From Diplonema papillatum (Eukaryota; Euglenozoa; Diplonemea; Diplonemida; Diplonemidae): DNA of 64,000 bases. Of this stretch, positions 1 through 64,000 are shown one piece after another. The notes under the pieces were generated by a model. It ran no database searches. It was not told the origin of the DNA and saw only the letters and a list, made by a program, of their open reading frames with translations. Where the stretch lies: the NCBI GenBank assembly GCA_030068145.1, contig JAPJBO010000338.1:157229-221228 (forward strand). The letters run 5' to 3'. A program made the translations under genes and the position numbers. Positions within the stretch are counted from its first letter, which is position 1, and each line of letters begins with the position of its first letter.

Positions 1-1467
1 CAGCCAAATTTTGGCTTTCCTTTCAGAGGGCGGGATCACCTTCTTCTTTTGATCTACCAGCGGGCACTTCTCTTCCTCCGTCTTCTGGCGGGCTCTCTGA
101 CTCTTCAGGGCCCTTCCTGGGCTGTTCTTCGACTTGGCTCGGCCCCTTCTTGTGTGTCGTCGCGGTCTCGTTTGTGCAGAGCAGTCGCTGATGCTCACCG
201 CTTTCTTTCATCGGCGATCTGACACGAGCAAATAGGAAACCACAAGCTAATGATGCAGAATGTCGTCACATGCGGATGCTGAGGTTTTCTGACACCAGAT
301 TCCACTCTTCTGTGCCTACCACTTCGTCCTCTGCTGCTTCCAACCCACGTTCTCATGTTTACTTGTATCGGCGGCCGTGCCGAGTGGGGCTTTTTGAATC
401 TGCCGTCCTCTTCTGCATTGTCGGTGGGGTTCTTCCTGCCGTCGCTGTCTATGCTCCGACAACACCTCCCGATGGTGCCCCTTCCGGTGACGGTTGCCAC
501 CCGTCGTCGTATGCAAGGTGCACTGTGGCAAGCGATGTTTAACACACACGTTACTGCGTGGCCATCGCTTTTCTGGCGGGTTCAACATTGCCCCGGCATA
601 CGTGTGCCCTTCTCACCTCCTGATGCTGATTGCACTCCCTCTTTGTCTTACGCCGCCGAAAAACCCCGGTCTTGTAGCCTGTGGCGCGGCGGTGCTCCCG
701 CTGTCCTGAACGATCGTATCTGTATAACCTATTATTGGAAGCGGATGTGCTTTCTCGATCTTCTTCAGCGCGTTGGCCAACGGCCTCGCATAACAGAGCA
801 TCGTCGCCACAACAGCCATTGGAAGGGTATGGGGGTATAAAGAGCTGCAGACCTCAAAGTCATCACAACCGGGTGCGTATGGTCGCAACTCTTATGCTTC
901 TTTCTCCCCTCTTTTTCGGAGCCTCCCTGTCCATTGTTTCCCACTGGATTGCGGGGTCCGCCGTTCGGAACACATTTCCGGTCGGACCTTCAGCCAGTAT
1001 ACTAGTGGCATACCAGCTGTTTCTTTTGAAAAGAAACGGCGTTTCCATCCACCGCCAAAAAGAAGGAAACGGAAACGGAAACGGAAACGTTTCCAACGTT
1101 TCCATCCTACATAGCCCTAGGGGGGGGCAAACTCTGTTTTCTTCGCCACTTAGCCTTTTTCTCGCGTTATAGTGCATTTTAGGGCAATCTTTGAAAACCA
1201 ACTGCATTTTTTCGGTACATGATGACTTTGTGGGGGGTGTTTGGCAGTCTGTGGTGCATAATTGTGCCCTCTTGTGCCTTTTTGAGGCATTTTCAGCCCC
1301 TTATAGGCCTCAGTCGCTCGGGGGGTCACAAGTTGTCCTGTGCAGCACCTGTGGTCCTGATCTTGTCGAAAACACCCGAATCTGGATCCAAAATCCACAG
1401 CAATGCCCTCACCGGTGACTGGCGGGTGCGAAAAGTTGGAAAAACAGGCCAAAGCCACCAGTTTTAT
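1..1467. other. unassigned sequence, no gene recognised
   Basis: I recognise no gene here. Several overlapping open frames exist on both strands, but none shows a known motif. A simple repeat of GGAAAC units ending in its own complement (GTTTCC) lies at about 1066-1100. A hydrophilic, Glu/Lys/Pro-rich minus-strand frame (about 23-211) could be part of an exon, but nothing confirms it. Confidence 0.5.
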
Positions 1468-1640
1468 GGCCAGATTCACTAAATAGCCCGCCAGATTCAC
1501 TGAATAGCCGGTCGGATTCACTAAATAGCTGGTCAGATTCACTAAATAGCTGGTCATATTTGCTAAATAGCCGGTCGGATTCACTAAATAGCTGGTCAGA
1601 ATCACTACATAGATGGTCAGACTTACTGAATTTCCAGAAA
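1468..1640. repeat. 22-bp tandem repeat array
   Basis: About seven to eight imperfect copies of a 22-base unit built on CAGATTCACTAAATAGCTGG. Variants read GGTCGG or GGTCAT in place of GGTCAG, and GCCGG in place of GCTGG. The copies are diverged, so this is an old minisatellite. It creates no meaningful coding frame. Confidence 0.85.
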
Positions 1641-2475
1641 AATGACAGAATTTCCTCTTCACCACCCTGAAATGCAGATATACAGGCGAAATGCCACTGG
1701 AAACAATGAACCGGTGTCTGAAGTGCGGTCATTTGTCCACCAGACAGGTGAAGGGTGCAAGAGCTGGAGTAAACGGGATAGGAGGGATGGACTTACACTC
1801 GGGTGCGTAAGGCGAACCCGCGACACCTCGCACACCTTCGCACACACCTTCGCAGCCGATTGCGACCGACGACGACACGCCTTTGTCAGCCCATCGAGCT
1901 GCCCAACACCGCCACTCCCGCAATCAAGTGATCCCTCAGACATTGTGCAAACACGAGTGCCCAGCACACACACACCCAGTCACTCCTGATAGATTCAGAA
2001 ACCAAGGTGCATGGCCAGGAGGGCAGGAACGTGGTCAGGAGTGCAGAACCGCGGTCAGGAGCGGTGTTCAGGAGCACTGAACCGTGGTCAGAAGCGCAGG
2101 AACAAGCGCAGAACTGCAGGAACAAGGTGCTATCTGAGACGAGCAGCTATTTAGTATGTGGCGAGGTCCAAAACCATGAAAATTGGGTTTCACCTATCTT
2201 TTAAGCCTCCTCAGTCGAAAACTAGGCCGGAAAATGAAATTCCTGTCCCCAGAGGACCCTTCAGGGCCCCCATGCATGGGTGCATGCTGCCGGCTTAACT
2301 CAGTTTCATTTTTGTCGAAAAAAGTTTGCCCCCCCCCCCAGTGCTGATGCTAAGGCCCCTAAACTCGGCATCGTTGTCAGCCGGACGGCAACGAGGGGTG
2401 GGTGGGTACCCCCCCCCCTAAACACCCCCCCCCCCTCCTGCAGGGCCTGTGTGCAGCAGGGTGGTGACCGCTCTA
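1641..2475. other. intergenic sequence with short imperfect repeats and poly-C tracts
   Basis: No gene recognised. Contents are CACCTTCGCACA-like repeats near 1830-1855, imperfect repeats of GGTCAGGAG/GCAGAAC at about 2030-2125, and long poly-C tracts at about 2330 and 2409-2436. The poly-C tracts resemble those flanking the arrays further right. Confidence 0.5.
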
Positions 2476-2625
2476 AGGTGGTTTCCTCAGCAGCGACCAA
2501 GAAAAAAAATTTTTTTTTTGGCCCAAATCCTCCCAAAAAAGCACTCGAAAAAAAAGATTTTGACCCACTTTTTCCACCATTTCACCTTAGAGAATTTAGC
2601 TAAGGTGGGTCCCACAGTAGGTCCA
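2476..2625. repeat. dispersed repeat, AAGGTGG/A-run/T-run copy 1
   Basis: This resembles 6258-6405 in the same orientation. Both start near TAAGGTGGT, contain a long A-run directly followed by a T-run and then CCCAAAT, and end with CCATTTCACCTT followed by an AGAATTT block. The copies are diverged. They bracket the protease-like ORF and the G-rich arrays as direct repeats. Confidence 0.6.
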
Positions 2626-3139
2626 CAGTGGGTTGCACCAGGAGGGAAAATCTTAGTTTCGTGTTCAGGCGCTACTTGCCTCTAAGTGTTTGATGCTAGC
2701 ATCAAGTCTTCTTCGCGGAATGCAGAGTCTTTTTTTCTTCTTTTTTTCTTTTTTTCGTTTTCTGTTTTTTCTGTTCTTTCTTTCGTTGTCGACAATTTCT
2801 TTTTTCTCCTTTTACTTCTAATTTTAACTTTAATTTTCTTTACCATGGTATTTTTGGACTTTCTGGTGCCGTAGAGTAGTTCTTCTTTCTCTATGCCGCC
2901 CACGTCGATGTTCGTTTAGCAGCGGCTGCCGAATCATGCCGTGGCACCGTCCTTTTGTGCGTCTGCCTTGCTGAAGAAGTGTGGGAAAGGAGTCCAGGAC
3001 TCCGTGGTTTGAAACCATGTGCTATGGCTTCACTTCCTCCTCCCTTCGTCCGTTTTTCTTTAAAAAAAGGGGGTTTACAAATTGGGTTGTGGCTCGTAAC
3101 CAACCGCCACGGGGCACTACTTCCACCAGGTGAAAGTGT

Positions 3140-4300
3140 TTACGCTTTCTCGAGAGAGATGACGTAGCCATTGGTTGTGAATCTCCTGGCACATTCCTCC
3201 CATGAGAGTACGGATACTTGCTGGTCGTCGTAGCATACCCATTCATCGTCTTCCTTTAACACGGTATAGTAATGACCTGCCGTTGCTCTTCCGGTGTGGA
3301 TAATGAAGCCTTTTACCGTGTAGGAGTCTTCACCGATCAGTATGGTTTGTCGGATCGGGGTGCGGGCTGGTATTTTTATTTCTTCGCGTGTTTTTTTCGA
3401 TAGCTGTGCTCGTTGCAGTGTTACATCCATTTGCTTTGGAAATGTGTAATCTTCCTTCGTGGATCCAACGGTCTTTTTGTTACAGGTGCTACAGGGGAAG
3501 TCGTCCACTTTGGTTGCTCTCTTGTTTTGCACTTTCTTTATCAGATCCTCAACTGACTCGGTGTAGGGCTTCTCCCTGTTTTTGAGTTCAAGCATCAGGA
3601 ACGGTTCTGACGCCGGCGATGCTCGTGAAGACTCTTTGCATATTGTGCACGTTGTCAAACGGGAGTATGTCACCGTAGCTTGGTCGTCGTCGTCGCCCGT
3701 CACGCAGGAGCGTATCCACGTCAGCAGTTCGTGCACGTCCCGATGCGCGGAGTCGTCTGCCGTCGTGTTGAACACGAGGCTCCGGAGTGTGGCCATTGTA
3801 CCGTGGATGTTTTGGCCTGCGTCGAATTCCGTGAACAGCCTCTGCACCATCTGCTGGTTGGTGTCCAGGTGCGTTAGGTTTGCGAGTTGTAGTCGGAAGG
3901 ACGTCCTTCGCGCCAGGAACTGCACGCTGGCGGCGAAGAAACATGAGTTGCGAATGTTCGTTATGCCGTTGCGTCCAGGTGGGTTTGTTGGTTTCGTCGC
4001 AGGGTGCGTAGTGCTGGAGGGTTCGGATTTGTGCGGCGACGTAGACTGCGGCGAGGTTCTCCCGGGTGGATGTTTCGGTGAGCCGTCGGGCGGTTGCGGC
4101 GTGCGGATGCTGATGTACGGTTTTTCCTCGTTGGTCGGGCGACCTTCGTCATAGGCCTTTCCGACGAAGTGGTGAAACCGTGACAGCACTCGCGCATCTA
4201 ATTCGTACTTTCCGTATGTTTGTGCCACGAACGTGTCGAACGTGCGCCGGAGTTCCCGTCCAGAGAATCCTCGGTTCCGAAGTCTGTAGTACACCTTCAT
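3140..4300 (-). CDS. ubiquitin-specific protease-like (peptidase C19) protein
   Basis: A 386-residue ORF with the landmarks of a C19 deubiquitinase. The Cys box is at residues 111-129 (NGITNIRNSC, nucleophile Cys120). Paired CxxC motifs at 218/221 and 270/273 suit the zinc-binding finger. The His box is AGHYYTVL, with His343, followed by WVCYDD, whose Asp358/359 is the likely third catalytic residue. The family cleaves ubiquitin or ubiquitin-like proteins from substrates. The catalytic core is short, about 275 residues. Residues 60-110 are a Pro/Ser/Thr-rich linker. The first 55 residues (LRNRGFSGRELRRTF) faintly recall the segment after some reverse transcriptases; that is only an impression. 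A poly-C tract of about 18 bases (minus strand) lies just upstream of the ATG, so the true 5' end may be missing. Repeat-rich flanks suggest it could belong to a mobile element. All catalytic residues are present, so it may be functional. Confidence 0.75.
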   Translation of the reverse strand: MKVYYRLRNRGFSGRELRRTFDTFVAQTYGKYELDARVLSRFHHFVGKAYDEGRPTNEEKPYISIRTPQPPDGSPKHPPGRTSPQSTSPHKSEPSSTTHPATKPTNPPGRNGITNIRNSCFFAASVQFLARRTSFRLQLANLTHLDTNQQMVQRLFTEFDAGQNIHGTMATLRSLVFNTTADDSAHRDVHELLTWIRSCVTGDDDDQATVTYSRLTTCTICKESSRASPASEPFLMLELKNREKPYTESVEDLIKKVQNKRATKVDDFPCSTCNKKTVGSTKEDYTFPKQMDVTLQRAQLSKKTREEIKIPARTPIRQTILIGEDSYTVKGFIIHTGRATAGHYYTVLKEDDEWVCYDDQQVSVLSWEECARRFTTNGYVISLEKA

Positions 4301-4417
4301 ATTCAGAGGGGGGGGGGGGGGGTAGGGGGGTACCCACCCCCACCCAGGGTTAGCAACTTCGTTTTGGGTCTCAGGCTTAGTATCAGCACTGCCCCCCCCC
4401 CCGTGAATTACTTTTTA
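4301..4417. other. poly-G/poly-C tracts next to the protease-like ORF
   Basis: An 18-base G tract is followed by GTAGGGGGGTACCC and further C-rich runs, including CCCCCCCCCC at about 4392. Tracts like this also occur near 2330, 2409, 6197 and 6494, so they are a property of this repeat block and not of the gene. Confidence 0.6.
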
Positions 4418-4975
4418 CCCCCGACACGTACTTTCCACCCCCCGAAAAACGGGGGGTAAAGAGTATAAATCCGGGGGTATAGAGTATAAATCGGGGGGTA
4501 TAAATCGATGTCGGGGGGTGGAAATTGTTGTCGGGGGGTGGAAAGTACTTTTCGGGGGGTGGAAAGTACTTTTCGGGGGGTGGAAAGTACTTTTCGGGGG
4601 GTGGAAATTTTTGTCGGGGGGTGGAAAGTATTTTTCGGGGGGTGGAAAGTACTTGTCGGGGGGTGGAAATCTTTTGTCGGGGGGCGGAAAGTATTTATCG
4701 GGGGGTGGAAACGTTTCGTCGGGGGGTGGAAAGTACTTTTCGGGGGGTGGAAAGTACTTTTCGGGGGGTGGAAATTTTTGGTCGGGGGGTGGAAAGTACT
4801 TTCGGGGGGTGGAAAGTACTTTCGGGGGGTGGAGTACTTTCGGGGGGTGGAAAGTACTTTCGGGGGGTGGAAAGTACTTTCGGGGGGTGGAAAGTACTTT
4901 CGGGGGGTGGAAAGTACTTTCGGGATTTTCGGGGTGGAAAGTACTTTCCGGGGGGTGGATTGTTTTCTGGAGCGC
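4418..4975. repeat. G-rich 21-bp satellite, block 1
   Basis: More than twenty copies of a 20-22 base unit, CGGGGGGTGGAAAGTACTTTT. Each contains a G6 run and the perfect 10-base palindrome AAAGTACTTT. Variants replace the palindrome with AAATTTTTGT or AAATTGTTGT. The left edge (4418-4443) carries one unit in the opposite orientation, CCCCCGACACGTACTTTCC. Because the unit is often a multiple of three, long artificial open frames run through it on both strands. I do not regard them as genes. Confidence 0.95.
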
Positions 4976-4994
4976 GGCGGGACACTGTACTTGC

Positions 4995-5450
4995 ACACAC
5001 GAGAATCGACCCGCAAACCCGCGAACCCGCATATCCGTTCCCGCAAACCCGCATACCCGAACCTGCAAACCCGCAACCCCAAACCCGCATACCCAAACCC
5101 GCATACCCCCGCATACCCGTACCCGCAAACCCGAACCCGCATACCCGTTCCCGCAAACCCGAAAAAACCCAAACCCGCAAACCCGCAAAAACCCGCAAAC
5201 CCGCGTACCCAAACCCGCAAACCCGCATACCCGAACCCGCATACCCGTTCCCGCAAACCCGCATACCCGTTCCCGCAAACCCGCATACCCGTTCCCGCAT
5301 ACCCGAACCTGCAAACCCGCAAACCCAAACCCGCATACCCAAACCCGCATACCCGCGTACCTAAACCCGCAACCCGCATACCCGAACCCGCATACCCGCA
5401 AACCCGGAATCGCAAACCCGCAAACCCCGCATACCCGCAAGCCCGCAGAC
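4995..5450. repeat. ACCCGCAAACCCGCAT tandem array
   Basis: A dense array of 7- to 8-base units alternating ACCCGCAA, ACCCGCAT and ACCCGAAC or ACCCGTTC. It reads as a long low-complexity open frame on both strands (Pro/Asn/Thr-rich on plus, Gly/Cys/Arg-rich on minus), which I reject as coding. The ACCCGAAC theme recurs in the arrays at the right end of the window. Confidence 0.95.
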
Positions 5451-5885
5451 CTGCAGATTGTGGCTGGAACTGTTTTTGGAAATACACACAGCAAATCAAA
5501 GAAAGGGGGGAAAGGTGGAAAATGCAGATCAAACGGGAGTAAAACGTGTACACGCTTATCCGACTCTTGACTTACTATGCCGTGTTCTGAAAGCTGTCGA
5601 GGGGCCCCTCCATAGGTTCTCGCATGATTCGTTCGCCTTTGTAACACTATCCGTTTGTAGTACGCTTCGCAATTGTGTTCTTGCAATATCTAGCCGAATG
5701 GCGGGTGGCGGATTTCCGCGCTCGTGCGCAAGACACAATTATGCTGCTTTTGCAGTGCAAGCCGAACCCGGTTCGCGACTTCGGTTGCGGTAAAGTGTTA
5801 CAAAGTCTTCGGCTTTCAGATCCGGATACGCCTTATGCAACATGATAGTTAGAGGTCACTTGAAGGATACCGTGTGCAGCGTTCG
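5451..5885. other. unique spacer between the two G-rich blocks
   Basis: Non-repetitive sequence between the ACCCGCA array and the second G-rich block. I recognise no gene; only frames up to about 110 codons without known motifs are present. Confidence 0.5.
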
Positions 5886-6183
5886 AAAGAGTTTGCGTAT
5901 CTGGTCGGGGGGTGGAAAGTAGTTTTCGGGGGGTGGAAAGTACTTTTCGGGGGGTGGAAATTTTTTTGTCCGGGGGTGGAAAGTACTTTTTGGGGGGTGG
6001 AAATTTTTTGTCCGGGGGTGGAAAGTACTTTTCGGGGGGTGGAAAGTACTTTTCGGGGGGTGGAAAGTACTTTTCGGGGGGTGGAAATTTTTGTCGGGGG
6101 GTGGAAAGTACTTTTCGGGGGGTGGAAAGTACTTTTCGGGGGGTGGAAAGTACTTTCGGGGGGTGGAAAGTACGTGTCGGGGG
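5886..6183. repeat. G-rich 21-bp satellite, block 2
   Basis: About fourteen copies of the same CGGGGGGTGGAAAGTACTTTT unit as block 1, in the same orientation. The right edge reads GGTGGAAAGTACGTGTCGG, the reverse complement of the left edge of block 1. The two blocks could therefore be the ends of one structure spanning 4418-6183. Confidence 0.95.
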
Positions 6184-6257
6184 TGTTGAGTACATCACCC
6201 CCCCCCCCCTCATAGGCTATTTTCACTGTGGAGGGGGGAGACGCTACCTGTCACACT

Positions 6258-6405
6258 CTTAAGGTGGTCACCACGGTGGGCGGTCAGAAAAAAAAAATTT
6301 TTTTTTGCCCCAAATACCCCAAATACCACACTTTGGAAATTTTTTTGGGCCCACTTTTGGCAGGGAATTTTGACCATTTCACCTTCAAGAATTTGACCAC
6401 CCAGC
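6258..6405. repeat. dispersed repeat, AAGGTGG/A-run/T-run copy 2
   Basis: Second copy of the diverged repeat at 2476-2625, in the same orientation. It has TAAGGTGGT, an A-run plus T-run, GCCCCAAATACC, and CCATTTCACCTTCAAGAATT. It sits just outside the second G-rich block. Confidence 0.6.
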
Positions 6406-7117
6406 CTCCAAGGCAACTGCACTGTAGAGGGGGGGTCTGGTTTATCCGGCCATCCGGCCAAAGTGGCTGATCCTTAACAAGAGCGCTGACGCCCCCCCCC
6501 CGCCCCTGTTCCTTTTTCGGGTTCGGGACTAGTGTCAATCCGCATGACTATAATCGCAATCGATAAGTATCGAACAAGCAAAGGGAGACAAAACGTGCTT
6601 TCATTGTTGAAGGCAGGTTCAGGTTCTGCTCCAACGCGTATGGAACCCGCATAAGAAGGAAGCGTGGGCAGATTCGGGTGAAGAAAGAGATGTTGTCATT
6701 GCTTGCTTGCCGTTAGCATCAAGTCTTCTCCGAAGAAATGAGAGAACAGAGGGAGTGCAAGCGCTGGCGGGATTTTTTTTCTTAAACGGGATAAACACGC
6801 AGTCTTTTTTTTCCCTCAGATTTTATTGTCGCAAACGAATCACCGCGTGCATCGGGCGGCGCCCACAGCACGGAACTAAGCGCCCACGCGGGGCTTCAAC
6901 CTCATTAGACAATCGACGCATACCACACGAACGTATCAGGCTACCACACAACGTAAGCACACTCTCCCCGGTAGCTCCGGTCAGTTGACCTCCGCCGGGC
7001 TTAAAAAATCCTACCGTTTCCTTCCGCGTGAAGGCACACGGAAGAGGGCCTCCGCAGGGGTGCTGACCCCAGCGAATGAAAGGGCTCCTTTTTCGCGGCA
7101 GGATTTATCTAGCAAGG
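6406..7117. other. intergenic, no gene recognised
   Basis: No coding similarity seen. It contains a poly-C stretch near 6494 and short T-runs. Confidence 0.4.
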
Positions 7118-7262
7118 TGGCCGGTGCTGCTCACTGGCCCCGACGCACGCCAGCGTCCTCCTCCAAACCCTCTCTGTCTCTATGTATGTCTCTCTTTCTC
7201 TTTTCTCCGCATCTGGTACATAGAAGCGAGGTTTGGCGCGGCAGCTCTTCCCCAGAGAAGGG
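7118..7262. repeat. dispersed repeat family F, copy 1
   Basis: About 140 bases matching, in inverted orientation, the segment at about 61365-61505. Shared landmarks are CACTGGCCCCGACGCACGCC, AGCGTCCTCCT, ACCCTCTCTGTCT, a CT-rich microsatellite, GAAGCGAGG and a GCAGCTCT end. There are no coding signs. Confidence 0.8.
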
Positions 7263-7529
7263 AAATAAAACTACTCAAACCCCCGCAAGGTTACGAAAGT
7301 AGACACCGTCGGCCAACAAGGCCATATTTTTTCTGCCGTTCTTTCAGAATCTTTGCGACGCTCGATCGCAGGCGATGTGTCGGGACACACGGCGAGTAAG
7401 ACCGGACTCTCCTGCACCCTCAGAAGCTTTGCCACCTCGAAGCCAGAAGATGCTGCGAGCGGCAGCCGGCTGACCAGCTTTTCGCTATGTAGGGAAGTTG
7501 GACGTCGAGTCGTCCACGTCACGTTGATT

Positions 7530-7830
7530 TCTCGCCTCAAGACGCCAAGTGAGGGACAAGCGTGCAGCTCAGCTGCAGCACAGACTACTCTTCCGTTAAG
7601 CTGATCCATCCCTATCTCCTCGAACCGCCCGAAACAGCTCGGATTGCCTGCCGCTGTTTCTGACAATGGATCACGGTCCACCACGGTCTATCAGGTCCAT
7701 CCCTGCCCCCTAGATATTTTCTTCGGTCTATCACGAAAAATCAGGAGAAGACGGAAGTTGTACGCCGAGTTGTCCGTCACGCGGGGACTTCTCGCCTCGA
7801 GACGCTGACAAGCGTGCTTGTCGCTCAGCA
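7530..7830. repeat. imperfect local duplication
   Basis: The segment around 7530-7570 (TTCTCGCCTCAAGACGCCAA, then GACAAGCGTGC and CTCAGC) recurs imperfectly at about 7788-7830 (TTCTCGCCTCGAGACGCTGA, then GACAAGCGTGC and CTCAGC). This is a diverged local tandem duplication outside any recognised gene. Confidence 0.6.
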
Positions 7831-7863
7831 GGGTGCTTCGAAGGTGGGAAACCTCGTCCATAT

Positions 7864-8130
7864 CATCCATCCAGACGCAAGGAAACGGCTGCCAGCCAAG
7901 CAGTAAAGACCCTCGCTAGCTCCATAACCGGTGTTGTGGGCTCGGCACGGAGATCCGCGTGGCGGAAGATCAGTCTCTGCAGCAGCAAAGCTGCTTCCCA
8001 GGCTGCAGGGGCCGCTCTTCGCAGGCTGCGAAGGCGGCGAGGGTCGCCGTCGCCAGAGGCTGGGCGGCCTCCTTGCGAACAAGTTTGCTCGAGCTCCCGC
8101 AGCCTGCGCGGGGAGGCGGCGGCCGCGACT
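7864..8130 (-). pseudogene. decayed tandem copy of the zinc-finger gene 3' segment
   Basis: This segment is a diverged duplicate of about 8135-8400, offset by 271 bases; both begin CATCCATCCAGACGCAAGGA. On the minus strand it would encode a variant of the tail of the neighbouring zinc-finger ORF (KLVRKEAAQPLATATLAA), but here the frame continues to KQLCCCRD instead of stopping at LQPE. No zinc finger precedes it, so I call it a partial duplicate and not a gene. Confidence 0.6.
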
Positions 8131-8277
8131 TCGCCATCCATCCAGACGCAAGGAAACAGCTGCCAGCCAAGCAGCAAAAACCCTCGTTCGCTCCCCAACC
8201 GGTGTTCGAAAAGGACTGGGCAACCGGAGCACGGAGGTACGCGTGGCGGAATAGCAGTCTCTGCAGCAGCAAAGCTG

Positions 8278-8628
8278 CTACTCGGGCTGCAGGGGCCGCT
8301 TTTCGCAGGCTGCGACGGCGGCGAGGGTCGCCGTCGCCAGCGGCTGGGCGGCTTCCTTGCGAACGAGCTTGCTCGCCTCGCGCACCCTCGCTTCGAGCTC
8401 CCGCAGCCTGGTCTGGGAGGGCGGCGTGCACCGCGACTCCGCGGCGTGCCTCCGCAGCTTCGCCACCTTCGAAAACGTCTTCCCGCAGCCGTCGCAGGTG
8501 ACGGCCTCCAGCATCCGCAGCACCAGGTTGCGGGCCACCTTCCGGCGCCCCGCCTTCCGGCGCCCGGACACAATCGTGTGCTTTTTCGTGCAACTCGGCG
8601 GGTCGTGGCAATGTGTGAGCTGCACCAT
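8278..8628 (-). CDS. small C2HC-type zinc-finger protein (hypothetical)
   Basis: A 116-residue ORF starting with ATG at 8628. Residues 45-67 form a C2H2-like finger with Cys as the fourth ligand: CDGCGKTF with Cys45/Cys48, then His61 and Cys67 (C-x2-C-x12-H-x5-C). A basic stretch (SGRRKAGRRKVARN, 21-34) precedes it, and a charged, probably helical segment (LRELEARVREASKLVRK) follows. Nucleic-acid or protein binding is plausible from the finger; the function is unknown. The ATG lies two bases after the TAA of another minus-strand frame (8631 upward). The 3' part is duplicated downstream. It is short with no clear orthologue known to me, so it could be one exon of a larger gene. Confidence 0.5.
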   Translation of the reverse strand: MVQLTHCHDPPSCTKKHTIVSGRRKAGRRKVARNLVLRMLEAVTCDGCGKTFSKVAKLRRHAAESRCTPPSQTRLRELEARVREASKLVRKEAAQPLATATLAAVAACEKRPLQPE

Positions 8629-8630
8629 TT

Positions 8631-8905
8631 TTATTCTGCTTTCACCGACGCCCGCAACTTCTTCACGAGCCGGGTGACGAGTCTCGGGCTGTATTTGAAG
8701 TCGTGTTTTTCTCCTGCGACGCGGACGCTTGAGACATCTTTATTGACTGGGAGCCGACAATCTATTTCGTTACCGCGGGACCGGATAAAAGAGACCTTCC
8801 GTTCCCCATCCACCTTTTGATCGTTGACGATCGACTGTCGGTCGTTGACAGTCGATATTGCGGCCTTGAAGCCAGGCCAATGTTCATGGGTTTGCCATGT
8901 TTCCT
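8631..8905 (-). CDS. short unassigned open frame abutting the zinc-finger ORF
   Basis: An open frame of about 90 codons without an in-frame ATG that I can find. It reads through VDGERKVSFIRSRGNEI, DFKYSPRLVTRL and VKKLRASVKAE before a TAA. The composition looks protein-like (basic, mixed, not low complexity). It may be an upstream exon, or part of the same gene as the zinc-finger ORF interrupted by a frameshift at the AATAAAAATGG junction. I recognise no family. The upper limit is where the frame closes at a TGA, near 8906-8908. Confidence 0.3.
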
Positions 8906-8909
8906 CGTC

Positions 8910-10050
8910 TCAGGACAAATAAAGCCAGAGGGCCACTAACTGGGTGGGCGGGACGGAAGAACGAGAACGCGAACGATCGTGTGAGGAGAGAAGTCTGCAT
9001 ACTAAGGGAGAAAGCAAGACGCGCTTGAGACGGTACAACACTCTGAGCGTGTTTTAGTCTTTTAATCCACGGGCGCAAGTAGGCGAGCCTGCATCAGCAT
9101 GGAATGGGGAGGGAAGTCCCGTATCGCAGTACGATGTTCGTCGGATACGCAATCTCTAAGACTGGCGACTTTTCCTACAATCAGGGGGCATGTGCTGCTG
9201 CAAGTCGGCACACTGCGATACGCTGAGATAATGAGCTCATAGACAATGAGGAGGCCTGTTCCACAATCTAGCATTTGTTCGCCAGCAAGCCATTCAAGAT
9301 GGATGCTACGTATTGACTTTTTTCGTCCGCTGAAGAGATGAAAAAACTGGAGACTTTGTGTGCTTTGATTCTAGCTTCCTTTCGTTCATGTGTAAAGACG
9401 GCAGCTGCTCGCCGATCCATTTTTCGAAGCGGTTCTGGTGTGTGCAATTGTAATGGTCCGCCTTTACTCGTCCACCTTTACTGGCACGAACTCGTAGTTT
9501 GTTTTTCGGAGAAGGAGGCAAGGAACAGCTACCTCAAAAGAAACCCAAGAATCTCGACTCTGAACGGTGTCTGAACCTTTTTGAGGAAGCGAGAAGTCTG
9601 CACCCCTAGCGGTTCGAAGTGCAGGGCAACTTCGAAGAAGTATGCGCTGCGTCTTCCGACAACTTGAGGTGAAGACACCCGATTCTTAATGAAACAGGGT
9701 TCAGTGCTAGAAGTAGCTCACTTGCTGGGATGGTGACAGAGAGGACAAAGCGGGGGATGATATCTAAACCCCGTCAGCGAGCACAATTTGCGCACAAGCC
9801 TGGCGACCAGTCGTGGTGGTGGTGTAATGAGGAATCAACCAGTACCGGCGACATGGCGTTGGCTTCGGGGCAAGTCATGAACACTGCCTCTCCGCGGGCT
9901 ACTTCGCTGAGCTCGTCTTTGTTTTGATCTGCGACAATGAAGCGAAGCAGAACAAAGGATCATCTACGCGGTGGGGCAAAGTTGTGAATGCATGGACACC
10001 TCTCCGCTCAATGGAAGAAATGCGCAAATGGCTCAATGGATATCTGAGAA
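8910..10050. other. intergenic, no gene recognised
   Basis: No motif-bearing frame on either strand. A small perfect-palindrome cluster (GTTGACGATCGACTGTCGG and its complement) lies just before it at about 8822-8855. The region probably holds the 3' flank of the phosphatase gene, which reads toward lower coordinates. Confidence 0.4.
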
Positions 10051-10061
10051 CTCAAGGATGG

Positions 10062-11075
10062 TCACAGTTTAGAAGGTTGGAGTGAAACCCACGGAGATGT
10101 GCCGAAGAGGTCATCTTCAGTGATCAACATTCCAGCGCAGGAGCCGACGGCTGCGATGTATTGCACGCGAGACACGCCACAGTGCGACATAACCGTGTGG
10201 AGAAGTGTCAGTTTCGGCATCACCATCGACGGAGGATCACTGTCCGGCCTTTCGCAGCACAGTCGCGCCAGGAACGCGTCCACCTTGCCCGAGCAACGGA
10301 TCAAGCAGGCCCACACGTCATCCACTGTGAAGGATCGGACCTCCAATAGGTCGCAGACGAGGGAAAAAATGGAGTTCGGGCCGCCAATCGCAACGACTTC
10401 GCCCTGCAGCCAATCCGGGACCTTTGGGTCCAGCTTCGAGCGAATCGCGTCGGTCAGGACCCGGACTTCGTACAACGAAAACGGGTTCGGCGTGCTCTCC
10501 ACGGAAAACGGGCGGTTTTGGACGTCGACTACCGCCATCGCGGTGCACACGGAGGCGCCCAGTGCGCCCATGTACGTCGACAGGCTGCCGTTGGTGATTT
10601 GCCTTGCGAACTGAAAGCTCGCGCCGCCACTGTCCCACGAAGTGATAGGGCCGGCGGCGGGGTGCGTCTCGTTGTAGAGCGCGGCCGCCGAACGGTAACC
10701 GAGAACCGCCTCTTGGTGCTGGGACACGAGGGTGACGGGCAGGTTCAGAGTCTTCCGGATCTTCTCGATGAACTGCGCGCCGTTGCGCGCCTTCCGGAAC
10801 ACCTCTGTCGCGATCGCGAAGCATTCCGTGGCCCCGTGCTCTTGCGCTATCCGAAGCAATTTCTGCAGCTTCTCGAGGCCCTCGGTTTGAATGCGCTCGC
10901 TCAGCTCGCCGTTGGTGCTCGATTTGAAGTCGACCGCGAACTTCAGTGACAGCTCCGCGCCGTGCAGTTGCGTCTTGATTAGGCCCGCTTTCCGGTCGAC
11001 AACAGCGACCTGCAACTTCGTGCGGCCCGAGCCGATGTCGAACGCCGCCCGCACGACGTGGGCCTTGCTTTCCAT
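10062..11075 (-). CDS. Ppx/GppA-family phosphatase (exopolyphosphatase-like)
   Basis: A 337-residue intronless ORF of the Ppx/GppA fold (sugar kinase/HSP70/actin superfamily). Phosphate-1 motif: FDIGSGRTK at residues 12-20. Conserved ATEVFRKARNG at 89-99. The SQHQEAVLGY segment (118-127) carries the probable catalytic Glu122. Phosphate-2 motif: WDSGGASFQF at 147-156. Members hydrolyse polyphosphate or guanosine pentaphosphate; which substrate applies here cannot be told. The length matches the short, Ppx-domain-only forms without a C-terminal HD domain. I chose ATG at 11075 because it directly precedes the conserved start of the fold. The frame stays open upstream to 11195 and would add about 40 Arg/His/Leu-rich residues, possibly a targeting extension. 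Minus strand, like every other recognised gene here. Confidence 0.85.
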   Translation of the reverse strand: MESKAHVVRAAFDIGSGRTKLQVAVVDRKAGLIKTQLHGAELSLKFAVDFKSSTNGELSERIQTEGLEKLQKLLRIAQEHGATECFAIATEVFRKARNGAQFIEKIRKTLNLPVTLVSQHQEAVLGYRSAAALYNETHPAAGPITSWDSGGASFQFARQITNGSLSTYMGALGASVCTAMAVVDVQNRPFSVESTPNPFSLYEVRVLTDAIRSKLDPKVPDWLQGEVVAIGGPNSIFSLVCDLLEVRSFTVDDVWACLIRCSGKVDAFLARLCCERPDSDPPSMVMPKLTLLHTVMSHCGVSRVQYIAAVGSCAGMLITEDDLFGTSPWVSLQPSKL

Positions 11076-11199
11076 ATGCAGATGCAGAGAGGCCCGGAAG
11101 GGGGGTGCAAGGTGGTGCCGCCTAAGCTGAGTGTGTCCGGCGAAGCAGGCATCAGCAATCCGAGGATGCAACAAACAACGACCCCAACAGAGCACACTA

Positions 11200-12780
11200 C
11201 CGTTGCTTGCGCGTTGTCTACTGAAGATAACGGTGCGCGGGTAGGTTTCTTACCAGTGGAAGAAGTGCGTAGTTTTGTTGAAGAGCAACTGGGGTGCAAG
11301 AGGCCGATGGGCAATACTGTCCTCCGTCCGGTGCCTTGTTTGCTTACCGCTAGACGAGTAAGACGAGACTGGAGCAGAGAGGCCACCGCAACAGCAGAGC
11401 GGTTCAGACGATATCGTTCTGGATTACGCAGTCAAGCGGAATGCGTGATTCACTCCCTTGCTTGTTTCAAGGATTAAGCCATGTCAGTCTCAGAGGAAAG
11501 GATTCACATTCGGTCTCCAGACGGCTCATTGAACCGGTGGGAATACACGCCGAGAAGGCACTGCTTTGAGCCCAGGATCGGGTGATATACACAACCAGCT
11601 CCATGTAACTCCGTAGCATCAAACCCAGGCAGATACATAGCAGCAGGGTAGCAGCGAGGCCTTCTCGTAATCGACACACGCGTAACTTTCAACCTGTCCT
11701 CAGCTGAGCCTGAGCCACGCGATCGTTGTTACTAAATAAACGGGAAATTTCCACGGGCTTCCCTTCGAGACAATCACAGAAAAACTGGGCTAGACACCGC
11801 CGGTATGGTCGGATTTTGTCGGTTGCGCTCTGATGTGATGGCGGGCAAGTAGTGAAGAAAGCACTTCGGAGATAACCATGAGCATTGCTTGAAGACGCAC
11901 GTTGGAAGTAAAGGGTCCGAACGCTCCAACTGTGCGCCCCCTCCTCCCCTCCCCGCCACGATGGTGGACGATTCACGAGAGCCAGCATAGAGTCGGTGCG
12001 CGGAGAAACCAACTTTTTTCGCTCCGGTTTTCCCCCGCTACTGCGCACGTTGCCTGCCACGTCCAGAAAGGATAGCGGTGGACCGGCTAGGATACTGGCG
12101 GCTAGGATACTAGCTCTCCAATCGCTGGAACTGCATCACAGAACCTGCCGCCGTCTATCCTTATCTCGGAGCTGCATAGAAATACATAGTGCTGTGTTTA
12201 ACGGCGTATGGCGGTAGGATGGTTGCGGCTTACGGTATCTAATCGCAAAAACAACTACTTGGTCGTACTCCGTTGAATCTATCGGGATGCTTGGAGCACG
12301 AACCCACTACTAGTAGTCCGCTGTTTCGGAAGCAACTGAAAGCTGCGGTCACCGAGGCTCTGTTCTCAATCTGCAACACCACGTGAAGCTCGAAGCGGAT
12401 CAATTTGGGAGTAGTTTTGGGCACTTCTGACCTTTTCACAACTAGTTCGCCATGTTGTGTTCGCCACTCGAAGCACATTTTACCTAAGCGCGAACTTAAA
12501 CTCGGTTGTTTTCACTGTTGGCATCGAGCTACTTATGACAGAGATGAAGTGCGGCTCGTTCGTCCGGTTTATGTAATGGCGTTGCTGGCGGACTTCCAGC
12601 TTGAAAGCGAACGGAATGTTGCGACTATGCCGGCTGTAGCGGCAGTGCTTCATGGAACACATGGAGCTGTATCCATCGCTTCACCGTGAGTTCTTGCTTC
12701 GCATAAACTCACGGTGAAAGGCGTGGAGGTATGCACGATGGGTGGACATCCACGAGAGGCGCGTAGCCTCACATTTTGGC
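11200..12780. other. intergenic, no gene recognised
   Basis: Moderate-complexity sequence between the phosphatase and GPN genes. No open frame on either strand shows recognisable motifs, and I see no array. A short inverted pair (TCACGGTGAG and CTCACGGTGA) occurs at about 12679-12717, just downstream of the GPN gene; it may be a terminator-like hairpin or chance. Confidence 0.4.
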
Positions 12781-12784
12781 CGCT

Positions 12785-14205
12785 TCAAGTCTGGAAGCGA
12801 TCCAAGTAATGTGACTCCATCGTCGCGGCAGCAGTTGCGACAAGTTGTGCAGTGGTATCCTTCTTCCCTTGGTACACTTGGAAGCTGTATCCGTTCGCCT
12901 TGTCAATCTCCGTCATCAGCTCCTTCACAGAATCTCGGTTTTCGATGTCTAAGGTCAAGAATCCCACGTGCGGAAATTCGTCAATGAGGTCCGTCAATGC
13001 AGTGTTCAGCTTCGCAAACCTCGGAGGAATGGTACCATCCGTCGCAATCTGAGCCACGAGGTGCGACAGGTCCTGCACCTCGGTGTAGTAATCGAGCTGG
13101 AAGTCGAGTTCGTAGTTCTTCAGCAGGTCTATCTTCGACAGCACGTTCACGTGTGGCAGTTCGAGCTGCAGCATCGAGCTAAGCGAGACGAGAACTGCTG
13201 AAATAAAGTGCGGCCCGTTCCTGCAATAGAGGGAGTCCACCAGGTGCACGGCGCATAGCCGCACGTTGGCCGACTTCTGCAGCCACGTGATCAAGTCGCG
13301 GAAGACGTCGTGATTAGTGTACAGCTCGACTTGCCCCGGGCAATCAAAGAGGAGGTACGCCTCTGGGTTCACGCGGTCCAGCTCATCGCCAAGCCAGTCT
13401 TGGTTCGTGCGGAGGTAGTCGAGGCAGAACAAGAAGGCGCCATTGGGCCCCAGGGACTCCTCTTGCATGCAGGTTGCGTGGTCTATCAACGTACGAACGT
13501 CCACAGCGGCTTCGTAGGGTAAACTGTCGTTCGCTGGATCGAGGTTTATGATAGCAACCTGTGCGTAGTAAAATCAAGGGTTGTGGTAGCTACTTGTGCA
13601 GTGGGATCGAAGTTATAGTAGCAACATGTGCAGCCAGCTAGATCGAGGTTTATAGCAGCCTGTGCAGTGGAATCAAGGGCTTGTGCAGTCAGATCGACTT
13701 TTATGGACGTAACCGGTGCCGTGGGATTGAGATTGGCGATTGCGCCGTCCAAAGTTTGGAGACTGCTGATTTCATCACAGCAACCCCACCTTGCACGGGG
13801 TGTGTGCGGCGCGTGGGCACATCAACCCCATGTGTGCGTGGTGGCGAGCTTTCCACTTTTCGATCCGCTTTGCAAGGGACATCGCGTCTGGCCGCCGCCT
13901 ACTATCTGTTCCCCGCCTCCACAAGGAGGGAGCGCCCTTCTGGCGCGAGAACCGGGATCGAATACAAAAGAAGTTTTTAAGAGAACTGTTTTTTTGTGTT
14001 AACAAGGCTTGAAACTGGTTGGAACCCAGCACCTCGCTTTATAAGCCCCGCCCTCCACAGCAAAGTCGATCTGCAAGGCAAGATCAAAAGGAGGGAATGG
14101 AAACCACACCTTGCGTCCGATCGAGCGAAGATACTGGGCAAGCCCGTTGCAGTACGTTGTCTTTCCTGAGCCTGGATGGCCAAAAACTAGCTGGCCGAAA
14201 GGCAT
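12785..14205 (-). CDS. GPN2: GPN-loop GTPase 2 (two exons)
   Basis: Exon 1 is 14110-14205 (32 codons) and exon 2 is 12785-13558 (257 codons plus stop), giving 289 residues. The join (AAG|GTGTGG donor, CGCACAG|GTTGCT acceptor) restores the family sequence GRKVAIINLDPAND. Walker A is GHPGSGKTT (9-17), the diagnostic GPN loop is LGPNG (68-72), the G3-like motif is DCPGQ (104-108), and LSKIDLL is G4-like. The segment LDYYTEVQDLSHL and the KANGYSFQ tail match GPN2 and not GPN3. GPN proteins are dimeric GTPases needed for assembly and nuclear import of RNA polymerase II and III. The 552-base intron contains short CAGCCTGTGCAGTGG-like repeats. The start is the ATG immediately before the conserved PFGQLV. 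Confidence 0.95.
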
Positions 14206-14790
14206 CCCGGTCTATGTGAAGTCCGTTGCGTCTTGTTTTCTCTAGTCCCGAAGGACCTTGGGTTGACCTGATACAAATGGAGGTGCCCCTAGGTTTCAGT
14301 ATTTTTGCGAGATTATACTTGTCAAGGGTCGGGTACTGATGAAGAGCTGCTTGTATTCAAGCCAGCGCACACATCCTTGCTTCTAAATGCGGCGCGGGTC
14401 TCGGTATCGACAGAATCAGACACAGTCTTCGTCCGGGGCGCGCAAGGGAGACGAGTTAGAGTGCAGGGACCGTCTCGCAGACTTTCGGGTCTCCACACCA
14501 CAAGAAGACAAAAAGCTGCTGCGGCTCTTCTGTAGAAAAGTACAGGTTCATGCCGAAGCATTCGACCTAGGCCATGATAGGAGTATACGGCACCTGGCGG
14601 TTCTTGGGAATTTTACCACATCAGACTCATGTCGGACTGAGGCTATGACGCGACGGAGATTGCGGCCCCTGGCTGCCCGAACAAAGTCAGGTCCCCACCG
14701 AGGAGACTGCTATGTTGGGTGAGTGCTCTTTCCAACAGCGGCGCTGAACTTGTTGCCAAGAATGAGCTTCCCTCTCCCAAGCTCTATCCC
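14206..14790. other. upstream flank of the GPN gene
   Basis: No gene recognised. It contains a copy of the dispersed GACGAGTTAGAGTGCAGGGAC motif (14450-14470), followed by TTTCGGGTCTCC, shared with about 28005 and in part with 60300. Confidence 0.4.
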
Positions 14791-14794
14791 ACAG

Positions 14795-14870
14795 CCAATC
14801 GGTAGCAACGACGGGCGGTGTGTACAAATGGCAGGGACGTAATCAGTGCACGCTGATGACTTGCATTTCA
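14795..14870 (-). rRNA. 18S rRNA fragment (3'-proximal universal region)
   Basis: On the minus strand this reads through the strongly conserved small-subunit rRNA segment ending in CTGATTACGTCCCTGCCATT, TGTACACACCGCCCGTCG and CTACCGATTGG. These are the universal primer sites near the 3' end of eukaryotic 18S. Similarity fades on both sides, and the canonical 3' terminus is not seen. I call it a fragment or pseudogene and not a working rRNA gene, unless this lineage has a very divergent 18S. Confidence 0.8.
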
Positions 14871-16289
14871 ATGACAACACGGCGACGATCTATGTCCGTT
14901 GAGAAACTTGTGAGAGCCGAAGGCAAGAAACATAACGATGGCAACTCTTCCACGCAAGAGGTATGTATTTCTTTCGTTACTTTCTCCCTTTTTCCTGATG
15001 GTTCAAGAAGGTTCTACTGCGCTCCAAGATAATTCCTCTTGTGAGCCGGGAAGGGACAAGGGGGTGGGAGATCAGGCGCGAACAAGAAGAAAAAGAGGAA
15101 GAGAAAATACACCAGCACTCGGGGGTGGGGGACGGAGGGGGGGGAGAGATCTGTCAAATCGTTCTTGTTCCGCAGCAGCCGACACTCAAGATGTCGTTGT
15201 TTTCTCTGCAGAATCTGCCCACTTTCAAAGCCCGGGGTTTTGCTTGTGCGCACTGACTCTACTAGCGACGTGTGTCTGCCCTGTTTGACATGTGCGTGCT
15301 CGCACTGCGAGCTCCACAGACTTGTTGATAATATTATGAAGAGCGCCTTTGGAGAACTACGCTGTCACAACAAAGACCGGCAAGTCTTTCTTCGGCTCTT
15401 CATCTACGGCACAAGTTTTGTAGGTTTTGCTCCAACTTCCAACCATCTTGTGTTGTGGGGGTCTCATGGGATGGGGCGGGCTGGGAACGCGACGGTTGGG
15501 TTGTGCACTGGGGGAAGGAGGGGAACGGTCAGCCGCGAGAACACTTGGCAAACAAACGACTCTTAAGACGGGGGCCCGCTGCAGGTGCGATACAGCATTC
15601 GCAGCGTTGGCCGTCTTTGGCAGACGTTTGCCACATGTGAGGCAGCGGCGGCAAATCTTCGTTGATCACTTTCTTTGTGTTTTCCGTCAAAAGGAAGGAG
15701 ACAGTGGTGCTCCGGCCATCATCGTGAATTCTGGAACAACGACGCGCCATAAAAGACAAGAAAAAGGGTCGGGAATGTCCTTGGCCTCATTGGCGGCCGC
15801 TTGTCCAGAATGGAAGAAGGGGTTGTAGATTCGCCTGCTGCAACGCGGCTGACGGGTTTTCGCAGCCTCTCGTGTCGAAGTCGGGACGCTTCGAAGACGT
15901 GTTGACGTGGTGCGAAAATGTCTTGAGGTTGAGAGACCATGCGTTTTCACGGGCACTGCCGTAAAGTCGCACCCTCTCGAAAGCCCCTGCAAGGGAAGGA
16001 GTATCTCCACAGCTTGCAAGAAAGGCTGCCGTAAGGACCTCTGTGTGTACCGGCTAGGCGAGCAGCAACCTGGCAAATACTACTGAAAGAAGTCCTGGGA
16101 GTGGCTTTCATTGACAAAGAAGGAGCGATAGATTTTACATGGCCTGGCTTCAGCAGTCTTTTCCGGTAGGAAGTAGGGCTAGAGAGGAAGACCTTTCAAT
16201 CGTTCGAACTCAGTCTCGGCTTTAATAAGGCTGTCATTGGGAGAGGTTCGGCGCTCGGAGTTGTGCCGAGGTACCGGTGATGAAAGAAC
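14871..16289. other. intergenic, no gene recognised
   Basis: No motif-bearing frames. A G-rich, GA-rich stretch lies at about 15050-15150. I see no tandem array. Confidence 0.4.
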
Positions 16290-16480
16290 ACGGGGGGATT
16301 GCAAGGACGTGCTTGGAATGGATACGTGCTCAGCACCGCACTGGTCCTGTCTGCGCCGTGTTTCCGTCCTCGAAGCCACGGACGCACAAAGCGGACCATC
16401 ATCAGCGCGGAACCTGACTGTCTGCAGACAGTACAGCGGTGTGAGTCTGGTTTGTCAGACGGCTGTTCGGAAGAACACAG
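16290..16480. repeat. dispersed repeat family D, copy 1
   Basis: About 185 bases closely matching 43256-43432 in the same orientation. Shared landmarks: GGGGATTGCAAG, ACGTGCTTGGAATGG, CAACACCGCACTGGTCC-like text, GCGGACCATCATCAGCG, CTGTCTGCAGACAG and GTGAGTCTGGTTTGTCAG. Shorter pieces (ACGTGCTTAGACTGGGTGTG near 35326, AACATGCTTGGAACGGG near 47880) occur elsewhere. Confidence 0.85.
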
Positions 16481-16822
16481 GGGAGGAGGTTTCCAGTGTT
16501 TTCTCCTACTTCAACCCCGCCGTTTTTGCTTTCTACGACAAACGCGTTTGGTACCAAAACAAAAGAGGGTGCGCACGGTACTCTCAAGAGTAGCGGCGGT
16601 CAGGGTAACAGCATTTTTCTCAGCAGCCCGCGTAGTTTTCCATTTGGTGTTCGCTTCGACACAGACTCGCTCCGATGACAGACAATTGAGCAAGAAAAAA
16701 AGGAAGAGGAGAAAAGCGGGAAAGAGAATGAAAAAAAAAAAAGGGTGACGTGGGAAATAAGAAAGAGGTCCGGTGTATGAGGGTTGGGGTGGAAGGGGGT
16801 GGCTTCCGACTTTCTGATCTCT

Positions 16823-16895
16823 GACGGAGGAACGAGGAAAGAAGACCAAAACGTTTCTTTATTTGCATGCTTTTTTTTTTTTCTCGCAGGAGGAC
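16823..16895. repeat. short dispersed repeat shared with 19677-19742
   Basis: The text GGAACGAGGAAAGAA, AAAACGTTT and TTGCATGCTTTTT with a T-run recurs at 19677-19742 (GGGAACGAGGAAAGAACACC, AAAACGTTTTC, TTGCATGCTTTTTGCAGG) in the same orientation. The two copies flank the first elongase gene. Confidence 0.7.
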
Positions 16896-16915
16896 CAGCA
16901 ACAGAAGCAACAAAA

Positions 16916-17128
16916 TCGCTAGCTTGTTGGCGTCTTGCTTCTTTGAAACTCGTCATAGAACGCAAGCAGACCCCTTCACTTGATTTATTTGCGAGAATTG
17001 CGTAGTGATTCGCTTGGTCCACGAGGGGTTTGGGTCTCCGGGTGACCTGCGGCAAACTGTAGAATCGACCTGACGACTGTACAATCGAAGAGGTGGCCAC
17101 CTGGTGGCGAATGCAGGTCATCGCTACA
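16916..17128. repeat. dispersed repeat family E, copy 1
   Basis: About 210 bases matching 34496-34707 in inverted orientation. Shared landmarks are AGCTTGTTGGCGTCTTGCTT, GCAAGCAGACCCC, GCGAATCACTACGCAATTCT (complement), GACCAAGCG with GGTCTCCGGGTGACCTGC, and the end GGCGAATGCAGGTCATCGCT. No coding potential is recognised. Confidence 0.85.
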
Positions 17129-17670
17129 CATATGCTGCATTCCAAGTTGTTATGGAGTGCGCCGTAGTAGCGGCCGGTGGCCAGCCAGGGACAACATGTG
17201 GCTGGGTACGAGGTCCCGTGCGCATGCCGAGCTGTGGCAAAGTTGCTCAGCTGCTCGGAACTCTTCGTGCCTTCCTGGTGGATGGAGCCACCTGTAAGCA
17301 TTCGGCGAGGCCAGCGCGGAACACAATTCTGAAACTCTCCGGTACCTGTCGCACTGCTTGAGGTCATCGGTAATGAGCACCACCATACTGAAGCACCGCA
17401 CAGTGCCAATAGTCTTCGGCTCCTGTGGGCCGGGGTCACCTTTCAGTGTGGAAGACCCGTCCAATCCAGCGGTGGCGCACGTTGGCGGACCGCGGCGAAC
17501 GCAGCTCTGCGGCGGTGGTTTACCGCTGCTGCTCCGCCGCCTCCGTGTGAGGGTGTGCGTCGACATTCGACAGCCATACTGCGTATGATGAAAGAAAACA
17601 CGAGAACGAGAAAGGCCAGCGCCTGTTGTTGGGTGCCGACCCCGGCGGTGTGAAGGTTGTTGTGGACGCC
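17129..17670. other. intergenic, no gene recognised
   Basis: Downstream flank of the first elongase gene. Plus- and minus-strand frames are present without recognisable motifs. Confidence 0.4.
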
Positions 17671-17675
17671 GGTGA

Positions 17676-19378
17676 CTATGAGGACTTGGCCTTCTTGTTG
17701 TGGGGGAAGATGTAGGTCCAGATGGAGAAGTTCAAGAACAGAACGAGGACAATGCCGACATAGAAGTAGTTGTACACCCAGCCGAACATGCGGCCCGGGG
17801 AGTTGCTGTAGCACGGAATATCCTTGTAAAACCACACGAGGTAGAAACCGACCTGTATGGTTGTTTTTGTTGTGGTGTTTTGTCGAGTTCTTTCATAGCA
17901 GCACATCGCCGGCGTCGAACCGGGAGGGTATTATGCAATATTGCTGTTCACGAGAAAGGTACAGCGACTGACTCAACCTTCCTTTTCGAGAGGGGGGGTC
18001 TCGTTCGGACCTTTACTCTCTTTATCGGTAACAAACGTGAAGCCATCGGGGCGATTAACGCAAACTCGAACGAGGGAGAGAGTTCGGGACTGCGGAGGAA
18101 TTTGCCTGCGTTACTTGCTAATTCCGAATCCTTAATTTCCGAATCGTCCCCTCCCAACCTTGCCCTGGGGCAAGTGGGCTCGAATACTCAGGGCTTCTCA
18201 CCCAACAACCTATATCAGGTCCTCAGCTCGACCCCCCAAGACGCACCAAAGGTGCTCCAAGTTTGCTTAGAGAAAAAGAGAAAGAGAGCGAGGGCGGGCT
18301 CTTGCCCAAAGGGTACGACTACAGAAGTCTGGCTTCGCCTCACTGCGGCATAGTGATATCCAGTGCCAGGGCCGTCGGTCTCCCACCCTGTCGATTGCCA
18401 CATGGGGCAGGGCGCAATTCGGAACGGATATGCCCTCCTGTTTGTTCTGCTGTGCATAGGTTGTTGTAAAATGAAAAAGAGACATACGTTAAATTGAGCG
18501 ATCTGCATGATCGTGATCAAAGGCTTCAACGGGGTTCTGATCTTGCAGAGCGTGGCAAAGTAGTAGGCGTACATGACGGTGTGCACGAAACCGTTCAAAA
18601 GAACGAAGATCCAGATACCCTCATTCTTGGCGATGTAGAAAAGGAACATGTCCCACGGGGCACCAAGGTGGTGGAATGACTGAAGGAAAGAGACAGGCTT
18701 GCCGGCAAGAATAAGGCTCCAGCTGTCGACGTACTCGATGAATTTGCTGTAGTAGAATGCCTTCGCGGCGAGGTTGAAGAGCGGGTGTTCGAACGCGAGC
18801 TCGCAGTTGTTGCTGTACATGTCGATCTCAGAGATGGCTTTTGCCATCGCAACGAAACTAGCGAACGAGAAAATGGTCATTCCCAAGTTGTAGACCTTGA
18901 GGAAAGGGTTCAAGTACGCCTTGCGCATGCTTTCGGGGAGCTTGGTAAGCGTCAACTTGCTGACGATGAACAAGATACTCAGGTACAGGATTTCGCTGTG
19001 CCTGTGAGAGAGAGTGTGTGTGTGCGTGTGCGTGTGCGCGTGAGATTACTAAAATTGAGGCTTCTCTCATATTTGTGTTCGTGGGTATTAAGTTTGCATC
19101 AGCATTGACGCTGAGATTCTCACGGCCAGTTGCGTTTTTAGTCCCGGGCTTCGTGTGCGGCAGGAAGTCGCCAAAAAGTAACCTGGCCAAAACGGAGGTC
19201 CATGCCTTTTTGGGTGTGCTTGCATTCGTGCTTGTATTTGCGGTTGCGCTTAAAAAAGTAAGGCTAAACCAGAAGGATCATACTTGATAGTCTCCACCAA
19301 ACCGTCCCAGTCCATGTTGTCCTTCACGAAGTGAGCCTTCTCCGTGAAGACGTCGATGACATTTTGAATTCCGTCCAT
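17676..19378 (-). CDS. PUFA/fatty-acid elongase, copy A (three exons)
   Basis: Exons 19284-19378, 18488-19001 and 17676-17852 join to a 261-residue ELO-family protein. Splices are canonical: ATCAA|GTATGA to CTCACAG|GCACAG, and TTTAAC|GTATGT to ATACAG|GTCGGT. ELO enzymes are multi-pass ER membrane condensing enzymes (3-ketoacyl-CoA synthases) of very-long-chain or polyunsaturated fatty-acid synthesis. Landmarks in order: TAKAF-like AAKAFYYSKFIEYVDS, the KPVSFLQSFHHLGAPW box with catalytic HH preceded by Q (QxxHH), GVWIF-like GIWIFVLLNGFVHTVMYAYY, and KPLITIMQIAQFNVGFYLVW across the second intron. The C-terminus PHNKKAKSS is a lysine-rich ER-retention-type tail. The motifs most resemble haptophyte-type C18 delta-9 PUFA elongases, but substrate is not proven. 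It is one of a tandem pair with 20855-22294. Confidence 0.95.
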
Positions 19379-20850
19379 GGCGACCGAAAGTTTGATACAG
19401 TACCCGGCTTTTCTTTACTTTACGAAGATAACCTGTGATGTTTTTGAGTCCACGAGTCGGCTTCCTTTGTGGTGTTGAAACCTTCTACTCTTCGGGCGCA
19501 GGCGACAGTGGCGGTGCAGATTGTTTTCCACGAGATAATGCCCGCCACCCCGCACGGGTTCCTGGCGGCGACCGTTTTCCATGGAGCTACGCTTTCGTGT
19601 GTGAAATTGAATCTGAAGGATGATGATGACAAGAAAGGCTTCTTGGAGATAGGTGGTTTGCCTGACTCTGATCGTTGACGGGGGAACGAGGAAAGAACAC
19701 CCTAAAACGTTTTCTTGCATGCTTTTTGCAGGTGGGGCGGGAGGAGATGAGGAACAGTTGAGTGCTGACCTTGTGTGATTCTGCAAATGGCGGCCTCCTC
19801 GTGTGTAGTTCGTACAACAACTGGTCCGCATTCAAAAAAAGGGCTTCTCTGAAAGGGGGATCGGATCTGGTTTTCGGTACTGTCGGCTTTCAACTCCTGC
19901 TATTGTGAGCAGCGCAAATTCAAGAGGCCTACACAATTACTCCCTGCGGGATTTGTATACTTTCAAAAAGAAGAAAAACTTCACTCAGGGGAACGTGTAA
20001 CGGTCAAATGCGGCATGTAAAGCTTGATGCGGAAATAGCGCAGTGCCAGAAGTCCGTCCGCTCTCATGTTGCAACCTTCTCTCGCTGAAGGCTTGTTCCG
20101 CGCTTTTGGGGGCCCGGTAGAAGTGAACTGCTGGTCCTTAGAGTCTCCAAGCAGAAGAACAACCCTTACGGGGATGGCCCTCAGGGGCCTCCACATAGGG
20201 GTCTTTAAGTAGAGAAGAACTGCCACCAGAAGACTGATCCTCCGGGGTTCGGAAGTGGAAGAGTGGCGCCCTCAGGGGTCTCCAAGTTGAAGAACTCACC
20301 TTCGAGGCCTGGCAAGCGCCAACGTCCCGAGTTAAAACGCCTCGGTTGTATTGATTGGGAACCGGCGCCGACCTGTACGGCCGCGCTCTGCAGTGCCGCC
20401 AAACACGAGGAGCTTCGCTCCGTCTGTGCAGGATCTTCCCCGACACTGCTCGAAAAACGGGGAGTGGGAGAGCGTCTTGCTATCCTTGTTCTTTCTGAAG
20501 TGGCCAGGCCGGATGCGGCTGCTGCAAGCTGCAGCGTTTTGGCTTGCATTCAGATCGCTGATGCCAAGCAGCAAGCACGCGAACTATCGGACAATTGCAT
20601 GAACACCATGAAACTGCTTTGCTGTCAGCTTGAGCAGTACGAAGAGGCCAGTGTCCGATCGAGCTCGCGGAATTCAAATCGTGCGCACCAATTGTGTCCC
20701 GCCCGAGGCGTTGACTATTCAGGGTACTCCCGATGTGCAATGTGGACAAGAAGCCAGTCGTGCGCGTTCGTTCACGGCGGCAATAGCAACTCTGCGGGCT
20801 GTTTTTTTACTGCTGCCGTCTCCCGGTGTGTGGGTTGTGCGGATCGACTG
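19379..20850. other. spacer between the tandem elongase genes
   Basis: No gene recognised. It carries one copy of a short dispersed repeat (19677-19742). At about 20140-20300 there are imperfect internal repeats around CCCTCAGGGGYCTCCA followed by AGAAGAAC or GAAGAACT. It should hold the promoter of copy A at its left and the 3' flank of copy B at its right. Confidence 0.45.
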
Positions 20851-20854
20851 TGAC

Positions 20855-22294
20855 TCATGCTGACTTCGTCTTCTTATTGTGGGGGAAGATGTAGGTCCAG
20901 ATGGAGAAGTTCAAGAACAGCACGAGAACAACGCCAACGTAGAAGTAGTTGAAAACCCAGCCGAACGTAAGAGCCGGGGAGCTGCTGTGGCACGGAATAT
21001 CCTTGTACGGCCACCCGAGGTAGAACCCGAGCTGTGGATAGTTGAGGTCTTGTTCAGTCTGCTGCGGACACTTGCCGCAACGGTAGACCGGAGACTTTAA
21101 AACACCGGTCCTTTCAACCTCAAATAATCAAAGTAAGGAGTCGTGCGGTACGATGGCACCAAATGAACGAATGGGTGGTCCCTAACACGTCTTCGTTGGT
21201 TGGGTTTGGGGTATGGTCGTTCGAGCGCGAACAATCAGAGGGTGCTTCAACACTCCGATTCTTACATTCGACGTGCGCACTACGTACTTGTGCGTCTGGG
21301 ATCACGTCTCACCTGAAGCGCTTCAACGGCCTACGTGACGCAGCAGCAGGGTTGCTTCACAGACACTTTTCGACAGCACGATAAAAAGCAATAGTCGGAT
21401 CGAGTTTACCGGTCATGCTGTCCGTGGTCACAGGCAGAGGATACGAATCAAAACCTAGCTTCCTATTGCTTGGCTTGTCATCGGAAGTGGATGGTACACT
21501 TCGTGAGACGAACACTGCAAGCTTTCAAAAGGAGGCAGAGAGCATACGTTGAATTGAGCGATCTGCATGATCGTGATCAATGGCTTCAGGGGGGTTCTGA
21601 TCTTGCAGAGCGTGGCAAAGTAGTAGGCGTACATGACGGTGTGCACGAAACCGTTCAAAAGAACGAAGATCCAGATACTCTCGTTCTTGGCGATGTAAAA
21701 CAAGAACAAGACCCACGGGGCACCAAGGTGGTGGAATGACTGAAGGAAAGAGACGGGCTTGCCGGCAAGAATAAGGCTCCAGCTGTCGACGTACTCGAAG
21801 AATTTGCTGTAGTAGAATGCCTTCGCGGTGAAGTTGAAGATGGGATGTTCGAACGCGAGCTCGCAGTTGTTGCTGTACAACTCGATCTCAGAAAGGGATT
21901 TCGCCATCGCAACGAAGCTAGCGAACGAGAAAATGGTCATTCCCAAGTTGTAGACCTTGAGGAAAGGGTTCAGGTACGCCTTGCGCGTGCTTTCGGGGAG
22001 CTTGGTGAGCGTCAACTTGCCGATGATGAACAAGATACTCAGGTACAAGATTTCGCTGTGCCTGTAGTTGTTGGTTCGGACTGAGCAATGTGCGGGAGAC
22101 TTCTGTTTGTGAGCATGTGACACAATATGATTGTGTTTTCGGTGGCTGGCATTTTTTTGTAGTTGTGATGGTGTTAAAAGCGATCAACAAGAAGCATACT
22201 TGATGGTGTCCGCCAGACCGTTCCAGTCCATGTTGTCCTTTACGAAGGAAGCTTTCTCCGTGCAGACATTGATGACATTTTGAATTCCGTCCAT
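20855..22294 (-). CDS. PUFA/fatty-acid elongase, copy B (three exons)
   Basis: Exons 22200-22294, 21548-22061 and 20855-21031 have exactly the same lengths and intron phases as copy A (95, 514 and 177 bases) and encode 261 residues. Splices: ATCAA|GTATGC to AACTACAG|GCACAG, and TTCAAC|GTATGC to CCACAG|CTCGGG. The ELO landmarks are intact: FTAKAFYYSKFFEYVDS, KPVSFLQSFHHLGAPW and IWIFVLLNGFVHTVMYAYY. It differs from copy A by scattered substitutions (FFEYVDS versus FIEYVDS; PWVLFLF versus PWDMFLF; SLSEIELY versus AISEIDMY). Introns are unrelated in sequence apart from the splice sites, so the duplication is old and the exons are under purifying selection. Like copy A, it is a probable ER-membrane condensing enzyme. 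Confidence 0.95.
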
Positions 22295-24177
22295 GGCGAC
22301 AGACGTTTCTTTAGTTGAGCCTTTGTTGGTATTGCTTAGATAACCGGCACTACCGCCGTTCCTCTTCACCCTCCCATGCTTGCAGTTGCGTTAGCCCCGT
22401 ACATCGAGCCTTACCAGAGGCACGCAGCACCGACGTGAAATGCGAGATAGCTACGGTAAGCGTGCAGCCGAGGGGACGCCCTACGACGGGGGGGTTGCGG
22501 CTAATGCACCGTCGTGCAGACAAATGAAAAGAAGTGATTCTTGATCCTGATTTCGCCCGAATTCAAGTGGAACTGCGTCGCATTTTCGCTATCAGTGCAT
22601 CACGCTAGACCACGGTTTAAGCGTTGGTGCTGTGCCCCGCCGTCTATCAGGAGGTGATGGACCAGCGCAAAAGTCCCGAGCCTGGCGTTTGTAGTGCGGG
22701 TCTTGGACCAAGAAAGCGCCTCTTGGAGTTGACATTGTTGAGCCTTGGCTACAAGGGTCCTGCCGCCACCCAATCCTCCGCAGGCAAGAGAGTCAAGTGC
22801 AACGCAACTCACAAACTACCAGCACCAGTGTGCTAACTAGCGATAGGACCGACGCTGGACGGCCGATGCCATCTAGCGTTGGTCCCCCACGTAAGGAGCA
22901 CCTTGCATTGAGTTCTGTAAAGTGCAAGTGCCATGAAGGCAAGCGAGCACTGCCCGGTCCTGAACGTTCAACACACAACGAGTCCAGATTCTCTCCATTC
23001 CATAATTCGGACTTCCTCGCCAATGCTGTGGCATCCACCTTCCGGGCTTTTTTTCGGGCGAACCTCTTATTGCTGTCTTACAAGCATTGCGAAGAAAAGG
23101 GAAGCGGCAGATACTTTGCGGCTAATGCTTACTGAGAGACGCGAACGGAATAGTAGCTCTACGGGCATTGGCGTCTTGTTTACTTTTCTCTCTCTTTTTC
23201 TGATCTCTACTGTCCATGCCTCAGGGAGTGAAATGCTCGTAATGCTCGGCTAACGACTCGACGCGGCAGAGAGAGAAAAAGGGGCCGCTCTAGTTATTTA
23301 CTTTTGTCTTCTCTTTTCGTACTGAAAATCCTCGGGGGACCCTGTTCAAAGCCATCGAGCTTTATCCATTAAGCCTCTGCGGACGGGGGCCTATATTTAC
23401 TATAACTTGGTGTCAGTAGTAGTTTGAACTTGTTATGCAGCAACAATCTGCGTCGCACAAGCCGCTACAGACTACCTCTTTGCACGCGTCTAGTAGTAGT
23501 ATGTGTCATCCTAATCCGGGAACACGTCAGGGAGAAGAACGGAGCAATCTTTACAAACGAACGAGTGACATAAGGTGGCCGCTTGAGCGGCGCCAATCCG
23601 AGCGCACACAGCAGCAGTGACGCGTCGACAGTATTTGCACTTCAGGATGGGGCTGCCGGCTAGCGAGTGTTGGCAGAGGGTGCAGTGGTCGGAGCAAGCT
23701 TGGTGTCAAAAAAAAACAAGAACCCGAGCTGGAGTTCGGACACTGGGCATCCCGAGAGCAAGACCCGTCGAAAAGGATCAATGTCTGCTGCTGTACAGAG
23801 ATGTGTTACGAAACCTTTCCAGGGAGCACTAGGTATTCCATTATGGAGTCGTAAAACTCTCGAGTTGTACCCCCGAGAAGGTTTTTAGCGCGCTGGACAA
23901 CTCCCTCCCCCGTCCGCAAGGGGTTAAGCATCGGGCAGCACGACTGTTTTCGGAAATCCAGGTCAGGCTAGGAGAGCGAGGCTAAAGTGAAGCTATTAGG
24001 GGAATCCATTAAAGCGACCGAGCTTCTACAGGAGCCCGGAGACGCTTGGGCGCGGGAATGCAATCACTGAGGATAAATCATAGATCGCGGGTATTTTTTC
24101 TTTTTGTTTCGTTTTTTTGTTAATTTTCTTTCGCCGTCTCGCGCAGAGAACATTATAAATTCGTGTCGCTGAACGAA
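22295..24177. other. intergenic, no gene recognised
   Basis: No open frame with recognisable motifs. The sequence is mostly unique with short T- and A-runs. Nothing suggests an RNA gene. Confidence 0.4.
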
Positions 24178-24835
24178 CCAAATGGTCCGGTTGGTGCGTG
24201 TTGGCGCCTTGCAGCGCTTGCCGGCATTTTTCGAGCGGGGCGCGCCCGCCACAGTCGTGCGGCGCATTCTCTTTCGCCGTCGCACCACAGAGGACTTTAT
24301 AAGTTGAACCCCGGGTTTCAGCCCAAAAGTCCGGTTGGTGCGTGTATTTGGCGCCTTGCAGCGCTTGCCGGCATTTTTCGAGCGGGGTGCGCCCGCCACA
24401 ATCGTGTGGTGCATTCTCTTCGCCGTCGCACCACAGAGGACTTTATAAGTTGATCCCCGGGTTTCAGCCCAAAAGTCCGGTTGGTGCGTGTATTTGGCGC
24501 CTTGCAGCGCTTGCCGGCATTTTTCGAGCGGAGTGCGCCCGCCACAATCGTGTGGTGCATTCTCTTTCGCCGTCGCACCACAGAGGACTTTATAAGTTGA
24601 TCCCCGGGTTTCAGCCCAAAAGTCCGGTTGGTGCGTGTATTTGGCGCCTTGCAGCGCTTGCTGGCATTTCTTTCGAGCGCGCCACACTCATGCGGCGCAT
24701 TCTCTTTCGCCGTCTCGCACAGAGGACTTTATAAGTTGAACCCCGGTTCAGCGAAGAGGTCCGGTTGATGCGCATTGGCTCCTTGCAGCGCTTGCTGGCA
24801 TTTCTTTCGAGCGGGGCTCCCGCCACACTCGTCTG
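24178..24835. repeat. ~147-bp tandem repeat, about 4.5 copies
   Basis: Four to five copies of a unit of 139-147 bases; the landmark GGACTTTATAAGTTGA occurs at 24292, 24438, 24585 and 24724. Each unit holds GTCCGGTTGGTGCGTG, GGCGCCTTGCAGCGCTTGCY, a TTTTTCGAGCGGGG box and GCATTCTCTTTCGCCGTC. A near-multiple of three (49 codons) leaves a 207-codon minus-strand frame with repeated QALQGAKYTHQPDFWAET. I judge it a satellite by-product, but a genuine repeat protein is not excluded. Confidence 0.9.
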
Positions 24836-24944
24836 CAATGAAAAAAAAACGGGTGCAAACCATCACAACAGCAGTGGAGCTACCGTCTGGCTCCAATACT
24901 GGGAAATTTGAAAGATAATAAGTAACCACATACCCATAGATGAA

Positions 24945-25105
24945 CGCCTACCCCTAGGCGCGTGAATTTGGTAGGCACTTCGTAGGCGCTTTTTAGACTC
25001 ATGGTAGGCGCTTCGTAGGCGCTTTTCCGCATTTTCGGCGCCTACCAACCCCAAAATCCTGTTGGTAGGCGCTTGGTAGGCGCGGTAGGCGCTTTGGGCA
25101 ATGGG
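24945..25105. repeat. GGTAGGCGCTT-rich short-repeat cluster
   Basis: At least eight occurrences of GGTAGGCGCTT or close variants (GTAGGCACTTCG, GGCGCCTACCAA) in both orientations within 160 bases. They sit directly downstream (in plus coordinates) of the 147-bp array. Inverted copies could fold into hairpins. Confidence 0.8.
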
Positions 25106-25406
25106 TGGTTCAGTAGATCTCAGGCTACTTTTTGGCTTCGGCTACTTCAAGGCCTGGGCTTAGCAGACGTGCAATCTTGAAGGAAATGAGCAGCATGGCA
25201 CGGAGTACACATGGCATCTCTTGGCAATCAATCCAGGGGGCTGCGTCCCTCCTAAAAATCCCTTATGGCCACACACCCAAGTAGCCACGCCCATGGATGA
25301 CTATGTGGGTGGCCAGAACGTCTTAACTCGACAAGTTATAAAGCACGCATATTATTGGCCTATAAATTAGAGGCTGGACACTCGACTCGAACTGCCCTGT
25401 CACTCC

Positions 25407-25525
25407 TTGTTGAACGCTTACGCCCGCCTGAAGCCAGATTTACCTGTGTTTTCGTGTGGGCAACACATTTATCGCCTTTGAGATTTCGCAACTGGCAGCC
25501 TCCTACAAAGCAGGTGCTTACACAA
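25407..25525. repeat. dispersed repeat family C, copy 1
   Basis: Matches 27088-27222 and, more distantly, 40860-41000 in the same orientation. Shared text includes TTGTTGAACGCTTACGCCCG, CAGATTTACCTGTGTTTTCG, TTTCGCAACTGGCAGCCTCC and CCTACAAAGCAGGTGCTTA. It adjoins the 3' end of the SGT1 gene. Confidence 0.85.
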
Positions 25526-25592
25526 AAAGAAAGCTCAGGCTCCGCCCAGCTGCGGGAGGGGGGCCGCGGCTCCCATATGCAGCCTCGGGCGG

Positions 25593-26465
25593 TCACTGAC
25601 TCCAGGACTTCTCCTCCATGCCCGCCGGGGGTTGGCCGTCCACTTTTTTGACGCCGACCTCGGTCCAGTTCGTGGACAGCACCGTCCCGCTGCTTTCCAC
25701 GAACGACTTGTTCATCGCCCGCCGCGTGTCTTCGTCGGCCTTCGTGTAGATGTCCTGGAACAGCTTGTTCAGCGCGTCGTTCCCTTCGGGCTTGGCGTCT
25801 TCCCCTTCCTCCGCGACAGACTCCCGCGTCCAGTCGATTTTCTTCTTGTTCGAAGTCGGGTACGCCGCAACCTTGTCGGCGTATTCCCGCGTCCCTTCCA
25901 ACTTCTGCCAGTGCTCGCCGTGCGCGTACTTTCTCAGCACGACTTCGACCTTCATGGGGCGGACTGTGTAGCTCGAGGCGTCGGCGACGATTGAGCCGAA
26001 AAGCGGCTCGGCTGTGTAAGAGTAGTCGGTGCCGTCCTTGAGTCGGATCGAGACGGAGAGGGAGCGGGGGGTGAACGACACCGTCGCGTGGTCCTTCGAG
26101 CCCGCGATCTGCTGCTTCATGTTGATGTAGAAGCAGACGGTGACGTCGGAGGCCGTTTGGATCCAGTCCCGCCGCACGTCCGGCAGCTTCGACGGCCCGA
26201 CCGGCTGCGGGGCCGCAGCCGCCGCCGGCGCGGCGTCTGCCGGCTGAGCGGACGCGGCCGGTTGGGCACCCTTCGCCTCCTTCACCTCCGATACCTCCTT
26301 CACCTCCGTCACCTCCGCTTGCTTCGCCGCTGGGGCCGCCGAGGCCGCTTTCTCCTGCAGGTGCGTGTCGCACTTTCGCTCCCACATGCGGAACTTCTTC
26401 GCCAGCGCCTCGCACGCTGCTGTGCCCCGTTCGGCCGCTTCCCGCGACGACCGGTAGTCCGACAT
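25593..26465 (-). CDS. SGT1: SGT1-like co-chaperone (CS + SGS domains)
   Basis: A 290-residue intronless ORF. Residues 97-187 form a CS (p23-like) domain starting RRDWIQTASDVTV and ending HWQKLEG. Residues 201-290 are the SGS domain: DALNKLFQDIYTKADEDTRR, then AMNKSFVESSGTVLSTNW, which is close to the diagnostic SGT1 signature. SGT1 bridges HSP90 to client proteins and SCF ubiquitin ligases or kinetochore assembly. The N-terminal TPR domain of plant, yeast and human SGT1 is absent. About 90 residues take its place: a short charged segment (RSSREAAERGTAACEALAKK), then an Ala/Pro/Glu-Val-rich linker. TPR-less SGT1 proteins are known in other lineages, so this need not be truncation. The ATG is preceded by ACGCAGG on the minus strand, a possible splice or trans-splice acceptor one base before the start. 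Confidence 0.92.
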   Translation of the reverse strand: MSDYRSSREAAERGTAACEALAKKFRMWERKCDTHLQEKAASAAPAAKQAEVTEVKEVSEVKEAKGAQPAASAQPADAAPAAAAAPQPVGPSKLPDVRRDWIQTASDVTVCFYINMKQQIAGSKDHATVSFTPRSLSVSIRLKDGTDYSYTAEPLFGSIVADASSYTVRPMKVEVVLRKYAHGEHWQKLEGTREYADKVAAYPTSNKKKIDWTRESVAEEGEDAKPEGNDALNKLFQDIYTKADEDTRRAMNKSFVESSGTVLSTNWTEVGVKKVDGQPPAGMEEKSWSQ

Positions 26466-26780
26466 CCTGCGTTCGTTTTGTGTTACGCTGGCGGCTAGGT
26501 GGGGAGTTTGGCTGGGCCGCTCATTTGGCGAAATAGCAGTGTCAAGGGAACGAACTTGAAACTGTCAGCAGGGAAAGAAGACCAATGATGGGAGACGGCG
26601 GCTGCTCCCTTGTGGGGTTACGGTCTTCAGGTCCGTAACTTTTCCTACAAACAAGACTTCGGCTCGCGAACATGTTCAAGGTTCTCTCCGCGCAGGATTC
26701 GGGTTGAGGCGAGTTGGATTTTTTTAAGCCAAAACCGTACACCCGAGTGGGAAGAAGGAAGGATACTTGGAGTTCGACCC
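26466..26780. other. upstream flank of the SGT1-like gene
   Basis: No further gene recognised. The minus-strand sequence directly upstream of the ATG is moderately pyrimidine-rich. Confidence 0.4.
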
Positions 26781-26783
26781 TGA

Positions 26784-26862
26784 CCTCAAGTCCTGGGCGT
26801 GGTTTTCAAGTGGCAATTGAACACGATCAGAGGGTCCTACTCAGGCGGTTCAGTTTCCTCAT
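26784..26862. repeat. dispersed repeat family B, copy 1
   Basis: Carries GGGTCCTACTCAGGCGGTTC and CAGTTTCCTCA preceded by CCTGGGCGTGGTTTTCA. Same-orientation relatives lie at 34932-35055, 36321-36430, 42749-42800 and 55440-55560. Confidence 0.85.
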
Positions 26863-27001
26863 AAATATATGGCGGTCCAAAGAACTCCGCCGTGCGCGCG
26901 CGATTTGTTCGGCTAGCTTTGTTCCTTTTACAAAAGAAGCTGTGCACTCAGTTGCCCCACTTGCACGCGCCACAGCATCCTGTTCTGGCTCTCCTCGACT
27001 G

Positions 27002-27222
27002 AAAATACTCGAGAGATTGCCTTGTGCTCATTTCGAAGGAGGCTAGAGGGGGAGAAAACAATACAACTACAAAGTGGGTCTTTTTTGTTGAACGCTTACG
27101 CCCGCCACTAAACCCAGATTTACCTGTGTTTCGTGTGGGCTACAGCACATTTACCTCCTTTGATTTATCGCAACTGGCAGTCTCCTCAAGCATTTCCTAC
27201 AAAGCGGGTGCTTATGCAACAA
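27002..27222. repeat. dispersed repeat family C, copy 2
   Basis: The longest well-preserved copy. It begins AAATACTCGAGAGATTGCC, continues with TTCGAAGGAGGC and TTGTTGAACGCTTACGCCCG, then CCTGTGTTTCGTGTGGGCTA, CGCAACTGGCAGTCTCCTCA and CATTTCCTACAAAGCGGGTG. Confidence 0.85.
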
Positions 27223-30200
27223 CAATTGTACAAAGGCGGCGTGCAGGGGCGGGAGATCTTCAGGAACATACTTGAAGTGCGCTTCACACTGCTTCAACAG
27301 CGCTTCGACGTCGTTGGGGTTTGCTTTGAGACGGTCCGCCTGTGGTGATGCATTGTGGGATGTGTTGCAATCTTCTTCCTTGCGCACACACAAACGCGTA
27401 CGAAAAAGAAGCATCAAGCGCGAAGACGCCGTTTTTTACCACCTTCAAGGCAAAGATCAGGATCTGGAAAGCGCTTCCTCGGCCCCTTGGCTGCTTCTGA
27501 TTTAGCTCGAACTCGGTTTCTTTTCGTAGGCACGAGACAAGTGGAACCTTGTTGGTCCTGGGAGCTTTCGGTGAGCCTCGGCCACATTGCAGAGTGACAG
27601 TGGTCACATTCGACCGGATCTGGAGACCCGTGGCCCCGGAACTCCGGCAGAGTGCTTTTGTCGAAGCCCGGTGCTTTTTAGCGTGGACGTTTGTTTGAAC
27701 CCGGGGTTTCAGAGTCTCCGTGTGGTTTTGCCTTGCAAGGATACTTTGGCAGAAATAACTTGAATGAAGCATACCATCTCGGAGACGAGACGAGCACCAG
27801 TTTCCTCGTCGGCGGTCATTTGTATGTCGGTGCTTGGGGTTTTTTGGCGAGCGGCTTTGCTGTTCGTTCTTTGGTAGAGAAACCTTTGGGTGTCTTTGTT
27901 CGGTGCGCCTTGAGGTTGGGGCCCAGTCTTCGGGAAGTCTGTCCATAGAAGTGAAACCGGGGGCATCGCCGAAGGACCCGAGGGATCGAGAGAGAGAGAG
28001 AGAGACGAGTTAGAGTGCAGGGACCATCTCTCCGGGGAGTTTCCGGTCTCCTCACTTCTCTTCATATGCTGCTACGGCGGGCGTAAGTCGCTCCGGAGGC
28101 GCGCTGCAGGTTGCGGCTCTGCTACAGTGAGTGGCGGCACCGGAGTTGGTGCTGCAGCGGGCGCTCTGGCCGGCGGGCGAGCTCGTCTCGGCGGGGGATC
28201 GCCGCCTTGTAACGCTGCGGGCCCTCTTCTTCCTCGCGACTGCGCCGCCTACGGCGGCGGCTAACACCTTGATGGGAAACTTCAGCTTCCATTGAGCGAA
28301 TGGCTACGTCCTGAGGGTACACGGCGCAGCACATCGCCCTCGCGACGAGCCCCACGGAAGGAGGTTCCTTTGCCGGCCCTCTCTTCGCCCGGTACCGCTA
28401 TCTCTGGTGCCGCTTTGTGAAGGCGGGCCTTCTTCCTACTTTTCGACCGCTCTTTCCATCACGCCTCTCCTGGAGGGTGGCGCTCTGGACGCACCGGACG
28501 GAGGAACTCAGTTCCACCCCTTTGTGCGCTCCCTTCCCGTGCGGGCCTCTTTCTTCCACCCTCTGCCCTTCTTCTTTTATGCTGGGAGTCTTTCTCAGCC
28601 TCCTGGCCTCTGCTAGTGCATGATGCTCTTGTAGTCGTACGTTCCTTCGATTTCACCGCTCTTCCCACCACCGTGGCGGGTGGTGGAAGGACTCCTTTTC
28701 CCCCCCTTTGTTGTCCTTCCCGTGCGGGCCTCTTTCTTCCACCCTCTCCTTCTTCTTGTATGCTAGGATTATTTCTCAGCCTCAGCCTCTGTTAGCGCGT
28801 GATACTCTTAGTCATCCGGACCACGGGCATCCTTTCCCTGCCTTTTCTCCGAGGAGAGCACAACAGTACAGGCATAGAGGATGCACACATGAGAGAGTTC
28901 GGCTGTTCTCGACATCTTCCCGTCTCGCGCGGCTGCACAGAAAAAGGAGGAACGGCCAGAAAACACTTTGACTGCTATCATTTGACGTCAGCGTGGCGCC
29001 AGAAGAGAACTATTTTTGGTGCCGCCGTGTGTTGACAAACCAAAAAGGTTAGGAAACCGCCCACCTCTATAGCGCTGTATTGCTGTTAGCGAATGGGTAT
29101 TGACTTCAGCGATTGAATTTGGAGGGCGGGCTTTCTTTGCTGAGAGTACTAATATGAGTTTGTTTTGTTGGATGCCAATGGAGACCAGTTGCTGAGCTGA
29201 TGGCCAGGTGCTCTAAAACCTGAGGAAATGAAACAAACGACACAGTTGTAAGGAAACCTGAAAAGGTTTTTCGTGGAAGCAGTGCCCACCCTCTGGGTGG
29301 TCAGGCTGGTCCTATGAAGACCCAACCCGAGTTGTGCACATGAACGTGAGCGAATATCATCAAGACCCCCAGCGAAAAGACGTTGCAAACGCATCGCAAT
29401 GACAGACTGTATAGATGATGAGCTGTACCTGAATAGAGCGAGCTGGAATCCCCAGAGGTCTCAAATCCTGAGAGGTCTCCAGGTGTATCGCACATGGCCA
29501 GAAATGTAAAATAAGATTCAAACATCAGAAGGTTCACTCGTTGTACAGAGTCTTTCTTTCCAAATTTCGGGACGTGCCGCTTGGTTCAGGACGAATAGAC
29601 TACATTGCTTTCTGTGGATTGGTTGACAAAAGGATATAGACAGGGCGGCCATAGCATAGTATGTCGTCTCCATCACGTGAACCCCGAGTGAACTCCGGGT
29701 TTTTAGAGGCACCGGTGGCCTTTGGCACATGGAGTATCTCTTGTTTGAAACGCGTGGATTAAAAGAGTTGCGTTTCCTGGGAATGAGATGTTCGCTGTTG
29801 GCCAAAAAAAAAAAACTCGGAGGCGCTGCCCGGTACCCAACTCGACGGGGGCAAGAGAGGGGGCCCATCTCAAGCACTTCCAGATGTGTAATCTGAAGAT
29901 CTTCTGTAGCATATCCTCTTCTCCGTGTTGTGTCCATCGGCCTGTTTATGTGTCGCTGCAGAAAATGATGAGAAGGAGCAAACCAACCGTCACTGTCCTT
30001 CGTGTTTGCCCCATTTCCATCACAGCTTGGAGCTTGAGCGATTGTGGGCACTAAGCTTGCAGACATCATTTGATTGTTCTATTATTAATACTTCTTTACT
30101 GTGGCAGTGCATTGACTTTTGCCCGTTGAAAATCCTATCGGTACGGTGGCTTTCCATAGAGTGCAATGAGGGATGTCACACATCCGTGTTGGTGAAGGGC

Positions 30201-30650
30201 ACGGCCCAAGTGGATCCTTTGTTTGGACTTGAAGTGCGGTCCGGGGTAAAGTGTCCCGTGGAGTGAATTTGACGACAAATGCTTGCTGTTGCCTCACTGT
30301 TTTTATTCGACGCTGCGGCTAACGCCTGCAACTACGATTTCCACAACAACATAAAGCGAGGTTACGCCAGCCGTATGTGCCTTTCTCGCAATCGTGAGAC
30401 CCTCACGGTTGCGGTTCGTAGTTGAATCACATTTTTGAGGACACAGCCCCATCAGACTGGTGAGTCGCGTGAATCGATGAAGACTTCGGCGCCTGCGTGT
30501 TACCGGATTCCGCCCGCAGCATATTGTGGCACCCGTCGCGTTGTGAAGTTTTTCGCCACACATTACGACAAAAGGGATCTCGCAGTCGCAGCGAGCCAAG
30601 CGGAATCAAACAGCTGCGGGAATGTCGAAACTGGGCGCTCGTCGTTTCGG
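27223..30650. other. gene-poor interval with local duplications
   Basis: I recognise no gene. A GA microsatellite precedes the dispersed GACGAGTTAGAGTGCAGGGAC motif at about 28003-28025. A diverged direct duplication of about 185 bases lies at 28500-28620 and 28695-28800 (both with CCTTCCCGTGCGGGCCTCTT, TCTTCCACCCTCT and TTTCTCAGCCTC). Other frames lack motifs. Confidence 0.45.
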
Positions 30651-30689
30651 GTTTGAAGTAGCTTGTCAGCCAAGAAAGACGTCGGGTGC

Positions 30690-31478
30690 ATGTCAAGGCC
30701 AGCAGCGCTTGTCCCACTCACTTCTGCCGCTTGAGCTGCTTGAGCTGCAAGGCATGCTGGGAGTTCATTGAACTGCTTGTAGTCACTCGCCGCCGAATAC
30801 TCCATTGCCTTGCAACTCTTTCGGGTTTGAGTTGTAGGTTGGCCCGAGAAGGCTTGCGGACCATGTCGGAAAGTCGGCGAGCCTGACTTCGATTTTGCAC
30901 GCCTTGCGCTATTCGACGAGCTTGAACTCAAGCTTCTCGATCCTTTGAAGCCTGCATTCGCCTCGTCCCGCTTCAGCTGCTTTGAGCTGCGTTGTGTTAG
31001 CAGTTACTTACAGTCACTCGCCGCGGACTTCTTTCTTGCGCCTTGCGGCGCTCTTCGACTCGGGTTTGAGTTGTCGGATGGTCCGAGCAAGGCTTCGGGT
31101 GCGTCTGAGCGGCTTCGTATCAGCGGCATCGTATCAGCGGCTTCCAGCAGGCCCGCGTTCGCCTCGTCCCGCTCGTCGCACGAGGCACGCTTCTGCTGCT
31201 GGAGCTGCTTCAGCTGCTCGAATTGCTGCTTGTTTGTGGCCTTCGCCGCGGACTTCTTTCTTGCGTCTTGCGGCGCTCTTCGACTCGGGTTTGAGTTGTC
31301 GGATGGTGCAAGGCTTCGGGTGCGTATCAGCGGCTTCGTATCAGCGGCTTCGTAGTTGTCGGATGGTCCGAGCACGGCTTCGTATCAGCGGCTTCGTAGT
31401 TGTCGGATGGTCCGAGCACGGCTTCGTATCAGGCTTCGTATCAGCGGCTTCGTATCAGCGGCTTCCGGCGTTTCTAGC
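30690..31478 (-). pseudogene. degenerate tandem copies of the coiled-coil gene 3' end
   Basis: On the minus strand this stretch repeats and scrambles the tail of the neighbouring coiled-coil gene. EQLKQLQQQKRASCDERDEA and NAGLL recur at about 31140-31240. Between copies come variants of GPSDNSNPSRRAPQ and ARKKSAA. A short unit encoding EAADTKPLIRSR (plus strand CGTATCAGCGGCTTCG) is repeated many times from 31100 to 31470. There is no continuous frame with the intact gene, so these are probably decayed duplications. Alternative 3' exons are a less likely reading. Confidence 0.65.
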
Positions 31479-32645
31479 TCAAGCAGCGGACAGTGTCGGA
31501 AGGTCGGCGGGGCTGGCTTCGAAGATTTTGCGCGCCTTGCGGCGCTCTTCGACGAGTTCAAACTCGAGCTTCTTAATCCTTTGGAGCAGGCCCGCGTTCG
31601 CCTCGTCCCGCTCGTCGCACGCGACACGCTTCTGCTGCTGGAGCTGCTTCAGCTGCTCGATGTGCTGCTGCTTCAGCGTTTTGAACTGCTCGTGGCATTC
31701 GGCGCGGACTTCCTTCTCGCGCTGCTCCAGCAGCTGCTGCACCTCGGCTTGGTCCGTGCTGAGCGGGAAGCTCATGTCGGTGTCCTGCGCCTTCGCGTCC
31801 TGGCCGCTGTCCCGGCGGCGGGGCGACTTGGGGCGGGCCGCCGCCTCCTCGTTGTCGCTCTGCGCGGTGAAGTGCAGGATCTGCGTCTTGTAGCGGCAGA
31901 TTTCTTTGAAGAAGTCCGCCCGCTTCGCCCGCGCCTGGTCCCGCTCCCGTTGGAACTGCTCGCGGAGGAGGTCCATTTGCGCGTCCTTCGCCCGGGTTTC
32001 GGTGGTCAGGCTTTCGACGCGTTCGGCCAGCTCCTTGTTCAGGCTCTTCTCGTCGTGCAGCCTCTCCTGCAACACCTTCCCTTCCACCTCCTCCTTCGCG
32101 AGCCGTTCCTCCAACTTCCGGAAGTGCGTCATCAACGAGGAGACTTGCTGCAGAATGCGCTGCATGTCCCGCACGATGACCCCTTGTTCCCCGACGCTTT
32201 GCTTCAGCTCGTCGTCGATGGTTTTGCCGATGTCGCGGTCGACCTCTTCGAGCGTGTCAGGCTGGATGACCAAGTCGAAGGCTACTTCCTTCTGGTCACC
32301 GCCCGTGCCGTCAGAACGCTTGCGCGCCATCGACTTGTTGAAGACCTGGTGCAGACGCGTCGCGCCCTTGCCCCACTTGGGCAGCGACCGCAGGAACGAC
32401 TCGGGGAGCTTTTCGCGGCTGACGGTTTTGAACAGCTCGAGGAGATCGCGCTGGATGTTCTCCTTCGCGGCGGTGAAGTTCAAAACGAGGTTCGTGTTGA
32501 AAGACTCGCAGTCGGACGCGAGCTTGCGGACGAGCGCGTCGGTGCCGAAGCCTTCCTGAGAGCTGCGGTGCTTCCTCCGGTCTTCGCGCGCCAGCCCCGG
32601 CAGCGGACTGGTTTGCCGTGGAATTTCGAGCGGGTTGACGTTCAG
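31479..32645 (-). CDS. coiled-coil protein, large 3' exon (5' exon not found)
   Basis: The frame runs 388 codons to a stop at 31479. Its upper boundary is a likely splice acceptor (CGGCCCACAG|CTGAAC at 32646/32645). The frame has no ATG near its start, so at least one 5' exon is missing from this call. The first 140 residues are globular and basic (LPESFLRSLPKWGKGATRLH, then DLVIQPDTLEEVDRDIG). The rest is strongly heptad-like: RKLEERLAKEEVEGKVLQER, LREQFQRERDQARAKRADFF, KEICRYKTQILHF, then a Q-rich EQLKQLQQQKR segment. I do not recognise the family; a cytoskeletal, flagellar or centriolar coiled-coil role would be a guess. It is the only long frame here with normal composition, and its antisense frame is a shadow. 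Confidence 0.75.
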   Translation of the reverse strand: MNVNPLEIPRQTSPLPGLAREDRRKHRSSQEGFGTDALVRKLASDCESFNTNLVLNFTAAKENIQRDLLELFKTVSREKLPESFLRSLPKWGKGATRLHQVFNKSMARKRSDGTGGDQKEVAFDLVIQPDTLEEVDRDIGKTIDDELKQSVGEQGVIVRDMQRILQQVSSLMTHFRKLEERLAKEEVEGKVLQERLHDEKSLNKELAERVESLTTETRAKDAQMDLLREQFQRERDQARAKRADFFKEICRYKTQILHFTAQSDNEEAAARPKSPRRRDSGQDAKAQDTDMSFPLSTDQAEVQQLLEQREKEVRAECHEQFKTLKQQHIEQLKQLQQQKRVACDERDEANAGLLQRIKKLEFELVEERRKARKIFEASPADLPTLSAA

Positions 32646-32649
32646 CTGT

Positions 32650-34490
32650 GGGCCGGGATGTGTGTTTGCCGTCTTCTTTTTAGTGCTGGCAATTTTGCGG
32701 GTTGCCCTTCCATGTAGTGTGCAGGCTAAAGGACGTGGGTAGCGTCAGAATTCCGAACCTGAAAATCACGTAGGGTTAATGCAACCGGTACACAAACAAA
32801 TGTTTCCTTTGGAGTGGCACGGATGGTTGACCGACACTACTGATGCTATAGACCAGAAGCCAGCCTCAGTGAAAAGTCTCGCAAGAATTCTCGATTTCCA
32901 AAAAAAAAAAGAAAACAAAGAAGCAAAGGAGTTCGTGAAACGGCATACCATGGAGGCGCCGAGAGTCGCGCCAGGTAGCGGAGCCACCTTCTCTCCGTTG
33001 AGCAAATCGGCGGCTATCTGCGGGAGGGGTGCAGTGGAGAAAGACAGATAGTCATGTGTACTGAGCTCAGCTTTAGTGCTAAGATCAACTCGGCCAAACT
33101 GACGTGTGCTTACATAGCTGAGCAGTTTCCTGACACGAGCGGCGCATGTCAGCCTCAAGGGTGGGTTTCGAACTCGTTCCGGATCAGCGGTCTACGCGCT
33201 ATTGAGAAGGCAGCTCATCAATGACCAGCCGCATGTGGTTATGTGGCTTCCGATGTTCCGATTGCGCGCAAGGTAGCACAACGTGTTTCGGGCAATCAAC
33301 GCACGTTAGGGGAAGTCCCTGCAGGAACGTTTTCCAAGCAAGGACCCTACCGTGGACGTATCAATTTCCGCCCTTTACAGTGTGGAGTCTACAGACATTG
33401 GCAGACAGCTCGTCGCAGCCGGTATGACACCGCCTCTCATTTTTCTTCGAAAGAAAAATGCGACAGATACAGGGGGGAGTGCCTGGAAATCAGAACCATA
33501 CCGCCGGATCAAGCTCCAATGGATCTCCTTTGTCGTCACGAGCACGCAAGGCGCCGCTCTGCTTTAGCACTCGGAGGGCAGAGAGGGTCTGGTCATCGGA
33601 AGCTTGCATATTCGACGAGAACCCGCCAGCCCCCGCAACGCAATAACTTACCCCCTCCTCCTGCTGAACAGGAATTGCAGACAGTGTAGAGTGTGTATTA
33701 CAACGTCGGTGTTTTAACGACTCCTGGCCTTGGTTATGGCTGCTGGTCAAGTCGGGAAAAGAGCAACCGTGGCATTGGTGACGTTGTATTCCCGATTGAT
33801 TTTGCAGTTCACTAGGAAGGTGAAAGCGCAATGGTCGCTCGGGGGAGCCTAAAAGCTCGCGAGGCTCGCATTCTTGATAGGCATACGGATACGGACTCTG
33901 GCGAAAACACGTTGCTCAAAATGAAAGTCTCCGCGCCAAATTCAACGAATATCACTCGGCGTTGGAAAAGAAAAGCGAGAACGCTGCTTATTGCGAAGGA
34001 GCAAACCGCCAATGGCGCAGGGTGCTTGCAACACTCGCGTCACCAATCTTCGCTCGGACCAGCAGTGGTGTGTTTGAGCCATTTGCGCACCTGCACCATG
34101 CTGTAGCCGTTTCGCAATCCTTCTAATTCCCAGCTACCATGGTGGTGCTCATGGAGGTGACCCGCGGCATCGTCAGCGAAGGGTAAGTGTCGGCGTCTTC
34201 GGACAACGTCCTTGCTCCTGCTGGCCTGACGTGGTTAAACGCTCGCAGGCTCTCTTGCGGGCTCGGACTGGCCTGCATTGACGGCACGCCGCTGCTGCTG
34301 CTAGCTTGGTTCATATCTGGCCGCTGCGAATGTCGACAGTCGTCCACCTTCTTGAATCCGGTTCACCAACATTATCCATCGAATTGCCTGCTGCTGTCTA
34401 CCACGGTCATCCGGGCAAACGACCCGATACGTACGACGAGGCAGCCAGACCACCGCCACAGGTTCTGTGCGGCTATGCTCTGTCGGGAGA
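32650..34490. other. intergenic; may hide the 5' exon of the coiled-coil gene
   Basis: No clear gene. A tRNA-like stretch lies at about 33140-33215 on the minus strand (TTCTCAATAGCGCGTAGACC, then GAGTTCGAAACCC), possibly an SINE head or tRNA relic. The missing first exon of the coiled-coil gene should lie on the minus strand here, but I could not identify it. Confidence 0.4.
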
Positions 34491-34495
34491 TATCT

Positions 34496-34707
34496 GTAGC
34501 GATGACCTGCATTCGCCACCAGGTGGCCACCTCTTCGATTGTACGGTGTCGCTCTACGATAGTCCGTTTGCCGCAGGTCACCCGGAGACCCAAACCCCTC
34601 GTGGACCAAGCGAATCACTACGCAATTCTCTCAAATACATCAAGTGAAGGGGGGTCTGCTTGCGTTCTATGACGCATTTTCAAAGAAGCAAGACGCCAAC
34701 AAGCTGG
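34496..34707. repeat. dispersed repeat family E, copy 2 (inverted)
   Basis: Reverse-complement partner of 16916-17128. It begins with GTAGCGATGACCTGCATTCG and ends with GCAAGACGCCAACAAGCTGG. Confidence 0.85.
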
Positions 34708-34800
34708 GATGGCGACCGGTTTCCGCGGTAACTCCTCGCGCTGCAGCACAAGCCGAGTTTTCGTTGAACGCTTCTGGACGTTTGTTTCTTGGTACAGGGC

Positions 34801-35130
34801 GCAAGGAAACGCCGTGGATGGCCTGCGACGCGTTCTTATTTCCACCAACATTGCATGTTTGGTAAGAGAATAAGACGCGTCACTGGCTAACCACGGTTGA
34901 TACCGGAAAATGATGAGGGGGGGGGAATTGTTTTTCGTTGACTGCACTACCCTGAGCCCAAATCCTGGACGTGGTTTCAGGTGGCAAATTGGCAAATGAT
35001 CATGATAAGAAGGTCCTACTTGGGCGGTTCAGTTTCCTCACACACTGCATGTGCCATGCAAGGAAACGCCGTGGAAGGCCTGCGACGCGTTCTTATTTCC
35101 ACCAACATTGCATGTTTGGTAAGAAAAAAA
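34801..35130. repeat. 257-bp-offset direct duplication enclosing a family B copy
   Basis: The 70-base segment starting GCAAGGAAACGCCGTGGATG at 34801 and running to TTGCATGTTTGGTAAGA recurs at 35058-35127 with very few changes. Between them lies family B copy 2 (34932-35055), with CGTTGACTGCACTACCCTGA, CCTGGACGTGGTTTCAGG and GGGCGGTTCAGTTTCCTCA. Confidence 0.85.
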
Positions 35131-36320
35131 AAAAGGAAGAACGGAAGAACGGGGGTCAGGCTCGCTTTCTCCTCTTTTCCGAAGGACCCGGCATCGTTTT
35201 CTTGCTCTCTTTCTTTTTTTAAGGACGTGGGTGCTTTTCTTTGTTACGATTTTCCCCATCCCCCAACAGTACTGGGGGCGGGAGGGGAGCACATTCGAGG
35301 GGCGGTGGGGAGAGTGCAAAGAACGTGCTTAGACTGGGTGTGTCCTATCTGTCTTGTGCTTCGAATTTTGAGGCCCCGGACATCGTAGATCAACGTGAAA
35401 ACTGACTTCCAGACACGGCAACGACGAGAGCCCGGTTTGCCAAGGGGGAAAGTTTGGTGGTTTGAGAGTGGTCTGGTTGTCCGGCTTTCCTATATTTGCT
35501 GCAACTCCCCATGGACGGGGGAATGACAATTCATGTCAAAAGAGTCAGAACCAAGCTGGCGTTCGTACAGCGTACCTTCATAGTAAAGACGCGTCCAATA
35601 AAAAAAGACAGGCGCTTGTTTTGTTTGTTAGGCTGATCGTTTTCCCATTTGTATTTACCCTGTATCATGTTCAGGTTAGGAATTCAGATCAACCCCAAAA
35701 CACGCTGCTTGCGTCTTTTTAGCCTGCACATTACATTGAAGGGCAACCCGCAAGATTGTTAGTACTGAAAAGAAGTATCCGTGCCAGGAAAAGCGCCAAG
35801 ATTGACGTCTTCGGCAGACAATGTTTGCCAGATGCAGCTGGCGACTCTCCTGGAGGATTTCCGTCAAAGCAGTTGCTTATTCAAAACCACTTCCTGAACC
35901 CCAAGACCTCAGCTTTGATGGGTCAATCTCAAGAGAGAGAGAGAGAGACAAGTCGCGGGCTCTCCTCCTTTTGGCAATAGCTCCAGAGTTCTATAGGGGA
36001 ACCTCATCCATTCGCGGCAGCCAACATTGATCGCTTTCACGTGTCCTGGAATTCATGTACAAACCTCAGCTTGGTTCTGACCTCCGAAAAGTGTTAAGGT
36101 TACTCCTCCTCTCTGCAGACTAAACAGAAACTGCGTATGCAGGTTCGGCTTCGTAATTGGCAGACTAACGCACTTGTTTGTGCGATTTGACCTGTACGCG
36201 TTCAGGTTTAAACCGCTGCCAATGTTCCGTCCGTTTTAGCTGTAACAAATATGCTCTCTAAGGAGGTAGTGACTGGTTATCGCAAAAACCGTACACCGCG
36301 AGAGTAAAAAGGGAAACTAG
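35131..36320. other. gene-free interval with repeat fragments
   Basis: No gene recognised. A family G fragment is at 35711-35759 (GCGTCTTTTTAGCCTGCACA, then GGGCAACCCGCAAGATTGTT). A GA microsatellite is at about 35935-35950. Confidence 0.45.
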
Positions 36321-36430
36321 AGTTTTCGTTGGCCGCACCTGGACGTGGTTTCAGGTGGCAAATTTGGCAAATGATCATGATCAGAAGGTCCTACTTGGGC
36401 GGTTCAGTTTCCTCACACCTTGCATGTGGC
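36321..36430. repeat. dispersed repeat family B, copy 3
   Basis: Very close to the copy at 34932-35055: CCTGGACGTGGTTTCAGGTG, GCAAATGATCATGATCAGAA, GGGCGGTTCAGTTTCCTCAC, then GCATGTGGC. Confidence 0.9.
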
Positions 36431-39400
36431 TAAAAAAAAAAAAAAACAGCTCCTTTCCACGCGACCACCAGTTTTCCTTAACAACTTATTTGTGACAGGC
36501 GTGCTCTCGTCTGTCGATCCAAACCCTATTCTCAGCGACTTTCGTCCCACCGCTCGTAAGAGCCCTCTAGTGATGCCCTTAGCTTGGTATCAGTGCATGC
36601 TAATCCATGTCAAGGAACTTAGCTACATGTGTTCTGACGTGGGTTGTGTCGTCAACATTTTCAACACGGGCACGTTTTTTTTAAGTACTGTTGTAGTCAG
36701 AGAACATTTCCGGACGGTTGCACACGAGAAGGTAAACGAAGCCAACGAAAAGCGCTGCACTACAGGTGAAACCCCAGAGGCGTATTCCTGCACACGCAAA
36801 GGACAAGAATTATTTGCCCTTATTGGTGTGATCGGATTCAGGTTCTGCCAGGTTTGTGCCGAGTGCCGTGCAAAAGACCCTAACTCCGGAAATGTTCGTT
36901 GTGTCGTTGTTGTTTAATCCGAGTTTTTCGGTGTTTCTTTTGATTCGTGGTGCTAGGACTGGTGTCCGTACCATGCTACGAGAGCACCGGGGAATCCCTT
37001 CTGAGAGGGTGGGGGGGGAGTACGTCCAAAGCGTAGCAGTGACTCGTGGTACTCTTTCCTCTTCCAACGGTTTCGCCCTCGTCCACCGAAGGCTGCCCCT
37101 TGGTTCTCAGTGACGCAGCTCAGTGGAGAGCTCCGCTCCCCTTCGCAACAAAAACAGGGGGGAGAGCGTGCGCACGGCGCAAAAAATTACCCGAGCAACG
37201 AGAGGTGCGAAGCGAATTGACGCAAAGGAGGGGAGATGGGAGCAACAAGAGAGAAGAAAGAGAGGGAGAGAAACATAGAGAAAGAAAAACGAGAGGGGAG
37301 CAAATAAAAGAGAGTGTGTGGAGCACATATTATTTGCATCAAGTGTGCAATTTGGCACGAGTCAGGCAGGTGGGTGTGTTCAACATGATGTGTGATCCGC
37401 CTAATAGGGGCCAACCAGCTTACATGAAACAAATCAGGTTGACGCTGCACACAAGACGAGTGCCGGGGATGCAACCGCCTTCAATGCACCTGGGCACCTC
37501 GGGCAGGGTTAGGCCTTTGTCAGAAACCTTTTGAATGCAGCCGACAGAAACGATATCGGCGCTCTCCAGCTGATATGCTATCTCTGTGGCTATCGAAAAG
37601 AGACGACCACCCTAAGATTTTCACCTCTGACGTAGGAGTACGTACGACCCCGGCAGTCCCTATTGATCCCGCGCAACGAGGCCTTAGACGAAACTCAAAA
37701 GAGAACCGCTAAGAACTTCGTTTTGATTATTCCTTCTCGGGTTAAGAGACCAACAAAAAGAGTCGAGAGAATCGATCCCTTGCTATTCCATGCTTTATCA
37801 TTCACGGCGAACGCCTGCTTTGGGCACGCTGGTTTGTGATACCTGGCGGGTTGAAGCGCAAATAAAAGCGCTCGCGTGCGGTTCTCTTTCTCAAAAAAGA
37901 CCCCTCGCGCTTTCTCGTTTACTACCACGAGCCGAATGACTCTCTTATTTTGAGATTGAGCTCTCTATCCTTTTCTCTCTTGCAGCCGAATTCGACTTCT
38001 ATCCGTTGCGCCCCCCCTTTCACGTTTGTTGCGCCGCCTTTGCACGAATTCGCTTCATCCGCACCCACACGAAGGTGTATTGGAGTCCGTCTATCGTGCC
38101 TTCTCTTCCTCCCGGTTTCCTTCTTTCAGCTGGTACTTGTAGTCGTTAGAACGTAATTCGTTCTCTGCGCGACGGGGTAGCATTGTGTCAGGTGTCAACT
38201 TTTGATTGATTGCACTACGACGGTTTGGGAATAGACTCGGGCCGTCTCCCCATATGGTAACCTTCTATTTCGGTGTTCTTTATAGTGTCACACAAGCCCT
38301 GCAGCAGTTGCTGGTCAGGCCGTTAGTTATCATCGCTAGGTGGTCTGCCTCCCTGGGCACTCATTCAGTTTCTGGTGAAAGTTCGCTTGAGGATCCGGGG
38401 TTTCAAAGCCTCCGGGTGACCGTCGTCGAAAAGGCTCCGTTGTAGGTATCGCATACTGGTATGCGTATCGTATCTGTGGTAGTACCAGTGCGGGTGCTTC
38501 GTTTTTTTTTGTACTTCCGACCAGGGCATTAGCTTGGCTTCCGGCCCATTTTCCAAATGTGGACCGCTGACGGCATTTTGCGTCCTCACTCAGGAATGGG
38601 CTCAACACAGCGCGACGCAACGTATCTTTACGACAATGCTGGGCCCTGAGTGCCTCGGATCGCACATTGGCCACCTCTGCCGCCTGGGTGATGGTGTAGT
38701 GCCATTTCTTTTCTTCTTTTCTCCCGCCGGCTCTTCCAAGTTTGGACTGACAGTCCAAATGTGGATATAGAAGCTAATCCCCTGCTTCCGACCAGTGTGC
38801 GCGCGATCAGCCGGCTTGCCGGCTGATTAAATTTCGAGCCTTTTTTGTTTATCCGGACAACATCAGCCGATTTTCAACAGTGAACGCTTTGGCTATGCCG
38901 CCCATGGAGCGGAAACCAGCTAGACGCACAAACCGGGCAAGGCGTGAATTAAGATGTCGCCAAGAAACTTCTGATCGGCAGACCTTCCAAAAATCAGCCG
39001 GCTGACTATGAGCCGGTCAGTTTTTCAAGAAATTTTCCGGCTGATGAGACTGAAAGCAGCCGTTTTTCTCCCTAGCGCGAACACTGCTTCCGACAATGAA
39101 CGTCGACCTCCTTCTTGTTTTTCGTTTTTGCGGGTATTCCGGTGGTTCTTCAGCACTGCCGTCTGTGGAAGAAGGTAGGCATGCACTTTTGGTCTGGGTA
39201 CAAGGCGCCAAGTCCCGCAGACACTTGGATTTCGGAAGATTGTGTTTGGGTCTCAACACAAAGACAGGCGCTTCGTTTGTGTCACTGTCGATCCCAGGGA
39301 CTATCATTTTGGTGTTCTGCGACCTTTTGTTTGCTTGAAGAGAGAGTTTTTCATTATGGCGCGCGTCAGCTAGTGGAAATAAAGAAAACAATATGCCAGC

Positions 39401-40790
39401 AGGAAGCTCTCTTTCTCTCTATACCGGGTGCTCATTTCACTACTCAGCCAGTTTGCCGGGGGTTTTTATTTTCTTATGTTCGTAGTACCGTTGTACTGAA
39501 TGGGGACATTTCTGGAACACGCTGCACATGAGAGAAAGCTACACGAACCCAACCGTAAGTGCCAATACAGGAAAAGTCCCCCAAAAAGGTATATTTCCTG
39601 TACGCGCAAGACCAGAATACTTTACTGTGGCATTTTACATTGATCAGGGTACGTGTTTCGTTTCAGTGCAAGACCTCAACTCCGGAAATGTTCTTGCTTG
39701 TGCGTGCCGGGTTGATCGGCGGACGGCTCCCTGTTTTGGTGAGAGACACGAATTGCGATCAATCGCCAAAACACGCCTGTCAGACCTGTCAGTGTCTGCA
39801 TCCTTTTAGCTTCTACATTGCCTCGTCAGGCAATCCGTCACCCAATGCCTACATGGAAAAAGATAATTAATGGGTGCAAGCACAGGCACAAGGAAAAGGG
39901 ACGAGCCCGCACTTTATCGTGCGCATGATGAAAAAACGTGCGCGCGTCGGTAGAGAAAAGACTTCAGTGAAGTTGCCCAGTTCCAGTACACATCGTTGTG
40001 CAAGCCACGTGGGAAAATCCACGAGGGTTTGTCGACAATTGGTGCTAAGTGGCGCGGCTTTTGCAGTTTGTGCGCAGAGCATGGATACGCGTATACAGCC
40101 AAACACACGTGGGTGACAGGGTCCCTCTTTCTCTTGAGCAGCAGAATGGTGGCCATGGAACCATCGGCATATCAAATTGAAACAGGTCACCCGCCGAATG
40201 TACCGGTCCCCGAAAATGGATGGCGCCGAAACGAGCCACCCACCGTCGGGCACTGATACGGCGATGCCAGGCGTGCGTAGAAGATCCACGCCGCCTCCAG
40301 TGATTAAGTGTGCGTGAATTTTGCAGCCGCCTTGTTTTTTGTTTTTTTGTTTTTTTTTAGGCGCGAAGACACAACCTCAGTGATCCGTTTACAACTTGAT
40401 TATGAGGCCGGCACTCGAGTACTGCCGCGTTATCTTCGCTGTTCAACGTAAAAATGGATGCAGCAAAGCTACATCGGCTCTGCCGATAAACGGATATCGC
40501 AGGTAGCATTGCCTTCGGAGAGAAGGAAGGCAGGGAAAAGACTAGAAGTGGGCCCAGAGGGCTTTCTCTTTCTTACACTTTTGTGTCCTGTTTTCGTTTT
40601 GTGTCCAGAAACGCGTCGCATCCGATAGATTTCGAAAAGGTCACAAGAGCCCACGGCGAACCGGTTTTGTGAAAGAAAAGAAGAGTGAGTGAAAGAATGA
40701 GGGGTGAAAAGGTGAGTGCGTGTGTTTGTGTTGTGTTGCAGTCGGTGGCGGAAACCATGCAACGCTGTGCTGTGCGAGTGAATGTGCGTG
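36431..40790. other. gene-free interval with minor repeats
   Basis: No gene recognised. Noted items: a family H fragment at 38374-38400 (GGTGAAAGTTCGCTTGAGG, then ATCCGGGG). A cluster of CAGCCGGCTGAT-type words at 38800-39050. A shared segment at about 36878-36900 and 39670-39690 (CTAACTCCGGAAATGTTC and CAACTCCGGAAATGTTC). Confidence 0.45.
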
Positions 40791-41000
40791 TGAAATACTC
40801 GAGGGCTGCCTTGTGTTTACTTCGAAGGAGGCGACAGCGGGAGAAACAACACAACTACAATACCTGTGTTTCGTGTGGGCTACAGCACTGTGCGATAGTG
40901 GGGAGTCAGCAGCATGCTGATGAGAACCACACCATGCTTTTTATATTTCGCAACTGGCAGCCTCCTCAAGTATTTCCTACAAAGCAGGTGTTTATACAGG
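40791..41000. repeat. dispersed repeat family C, copy 3
   Basis: Matches 27002-27222 with an internal rearrangement. It has AAATACTCGAGGGCTGCC, TTCGAAGGAGGC, ACCTGTGTTTCGTGTGGGCT, CGCAACTGGCAGCCTCCTCA and TATTTCCTACAAAGCAGGTG. It lacks the GTTGAACGCTTACG segment and has other sequence inserted after TACAGCAC. Confidence 0.85.
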
Positions 41001-41550
41001 AATGTAATGTCACCCACTTTCGGCAGTCGGTTTTGAGTTCCCGTTACTCAAATTGTGATTCGCGGGTATTGTTATCATTCTTCATTTTTCCGCGACTCTC
41101 TAGCGTGCTTGAAACAGGGTGGTCAGAACCCTTCTCTACCTGCCTTTGCGACGGTGAGCAGCGCACGACGTCAGCTAACAGAAGTGTAACAGGGAGGACC
41201 TGCTGTGCGGTGTTTCGACTCACGTGCTCGGTGGTACTGCGCAGGGTAACGGGCTTCACGTGCCTTCATGGCGCTGCACTCTACTGTTCTCATGCTGCTA
41301 CGTCAAGTGCTACGAACTCTCCCAAAAAGGACTGGCAACGTGGCAACGCATCGGGCTCCAAAAAAACTACCCAAACTAAGGATAAGTCGGGTAAACATGG
41401 AGTACGAAGCGGCGCTGAGCGAAGCACTCCACACTAGCTGGGGTTGGAGCGTGTTCTCACAGCAAGCAGATTCCCTTCAATAGGGACAGGTAAGCAAAGA
41501 AACGGGGCATGCTTTAATACAAGTACTCGGTTTCCCGTCCAGAAACTTCT

Positions 41551-41852
41551 TACCTACCCCCCCCCCGTGTTTAAGATCGCGTTTTTCCGTGTTTAAGATC
41601 GCCCCCCAAAAAAACCGATCTTATACACGGGGGGGGACGGGGGGGGACAAAAAACACCCCAAAAATTTTTTTTTCCGCTGCGCGGGGCCCTGAACCCCCC
41701 CCCACAGTAAAAACGCCCAAAAAAAAAAAACTTTCCCGCTGCGCGGGACCCCCACCCCACTCCCCCCCCGTGTATAAGATCGCCCTCATCAAAAAAACTG
41801 ATCTTATACACGGGGGGGAGGGCGCGATCTTAAACACGGGGGGTGGTAGGTA
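41551..41852. mobile_element. foldback/MITE-like element, copy 1 (302 bp)
   Basis: Ends are near-perfect inverted repeats: TACCTACC followed by a C-run and GTGTTTAAGATCGC at 41551-41580, mirrored at 41824-41852 (GCGATCTTAAACACGG, then GGTAGGTA). Inside are two further hairpins built from the same core: CCGTGTTTAAGATCG facing CGATCTTATACACGG (about 41589-41632), and CCGTGTATAAGATCG facing GATCTTATACACGG (about 41768-41814). Two copies of CCGCTGCGCGGG flank an A-rich centre. It has no coding capacity. A related element is at 49126-49356. Confidence 0.85.
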
Positions 41853-42020
41853 TGTATTAAAAAACGGCCGGGACTCCCCAACAAGTAGCTAAAAGCTTAA
41901 AAGTAAGTGTAGATAATATGTGGCTACCACTTAGAAATTCCTTCGGAAAGAGGGGTATAGTCTGGTCGCCAGATCCGTTTTGTCAGAAGATTCATCGTGG
42001 TACCGTTCTCCACAGTGCGT

Positions 42021-42240
42021 CCAACTACGAGCTTTTTAATAACAGCAGCATTAGTATACGCTATTGGTGCTGGAATTACCGCGGGTGCTGGCACCAGACT
42101 TGTCCACCAATTGTGTGCATTGACAGGTTTAGATATCATCCATTGCTTCCAACGTACTAAGTACGTGTCGAGGCTATTTCTCTTCGCTGCCTCAGCAGTG
42201 TTGCTATTGGGCAATTTGCGTACCTGCTGTCATCCTTAGG
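42021..42240 (-). rRNA. 18S rRNA fragment (530-loop region)
   Basis: The minus strand reads the conserved small-subunit core: an AATTTGCCCAATAGCAA-like segment, then AATTGGTGGACAAGTCTGGT, GCCAGCACCCGCGGTAATTC, CAGCACCAATAGCGTATACT and TTAAAAAGCTCGTAGTTGG. This includes the universal GTGCCAGC.GCCGCGGTAA site with a change in the usually invariant CAGCCGCGG (CACCCGCGG). Spacing between blocks is close to normal. Similarity vanishes beyond about 42240 and below about 42020. The substitution in the decoding-site loop and the truncation point to a pseudogene or a horizontally acquired fragment. Confidence 0.8.
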
Positions 42241-42748
42241 TAGGTATGAAGTGAGGGGATGACTGGCTGGGGTGCACCTTGGGAGATATCTGTCATCGGC
42301 AAGACAGACTTTCGACGCGGATGGCCATTCTTGGTCCAGAGATTTCCGCCCCTGCGCGTGTGTATACATGCAGTTGGCATGCTTGTCCCTTGCACTTCGT
42401 ATGCGGCAGCGTCCAAACTATTCCGCGCCTGCGGTGCCATAGTTTTCGTAGGAATTATGCATCCCTTCTTGCCAGGTGTCATCTCCCACGAACACTTCAG
42501 AAAAGTGTAGAAGAAATGGTTCCAGACCAGTTTACCGGCTGTTGGCTCGCGGGGTCAGAGTTGGTACCCCCCGAAAGAAAAATATATTAAAAAACCCAAC
42601 TCGCCACTCGCCAACGCGACTTGCAAGATTGATATATGATGCGAACAGGTGTTTTCTGCGATCAGCTGTTCCTGGAGCAATTGCCAGGTGCCTGAACGGC
42701 TAATAACTGTGTACGTCCGTCCGTACGAGTGTCACAAAAATCTTGCGC
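42241..42748. other. sequence adjoining the 18S fragment
   Basis: No rRNA similarity that I can see continues past 42240, and no gene is recognised. Confidence 0.4.
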
Positions 42749-42800
42749 TGAGCCCAAATCCAGGGTCACAGTTCTACTTGGGCAGTTCAGTTTCCTGAGG
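42749..42800. repeat. dispersed repeat family B, fragment
   Basis: A truncated copy: GAGCCCAAATCC, then TTCTACTTGGGCAGTTCAGT and TTCCTGAGG. Confidence 0.75.
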
Positions 42801-43255
42801 CTTAAATAAACCCGCTGTTTCCACGGGAACCATAGCCCATTATTCTTCGTCAACTTCTCGCCGAGCGCTTAGTTTTGCGGCTAAAGCAGTAAAAGAGAGC
42901 GGATTTTGATGTGAACCCGGCTCACAACAAGCCCTGACGACCCGTCGTGGATTGCGGTGCATGTGAATCTGTGTCGTTGTTTGCTGCAACACACAACTTG
43001 TAAATAGCGAAGGCGGTGGCGGGGCTGCTCCAGATACGTGCAGCTTCGGTTGGTTCCGCAAGAAAGAATCGCGCTTGCTAAGGGAGGTGACGCGCAACTC
43101 ACCTTGCCCGCTTGGACCCCTCGGAACTACTGGGCTTGGAGAATCAATCCTACCGCAGTCCTCGTTTGGGTTTACATTCCGGGGGGGGCCACGCGGGTTG
43201 CTGCCCTCTTTGCGGTTTCTCACCTCCTGTCTTCTCTTCCGGATGGGGAAAGTGG

Positions 43256-43432
43256 GGATTGCAAGAACGTGCTTGGAATGGGTATGTGCTCAACACCGCA
43301 CTGGTCCCGTCTGCGCCGTGTTTCGGTCCTTTAAGCCGCGGACACATAAGGCGGACCATCATCAGCGGGGAACCTGAGTGTCTGCAGACAGGACTGCGGT
43401 GTGAGTCTGGTTTGTCAGGCGGCTGTTCGTAG
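43256..43432. repeat. dispersed repeat family D, copy 2
   Basis: Same-orientation partner of 16290-16480. It includes GGGATTGCAAGAACGTGCTT, GCGGACCATCATCAGCGGGG and GTGTGAGTCTGGTTTGTCAG. Confidence 0.85.
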
Positions 43433-44370
43433 CTCGTCACAGCCAGGACCACCCGTGCTGCTAGAGCACAGGCGAATCCGTCATGGGGAGAAGGCCCCTA
43501 CAACTGTGTCTGAGCAATCAGTTAAAAAACTCAGGGCATTCGCCCTGATGGTGACTGCGACTCGCTAGGCAGCACTGACTTGTCTTCTTTTTACGGTGGC
43601 AATCTGCGAAGTAAACTCCGCAGAGCACAGTGGACATGGGGTTGCCGTGTGCAGCACCAATGGTTGAAGTACCAAAGGAAAAATAGTGCTCCGGGATGGG
43701 GAAAGTTGGGGGGGGGGGATGGTTCAGGGAGAGTCAGAAAGGAATATTTTATGAAACGGGGGAAGCCAAGAAAAAGCAGAGTGCATAGAGTGAGAGAGAG
43801 GGAAAACTGGAATGGGCTGGATATTTGAAAGGCAGGATGACAAAATAAAGGAAAAACCCCAAGGTTGTTGCATATAACCGTGAAACGAATTGTGGGAAAA
43901 AAGCGGGGTTGGGAATAAGCATCAAAACAGAGGGAAAGGAAAGGGAAAAGGAAAGGGGGGGGGGGGGGCACCTCCGTCTGGTATCTTCGTGCGGCCGCAA
44001 GGCTCCACTAGAAATTCAGAGTCTCTTTATGAGAAACGAAAGCAAAGAACAGGAATATGAGAGAGAACCAAAAACTCTTTTATTTCGAGGGGGGGAGGAA
44101 AGGGAAGGGGGAAGGGTGAAAACTTAGGTAAAACGTGCAATGCAGACGTATTAGGGGAGGGATCGTACTTCTTTTTCGGGAAGGGAGGAGATGGGAAGGG
44201 ATATCAGTGAACAAAGGAATGAAGAGGGGGCAGTCTGCTCGGCATTGCCGGCGCCAGGAGCCAAACCCGTGGACCGTACGCAACACCTACAGCTGCACAA
44301 CACCACCAGGGTGGCAGTGGTTGAAAGCAAGTTGTGCGAGAGGAAGGTGCAGGTGAGTGACCGCCACTGT
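43433..44370. other. gene-free interval, purine-rich on the plus strand
   Basis: No gene recognised. The stretch 43680-44210 is strongly purine-biased on the plus strand (GGGAAAGG-type runs, G-tracts at 43710 and 43958). Confidence 0.45.
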
Positions 44371-44830
44371 GCAGCATTACCTTGGCCTTGCAAGCCGCGG
44401 TGTGACCTTTTTTTTTGCACGAAGCGGCGAGGCTGTTTGTGACGCACAACCGTCAACGCTGTGCAGCATTACCTTTGCCTTGCAAGCCGCGGTGTGACCT
44501 TTTTTTTTGCACGAAGCGGCGAGGCTGTTTGTGACGCACAACCGTCAACGCTGTGCAGCATTACCTTTGCCTTGCAAGCCGCGGTGTGACCTTTTTTTTT
44601 TGCACGAAGCGGCGAGGCTGTTTGTGACGCACAACCGTCAACGCTGTGCAGCATTACCTTTGCCTTGCAAGCCGCGGTGTGACCTTTTTTTTTGCACGAA
44701 GCGGCGAGGCTGTTTGTGACGCACAACCGTCAACGCTGTGCAGCATTACCTTTGCCTTGCAAGCCGCGGTGTGACCTTTTTCTTGCCCGAGGCGGCGAGG
44801 CTGTTTGTGACGCCAACGCTGTGCAGCACC
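44371..44830. repeat. 92-93-bp tandem satellite, five copies
   Basis: The landmark GCAGCATTACC occurs at 44371, 44463, 44555, 44648 and 44740, spacing 92-93. Each unit has CTTTGCCTTGCAAGCCGCGG, TGTGACC, a T8-9 run, GCACGAAGCGGCGAGG, and TGTGACGCACAACCGTCAAC. Copies are nearly identical, differing mostly in T-run length. The array probably arose recently. Confidence 0.95.
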
Positions 44831-46750
44831 AGCGCTGCACGGCATTGCTACACTCACGGTGCACTTGCTCGAGCCCCGCTGCTGTGCCCCTACAGTCACA
44901 GGAAACACCACCATACAGTGTGCGTGTTCAGCGCAAACCTTAGTGACCGCACACTCGACAACCGGCGACTGCTGAAGCACATGAAGCATGCATCCGCGCG
45001 GAGGCCTGGTATATTCCTTGTGCTTGAAGGCGCCAAAACTAACCTGCTGTTGGTCCACGGAACTTCGGACTTCCTCCTGATTTCGTTCACAAAAAACAAT
45101 GAATGAAAGAAAGAGAGAGAGAGTGTGTGTGTGTGTATGTGTCTGTGCAAAAAAAAAACTGGGTGGTGTCTTTTTTTTCTTCTTTTTGGAGGGAGAGAAA
45201 GGTCCTTTTTTTTCTTGCTTTTCTCTTTTTTTTTTTTTTTTGGACGTGTTCGTCCCGCGGCATGCACCGAGGATCGACTACCAGAAAAAAAAAAAGAAGA
45301 ATCATGGTGCGCAAGTAGACTTGTGAGAAGAGCGCCAATTTTGGAAGGGGGAAGTCTCGGCGAACTTCGTCAATATTTCGTCAGTATCCTTTGTGCTCTG
45401 AGTGTTCTCAAGAGTGGTGGTTACACGAGATAAAGGAATCGGTGTACCTTGCTGTTAGCCATTGGTAGTTTCGGCCATTATCCACATTCCTTACTTACGG
45501 TAGGCCTCCTCAGTGTGGTGCCGTAGTAAGTGACTAGCCTTCTTGGTACCGTATGACCGTCTCTTTAAAACGTTTCGTGTAGAATGTCGGAACATCATCA
45601 CCTGAGTATGTTTCGAGCTTTAAGAAGCCGGTATTTTGAGTCTGGCCGGCATTTTTAGAGTGCAATTTTTGTGTCCTTGCTTTGTTTTCGCTTCTCGAAG
45701 TCTTCTTGCTGTCCATGAGAAGTATGAAAGAAAAAATAAGAACAGCTTGCAACGAATATGAAAGGAAGAATAAGGAGCTTTTTTTTAAAAAAAAATTCAT
45801 TTCTTTACGGAGAGGGTGGGGACGCAGTAGTAGCGGGTAGCGGCAGCAAAGAAGGAAAGGAGTGGACGATTGTTTCTGAGGGAGAAAGAGGGACCTAAAA
45901 TAGGGTGGAGAGGGAGGAAACACACCGCGTATTCGACGTGCACAATCCATGACAACTTCAGTGTACTTGCCAAGTACAGTTTCTGACACAGTCCGCGTAC
46001 TTGTTGCAATGTACTTGGAGAGCACGACAACTGCACGGTGCGTGGGGAGTACTTTCGAGTTCTCTGGCCACAAAGGCCACCGGTCACTTGTCTTTGACAC
46101 TGTACATGTACGTGAGTGTGCCCCTTTTTTAGATCAATGTGCATCGTGGTCTGCCTTGTGTTGCTGCTGGCCGAACGAACGAGGTGAGGCCCGCTGTTTC
46201 TGTACTGTAGTGACCGGTAGGCCGCACGGATACCACGACCGTCCTCAGCGCGGCTAAGGTAGGAATTCGCGCGCGCTGGGAGATCGTCTTTCCCACTGGA
46301 AATACAGAAGCCACGTTTTGTGAGTGGGCACCCCCTAGCGCGACATTGGCCACTCGTCTCGACAAAAGGCTTCGGGACCAAGAGGCGCAGAGTTTGTCAG
46401 CCCAACACTCCCACGCCATCACCCACGGGCTCAACTAGCCCAAACACCGATTTATTTGGGCTGTTGCCCAATTTCTTCCGATCACCGCCCAATTGAAAAG
46501 GTTGCAGACCGACCATGAGGTGAAACACGGTGAGTGGCAAGGCAAGGCAAGGCAACCACTTGTACCTTTGACGCTGTAATTCGGCAGTCTTTTTGGCACT
46601 TACGAAAAGGATTTGCGGGCGGCTTGGACACGCTGTCGGGGAAGGAAAGTGCCCTGTACAGCCAGATCGTGACTCAGTAAACCGGTAAACCATTTGATTT
46701 CGCAGTGGGTGCTTTCGACTGGGTATTATTTTTCCTTTCTGTGTGTCATT
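44831..46750. other. gene-free interval with microsatellites
   Basis: No gene recognised. GA/GT microsatellites lie at about 45110-45150, and long T- and A-runs at 45168-45295 and 45780-45800. Confidence 0.45.
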
Positions 46751-49120
46751 TTCAGAGGGTGAAAGTTCGTTTGAGAATCCGGGGGTTTCTTTTGTAGAAT
46801 TGTTGCTTCCCCTTGTTTCTGCAACGAACAAGAACGTGAGTAACTAGAAGTAGCTATACCAAAACACTTGTGACAAAAAAGAGTATCAGTAGAAAACGAG
46901 AGAGAAAGAGAACCAAGGATGTGCGCGGGAGGAGGTGAGTCCTAGTTTTTTAAAATAAAACAAGAAGGAGTGCATGAGTGAGTGAGGACGAGAGGAAGAT
47001 GTGTGGGTGTGTGTGTGTATGTGTGTGGGTGGGTGTGTGTGCGCGCGTGTGTGTGTGTGTTTACTTCAAGAGCCATACTTGGACCCCTACCTAAAAAGAA
47101 ATGCGGGAAAGAACGCGGTGAATTCTGCCATGTGATACACCAGCAGGGGATCGCGGTGGTTGTTTGTGAGCGAACATGGTACGTTTGCAGCTCAGTGTTA
47201 CGAAGACAAACCCTTTCCTAGGGCCATGACTAGTTTATGTAACGTGAAAGTTCGATTGAAGCTCCGGGGTATGAAGTGCCCGGTGATCCTCGGCCGTTGG
47301 ATTGCAGCAAAGTCACTAAAGGTGGAGAAAGTGTCGGTCAATACCGTTGTTGCTGATTGTTTGTTCACATACGGTATCCCTGTTCAGTATGGTGAAGTAG
47401 TGACAGTGCACCTACTTGGTACCGTCTGACCGACAGTTCCTCCCGTGCTTTTCGAGGCTCTTTTCTTTTCAGCTCAGGGCCAAGTATCAAGGAATAGTAT
47501 GAAGATGTGCGTTTCTCTTTTGTGGATTGGCGGGAATTGGGGGGGAGGTGAGTCGGGACTTAAAAACAAAAAAGAAAAGGTTTTCCAAACGCGGAAGAGA
47601 GCTACCTGCGGGCGGGAGGGTTGAACCGGACGGTAGGACAAAGAATAGGAACTAACAGAAGTCAAACGTTAGATTCGCTGGAGAGAGGGGAGGAAAAGTA
47701 TAGAGAGACAAAGACCAGGTTTCGGGACGGGGGACAGGGTTGTAGAAAAAAGAGCCTGTTTCACGTCAAATTCACTTATCGGGTATCTTTGGCATGAAAC
47801 GGGAGGGAGGGAGGGCGGTTTTTCTTTCAAGGATTGAAGTATTCTGATGGAAATTGGATAAACGGGGGGAGGGGTGCAAGAACATGCTTGGAACGGGAGG
47901 GGGGGGTTGCGTGGCTCATCACGCGGAAGGTGGGAGAGTGCACTATTGCTAACTTCCCATGGTCACTCTGTGGTGAGCGACGTCTTTGGCAGCCCTGTCC
48001 ATCGTACAGTGGTCTAGCTCATGTTCACCACCAGAACACAGTCGAGGGTGCGCGGTTTTGTTTGTTTGCTGCTGTTCCCGGCGTTGAAAGGCAAACGGCG
48101 CGTGAAACAAAAAGGCACCCCCAGGTGCTAGTTCTCTTGGTTAATTTATCTCTGTTAGAAAGAGAGGCGGCTGTTGTGCTGGCTACGGGGGTTCTTGTGT
48201 TGGATTAGGTGTAACTACTGTATATAATTTTAGGGTTGGAAAGAACTTCCATTTTCTTCTATTCCTTACTGGGGAGGGATGTCAGAGAACCTTAGGGAGT
48301 TACAGTTACAGAACTTTGTCTTCTTGTAGTTCGCACTTGACCAGCAGGTCCACCCCCCGCACGCCAAGTCCGCCCTTCGATATGTGCTCGTCCTTTCCTT
48401 CACTTCGTTTACGAAGCTTGATCTGATTGCATCACTGGATAAATTCGCATGGTTTCCTGACAACAGTCGAACCGTGCTTTGGAGAGTCACGACCCGAGGC
48501 TTCACACGATACACCACATGTGACGTAGCAATGAATCATCACTAAGCATGATAACATAACATGCGTATGGACATCACGTGGAGATACAGCTAAAAGAGAC
48601 ATGAATCGCATGTGCTGTCAGCATAGCATGCAAACCCTATTGTTGCAATTCCCTTTAAGAAGTGGGTTGTGTAGACTCGCGTGCGTGTTCGATGTTCTTC
48701 TTCTCGGAAAAAGATGAACCCCGGAACGTAGCTTCACTGTTTCTACCTGCGTGACGCCACGAAACAGTGTCTATACTACTGTACCTAGAGTTGACTGGGC
48801 GACCTCTGCACTCCCGGGATCGGTATTGGTAAAGTCATGAGTGCGTTTACTACGACGGGGCGCATGCACAAATGAAGTTGTGCTGGCGGGCGGGTAACAG
48901 CAACGAACGGGGGCAAGCGGGCGACAAGGGAGAAACAGATGGTAAAACAGACAACGGGGAAGTGAGAAGGAGTGGAGATCAGTGAAGGAACGAAGGCCTT
49001 ATTCTGGGTTCTTTTTGTTTTTATTTTTCCCCCTTCATGCATTCGCTTTGCTTTGTTTTCTGCTTTTCTTTTTTCTCTTTTTCTTGTTCCCCGCTTCTCC
49101 ACCCATGTTCACCCTTTTTT
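46751..49120. other. gene-free interval with GT microsatellite and family H fragments
   Basis: No gene recognised. Family H fragments are at 46758-46785 (GGGTGAAAGTTCGTTTGAG, then AATCCGGGGG) and 47243-47270 (CGTGAAAGTTCGATTGAAG, then CTCCGGGG). A GT microsatellite is at about 46998-47062. A family D piece (CAAGAACATGCTTGGAACGG) is near 47877. Confidence 0.45.
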
Positions 49121-49125
49121 TGGGG

Positions 49126-49356
49126 TACCTAGCCCCCCCCGTGCATAAGATGGATAAAAAACTCGGGTTTTGGCGGTATCCATCTTAATCAAGGGGGGTA
49201 TCCATCTTAAACACGGGGGCACTGTAGACTACAGTGTAGTCACTTTGCACAGGGGTACCTCACCCCCGTGTTTAAGATGGATTGGCATTCTCGCCCGTTA
49301 TCCATCTTAATCAAGGGGGTTTGGCTATCCATCTTATGCACGGGGGGGGCTAGGTA
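49126..49356. mobile_element. foldback/MITE-like element, copy 2 (231 bp)
   Basis: Perfect 29-base terminal inverted repeats at 49126-49154 and 49328-49356: TACCTAG, a C-run, then GTGCATAAGATGGA. Internal copies of the core GTGTTTAAGATGGAT and its complement ATCCATCTTAAACACGG form two further hairpins, with ATCCATCTTAATCAAGGGGG loops and a GTAGACTACAGTGTAGTCA mini-palindrome near the centre. Element 41551-41852 shares the TACCTA ends, the C-run and the CGTG..TAAGAT core but has CG where this one has GG. No coding capacity. Confidence 0.9.
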
Positions 49357-51500
49357 GGTGGCTTTTTATTCCCCGGGGCGGAGTGGAAGCAGAACCGAAA
49401 GGAAGGGAAAGTAGGGGGTTCGTTTGGGGTTTCAGACTCGAGGGGAGGAGGAGGGTGGATTCGGGTGTTGGTTCGTTCTTTGTTTTTTTTTTTTTTTTCT
49501 TCTGGTGCTCCATGTACCAGGAAAAGCCTGCTACACGGGAGCCAAGCTTCACGTGTTCGGCGGTACTGCAGAGCCACGGGCCTACGGGTCAAGTGGCTAC
49601 CGATTTCCCAAACTAAAGCATCAAGGTGTGGCGCACCTTGGGGCTTGGCGCTTGCGCTGAACACAAGCTCGTCGAGACGGTCTGCCACAGAGCGGACGGG
49701 TTGTAGCACTGTGTGCTGCCTCCGACTCAATCTTCGCAAGCTGTGGTTGACCGTCACGTTCCTTGACCAGGAGCGGCCTTTTTCTGTTTCTTCTTCTTCG
49801 TGCTCAAACCGTTTTTTAGAGCTTTTCCGGCAATCCCGTGTGTGGGTGTACAGATCTTGTGTTGTGCTCTTGTTCTTTCCGTCACCGACCGGATATCGTG
49901 GCTGACTGACTTCGGCAGGTCGCGGCCACATTCCGTGACACGGTGTCTTGCCGTTTGATTAGCCCTTCGTTTCGGTGGAAGAAGGGATAAACGCGCAAAC
50001 TCGACTCGTCGAGGGCAGAGCTTGGGCGGGCACTGACCAACCGAAAGCAAATGGCGACCACTTTCGACCATTCTTTGGCCTCTCACCCGCGAACTTGACA
50101 CCCGCGAACTTTCTTGAATTAACTACCCCTATAGTGGTAGTTCGTCCTTAAGTGGTTAATAGCGAATGGATATTCCCGTTGATCGCCTGCCGCAAAACCC
50201 GGGTGGGCCTCAGGTACCGTATCGTCGGAAACGAGCCTTTCGCTGGGGCGCATGAAGCACGCTCACCTGGTACAGAGACGAAGACGTGATTTCTCTCCGT
50301 TGCATTTCAAAGATTCCCGTGCGTTACCAATACGCGCTTGACAGGGACAAATACTCGGAGTGCAAGCAGTTTGGCTGGATTTCGCAGCAGCCTGCACCAC
50401 AGATTTCGGATATCGTGTGCAATGCTGTGCGTGCCTCGAACTCATGAATAGCAATCAACAGACGAAAACCCACCGGGGTGCAGATCTCGAAACTTAAGTT
50501 GTAGCACTTTGTGAGGTCTGAAGGTCCGGTATTTGAGAGTTTGTTGGCCGTAGGCTGGGAGTCGGGTAGTGAATGATGTATACTTATTCACACACACTTT
50601 CACTTTGACGGACACCAAGATCACATACGGTTGCATTTCTAGCAGCATGCACTCGAAGGGCTGCGCGGCAATGTCGTGTAATGTGCAAGCCCGGTGAATG
50701 CGGCAGTTCAATATAGGCCAATGGTATCAGACCTCGTTGCCTCGTTGCCATGCTTGCTGTCCGTCTGTTGCGCGCTAGGCTTCCCCCCCCTCTTTTTCGT
50801 TCCCCTTCTCTTCCCATTGACTACCACGCACTCCGTGGTGACAACGAAAGACGCTATGGGACATTATTCACTGTAGTATACTATACAGTAGAAGCTGCTT
50901 GGCAAGGGTGGGTGAGAAGGCGGAGGGAGGTCAATCAGGGAGGTAGAATGGGAAGAACAGGTGGCGAACGCCAATAAGCTGGTTTCCCGTTCGCTAGCAG
51001 AGTAGAGGGTGTTCTCGTTTTTTTTCACACACCTCCCCTCGAGGAGTGCATTTAGAACTATTACGCCACCCTAATTTGCTCTCTTTTTGCTTTTTGCGCT
51101 TCCGACAATCTCGTATGGCGGGGCTTAGATTGTTCTTGGCATTCTGTTGCGCCCAGTAAAGGCAAGGGAGGGCAATAGGGTCTCCTACCCATTGCGTGCG
51201 GTGCGTGTACATCTATACAGCAGTCGAAGGAGGAGTCAGCTTCGTTTGAGATGGTAGAGGCGCCAAAGGAACACTCATGCGGTCTTGGTCAAATGTCCCC
51301 AGCAAGAATGCCGAACTTTCGCAGAAGAAAAAAGAGATGCGTAGTTGTGTTTTGTTCATGAGAAGAAGAAAAACTGAAAGTGTAGAATGGGACCGGGGGC
51401 GGGAGCGCGTTCCGAAGGGTTGTCGTTTCCTTCAACCTCTCTTGCGGCGGTTTCGTCTTGACAAGTGTGAAGCGCTCAATGCTGCTGGCGAGGAGCGGCT
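49357..51500. other. gene-free interval
   Basis: No gene recognised; frames up to about 190 codons carry no known motifs. A T-run is at about 49482. Confidence 0.4.
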
Positions 51501-51504
51501 GTCT

Positions 51505-52053
51505 TTACCTCTTCATGCCGAGCCCCGGGTACCCGCTTACCTGCAAATTGCTCAGCGGCGGGGTCGTCTGCACGTGCATGGAGTGCGGGAGACCGGACAT
51601 ACCTGGCATACCCATCCCTGGCAGTTTCGCCATCGCCATCCCGGGAAAGTTAGTCATCGGCAGGTGGTTCGACTGCGGGGGCCCAGCAACGCTCGGCATG
51701 TTGACCCTCAGCCCATTCGACACAGAGCCGCCGCCTGAGAATCCGCCCATGTTTCCTAGACCAAGGCCCATCCCCATCCCACCCATGCCCAAGTTGCCCA
51801 TTCCCATGCCGCCCATGTTTCCCATACCGCCTAGGCTCCCCATGCCGCCCATGTTTCCCATGGTGTTCATGTTCCCCATGTTTGACATGCCATTCATGCC
51901 GCCTACGGTAACGTTCGTAAGCCCGAGACCACCCATATTCAGTCCTGACATGTTAGCACCTGGCAAGCCAAGTCCGGGGAACATCGTCGGCGCTAGGTTG
52001 CTCTGAGGCAAGCCGCCTGTAATTTGTGTTGCGTTATTGGCACCTCGTCTCAA
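51505..52053 (-). CDS. Gly/Met-rich low-complexity exon, possibly 3' exon of the La/KH gene
   Basis: A 182-codon frame ending in GYPGLGMKR and a stop. It is dominated by repeated NMGGMG and GMGNMGGMGMGN words. The frame has no convincing ATG at its upper end and closes at a TAG a few codons further up, so it is probably an internal or last exon. It lies 290 bases downstream of the La/KH frame on the same strand. A plausible donor (CACTACG|GTAACG) sits near the end of that frame after the last KH domain. Splicing there would add this G/M-rich tail, a composition common in RNA-granule proteins. Alternatively it is a separate gene. I have no orthologue in mind. Confidence 0.5.
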   Translation of the reverse strand: MRRGANNATQITGGLPQSNLAPTMFPGLGLPGANMSGLNMGGLGLTNVTVGGMNGMSNMGNMNTMGNMGGMGSLGGMGNMGGMGMGNLGMGGMGMGLGLGNMGGFSGGGSVSNGLRVNMPSVAGPPQSNHLPMTNFPGMAMAKLPGMGMPGMSGLPHSMHVQTTPPLSNLQVSGYPGLGMKR

Positions 52054-52343
52054 GCTAACGCGCTAATCAGAGGAACTCTAACCTGCTTCTTTTCATAAAG
52101 AAGTCGGTTGTTTCTTTAAGTCTCCGATTGACTGGCAGGCGGGCGGTAGCAAAGGTACAGTGTTCCGTCGGTCTTTGGTTTGCCAAACGCTCGCGTTTGT
52201 TTCTCTCTGGAGAGATACCTGCTGTGTCTGATGACTTCCGTTGGGACAAGAAAGCTACACAGCCCAAGACCGCTGCCTTTTCGACAGGAAGACGGTTGAT
52301 GCCACCTGACAAATGCAGGCAGAGCTCTGCCCGGAATGTTCGA

Positions 52344-52640
52344 CTAAAAATGCATACTCTGCGGATCGGCAGCGTTACCGTAGTGAGCCAGAATGTAGAC
52401 TGCCGCGGAGTTGATGACCTGCATGTCGTCGCCGGTAAGGAGGACCCGCGTCTCCGGAGATTCGTCGGTGAAGACCTTGATCGAGACCCCTGGGAACTGC
52501 TCTTCGAGCTTCGCTTTCTGCGCTCCCTTCTTGCCGATGAGCAGGCCGGCACGCGCCGCGGGGATGGTGAACTGCTTCCACTGCTTGTCGCTCGGCACGT
52601 TGGCGGGCGCACCCTGGTGCTGCAACTGCCCGGCGGGGCC

Positions 52641-52676
<36 letters not shown>

Positions 52677-52794
52677 GTGGTGCTGCTGCTGGTGCTGCTG
52701 CAGCTGCTGCTGCTGCTGCTGCTGCTGGTGGAGGATCCGCAGGAGGGCCTGCTGCTGCTGCTGCTGCTGCTGTTGCTGCTGGTGGTGGTGGTGC

Positions 52795-52845
<51 letters not shown>

Positions 52846-54185
52846 AGCTGGGCTTCGCGCTCCGACTTCTGCAGGAGCATCATTTGGAGCATCTGCTGCT
52901 GCTGCAGCGTGGCGCGGTTCTGGGCCAGCGCGTCGGGCATCGGCGATGCGACTTCCGGCTGCTGCGTGCCGGCTGCGCTGCCTGCGCTGCTCGCCACATC
53001 CGGAGCCGCAGCCGCCGGGGCCGGCTTCGGCCTGCGCTCGTCGGGATCCCTCTTGTACTGGTCCACGACCTTGATGACTTCGTCGATGACCTCCTCGGAT
53101 TCGGCCGAAATCGCGATGGTTTCCGTGTCCAGCCGCGTGTCGATGTGCAGGGAGGGGAACTGCTGCTGGAGCCTCTTGATGTTCGACCCGGCCTTCCCGA
53201 TGAGGAGGGGCCTGAAGTTCATGGGGAACGGGTGGGTCCGAACGCACGCGGTCGACGCCTGCTTGTCGTTGTACGTGATGCGGCTTCTGGTCTTCCCTGT
53301 GCCCGGACTGTTCAGCTTCTCCTTGTGCTGCGACGCTTCGTCGGCGGAGGAGAAGGTGAGCACCCAGCAGTTGGTGCCTTCCTTCGAGATGGCCGCCTCG
53401 TGCGGGGCCACAAGCGCGAGGATGTCCTCGGGCGTGGCCTCGAGGTTGTTCGCGTCGAGGACGAAGCTGTTCGGGTGATTTACCGTCCCCTTGTGCCTGA
53501 TCAGCTCGCTGCCCTTTTCTCCTTCCACGACGAGGGCAGAGCTCTTCTCCAGTGCCTCCAGCAGCGTCGTCCTGTCGGTCGTCAGCTCCGTCACCTTTCG
53601 GAACTGCGCAATCACGCTCAAAGGAACCTGTGTGTGGTTGAAGCTGTTGTTGAACGGCTGCAGCAGCCGGAGACAGCAGGTGCAGGGGGCAGGCGCAGCT
53701 GCTGTGCAGATGTTTGCTCTCCTTTTTTTTTGCGTTTTTCTCTCGCGGGGACCCGCCCCCGGCAGTCCCGACTGATCAAGCAACCTTGTACTACAGCTGC
53801 ATCAGACGCAGGTTGATCCGAGTTCGCTAGAGGGGAGGTGGCGCCGATCACTTGTCACGGAACTGACCGGGGGAAAAAGGAATGCGTTGATTCTGGCCCT
53901 TGAACGTTGATCCTGGTCCAAGAAAGGTTGGACCTGGGCGTTCCAGGCTATACCCGTTCCGCCACTGCGCCTACGCAACATTTGCAGTTCGAACGACAAT
54001 TTCCAAATACGGGAATGACCTGAAATCGCTGGCAAAATACAAACGCATTGACACACCTGCGTTCTTTCGTTCATCTGCTGCTGCATGTATCCGTCGCGCG
54101 GGAGATTCTGCGGGCTGAAGTAGTACTCGACCTGCTTCAGGATGCGCTCGTAGAGTTCCATTTCATGCTGCGGCTCCGGCGTCAT
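52344..54185 (-). CDS. La-motif, RRM-like and KH-domain RNA-binding protein with polyQ (two exons)
   Basis: Exon 1 (54057-54185, 43 codons) and exon 2 (52344-53627) join at ACGCAG|GTGTGT to CACACAG|GTTCCT. The join reconstitutes a La motif at residues 8-85: YYFSPQNLPRDGYM, then VPLSVIAQFRKVTELTTD. An RRM-like stretch follows (about 97-150, CWVLTFSSADEASQH). KH domain 1 is at about 180-240 with its GxxG loop (LLIGKAGSNI). A Gln/His-rich tract of about 80 residues (CAG and CAC runs) lies at roughly 304-385. The second KH domain is C-terminal (AGLLIGKKGAQKAKL). The annotated product is 470 residues. La motifs bind RNA 3' ends or poly(A); KH domains bind short single-stranded RNA. A cytoplasmic post-transcriptional role is likely. 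La plus KH in one chain is not an arrangement I know from standard LARP families. The stop used here may be bypassed by splicing to 51505-52053. Confidence 0.88.
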
Positions 54186-54189
54186 GCTC

Positions 54190-54846
54190 CTTTTCTTGTC
54201 TTTGTTTTCCGGCGGGTGAACAGGGTTTACTCTAATGGATAAGATTTCAAGGGTTACGAAAAGGACTTCTTGCTGGGTGCCCGGGGTGCGCGCTGGGAGT
54301 ACGAGGAGGGGCGGTCGATTCGCTGTTTGCGAAGGGTCTGGCAGCACAGCACTGTCCGAACATCAAACAACCGTAGATGTCAGGTACCAGGAACTCTCGG
54401 TACTCATGGCCAGACGAACTCTCTCATGGTAGAACCAACCTGACTGGCGGATCTTGGGACGGAGGGTCGCACAAAGACCGGGCTCGCAGAACTGGTTTTG
54501 GCGACGGCCATGTGTGACGTGAGACCTTGAAAATGCATGCAAACGTAGCGAGCGCCGATTATTCATTCCTGAACGGAGGGTCTCAAAAAGAGACGACTGC
54601 ATCATCCGGGGCCTGCGGACACGGGCAACAGGATCGTCAAAATGTGTCGCCACGTCAGATCTCTGCATCCGGGCCCTCGCGGCAATCCCGCACGTCAGAG
54701 CAAACTCGTCAGTCGCAGCATTGAGGCGAGCTAATACACTTCGTCCTAAGATGCACTGGTCAACTCCGCGGTTACTGCATGGCGTCATCAGGACCGGCGA
54801 TTCAACATTTCCTACGAAGGCGCGTGTTCAAAACTAAGCCGGTCCG
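54190..54846. other. upstream flank of the La/KH gene
   Basis: No further gene recognised. This should contain the promoter or 5' UTR of the La/KH gene. Confidence 0.4.
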
Positions 54847-55042
54847 GTGCACTGCTGTCTATCAGGTCCATCCCTATCCCCTGCAACTGCACACAGTGCA
54901 CTGCTGTCTATCAGGTCCATCCCTATCCCCTGCAACTGCACACAGTGCACTACTGTCTATCAGGTCCATCCCTATCCCCTGCAACTGCACACAGTGCACT
55001 ACTGTCTATCCGGTCCATCCCTATCTCCTGGAGCTGCATGGA
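54847..55042. repeat. 49-bp tandem repeat, four copies
   Basis: Units start at 54847, 54896, 54945 and 54994 with GTGCACTGCTGTCTATCAGG, then TCCATCCCTATCCCCTGCAA. The last copy is diverged (CTCCTGGAGCTGCATGG). A related word, CTATCAGGTCCATCCCTGCC, occurs alone at about 7688. Confidence 0.95.
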
Positions 55043-55439
55043 GATGCCTGCTCTGTCACGCTTAAACTCCCGGACATCGAGCGAGCAAGAGAAGCAAAAG
55101 GTGTCACAGGGTGAGCACACTCAAACAGTAGTTGGCTCGTGGCATGAGCCAAGCCGGACTACAGCTGCGGTACGGCGAAGTAATAGCTTGCGGAGCTATC
55201 TTTTCAACGTGACGCAACCCGGGGAGGAGGGGCTTCAGTCCAATGTCTAGGCAGAACGGAGAACAGGGGGGAACTGATTAAGCTACCAGTGCTGACATTG
55301 TTTGTGCGGGTTTTGACATGGGTGTGACACCTCGCGCTTGCTACAGAACGCTGGCTTCTCTGCGGCGAAGAGCTTTCCCTCAGGAAAGCTTCCCGCAGAA
55401 TTCGTCGCGATCGTATTTTTGAATTTGGACCGAACTAGT

Positions 55440-55560
55440 TTTTTTCGTTGACTGCGCCACCCTGATTCTAATTCCTGGACGCGGTCGAAAGACGGCGATT
55501 GATCATGGTCCGAGAGGGTCCTACTCGGGCAGTTCAGTTTCCTCACACATCGCATGTGGC
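55440..55560. repeat. dispersed repeat family B, copy 5
   Basis: CGTTGACTGCGCCACCCTGA, CCTGGACGCGG, GATCATGGTCCGAGAGGGTC and GGGCAGTTCAGTTTCCTCAC, then GCATGTGGC. A family G fragment follows at 55666-55715. Confidence 0.9.
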
Positions 55561-56428
55561 TTTAGAAAAACAGCTTTGTTTGTGCGTGCCGGTTGTATGT
55601 TGCCCACTTGTATTTAACCTGCTCATTTTAGGTCAGGTATTCTGATCGGCCAAACCATGCTGTCTACGTCTTTTTAGCCTTCACGAGACATCGTAGGGCA
55701 ACTCGCTAGATTGTTGAAGACTGCTTTGGCAAGGCAAACAACAAGCAACCCGGTGCTGCCAGTACTGTCACGTGATGCCTCAAGCGACGAAACAAAACGT
55801 ATCAGGACCGCTATGCAGGGGAGCCACTCTACCCGTCCAACACGGAGCAGGCGTAAGCTACATGTCGCGCCATGCGTGGTACCAGGGTCCTGAGCTGTGC
55901 ATTCTTATATCAGTGTGGGCTGGCACCGGTGCTCAGCACCGGGCACCGGCCAGCACCGGGCACCGCGGTGCTGGCGGTGCTCTCGGGCGCTGGAAAAATA
56001 ATATCGGTTTTCACACCTCAAAAAGCCCAAAAAACCCTAAATAAAAGTGTTGAAACCATAGTTTGGGCCTCGTTCTCGGTTTTTTGAGCAGAAGTTTTGA
56101 GTTGCACCCCCCCCCACGCTCCCCCATTGAGTCTGGGTCACAGTGGGTGCTTCCCATTACGACTGTGGGCCTGATCCTGGCTCCTGGAAGCCGGTCCACA
56201 GTACCAGACCTTTTTCGACGACTTTTTGCTCGAGATCAGCTCCGATGAAGAGATCTGTGGATAATAGACCCGGGGGCCAAAGAGTTGGTACGTGGTTCGT
56301 CGAGCCAGGGACCGGGACGTGGATCCGCGTGAAAACGGAAATCGTGGAAAGTTTCCGTTTCTGATTTCTTGGTTCAAATGCCTGTGCACGTGAAACTATC
56401 AATTCCCGCAGGGCGCGTTTCGCATGAC
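55561..56428. other. intergenic, includes a GCACCGG-rich palindromic cluster
   Basis: No gene recognised. Positions 55915-55985 contain many overlapping CACCGG/GGTGC words in both orientations (GGCACCGGTGCTCAGCACCG, then CGGGCACCG repeats), able to form strong hairpins. Confidence 0.5.
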
Positions 56429-56716
56429 AAGCCGTGGGATCAAAGATCCTAAAAAGGTTAGCATCGCTGTATCGGACCAGCAATTGGATCACTCTCGTCG
56501 CTTGCATGTAAAGGGCCTGACAGAGAGACAGAGCCGGCAGAGTCGGAGACGGGGGTGGCTGCATCGTCGGCGCGGCGAGGGTAGTGCGTGGGCTCCGAGC
56601 AGGGACGGGAGGTCGACAGGCACGTGTACAGCAGCACCGCGACGGAGCCCCCGCCGAGCTGCGCCATGAAGGCGTAGTAGCACCACAGGGTGGCGCCAGC
56701 ACCTTTTGCACAGCGA
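56429..56716 (-). pseudogene. truncated copy of the SLC19-type carrier 3' end
   Basis: This closely repeats 56889-57180: both start CAAGCCGTGGGATCAAA and continue through CAGCAATTGGATCACTCTCG and GTCGGAGACGGGGGTGGCTG. It encodes only the C-terminal part of the carrier. It differs by an insertion of about 15 bases (GGCGCGGCGAGGG) that shifts the frame, by CATGAAGG for CATGCAGG, and by loss of the sequence between the CACCACAGGGTGGCG and AGCACCTTTTGCAC blocks. Similarity ends abruptly at about 56716. No functional transporter could be made. Confidence 0.85.
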
Positions 56717-56921
56717 CAGTTCCGGAGTTGGGGCTTTCACCGATAAACGAAGTAACGGACAATCAGCATCATCCATGGTGATCCAACTGATCACATATTT
56801 TGTTCTTCGCGCACGGGGTAGCAACCTGTATCGAGAGACAGTCTTAGCTTACTGTTTAGGCAGTGCATTGCCTCGCATGCACGCACGGCAAGCCGTGGGA
56901 TCAAAAATCTTTAAAAAAAGA

Positions 56922-58343
56922 TTAGCATCGCTGTATCGGACCAGCAATTGGATCACTCTCGTCGCTTGCATGTAAAGGGCCTGACAGAGAGACAGAGCCG
57001 GCAGAGTCGGAGACGGGGGTGGCTGCATCGTCGTGCGTGGGCTCCGAGCAGGGACGGGAGGCCGACAGGCACGTGTACAGCAGCACCGCGACGGAGCCCG
57101 CGCCGAGCTGCGCCATGCAGGCGTAGTAGTACCACCGGGTGGGCGCCCTGTAGTGGGACAGCACCTTTTGCACGGCGACGCCGAGGCCGAGCCCGAGGAA
57201 CGAGTTGAACGCGAAGACGACCGCGTAGCGGTGCGACTCCGCGCGCCCGAGCACGTGGGAGATGGTGATCTCGGCGGCGGACAGCTGGTACGAAAACAGC
57301 CCGCTCGCCGCCGCGTTCAGCAGGACGCTCTCGTAGAAGGTCGACGCCCGCGTCGACAAGTACAGCGGGACCACCAGCGCCAGCGACACCACAACAATGA
57401 CCTCCGCCGACCAACCCCTCACCCACCCCGCCGCCAGCGCAGGCAGCACCCCGCCCACAGCCGCCGCCGCCTCGTAGATCGCCTCCGCGTACCCGAAGGC
57501 GCCGTCCGAGTCCAAGTCGTAAAACTGGTTCTGCGAGTAGTTCCCAACGATAAACGCCGCAGAGTACCCGAAAACCCACCAGAAGCTCCAGAGGCGGATG
57601 TTCTTCGAGGCGGCGTACAGGTCGCGCAGCTCCTTGGTGGCGGCTGCAAACCCGTCCTTCCGGATGATGCTGTACAGGGACGACGGCATGTCGACGACGG
57701 GCTTCGGCGAAAACAGCAGGAAACAGCCCAACCCGACGCTGGAAAAGGCCCACGATTGGTAGAACAGCGCCTTGAGCGTGACGTGCCCCGCGATGGCTTC
57801 GCTCAGGACGGAGCCCAAAACGTTGCCGACGCTGTACGAAGCGTTGATCAGCGCCACGGCCACGGGTGCCACCCGGGGGGGACACGCCACGAACGCGTAG
57901 GAATAGTATATCGTGTTGGCCCCGGTGGCGCACGCGTACGTCACCTGCATGAACGCCATGGCGCTCAAGCCTTCCGCGTACAGGAGCAACAGCCGGGTCG
58001 CTTGTCGGCAGAGGAGGCCGAACAAAATCACAGCTCTGTACCCCAGGATTTCGGTCGCGAAGCCAAGGGGAAAAAGGACGAGAAACGCGCCGTACGTGTC
58101 GTAGGGCCACACACAGCACTCGACTTGCGATTCGGTCAGGTTTTTGGACTCCAGGAGGTACTTGGTAAGGTAAGGCTCCGAGGGTTGGCAGTTGATGAAA
58201 AAGGGGACCGAGCAGAGGGCGAGCACTGTGCGCCACTCCGCCCGGAGTGCGTCCCACCATGGCAGTTCAGCCGGGCCGCAGTCGGGCGGCGCGTCCTCGT
58301 CAGGCACGTGGAGGGGCGCGAACTCCGATTCATCGTCACTCAT
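56922..58343 (-). CDS. SLC19-type folate/thiamine carrier (major facilitator fold)
   Basis: A 473-residue intronless multi-pass membrane protein. The N-terminal 35 residues are acidic and cytosolic-like (MSDDESEFAPLHVPDEDAPP). The first membrane segment carries CSVPFFINCQPSEPYLTKYL, matching the SLC19 pattern of a first helix followed by a P-S/G-E-P/S-Y/F-xxxYL substrate-site motif. Mid-protein, IRLWSFWWVFGYSAAF aligns with the LRLWSLWWVF signature of reduced folate carriers, followed by GNYSQNQFYDLD and an EAIYEAAAAVGG helix. About eleven to twelve hydrophobic helices are visible. The family moves reduced folates or thiamine across the plasma membrane; the substrate here is unknown. ATG at 58343 is chosen because the frame above it lacks another ATG. 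A partial duplicate of its 3' end lies downstream. Confidence 0.88.
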   Translation of the reverse strand: MSDDESEFAPLHVPDEDAPPDCGPAELPWWDALRAEWRTVLALCSVPFFINCQPSEPYLTKYLLESKNLTESQVECCVWPYDTYGAFLVLFPLGFATEILGYRAVILFGLLCRQATRLLLLYAEGLSAMAFMQVTYACATGANTIYYSYAFVACPPRVAPVAVALINASYSVGNVLGSVLSEAIAGHVTLKALFYQSWAFSSVGLGCFLLFSPKPVVDMPSSLYSIIRKDGFAAATKELRDLYAASKNIRLWSFWWVFGYSAAFIVGNYSQNQFYDLDSDGAFGYAEAIYEAAAAVGGVLPALAAGWVRGWSAEVIVVVSLALVVPLYLSTRASTFYESVLLNAAASGLFSYQLSAAEITISHVLGRAESHRYAVVFAFNSFLGLGLGVAVQKVLSHYRAPTRWYYYACMAQLGAGSVAVLLYTCLSASRPCSEPTHDDAATPVSDSAGSVSLSGPLHASDESDPIAGPIQRC

Positions 58344-61300
58344 GGTAGCCAGGCTCCTGGCCACAACACACCAGCAACCCCCCTTGCCCTCAAACGATCA
58401 TCCGGGGAGCTCGACGTGCGAACTTATCGAAGGGCACCCCCGCCGTTGCCAGCTGCTTTCCAACCCACCAAACCCAACCCTCCACCCATGGCTCTTCGTG
58501 TTGAGTTGGTTTGGGAGGATTCGAGAACGTACATGGATGAAAAGTGCGCAACACCGTGTCTCGTCAGCCCGGGCCCCGGCCCTACCACGGAGACTCGGCA
58601 GACCGTCAGTAGCGTGGACGACGCCGACACACCGTAGACCTCCCAGTGAACGACTAACGGGAGGCGCCGTTTACCCCTGTTGCCTAACAAATACTCAGGC
58701 TGAGCCGGATACCAACCTCGATGCCATGCGGGCTAAGGCGTAGACCTGCGTCCGAAAATCGAGTTCCTTTTTATTTTTACAACCGCGAGCGCACTACCTG
58801 ATACCCTGGCCAAGCACCTCCTCCGAAGAACAGTCCATGTCGTGTTGCTCGCTATCGGCCACCGGGCGTTTTTAGCCTTAGCAGAGGGATGCCGAGTAGC
58901 TCAGCATTCCCGAACTGAGCGACTCGTGCATAGCAAGGAGTTAACCAACATGGCTCGTCGAGAAAATACGGGACTCTCACCCTCTGTGATTACCCCATTT
59001 CAAGAGAGACTTGCCTTGGCGTCAGTTGTGTCCCAGCAGCTTGTACCACGCGGCATGCTAGCGACGGGAGGTGGCATGGAGAATCGAAGCTCTGGGACAA
59101 AGGAAAGGTGCTCGCTGAGACGCATCATGCCCACCGCCCCTGCGATCTTCGTGCAGACGCTAGTGTTGTGCTCGCTGCCGCGCGCCGTTTTCTATCCAAC
59201 CCAAATCACCTCATAACCGTGTTCAAAACATGAGCGCCGTGAAAGTTGTTAACTCGGGCTCGCATGCTGTGGTCCGACCTAACTCGAAGAATCTTCGGAA
59301 GATGAGCAAAAAAAGAGCGGCAACTCGAGGATTAATTCGAAACAGACAATTGAGCGTGGTCGTGAAGAGCATCGAGCCCTGCTCAGGAGAAAAAAAGCGA
59401 GCCGGCTGTTCTTCTTTCGGTCTAACGAGGCCCATTCGCTGAGACGCGCATCCAGGGCGGCCGCTCCTTGCGGCTTTTGTGTAGGGGTGTGAGCGTGTCA
59501 CCATCCGGGTCAGAACTCCTCCCATCGTGATGAGAGGATGAACGCCGAAAATGGTGTTGGCACCGGTTGGACGGAACTCGTGAGCGCGAGAGCCCGGACT
59601 AAGTACGCGAAGCCAGGCGAAAGATTAGTTGGGCCGCAGCTTTTGAGGGTTCGTGGAGGGAAAAGAAGGAACTTCTTTTTAGCTTTATTTGTGGATTAGA
59701 AGGTCGGTATTTTAAAGTCTCCGGTTGACCGTAGAGGCTTGAGTATGGCGGGGGGTTGAGAAAAGTGAGAGGGTGCAGCTCGTTTCGGGTGTTGTGTCAC
59801 TCCGTTGTGAAACCTTGTGAAGTCCCCTAACGCGTTTAGGGGGTGCTTGGGATTGGGTAGGGTGTGGTCGTTCTGCTACGGCGGGAAAAGCCAGGAAGTT
59901 TCGACGCTAATCTTCGACTTTTTTAGTAAAACCTTTGCGTTTCCGATTGTAGGGCAACAACCCGCAAGATTGTAAGGCCAAAGAGAAGTCAATCCTTTCA
60001 CATTGGGGCTTCCGAGTCCTGCAGTCGTTGAGCACAAACTGAAAAAGAAATCTGGTTCCCACTTCCTGCAGTGTTTGCATACCTCAGAAAACACAACGAC
60101 AACAGGCAAGTGAAACACACGTGGGGCTTGCCAAGACAAGAAAATAACATGTTGCCCTGCTAGGGAGGCATCGGTGCATTCTCCGAGACTTTATGGCGGG
60201 CGCTTGTATTGCACATTAGAGACTGGGTCCAGACGGAATTCGGGACTAGCCGGCCAACTGACCACACACAGCGAGTCAGGTCAAAAGAGAGAGGAGAGAG
60301 AGACTAATTATCAGTGCAGGGACCACCTCTTTCTAAGTCCCCCTGCAGAGGAAGCAGGACCATCAAAGCAAAGACAAGCATAGAACTACGACCAGTACGA
60401 TTGTAGCTCGAGCACCAGGCGGTCGTTTTTTGCGTACCGAGCGTGAGGGCAGCAAGCTGGATTGAACAGAGTACTAGACGAGAGATAGTGAAGCAAGCGC
60501 GCCATTACTCGAGACTTACATAGTCCCGAAGTATAAGCCGACCTGCACTGTTACACGTTTGGCTGTGCAGGGACCATCACTACGTCTTTCCTCGCACAGC
60601 AGGGTGCTAGTCATTTCGTTGGAGACGCGCAGCTGCCGCATTTTTTGGTCCGCTGGGACATATCAAACCAATTCGATCCAACTGCCGAGGGGCCTTTGCT
60701 CCGCAAGAAGCATGCTTGAGAGGCACCGTGCACTTGCATAGAAACCTGGGTCACCAAAGCAAAGGCACAGAGGATGCAGGCAAGGGTCTACGACCAGTAC
60801 GGTTCCAGCTCGAGCACGAGGTTGTCGATTTTAGCGAACTGAGTGTGTTATAGGTGAGAGGGTACTGAGGCAATCAAGCTGAATTGGACACAGCACCAAG
60901 TTTAAGGTGGTGGAATGGGTTCAATTGGTTCCTCACAGACGAGATGGTACCTAAGGAAACGTTGAACTATGCATAGTTATCACTTGGCTGTGCCAGGAGC
61001 CTTAACGAGCTAGTAAGTCCGAAATCAACGCCCGCAGGCCTACGCGTAGCCTATTGAGTAAACCAGCGAGGGTCACACCTGGAACGGCCACGAAACGCGA
61101 TAGAGGAAAGGCCGCAGATCAAAGCGGTTGTCGTCGGGCGAGTAGTTTTCAGCTGCACGTGTCGTGAATTGTTCGAGAGGAGAGGTGTATTGAATGGACT
61201 AGGTAATTTGGGAAGAAATTGTTGTGCACGGGGGTAGGTAACGATGAAATGTAAACCTCGAGAGAGAGAGAAAGAGGGAACACTAGCAGCGTGTTGGGGA

Positions 61301-61364
61301 GGGGAATGGCCGAATGATCTAGTGATCGTATTCACTTACTATCGAAATCCGCCCTCAGTGTGGG
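58344..61364. other. gene-free interval with repeat fragments
   Basis: No gene recognised. A family G fragment is at 59950-59974 (TTGTAGGGCAACAACCCGCA). The GTGCAGGGACCACC motif occurs at 60314-60328 and GTGCAGGGACCATC at 60566-60580. The upstream flank of the carrier gene is at the left. Confidence 0.4.
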
Positions 61365-61505
61365 AAGCAGCTCTCTGGGAGAACCTGCCTCGTCAACCCT
61401 CGCTTCCTTGTACGTGAAGAGAGAGAGAGAGACAGAGAAAAGACAGAGAGGGTTTTGAGGAGGACGCTGGCGTGCGTCGGGGCCAGTGAGAAGCACCACC
61501 GTGCT
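61365..61505. repeat. dispersed repeat family F, copy 2 (inverted)
   Basis: Reverse-complement partner of 7118-7262. It reads GCAGCTCTCTGGGAGAACC, a GA microsatellite, AGACAGAGAGGGTTTTGAGG, and GGCGTGCGTCGGGGCCAGTG. Confidence 0.8.
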
Positions 61506-61559
61506 AGAGTACGTGCGCTCGGCTAAAGGCCGGCGCGGGGAGACTGGAGGCAGCAGTTA

Positions 61560-61865
61560 AAGTTCGGGAAACAGTAAAGTTCGGGCGAAGCTAAGTTCGG
61601 GCGATGCTAAGTTTGGGTGATGCAAATTTCTGGTGAACCAAAGTTCAGGCGCAGCTGAGTTCGGGCGAAGCAAAGTTCCAGTGAACCAAACCGGGTGAAG
61701 CTAAGATCTGGTGAAGCAATGCAAAATTCGGGTTCTGGTGATGCTGACTCGGGCGAAGCTGAGTTTGGCGTGTAGTAGCAAGTTTTGGTGAAGCAAAGCA
61801 AAGTGCGGGCGAATCAATTCGGGTTCTGGTGACGCTGAGTTCGGCGTGTGGTAGCAAGTTTAGCG
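61560..61865. repeat. TTCGGGCGAAGC-type tandem array
   Basis: Irregular repeats of AAGTTCGGGCGAAGCTAAG and variants (GTTCTGGTGATGCTGA, AGTTTTGGTGAAGCAAAG) with periods near 16-18. They are shared by a longer duplicated unit (TTCGGGTTCTGGTGATGCTG at about 61727, and at 61818 with one change). Coding frames here are artefacts of the array. Confidence 0.85.
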
Positions 61866-62026
61866 CCAGTACCCGGGGAGACCCCCGACTCCGTTTCCCG
61901 TGGTGCCCAAATACCGCGAGATAACGAGAAACTCCGCAAAAAACGCAAATTTCGGGCGCATTAGTCTTGCTTTAGACCCCGAAACCCAACAAACCTCGAA
62001 AACAATCTTCGACCGGAAAAGTGTGA

Positions 62027-62092
62027 GGGCCGGGGTTCGAACCCGGGCCGACCTGAAGGCCGGCGCCCGCTCACTCTGCCACCCCTGTGCAT
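62027..62092 (-). tRNA. tRNA-like remnant with A-box and B-box
   Basis: The minus strand contains an A-box-like TGGCAGAGTGAGCGGG and a perfect T-arm, CCGGG TTCGAAC CCCGG, followed by CCCTCAC. The would-be 5' acceptor strand (ACAGGGG) pairs with CCCTCAC only over its last four positions. The anticodon arm is irregular and the variable loop is nearly absent. So this is probably a pol III promoter relic or SINE head and not a functional tRNA. Confidence 0.4.
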
Positions 62093-62269
62093 TTTGCCAG
62101 AAGGGAAAAAAGCTTGCTCTGAACTATTATCCAGTCCAAAAACAAAACGGTTCCAAATAGAGGCTATTCACATTGCATGTTCATAGGACCTCCAGTCTCG
62201 AAGTACATGGGTGTTATGACCACCCTTAGCGAGTCTAGAGGTAACCTTTTCCTCAGTCCGGCGTATGCG

Positions 62270-64000
62270 CAAACCCGAACCTTTTTGGCCAGTCCGGCGT
62301 TTGTGCAAACCCGAACCTTTTTGGCCAGTCCGGCGTGGTGCAAACCCGAACCTTTTTGTCCAGTCCGGCGTTTGTGCAAACCCGAACCTTTTTGTCCAGT
62401 CCGGCGTTTGTGCAAACCCGAACCTTTTTGTCCAGTCCGGCGTTTGTGCAAACCCGAACCTTTTGCCAGTCCGGCGTTGGCAAACCCGAATTGTTTTGCC
62501 AGTCTGGCGTTGGTGCAAACCCGAACCTTTTTGCCCAGTCCGGCGTTTGCAAACCCGAACCTTTTTGTCCAGTCCGGCGTTTGTGCAAACCCGAACCTTT
62601 TTGGCCAGTCCGGCGTTGGTGCAAACCCGAACCTTTTTGTCCAGTGCGCAAACCCGAACCTTTTTGCCCAGTCCGGCGTTTGTGCACACCCGAACCTTGT
62701 TGCCGGTCCGGTTGGTCCAACCCGAATTGTTTTGCTCAGTCTGGCGTTGGTGCAAACCCGAACCTTTTTGCCCAGTCCGGCGTTTGCAAACCCGAACCTT
62801 TTTGTCCAGTCCGGCGTTTGTGCAAACCCGAACCTTTTTGGCCAGTCCGGCGTTGGTGCAAACCCGAACCTTTTTGTCCAGTCCGGCGTTTGCGCAAACC
62901 CGAACCTTTTTGCCCAGTCCGGCGTTTGTGCACACCCGAACCTTGTTGCCGGTCCGGTTGGTCCAACCCGAATTGTTTTGCTCAGTCTGGCGTTGGTGCA
63001 AACCCGAACCTTTTTGCCCAGTCCGGCGTTTGCAAACCCGAACCTTTTTGTCCAGTGCGCAAACCCGAACCTTTTTGCCCAGTCCGGCGTTTGTGCAAAC
63101 CCGAACCTTGTTGCCAGTCCGCGTTGGTGCCAACCCGAATTGTTTTGCTCAGTCTGGCGTTGGTGCAAATCCGAACCTTTTTGCCCAGTCCGGCGTTTGT
63201 GCAAACCCGAACCTTTTTGTCCAGTCCGGCGTTTGTGCAAACCCGAACCTTTTTGCCCAGTCCGGCGTTTGTGCAAACCCGAACCTTTTTGTCCAGTCCG
63301 GCGTTTGTGCAAACCCGAACCTTTTTGTCCAGTCCGGCGTTTGTGCAAACCCGAACCTTTTTGTCCAGTCCGGCGTTTGTGCAAACCCGAACCTTTTTGG
63401 CCAGTCCGGCGTTGGTGCAAACCCGAACCTTTTTGTCCAGTCCGGCGTTTGTGCAAACCCGAACCTTTTTGCCCAGTCCGGCGTTTGTGCAAACCCGAAC
63501 CTTTTTGTCCAGTCCGGCGTTTGTGCAAACCCGAACCTTTTTGCCCAGTCCGGCGTTTGTGCAAACCCGAACCTTTTTGCCCAGTCCAGCGTTTGTGCAA
63601 ACCCGAACCTTTTTGTCCAGTCCGGCGTTTGTGCAAACCCGAACCTTTTTGTCCAGTCCGGCGTTTGTGCAAACCCGAACCTTTTTGTCCAGTCCGGCGT
63701 TTGTGCAAACCCGAACCTTTTTGTCCAGTCCGGCGTTTGTGCAAACCCGAACCTTTTTGTCCAGTCCGGCGTTTGTGCAAACCCGAACCTTTTTGCCGGT
63801 CCGGTTTGTGCAAACCCGAATTGTTTTGCTCAGTCTGGCGTTGGTGCAAACCCGAACCTTTTGCCCAGTCCGGCGTTGGTGCAAACCCGAACCTTTTTGC
63901 CCAGTCCGGCGTTTGTGCAAACCCGAACCTTTTTGTCCAGTCCGGCGTTTGTGCAAACCCGAACCTTTTTGCCCAGTCCGGCGTTTGTGCAACCCGAACC
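62270..64000. repeat. 36-bp satellite array reaching the window end
   Basis: About 48 head-to-tail copies of a 36-base unit, CCGGCGTTTGTGCAAACCCG plus AACCTTTTTGTCCAGT. Variants have TTTGCCCAG, TTTGGCCAG, or a longer AATTGTTTTGCTCAGTCTGG form. At 62480-63000 several variants recur together every ~241 bases, a higher-order repeat. Because 36 is divisible by three, every frame stays open over long distances (minus-strand KKVRVCTNAGLD repeats). There is no non-repetitive N-terminus or recognisable domain, so I do not call a gene. The array continues beyond the right edge. Confidence 0.97.

What the first reader, a model, noticed from the sequence alone, without database searches (positions are those of the whole stretch)
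41551..49356. New-looking family of nested foldback elements with TACCTA...TAGGTA ends
Two short non-coding elements (41551-41852 and 49126-49356) share TACCTA termini, a C-run and a CGTG..TAAGAT core. Each contains two further internal hairpins made from the same core, so a whole copy can fold into a multi-armed structure. The 49126 copy has perfect 29-base terminal inverted repeats, implying recent activity or strong selection. The internal core differs consistently between copies (ATCG versus ATGG) while pairing is kept on both arms. That is compensatory change, as expected if the folded form matters. I know no described MITE with this nested layout.
Basis: partly seen in the sequence, partly recalled or inferred. 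Interest (0 to 1): 0.72.

Follow-up and report, generated by a model that had tools for sequence, protein, structure and literature searches.

The report
Jumping-DNA fragments of pogo-like transposons
The two folded-back sequences are short, non-coding relatives of a jumping gene of the pogo kind that lands at TA sites, and its long copy carries an unusual second gene, a probable ubiquitin-removing protease.

Summary
The elements are real, at the stated coordinates, and belong to two of five related families (A-E) in a 271-Mb protist genome that looks like Diplonema papillatum. They are best read as MITEs of pogo-like (Tc1/mariner superfamily) transposons. Insertions duplicate TA, as paralogous empty sites show. 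Families A-D share one target signature: A/T-rich blocks 6-11 bp outside the TA. Ends carry repeated copies of a family-specific motif at fixed spacing, mostly in the order >>< or ><<. A 5,607-bp B-family element with the same ends encodes a DDE_1 transposase and, upstream, a USP-type (C19) protease gene broken by one stop. A USP-transposase pair recurs at three other loci, one beside an E-family end. The window's B copy is an internal-deletion derivative of the long element. Compensatory change is not supported: within families nearly all changes are one-sided, and the core differs between families at all its copies, which fits transposase binding sites. Known kind (pogo, MITE), new variant: multi-motif ends plus a separate USP gene, for which my literature searches found no Tc1/mariner counterpart. 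No long element of family A was found.

The parts
41551..41852 (+). Family B MITE, 302 bp, target TA at each end included
   Evidence: its two halves align to the two ends of the 5.6-kb element
49126..49356 (+). Family A MITE, 231 bp, target TA at each end included, 31-bp perfect TIRs
41551..41552 (.). TA target duplication, left, B copy
   Evidence: by analogy with the empty sites; the empty allele of this very site was not seen
41851..41852 (.). TA target duplication, right, B copy
   Evidence: as above
49126..49127 (.). TA target duplication, left, A copy
   Evidence: as above
49355..49356 (.). TA target duplication, right, A copy
   Evidence: as above
41573..41579 (+). B motif core, left end, terminal
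41595..41601 (+). B motif core, left end, middle
41616..41622 (-). B motif core, left end, innermost
41776..41782 (+). B motif core, right end, innermost
41799..41805 (-). B motif core, right end, middle (1 mismatch)
41825..41831 (-). B motif core, right end, terminal
49147..49155 (+). A motif core, left end, terminal
49178..49186 (-). A motif core, left end, middle
49200..49208 (-). A motif core, left end, innermost
49274..49282 (+). A motif core, right end, innermost
49300..49308 (-). A motif core, right end, middle
49327..49335 (-). A motif core, right end, terminal

Best explanation
Both elements are non-autonomous MITEs of a diversified lineage of pogo-like, Tc1/mariner-superfamily cut-and-paste transposons. 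A DDE_1 transposase with a Tc5-type DNA-binding region, encoded by rare long copies, recognises several (usually three) copies of a family-specific motif at each end (C-run, G/TTG, three bases, 8-9-base core), cuts outside CCTA, and joins the element to a TA flanked on both sides by A/T-rich blocks, so that TA is duplicated. MITEs arise from the long element by internal deletion between short repeats and are moved in trans. The nested hairpins follow from some motif copies being inverted. Long copies also carry a USP-type protease gene upstream of the transposase; it may shield the transposase or repair factors from ubiquitin-dependent turnover. Shown by sequence: boundaries, TA duplication, target signature, motif geometry, transposase and USP between B termini, recurrence of the gene pair, deletion origin of the window's B copy. 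Inferred: that this transposase binds the motifs and moves the MITEs, that family A is moved by such a transposase, and what the USP does.
For: TA duplication: filled sites GAGG-TA-element-TA-AGGGG against paralogous empty sites GAGGTAAGGGG, occupied by copies of both A and B; 1,761 exact matches to the empty-site pattern, 0 in control, about four in five of the listed places with exactly TA between the flanks. The long copy's own joined flanks, AAGACG-TA-CCGGAAA, occur without an insert in L003, L058 and beside the element itself. Target signature: 177 distinct flanks, A/T fraction .79 .86 .96 .96 .82 .71 at 6-11 bp outside the TA.45-.58 elsewhere, alike in A, B and C and broadly in D. Motif geometry: 137 of 152 ends show >><, ><< or >><<. 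Long element C22:203163-208769: B ends, no internal ends, 631-aa ORF, DDE_1 PF03184 E=2.4e-8, 34.2 bits over cut-off 22; C-terminal USP piece matches UCH_1, 23.3 bits over cut-off 22.2. Of 50 scored transposase loci, 6 besides C22 itself lie within 1 kb of one of the 100 listed termini, 0.037 pairs expected; 5 of these 6 lie on the inner side of a B terminus. In four fetched B ends (L087, L097, L098, L099) the terminus continues into sequence of the long element's transposase region. The gene pair recurs at C807 (E terminal motif, USP, transposase 43%), C279 (37%) and C757 (35%). Deletion origin: MITE 1-151 and 95-302 align to long-element 1-179 and 5392-5607, overlapping around CCGCTGCGCGGGGCC.
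Against: No long element with family A termini was seen, so the link of A to this transposase rests on shared ends, motif geometry and target signature. The USP frame in C22 has one in-frame stop; many of the other transposase matches are broken or partial. HTH_Tnp_Tc5 is just under its cut-off. No solved structure matches the transposase (best E=0.22, unrelated), and the N-terminal USP piece has no Pfam match. DDE_3, another Tc1/mariner model, gave one match, below cut-off. Of 28 listed DDE_1 matches on contigs C1-C170, none lies within 3 kb of a listed terminus, so most DDE_1 genes in this genome belong to other elements or have termini my exact pattern misses. TACCTA was not read at C807, C279 or C757. 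Aligned copies are the best-scoring ones and lean towards young copies.
Confidence: 0.85

Rival explanations
1. The folded, multi-armed form itself is the functional unit (cruciform recognition or single-strand transposition), and selection keeps the pairing.
For: Strong predicted folds; paired sites vary less than unpaired ones, 0.0093 against 0.0152 in A and 0.0067 against 0.0208 in B.
Against: Changes in paired positions are almost all one-sided: A 58 one-sided and 3 two-sided, B 41 and 0; some one-sided ones keep a G-U pair (19 and 10). A TA duplication and a DDE_1 transposase point to double-strand cut and paste. Lower variation at motif sites is equally expected from protein binding.
Confidence: 0.07
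2. Another superfamily moves them, for example the abundant MULEs.
For: MULE transposases are common in the genome: 245 candidates, 150 scored, the listed matches over cut-off.
Against: The TA duplication does not fit MULEs (8-11 bp, recalled). Of 27 listed MULE matches on contigs C1-C170, one (C69) lies within 8 kb of a listed terminus, and there the terminus belongs to an ordinary B MITE that ends before it.
Confidence: 0.03
3. The USP gene is a captured host gene, not a standing gene of the transposon lineage.
For: A 244-bp stretch 97% identical to the E-element USP stands at C26 with different flanks; C-family copies carry a piece of 28S rRNA, so these elements can hold host sequence.
Against: Related USP pieces occur in B and E elements and, decayed, in C, and a USP lies upstream of the transposase at four loci, three of whose transposases are only 35-43% identical to that of C22.
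Confidence: 0.2
4. They are a source, or relics, of the noncanonical, end-pairing introns of diplonemids.
For: The 2025 intron paper suggests MITE-like transposons with G- and C-rich inverted ends as a source (PMC12621601; passages and section 9 seen).
Against: Not tested with RNA. Among those of the first 60 loci with both exact ends, joined flanks gave open frames across the junction (longest 473 aa, L055; the 8 longest were printed), but none was shown to be coding on both sides, and L022 lies upstream of a ribosomal-protein-like frame; L055 is unresolved.
Confidence: 0.05

Closest known systems
pogo / Tigger / Tc5-type transposons of the Tc1/mariner superfamily
   Same: DDE_1 catalytic domain, near-cut-off Tc5-type HTH match, TA target duplication, MITE derivatives (general features recalled)
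   Different: Several motif copies per end in >>< or ><< order, CCTA-plus-C-run tips, and a separate upstream USP gene
Foldback elements (FB, Galileo, Tetris)
   Same: Internal inverted repeats, whole copy can fold back
   Different: Ends here are short motif arrays of fixed spacing and the long copy has a pogo-like transposase (comparison recalled; foldback papers seen only as a listing)
DNA transposons with proteases of the ubiquitin or SUMO pathway (Ginger1 with OTU or Ulp1; Mutator with Ulp1; a Trichomonas protein with transposase_11 and C19 peptidase)
   Same: Transposon lineage with a cysteine protease acting on ubiquitin-like tags
   Different: Those named in PMC2836005 (passages seen) belong to other superfamilies; here a separate C19 gene stands beside a pogo-like transposase
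Dispersed repeats and 28S rRNA pieces of Diplonema papillatum (PMC10161547)
   Same: Probably the same genome; about 3,600 scattered 28S pieces are reported there
   Different: Its main text has no word beginning with MITE or inverted and likens the pieces to TRIMs and SINEs (passages seen; supplements not seen); here two of three C-family copies carry such a piece inside a DNA transposon

Membership tests
Tc1/mariner superfamily, pogo group | TA target duplication | tested here: met
Tc1/mariner superfamily, pogo group | DDE_1 catalytic domain between the termini | tested here: met
   B family, C22: 34.2 bits over cut-off 22; not shown for A
Tc1/mariner superfamily, pogo group | Three catalytic aspartates | tested here: inconclusive
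   Candidate D290, D419 and D462 of the ORF by inspection (positions); motif recalled, no structure made
Tc1/mariner superfamily, pogo group | CENP-B/Tc5-type HTH | tested here: inconclusive
   PF03221 E=6.8e-4, 20.0 bits, cut-off 22.2
MITE | Short, non-coding, TIR-bounded, high copy, derived from a coding element | tested here: met
   (derivation shown for B only)
MULE | 8-11 bp target duplication (recalled) | tested here: not met
PIF/Harbinger and ISL2EU | TWA or AT target duplication (PMC4482050, passages) | tested here: not met
   TA
PIF/Harbinger and ISL2EU | DDE_Tnp_4 (PF13359) transposase in the genome | not tested
   search did not complete
hAT | 5-8 bp target duplication (PMC4482050, passage) | tested here: not met
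Noncanonical diplonemid intron | Precise removal from transcripts | not testable with these tools
   no RNA data

The most novel reading that the evidence does not exclude
A pogo-like transposon lineage in which a separate USP-type deubiquitinase gene is a standing partner of the transposase, and whose ends carry a modular code: a constant C-run tip, a swappable family core repeated at fixed spacing, and a flip of the middle copy that can mark one end from the other. Core and transposase would have co-evolved to split one lineage into at least five families that still share the same target rule.
Probability: 0.5. Interest if true: 0.75.

Novelty: new variant of a known kind. Interest (0 to 1): 0.62.

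Why it matters
It gives diplonemids, among the most species-rich marine protists, a defined DNA-transposon lineage with boundaries, a target rule and a candidate transposase. It offers a natural experiment on how a transposase and its binding sites diverge in step while the target rule stays fixed. It adds a Tc1/mariner-type case to the scattered hints that ubiquitin removal goes with DNA transposition, and it offers an origin for part of the scattered 28S rRNA pieces. It also supplies concrete candidates for the proposed MITE origin of end-pairing introns.

Tried and rejected
Giant-ORF lead: eight USP hits at 41% lay in open frames of 1,125-2,794 aa. The C739 copy (2,048 aa) ended beside a G-run and TAGGTA, which looked like our terminus; 19 other copies of that end show no TAGGTA and diverge after CCACCCCTG, so it is a separate, hAT-looking element, with a G- or C-run after the end in 15 of the 19 by my count. 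MULE as driver: rejected, see rivals. DDE_3: one sub-cut-off match. PF13359, PF02992 and PF01359 were asked for but did not complete, so they are untested. Reading L063 as two separate B MITEs (my first view) was wrong: it has no internal ends and is one 5.6-kb element. USP as a Pack-type capture: made less likely once the gene pair was seen with the transposase, kept as a rival; 28S remains a likely capture. A TAGGTA-like end at window 61227-61240 has no partner or nearby inverted repeat. Exact terminus hits in two bacterial contigs show no element structure and are taken as chance; none in viral contigs. A first, orientation-blind alignment gave misleading identities and was redone.
Full report
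Setting. The window lies at C338:157229-221228 of a 271,365,524-base, 2,910-contig assembly. Size resembles the published Diplonema papillatum genome, 280 Mb (PMC10161547, passages seen). The species is inferred; no tool named it.

The elements. Element B is 41551-41852, element A 49126-49356. A has 31-base perfect terminal inverted repeats. Folding is far beyond shuffles. Each is one of many: 603 and 483 first-look candidates, 40 scored each, and 366 exact hits to the shared terminus with 0 in the control. Aligned copies average 98.9% identity to their consensus: 39 A copies (30 plus 9 of 10 later ones; one without a right end dropped) and 30 B copies of the 40 scored. This points to recent activity but is biased to young copies.

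Boundaries and target. Copies L009, L010, L019 and L024 (A) and L040 and L047 (B) sit at the same TA of a dispersed repeat; L009, L010 and L019 have near-identical flanks and may be one insertion duplicated with its surroundings. Paralogous stretches in L014, L011, L049, L074, L039, L017 and L072 lack the insert and read GAGG-TA-AGGGG; L020, L050, L013 and L045 also lack it but differ by small changes. The empty pattern occurs 1,761 times in the genome, 0 in the control; about four in five of the listed places read exactly so. So the element is CCTA...TAGG and TA is duplicated. Of 60 loci, 45 with both exact ends and distinct left flanks show no clear longer direct duplication (one-base matches 16 against 11.0 expected, two-base 4 against 3.0, three-base 1 against 0.7) and an A/T block outside each end. 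Over 177 distinct flanks of 190 ends the A/T fraction at positions 6-11 is .79 .86 .96 .96 .82 .71 and .45-.58 elsewhere; A (76), B (68) and C (22) agree, D (10) broadly. Different families therefore seem to obey one target rule.

Five families. Fetching listed termini showed five cores behind the same tip: A CATAAGATGGA, B TTTAAGATCGC, C AACATGTCACC, D TTAGTGTCGCC, E TAATTGAGACA. Of 82 exact termini in L061-L135, 25 are A, 24 B, 22 C, 8 D, 1 E and 2 unassigned; the sites were partly chosen by me and only the first 100 of 366 were listed, so these are not genome fractions. E has 204 hits with up to one mismatch, 0 in control. A and B cores resemble each other, as do C and D, so the five are not five independent cases.

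End architecture. Within 75 bp of the terminal core, 62 A ends read ><< (31) or >>< (25), with 6 others; 57 B ends >>< (30) or >><< (25), 2 others; 22 C ends >>< (11) or ><< (9), 2 others; 10 D ends >>< (4), ><< (1), 5 shorter; the one E end >><. Median distances from the terminal core are 25-27 and 53-56 bp for >><, 31-34 and 52-53 for ><<, and 22, 44 and 66 for >><<. In single elements, A and C have one >>< and one ><< end; the window's B copy has >>< at both; the right ends of the D and E examples are incomplete. The order is kept while the core changes. It looks like an array of binding sites, in A and C with a left-right difference.

The compensatory claim. Against the predicted pairs, A has 58 one-sided changed cells (39 broken, 19 G-U) and 3 two-sided; B has 41 (31 broken, 10 G-U) and 0. 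Paired sites do vary less than unpaired ones. The ATCG/ATGG difference separates families and holds at all or nearly all motif copies. So pairing is not shown to be what is kept.

The long element. L063 (C22:202963-209000) holds B termini at both ends and none within: a 5,607-bp element. Its 631-aa ORF matches DDE_1 (PF03184, E=2.4e-8, over cut-off) and HTH_Tnp_Tc5 (PF03221, just under cut-off); no solved structure matches it. Upstream lie two in-frame pieces, split by one stop, of a USP-type protease. The second matches UCH_1 over cut-off; the first has no Pfam match but is 47% identical over 60 residues to the USP of a giant ORF that does. The best solved relative of the second is USP14 (E=0.008, 47 residues). 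The joined flanks of the copy occur uninterrupted in L003, L058 and L063. The window's B MITE aligns to its two ends, at 78% (with a 33-base gap) and 84% identity.

The gene pair recurs. The transposase has 788 first-look candidates, 70 scored, 76 matches in 50 loci. Seven of the 50 lie within 3 kb of the 100 listed termini, 0.11 pairs expected. One is C22 itself; the other six lie within 1 kb (0.037 expected), and of these C17, C41, C42 and two on C79 lie on the inner side of a B terminus while C21 does not. At C807 an E terminal motif (56483), a USP match (56633-56893) and a transposase match (56907-57869, 43%) follow one another. C279 and C757 have USP and transposase matches on one strand 0.95 and 0.93 kb apart (37% and 35%). 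E copies C42 and C1085 are about 1.4 and 1.2 kb and hold the USP part; C1085 ends in TAGGTA, the C42 copy does not. C copies carry a decayed USP-like piece (Pfam only at E=0.09 and 0.17, under cut-off; 29 of 90 residues identical to the E piece).

28S rRNA. Two of three C copies (L062, L064) hold a match to LSU rRNA model positions 24-103; L061 does not reach the gathering score. The genome paper counts about 3,600 28S pieces; C elements may explain a share, which was not counted here.

Mechanism. Most likely the DDE_1 transposase binds the motif arrays, pairs the ends, cuts and inserts at TA between A/T blocks; MITEs ride in trans. Binding, mobility and the role of the USP are inferred. Association of A with this transposase rests on shared architecture and target.

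Novelty. Searches for diplonemid MITEs, foldback elements, transposon-borne ubiquitin proteases and pogo with ubiquitin hydrolases (listings) showed no title or abstract describing these families or a pogo-like element with a separate USP gene. The library lacks most subscription papers and no repeat database was at hand. The nearest precedent seen is a Trichomonas protein joining transposase_11 and a C19 peptidase, mentioned in PMC2836005 (passages).

Noticed in passing
window 42064-42177 (-): Fragment of small-subunit rRNA (Rfam RF01960, 71.1 bits) just downstream of the B element.
   Followed up: no
L141/L142 (C739:4692-10836): 2,048-aa open frame with a USP domain (PF00443, E=1e-6) and a C-terminal part that looks hAT-like by eye (recalled motif; that part has no Pfam match); its end CAGGGGTGGAAACTGAATC, searched as AGGGGTGGAAACTGAATC, has 90 hits with up to 2 mismatches against 7 in control.
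   Followed up: partly
genome-wide: Dispersed repeat carrying GGAAATATAGAGGTAAGGGGCAAATACAATA, 1,761 pattern hits, an insertion site used by A and B elements and, by one similar flank, probably C.
   Followed up: partly
genome-wide: Abundant MULE (245 candidates) and DDE_1 (175 candidates) genes, many with long open frames and equal scores.
   Followed up: no
L163 (C26:375134-375377): 244-bp stretch 97% identical to the E-element USP with different flanks and no exact E motif listed on that contig.
   Followed up: partly
L064 (C84:21264-30046): 8.8-kb C-family element filled with sequences that look by eye like nested poly(A) retroelements.
   Followed up: no
window 52344-53783 (-): Long open frame with glutamine runs and regions that look by eye like KH domains.
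   Followed up: no
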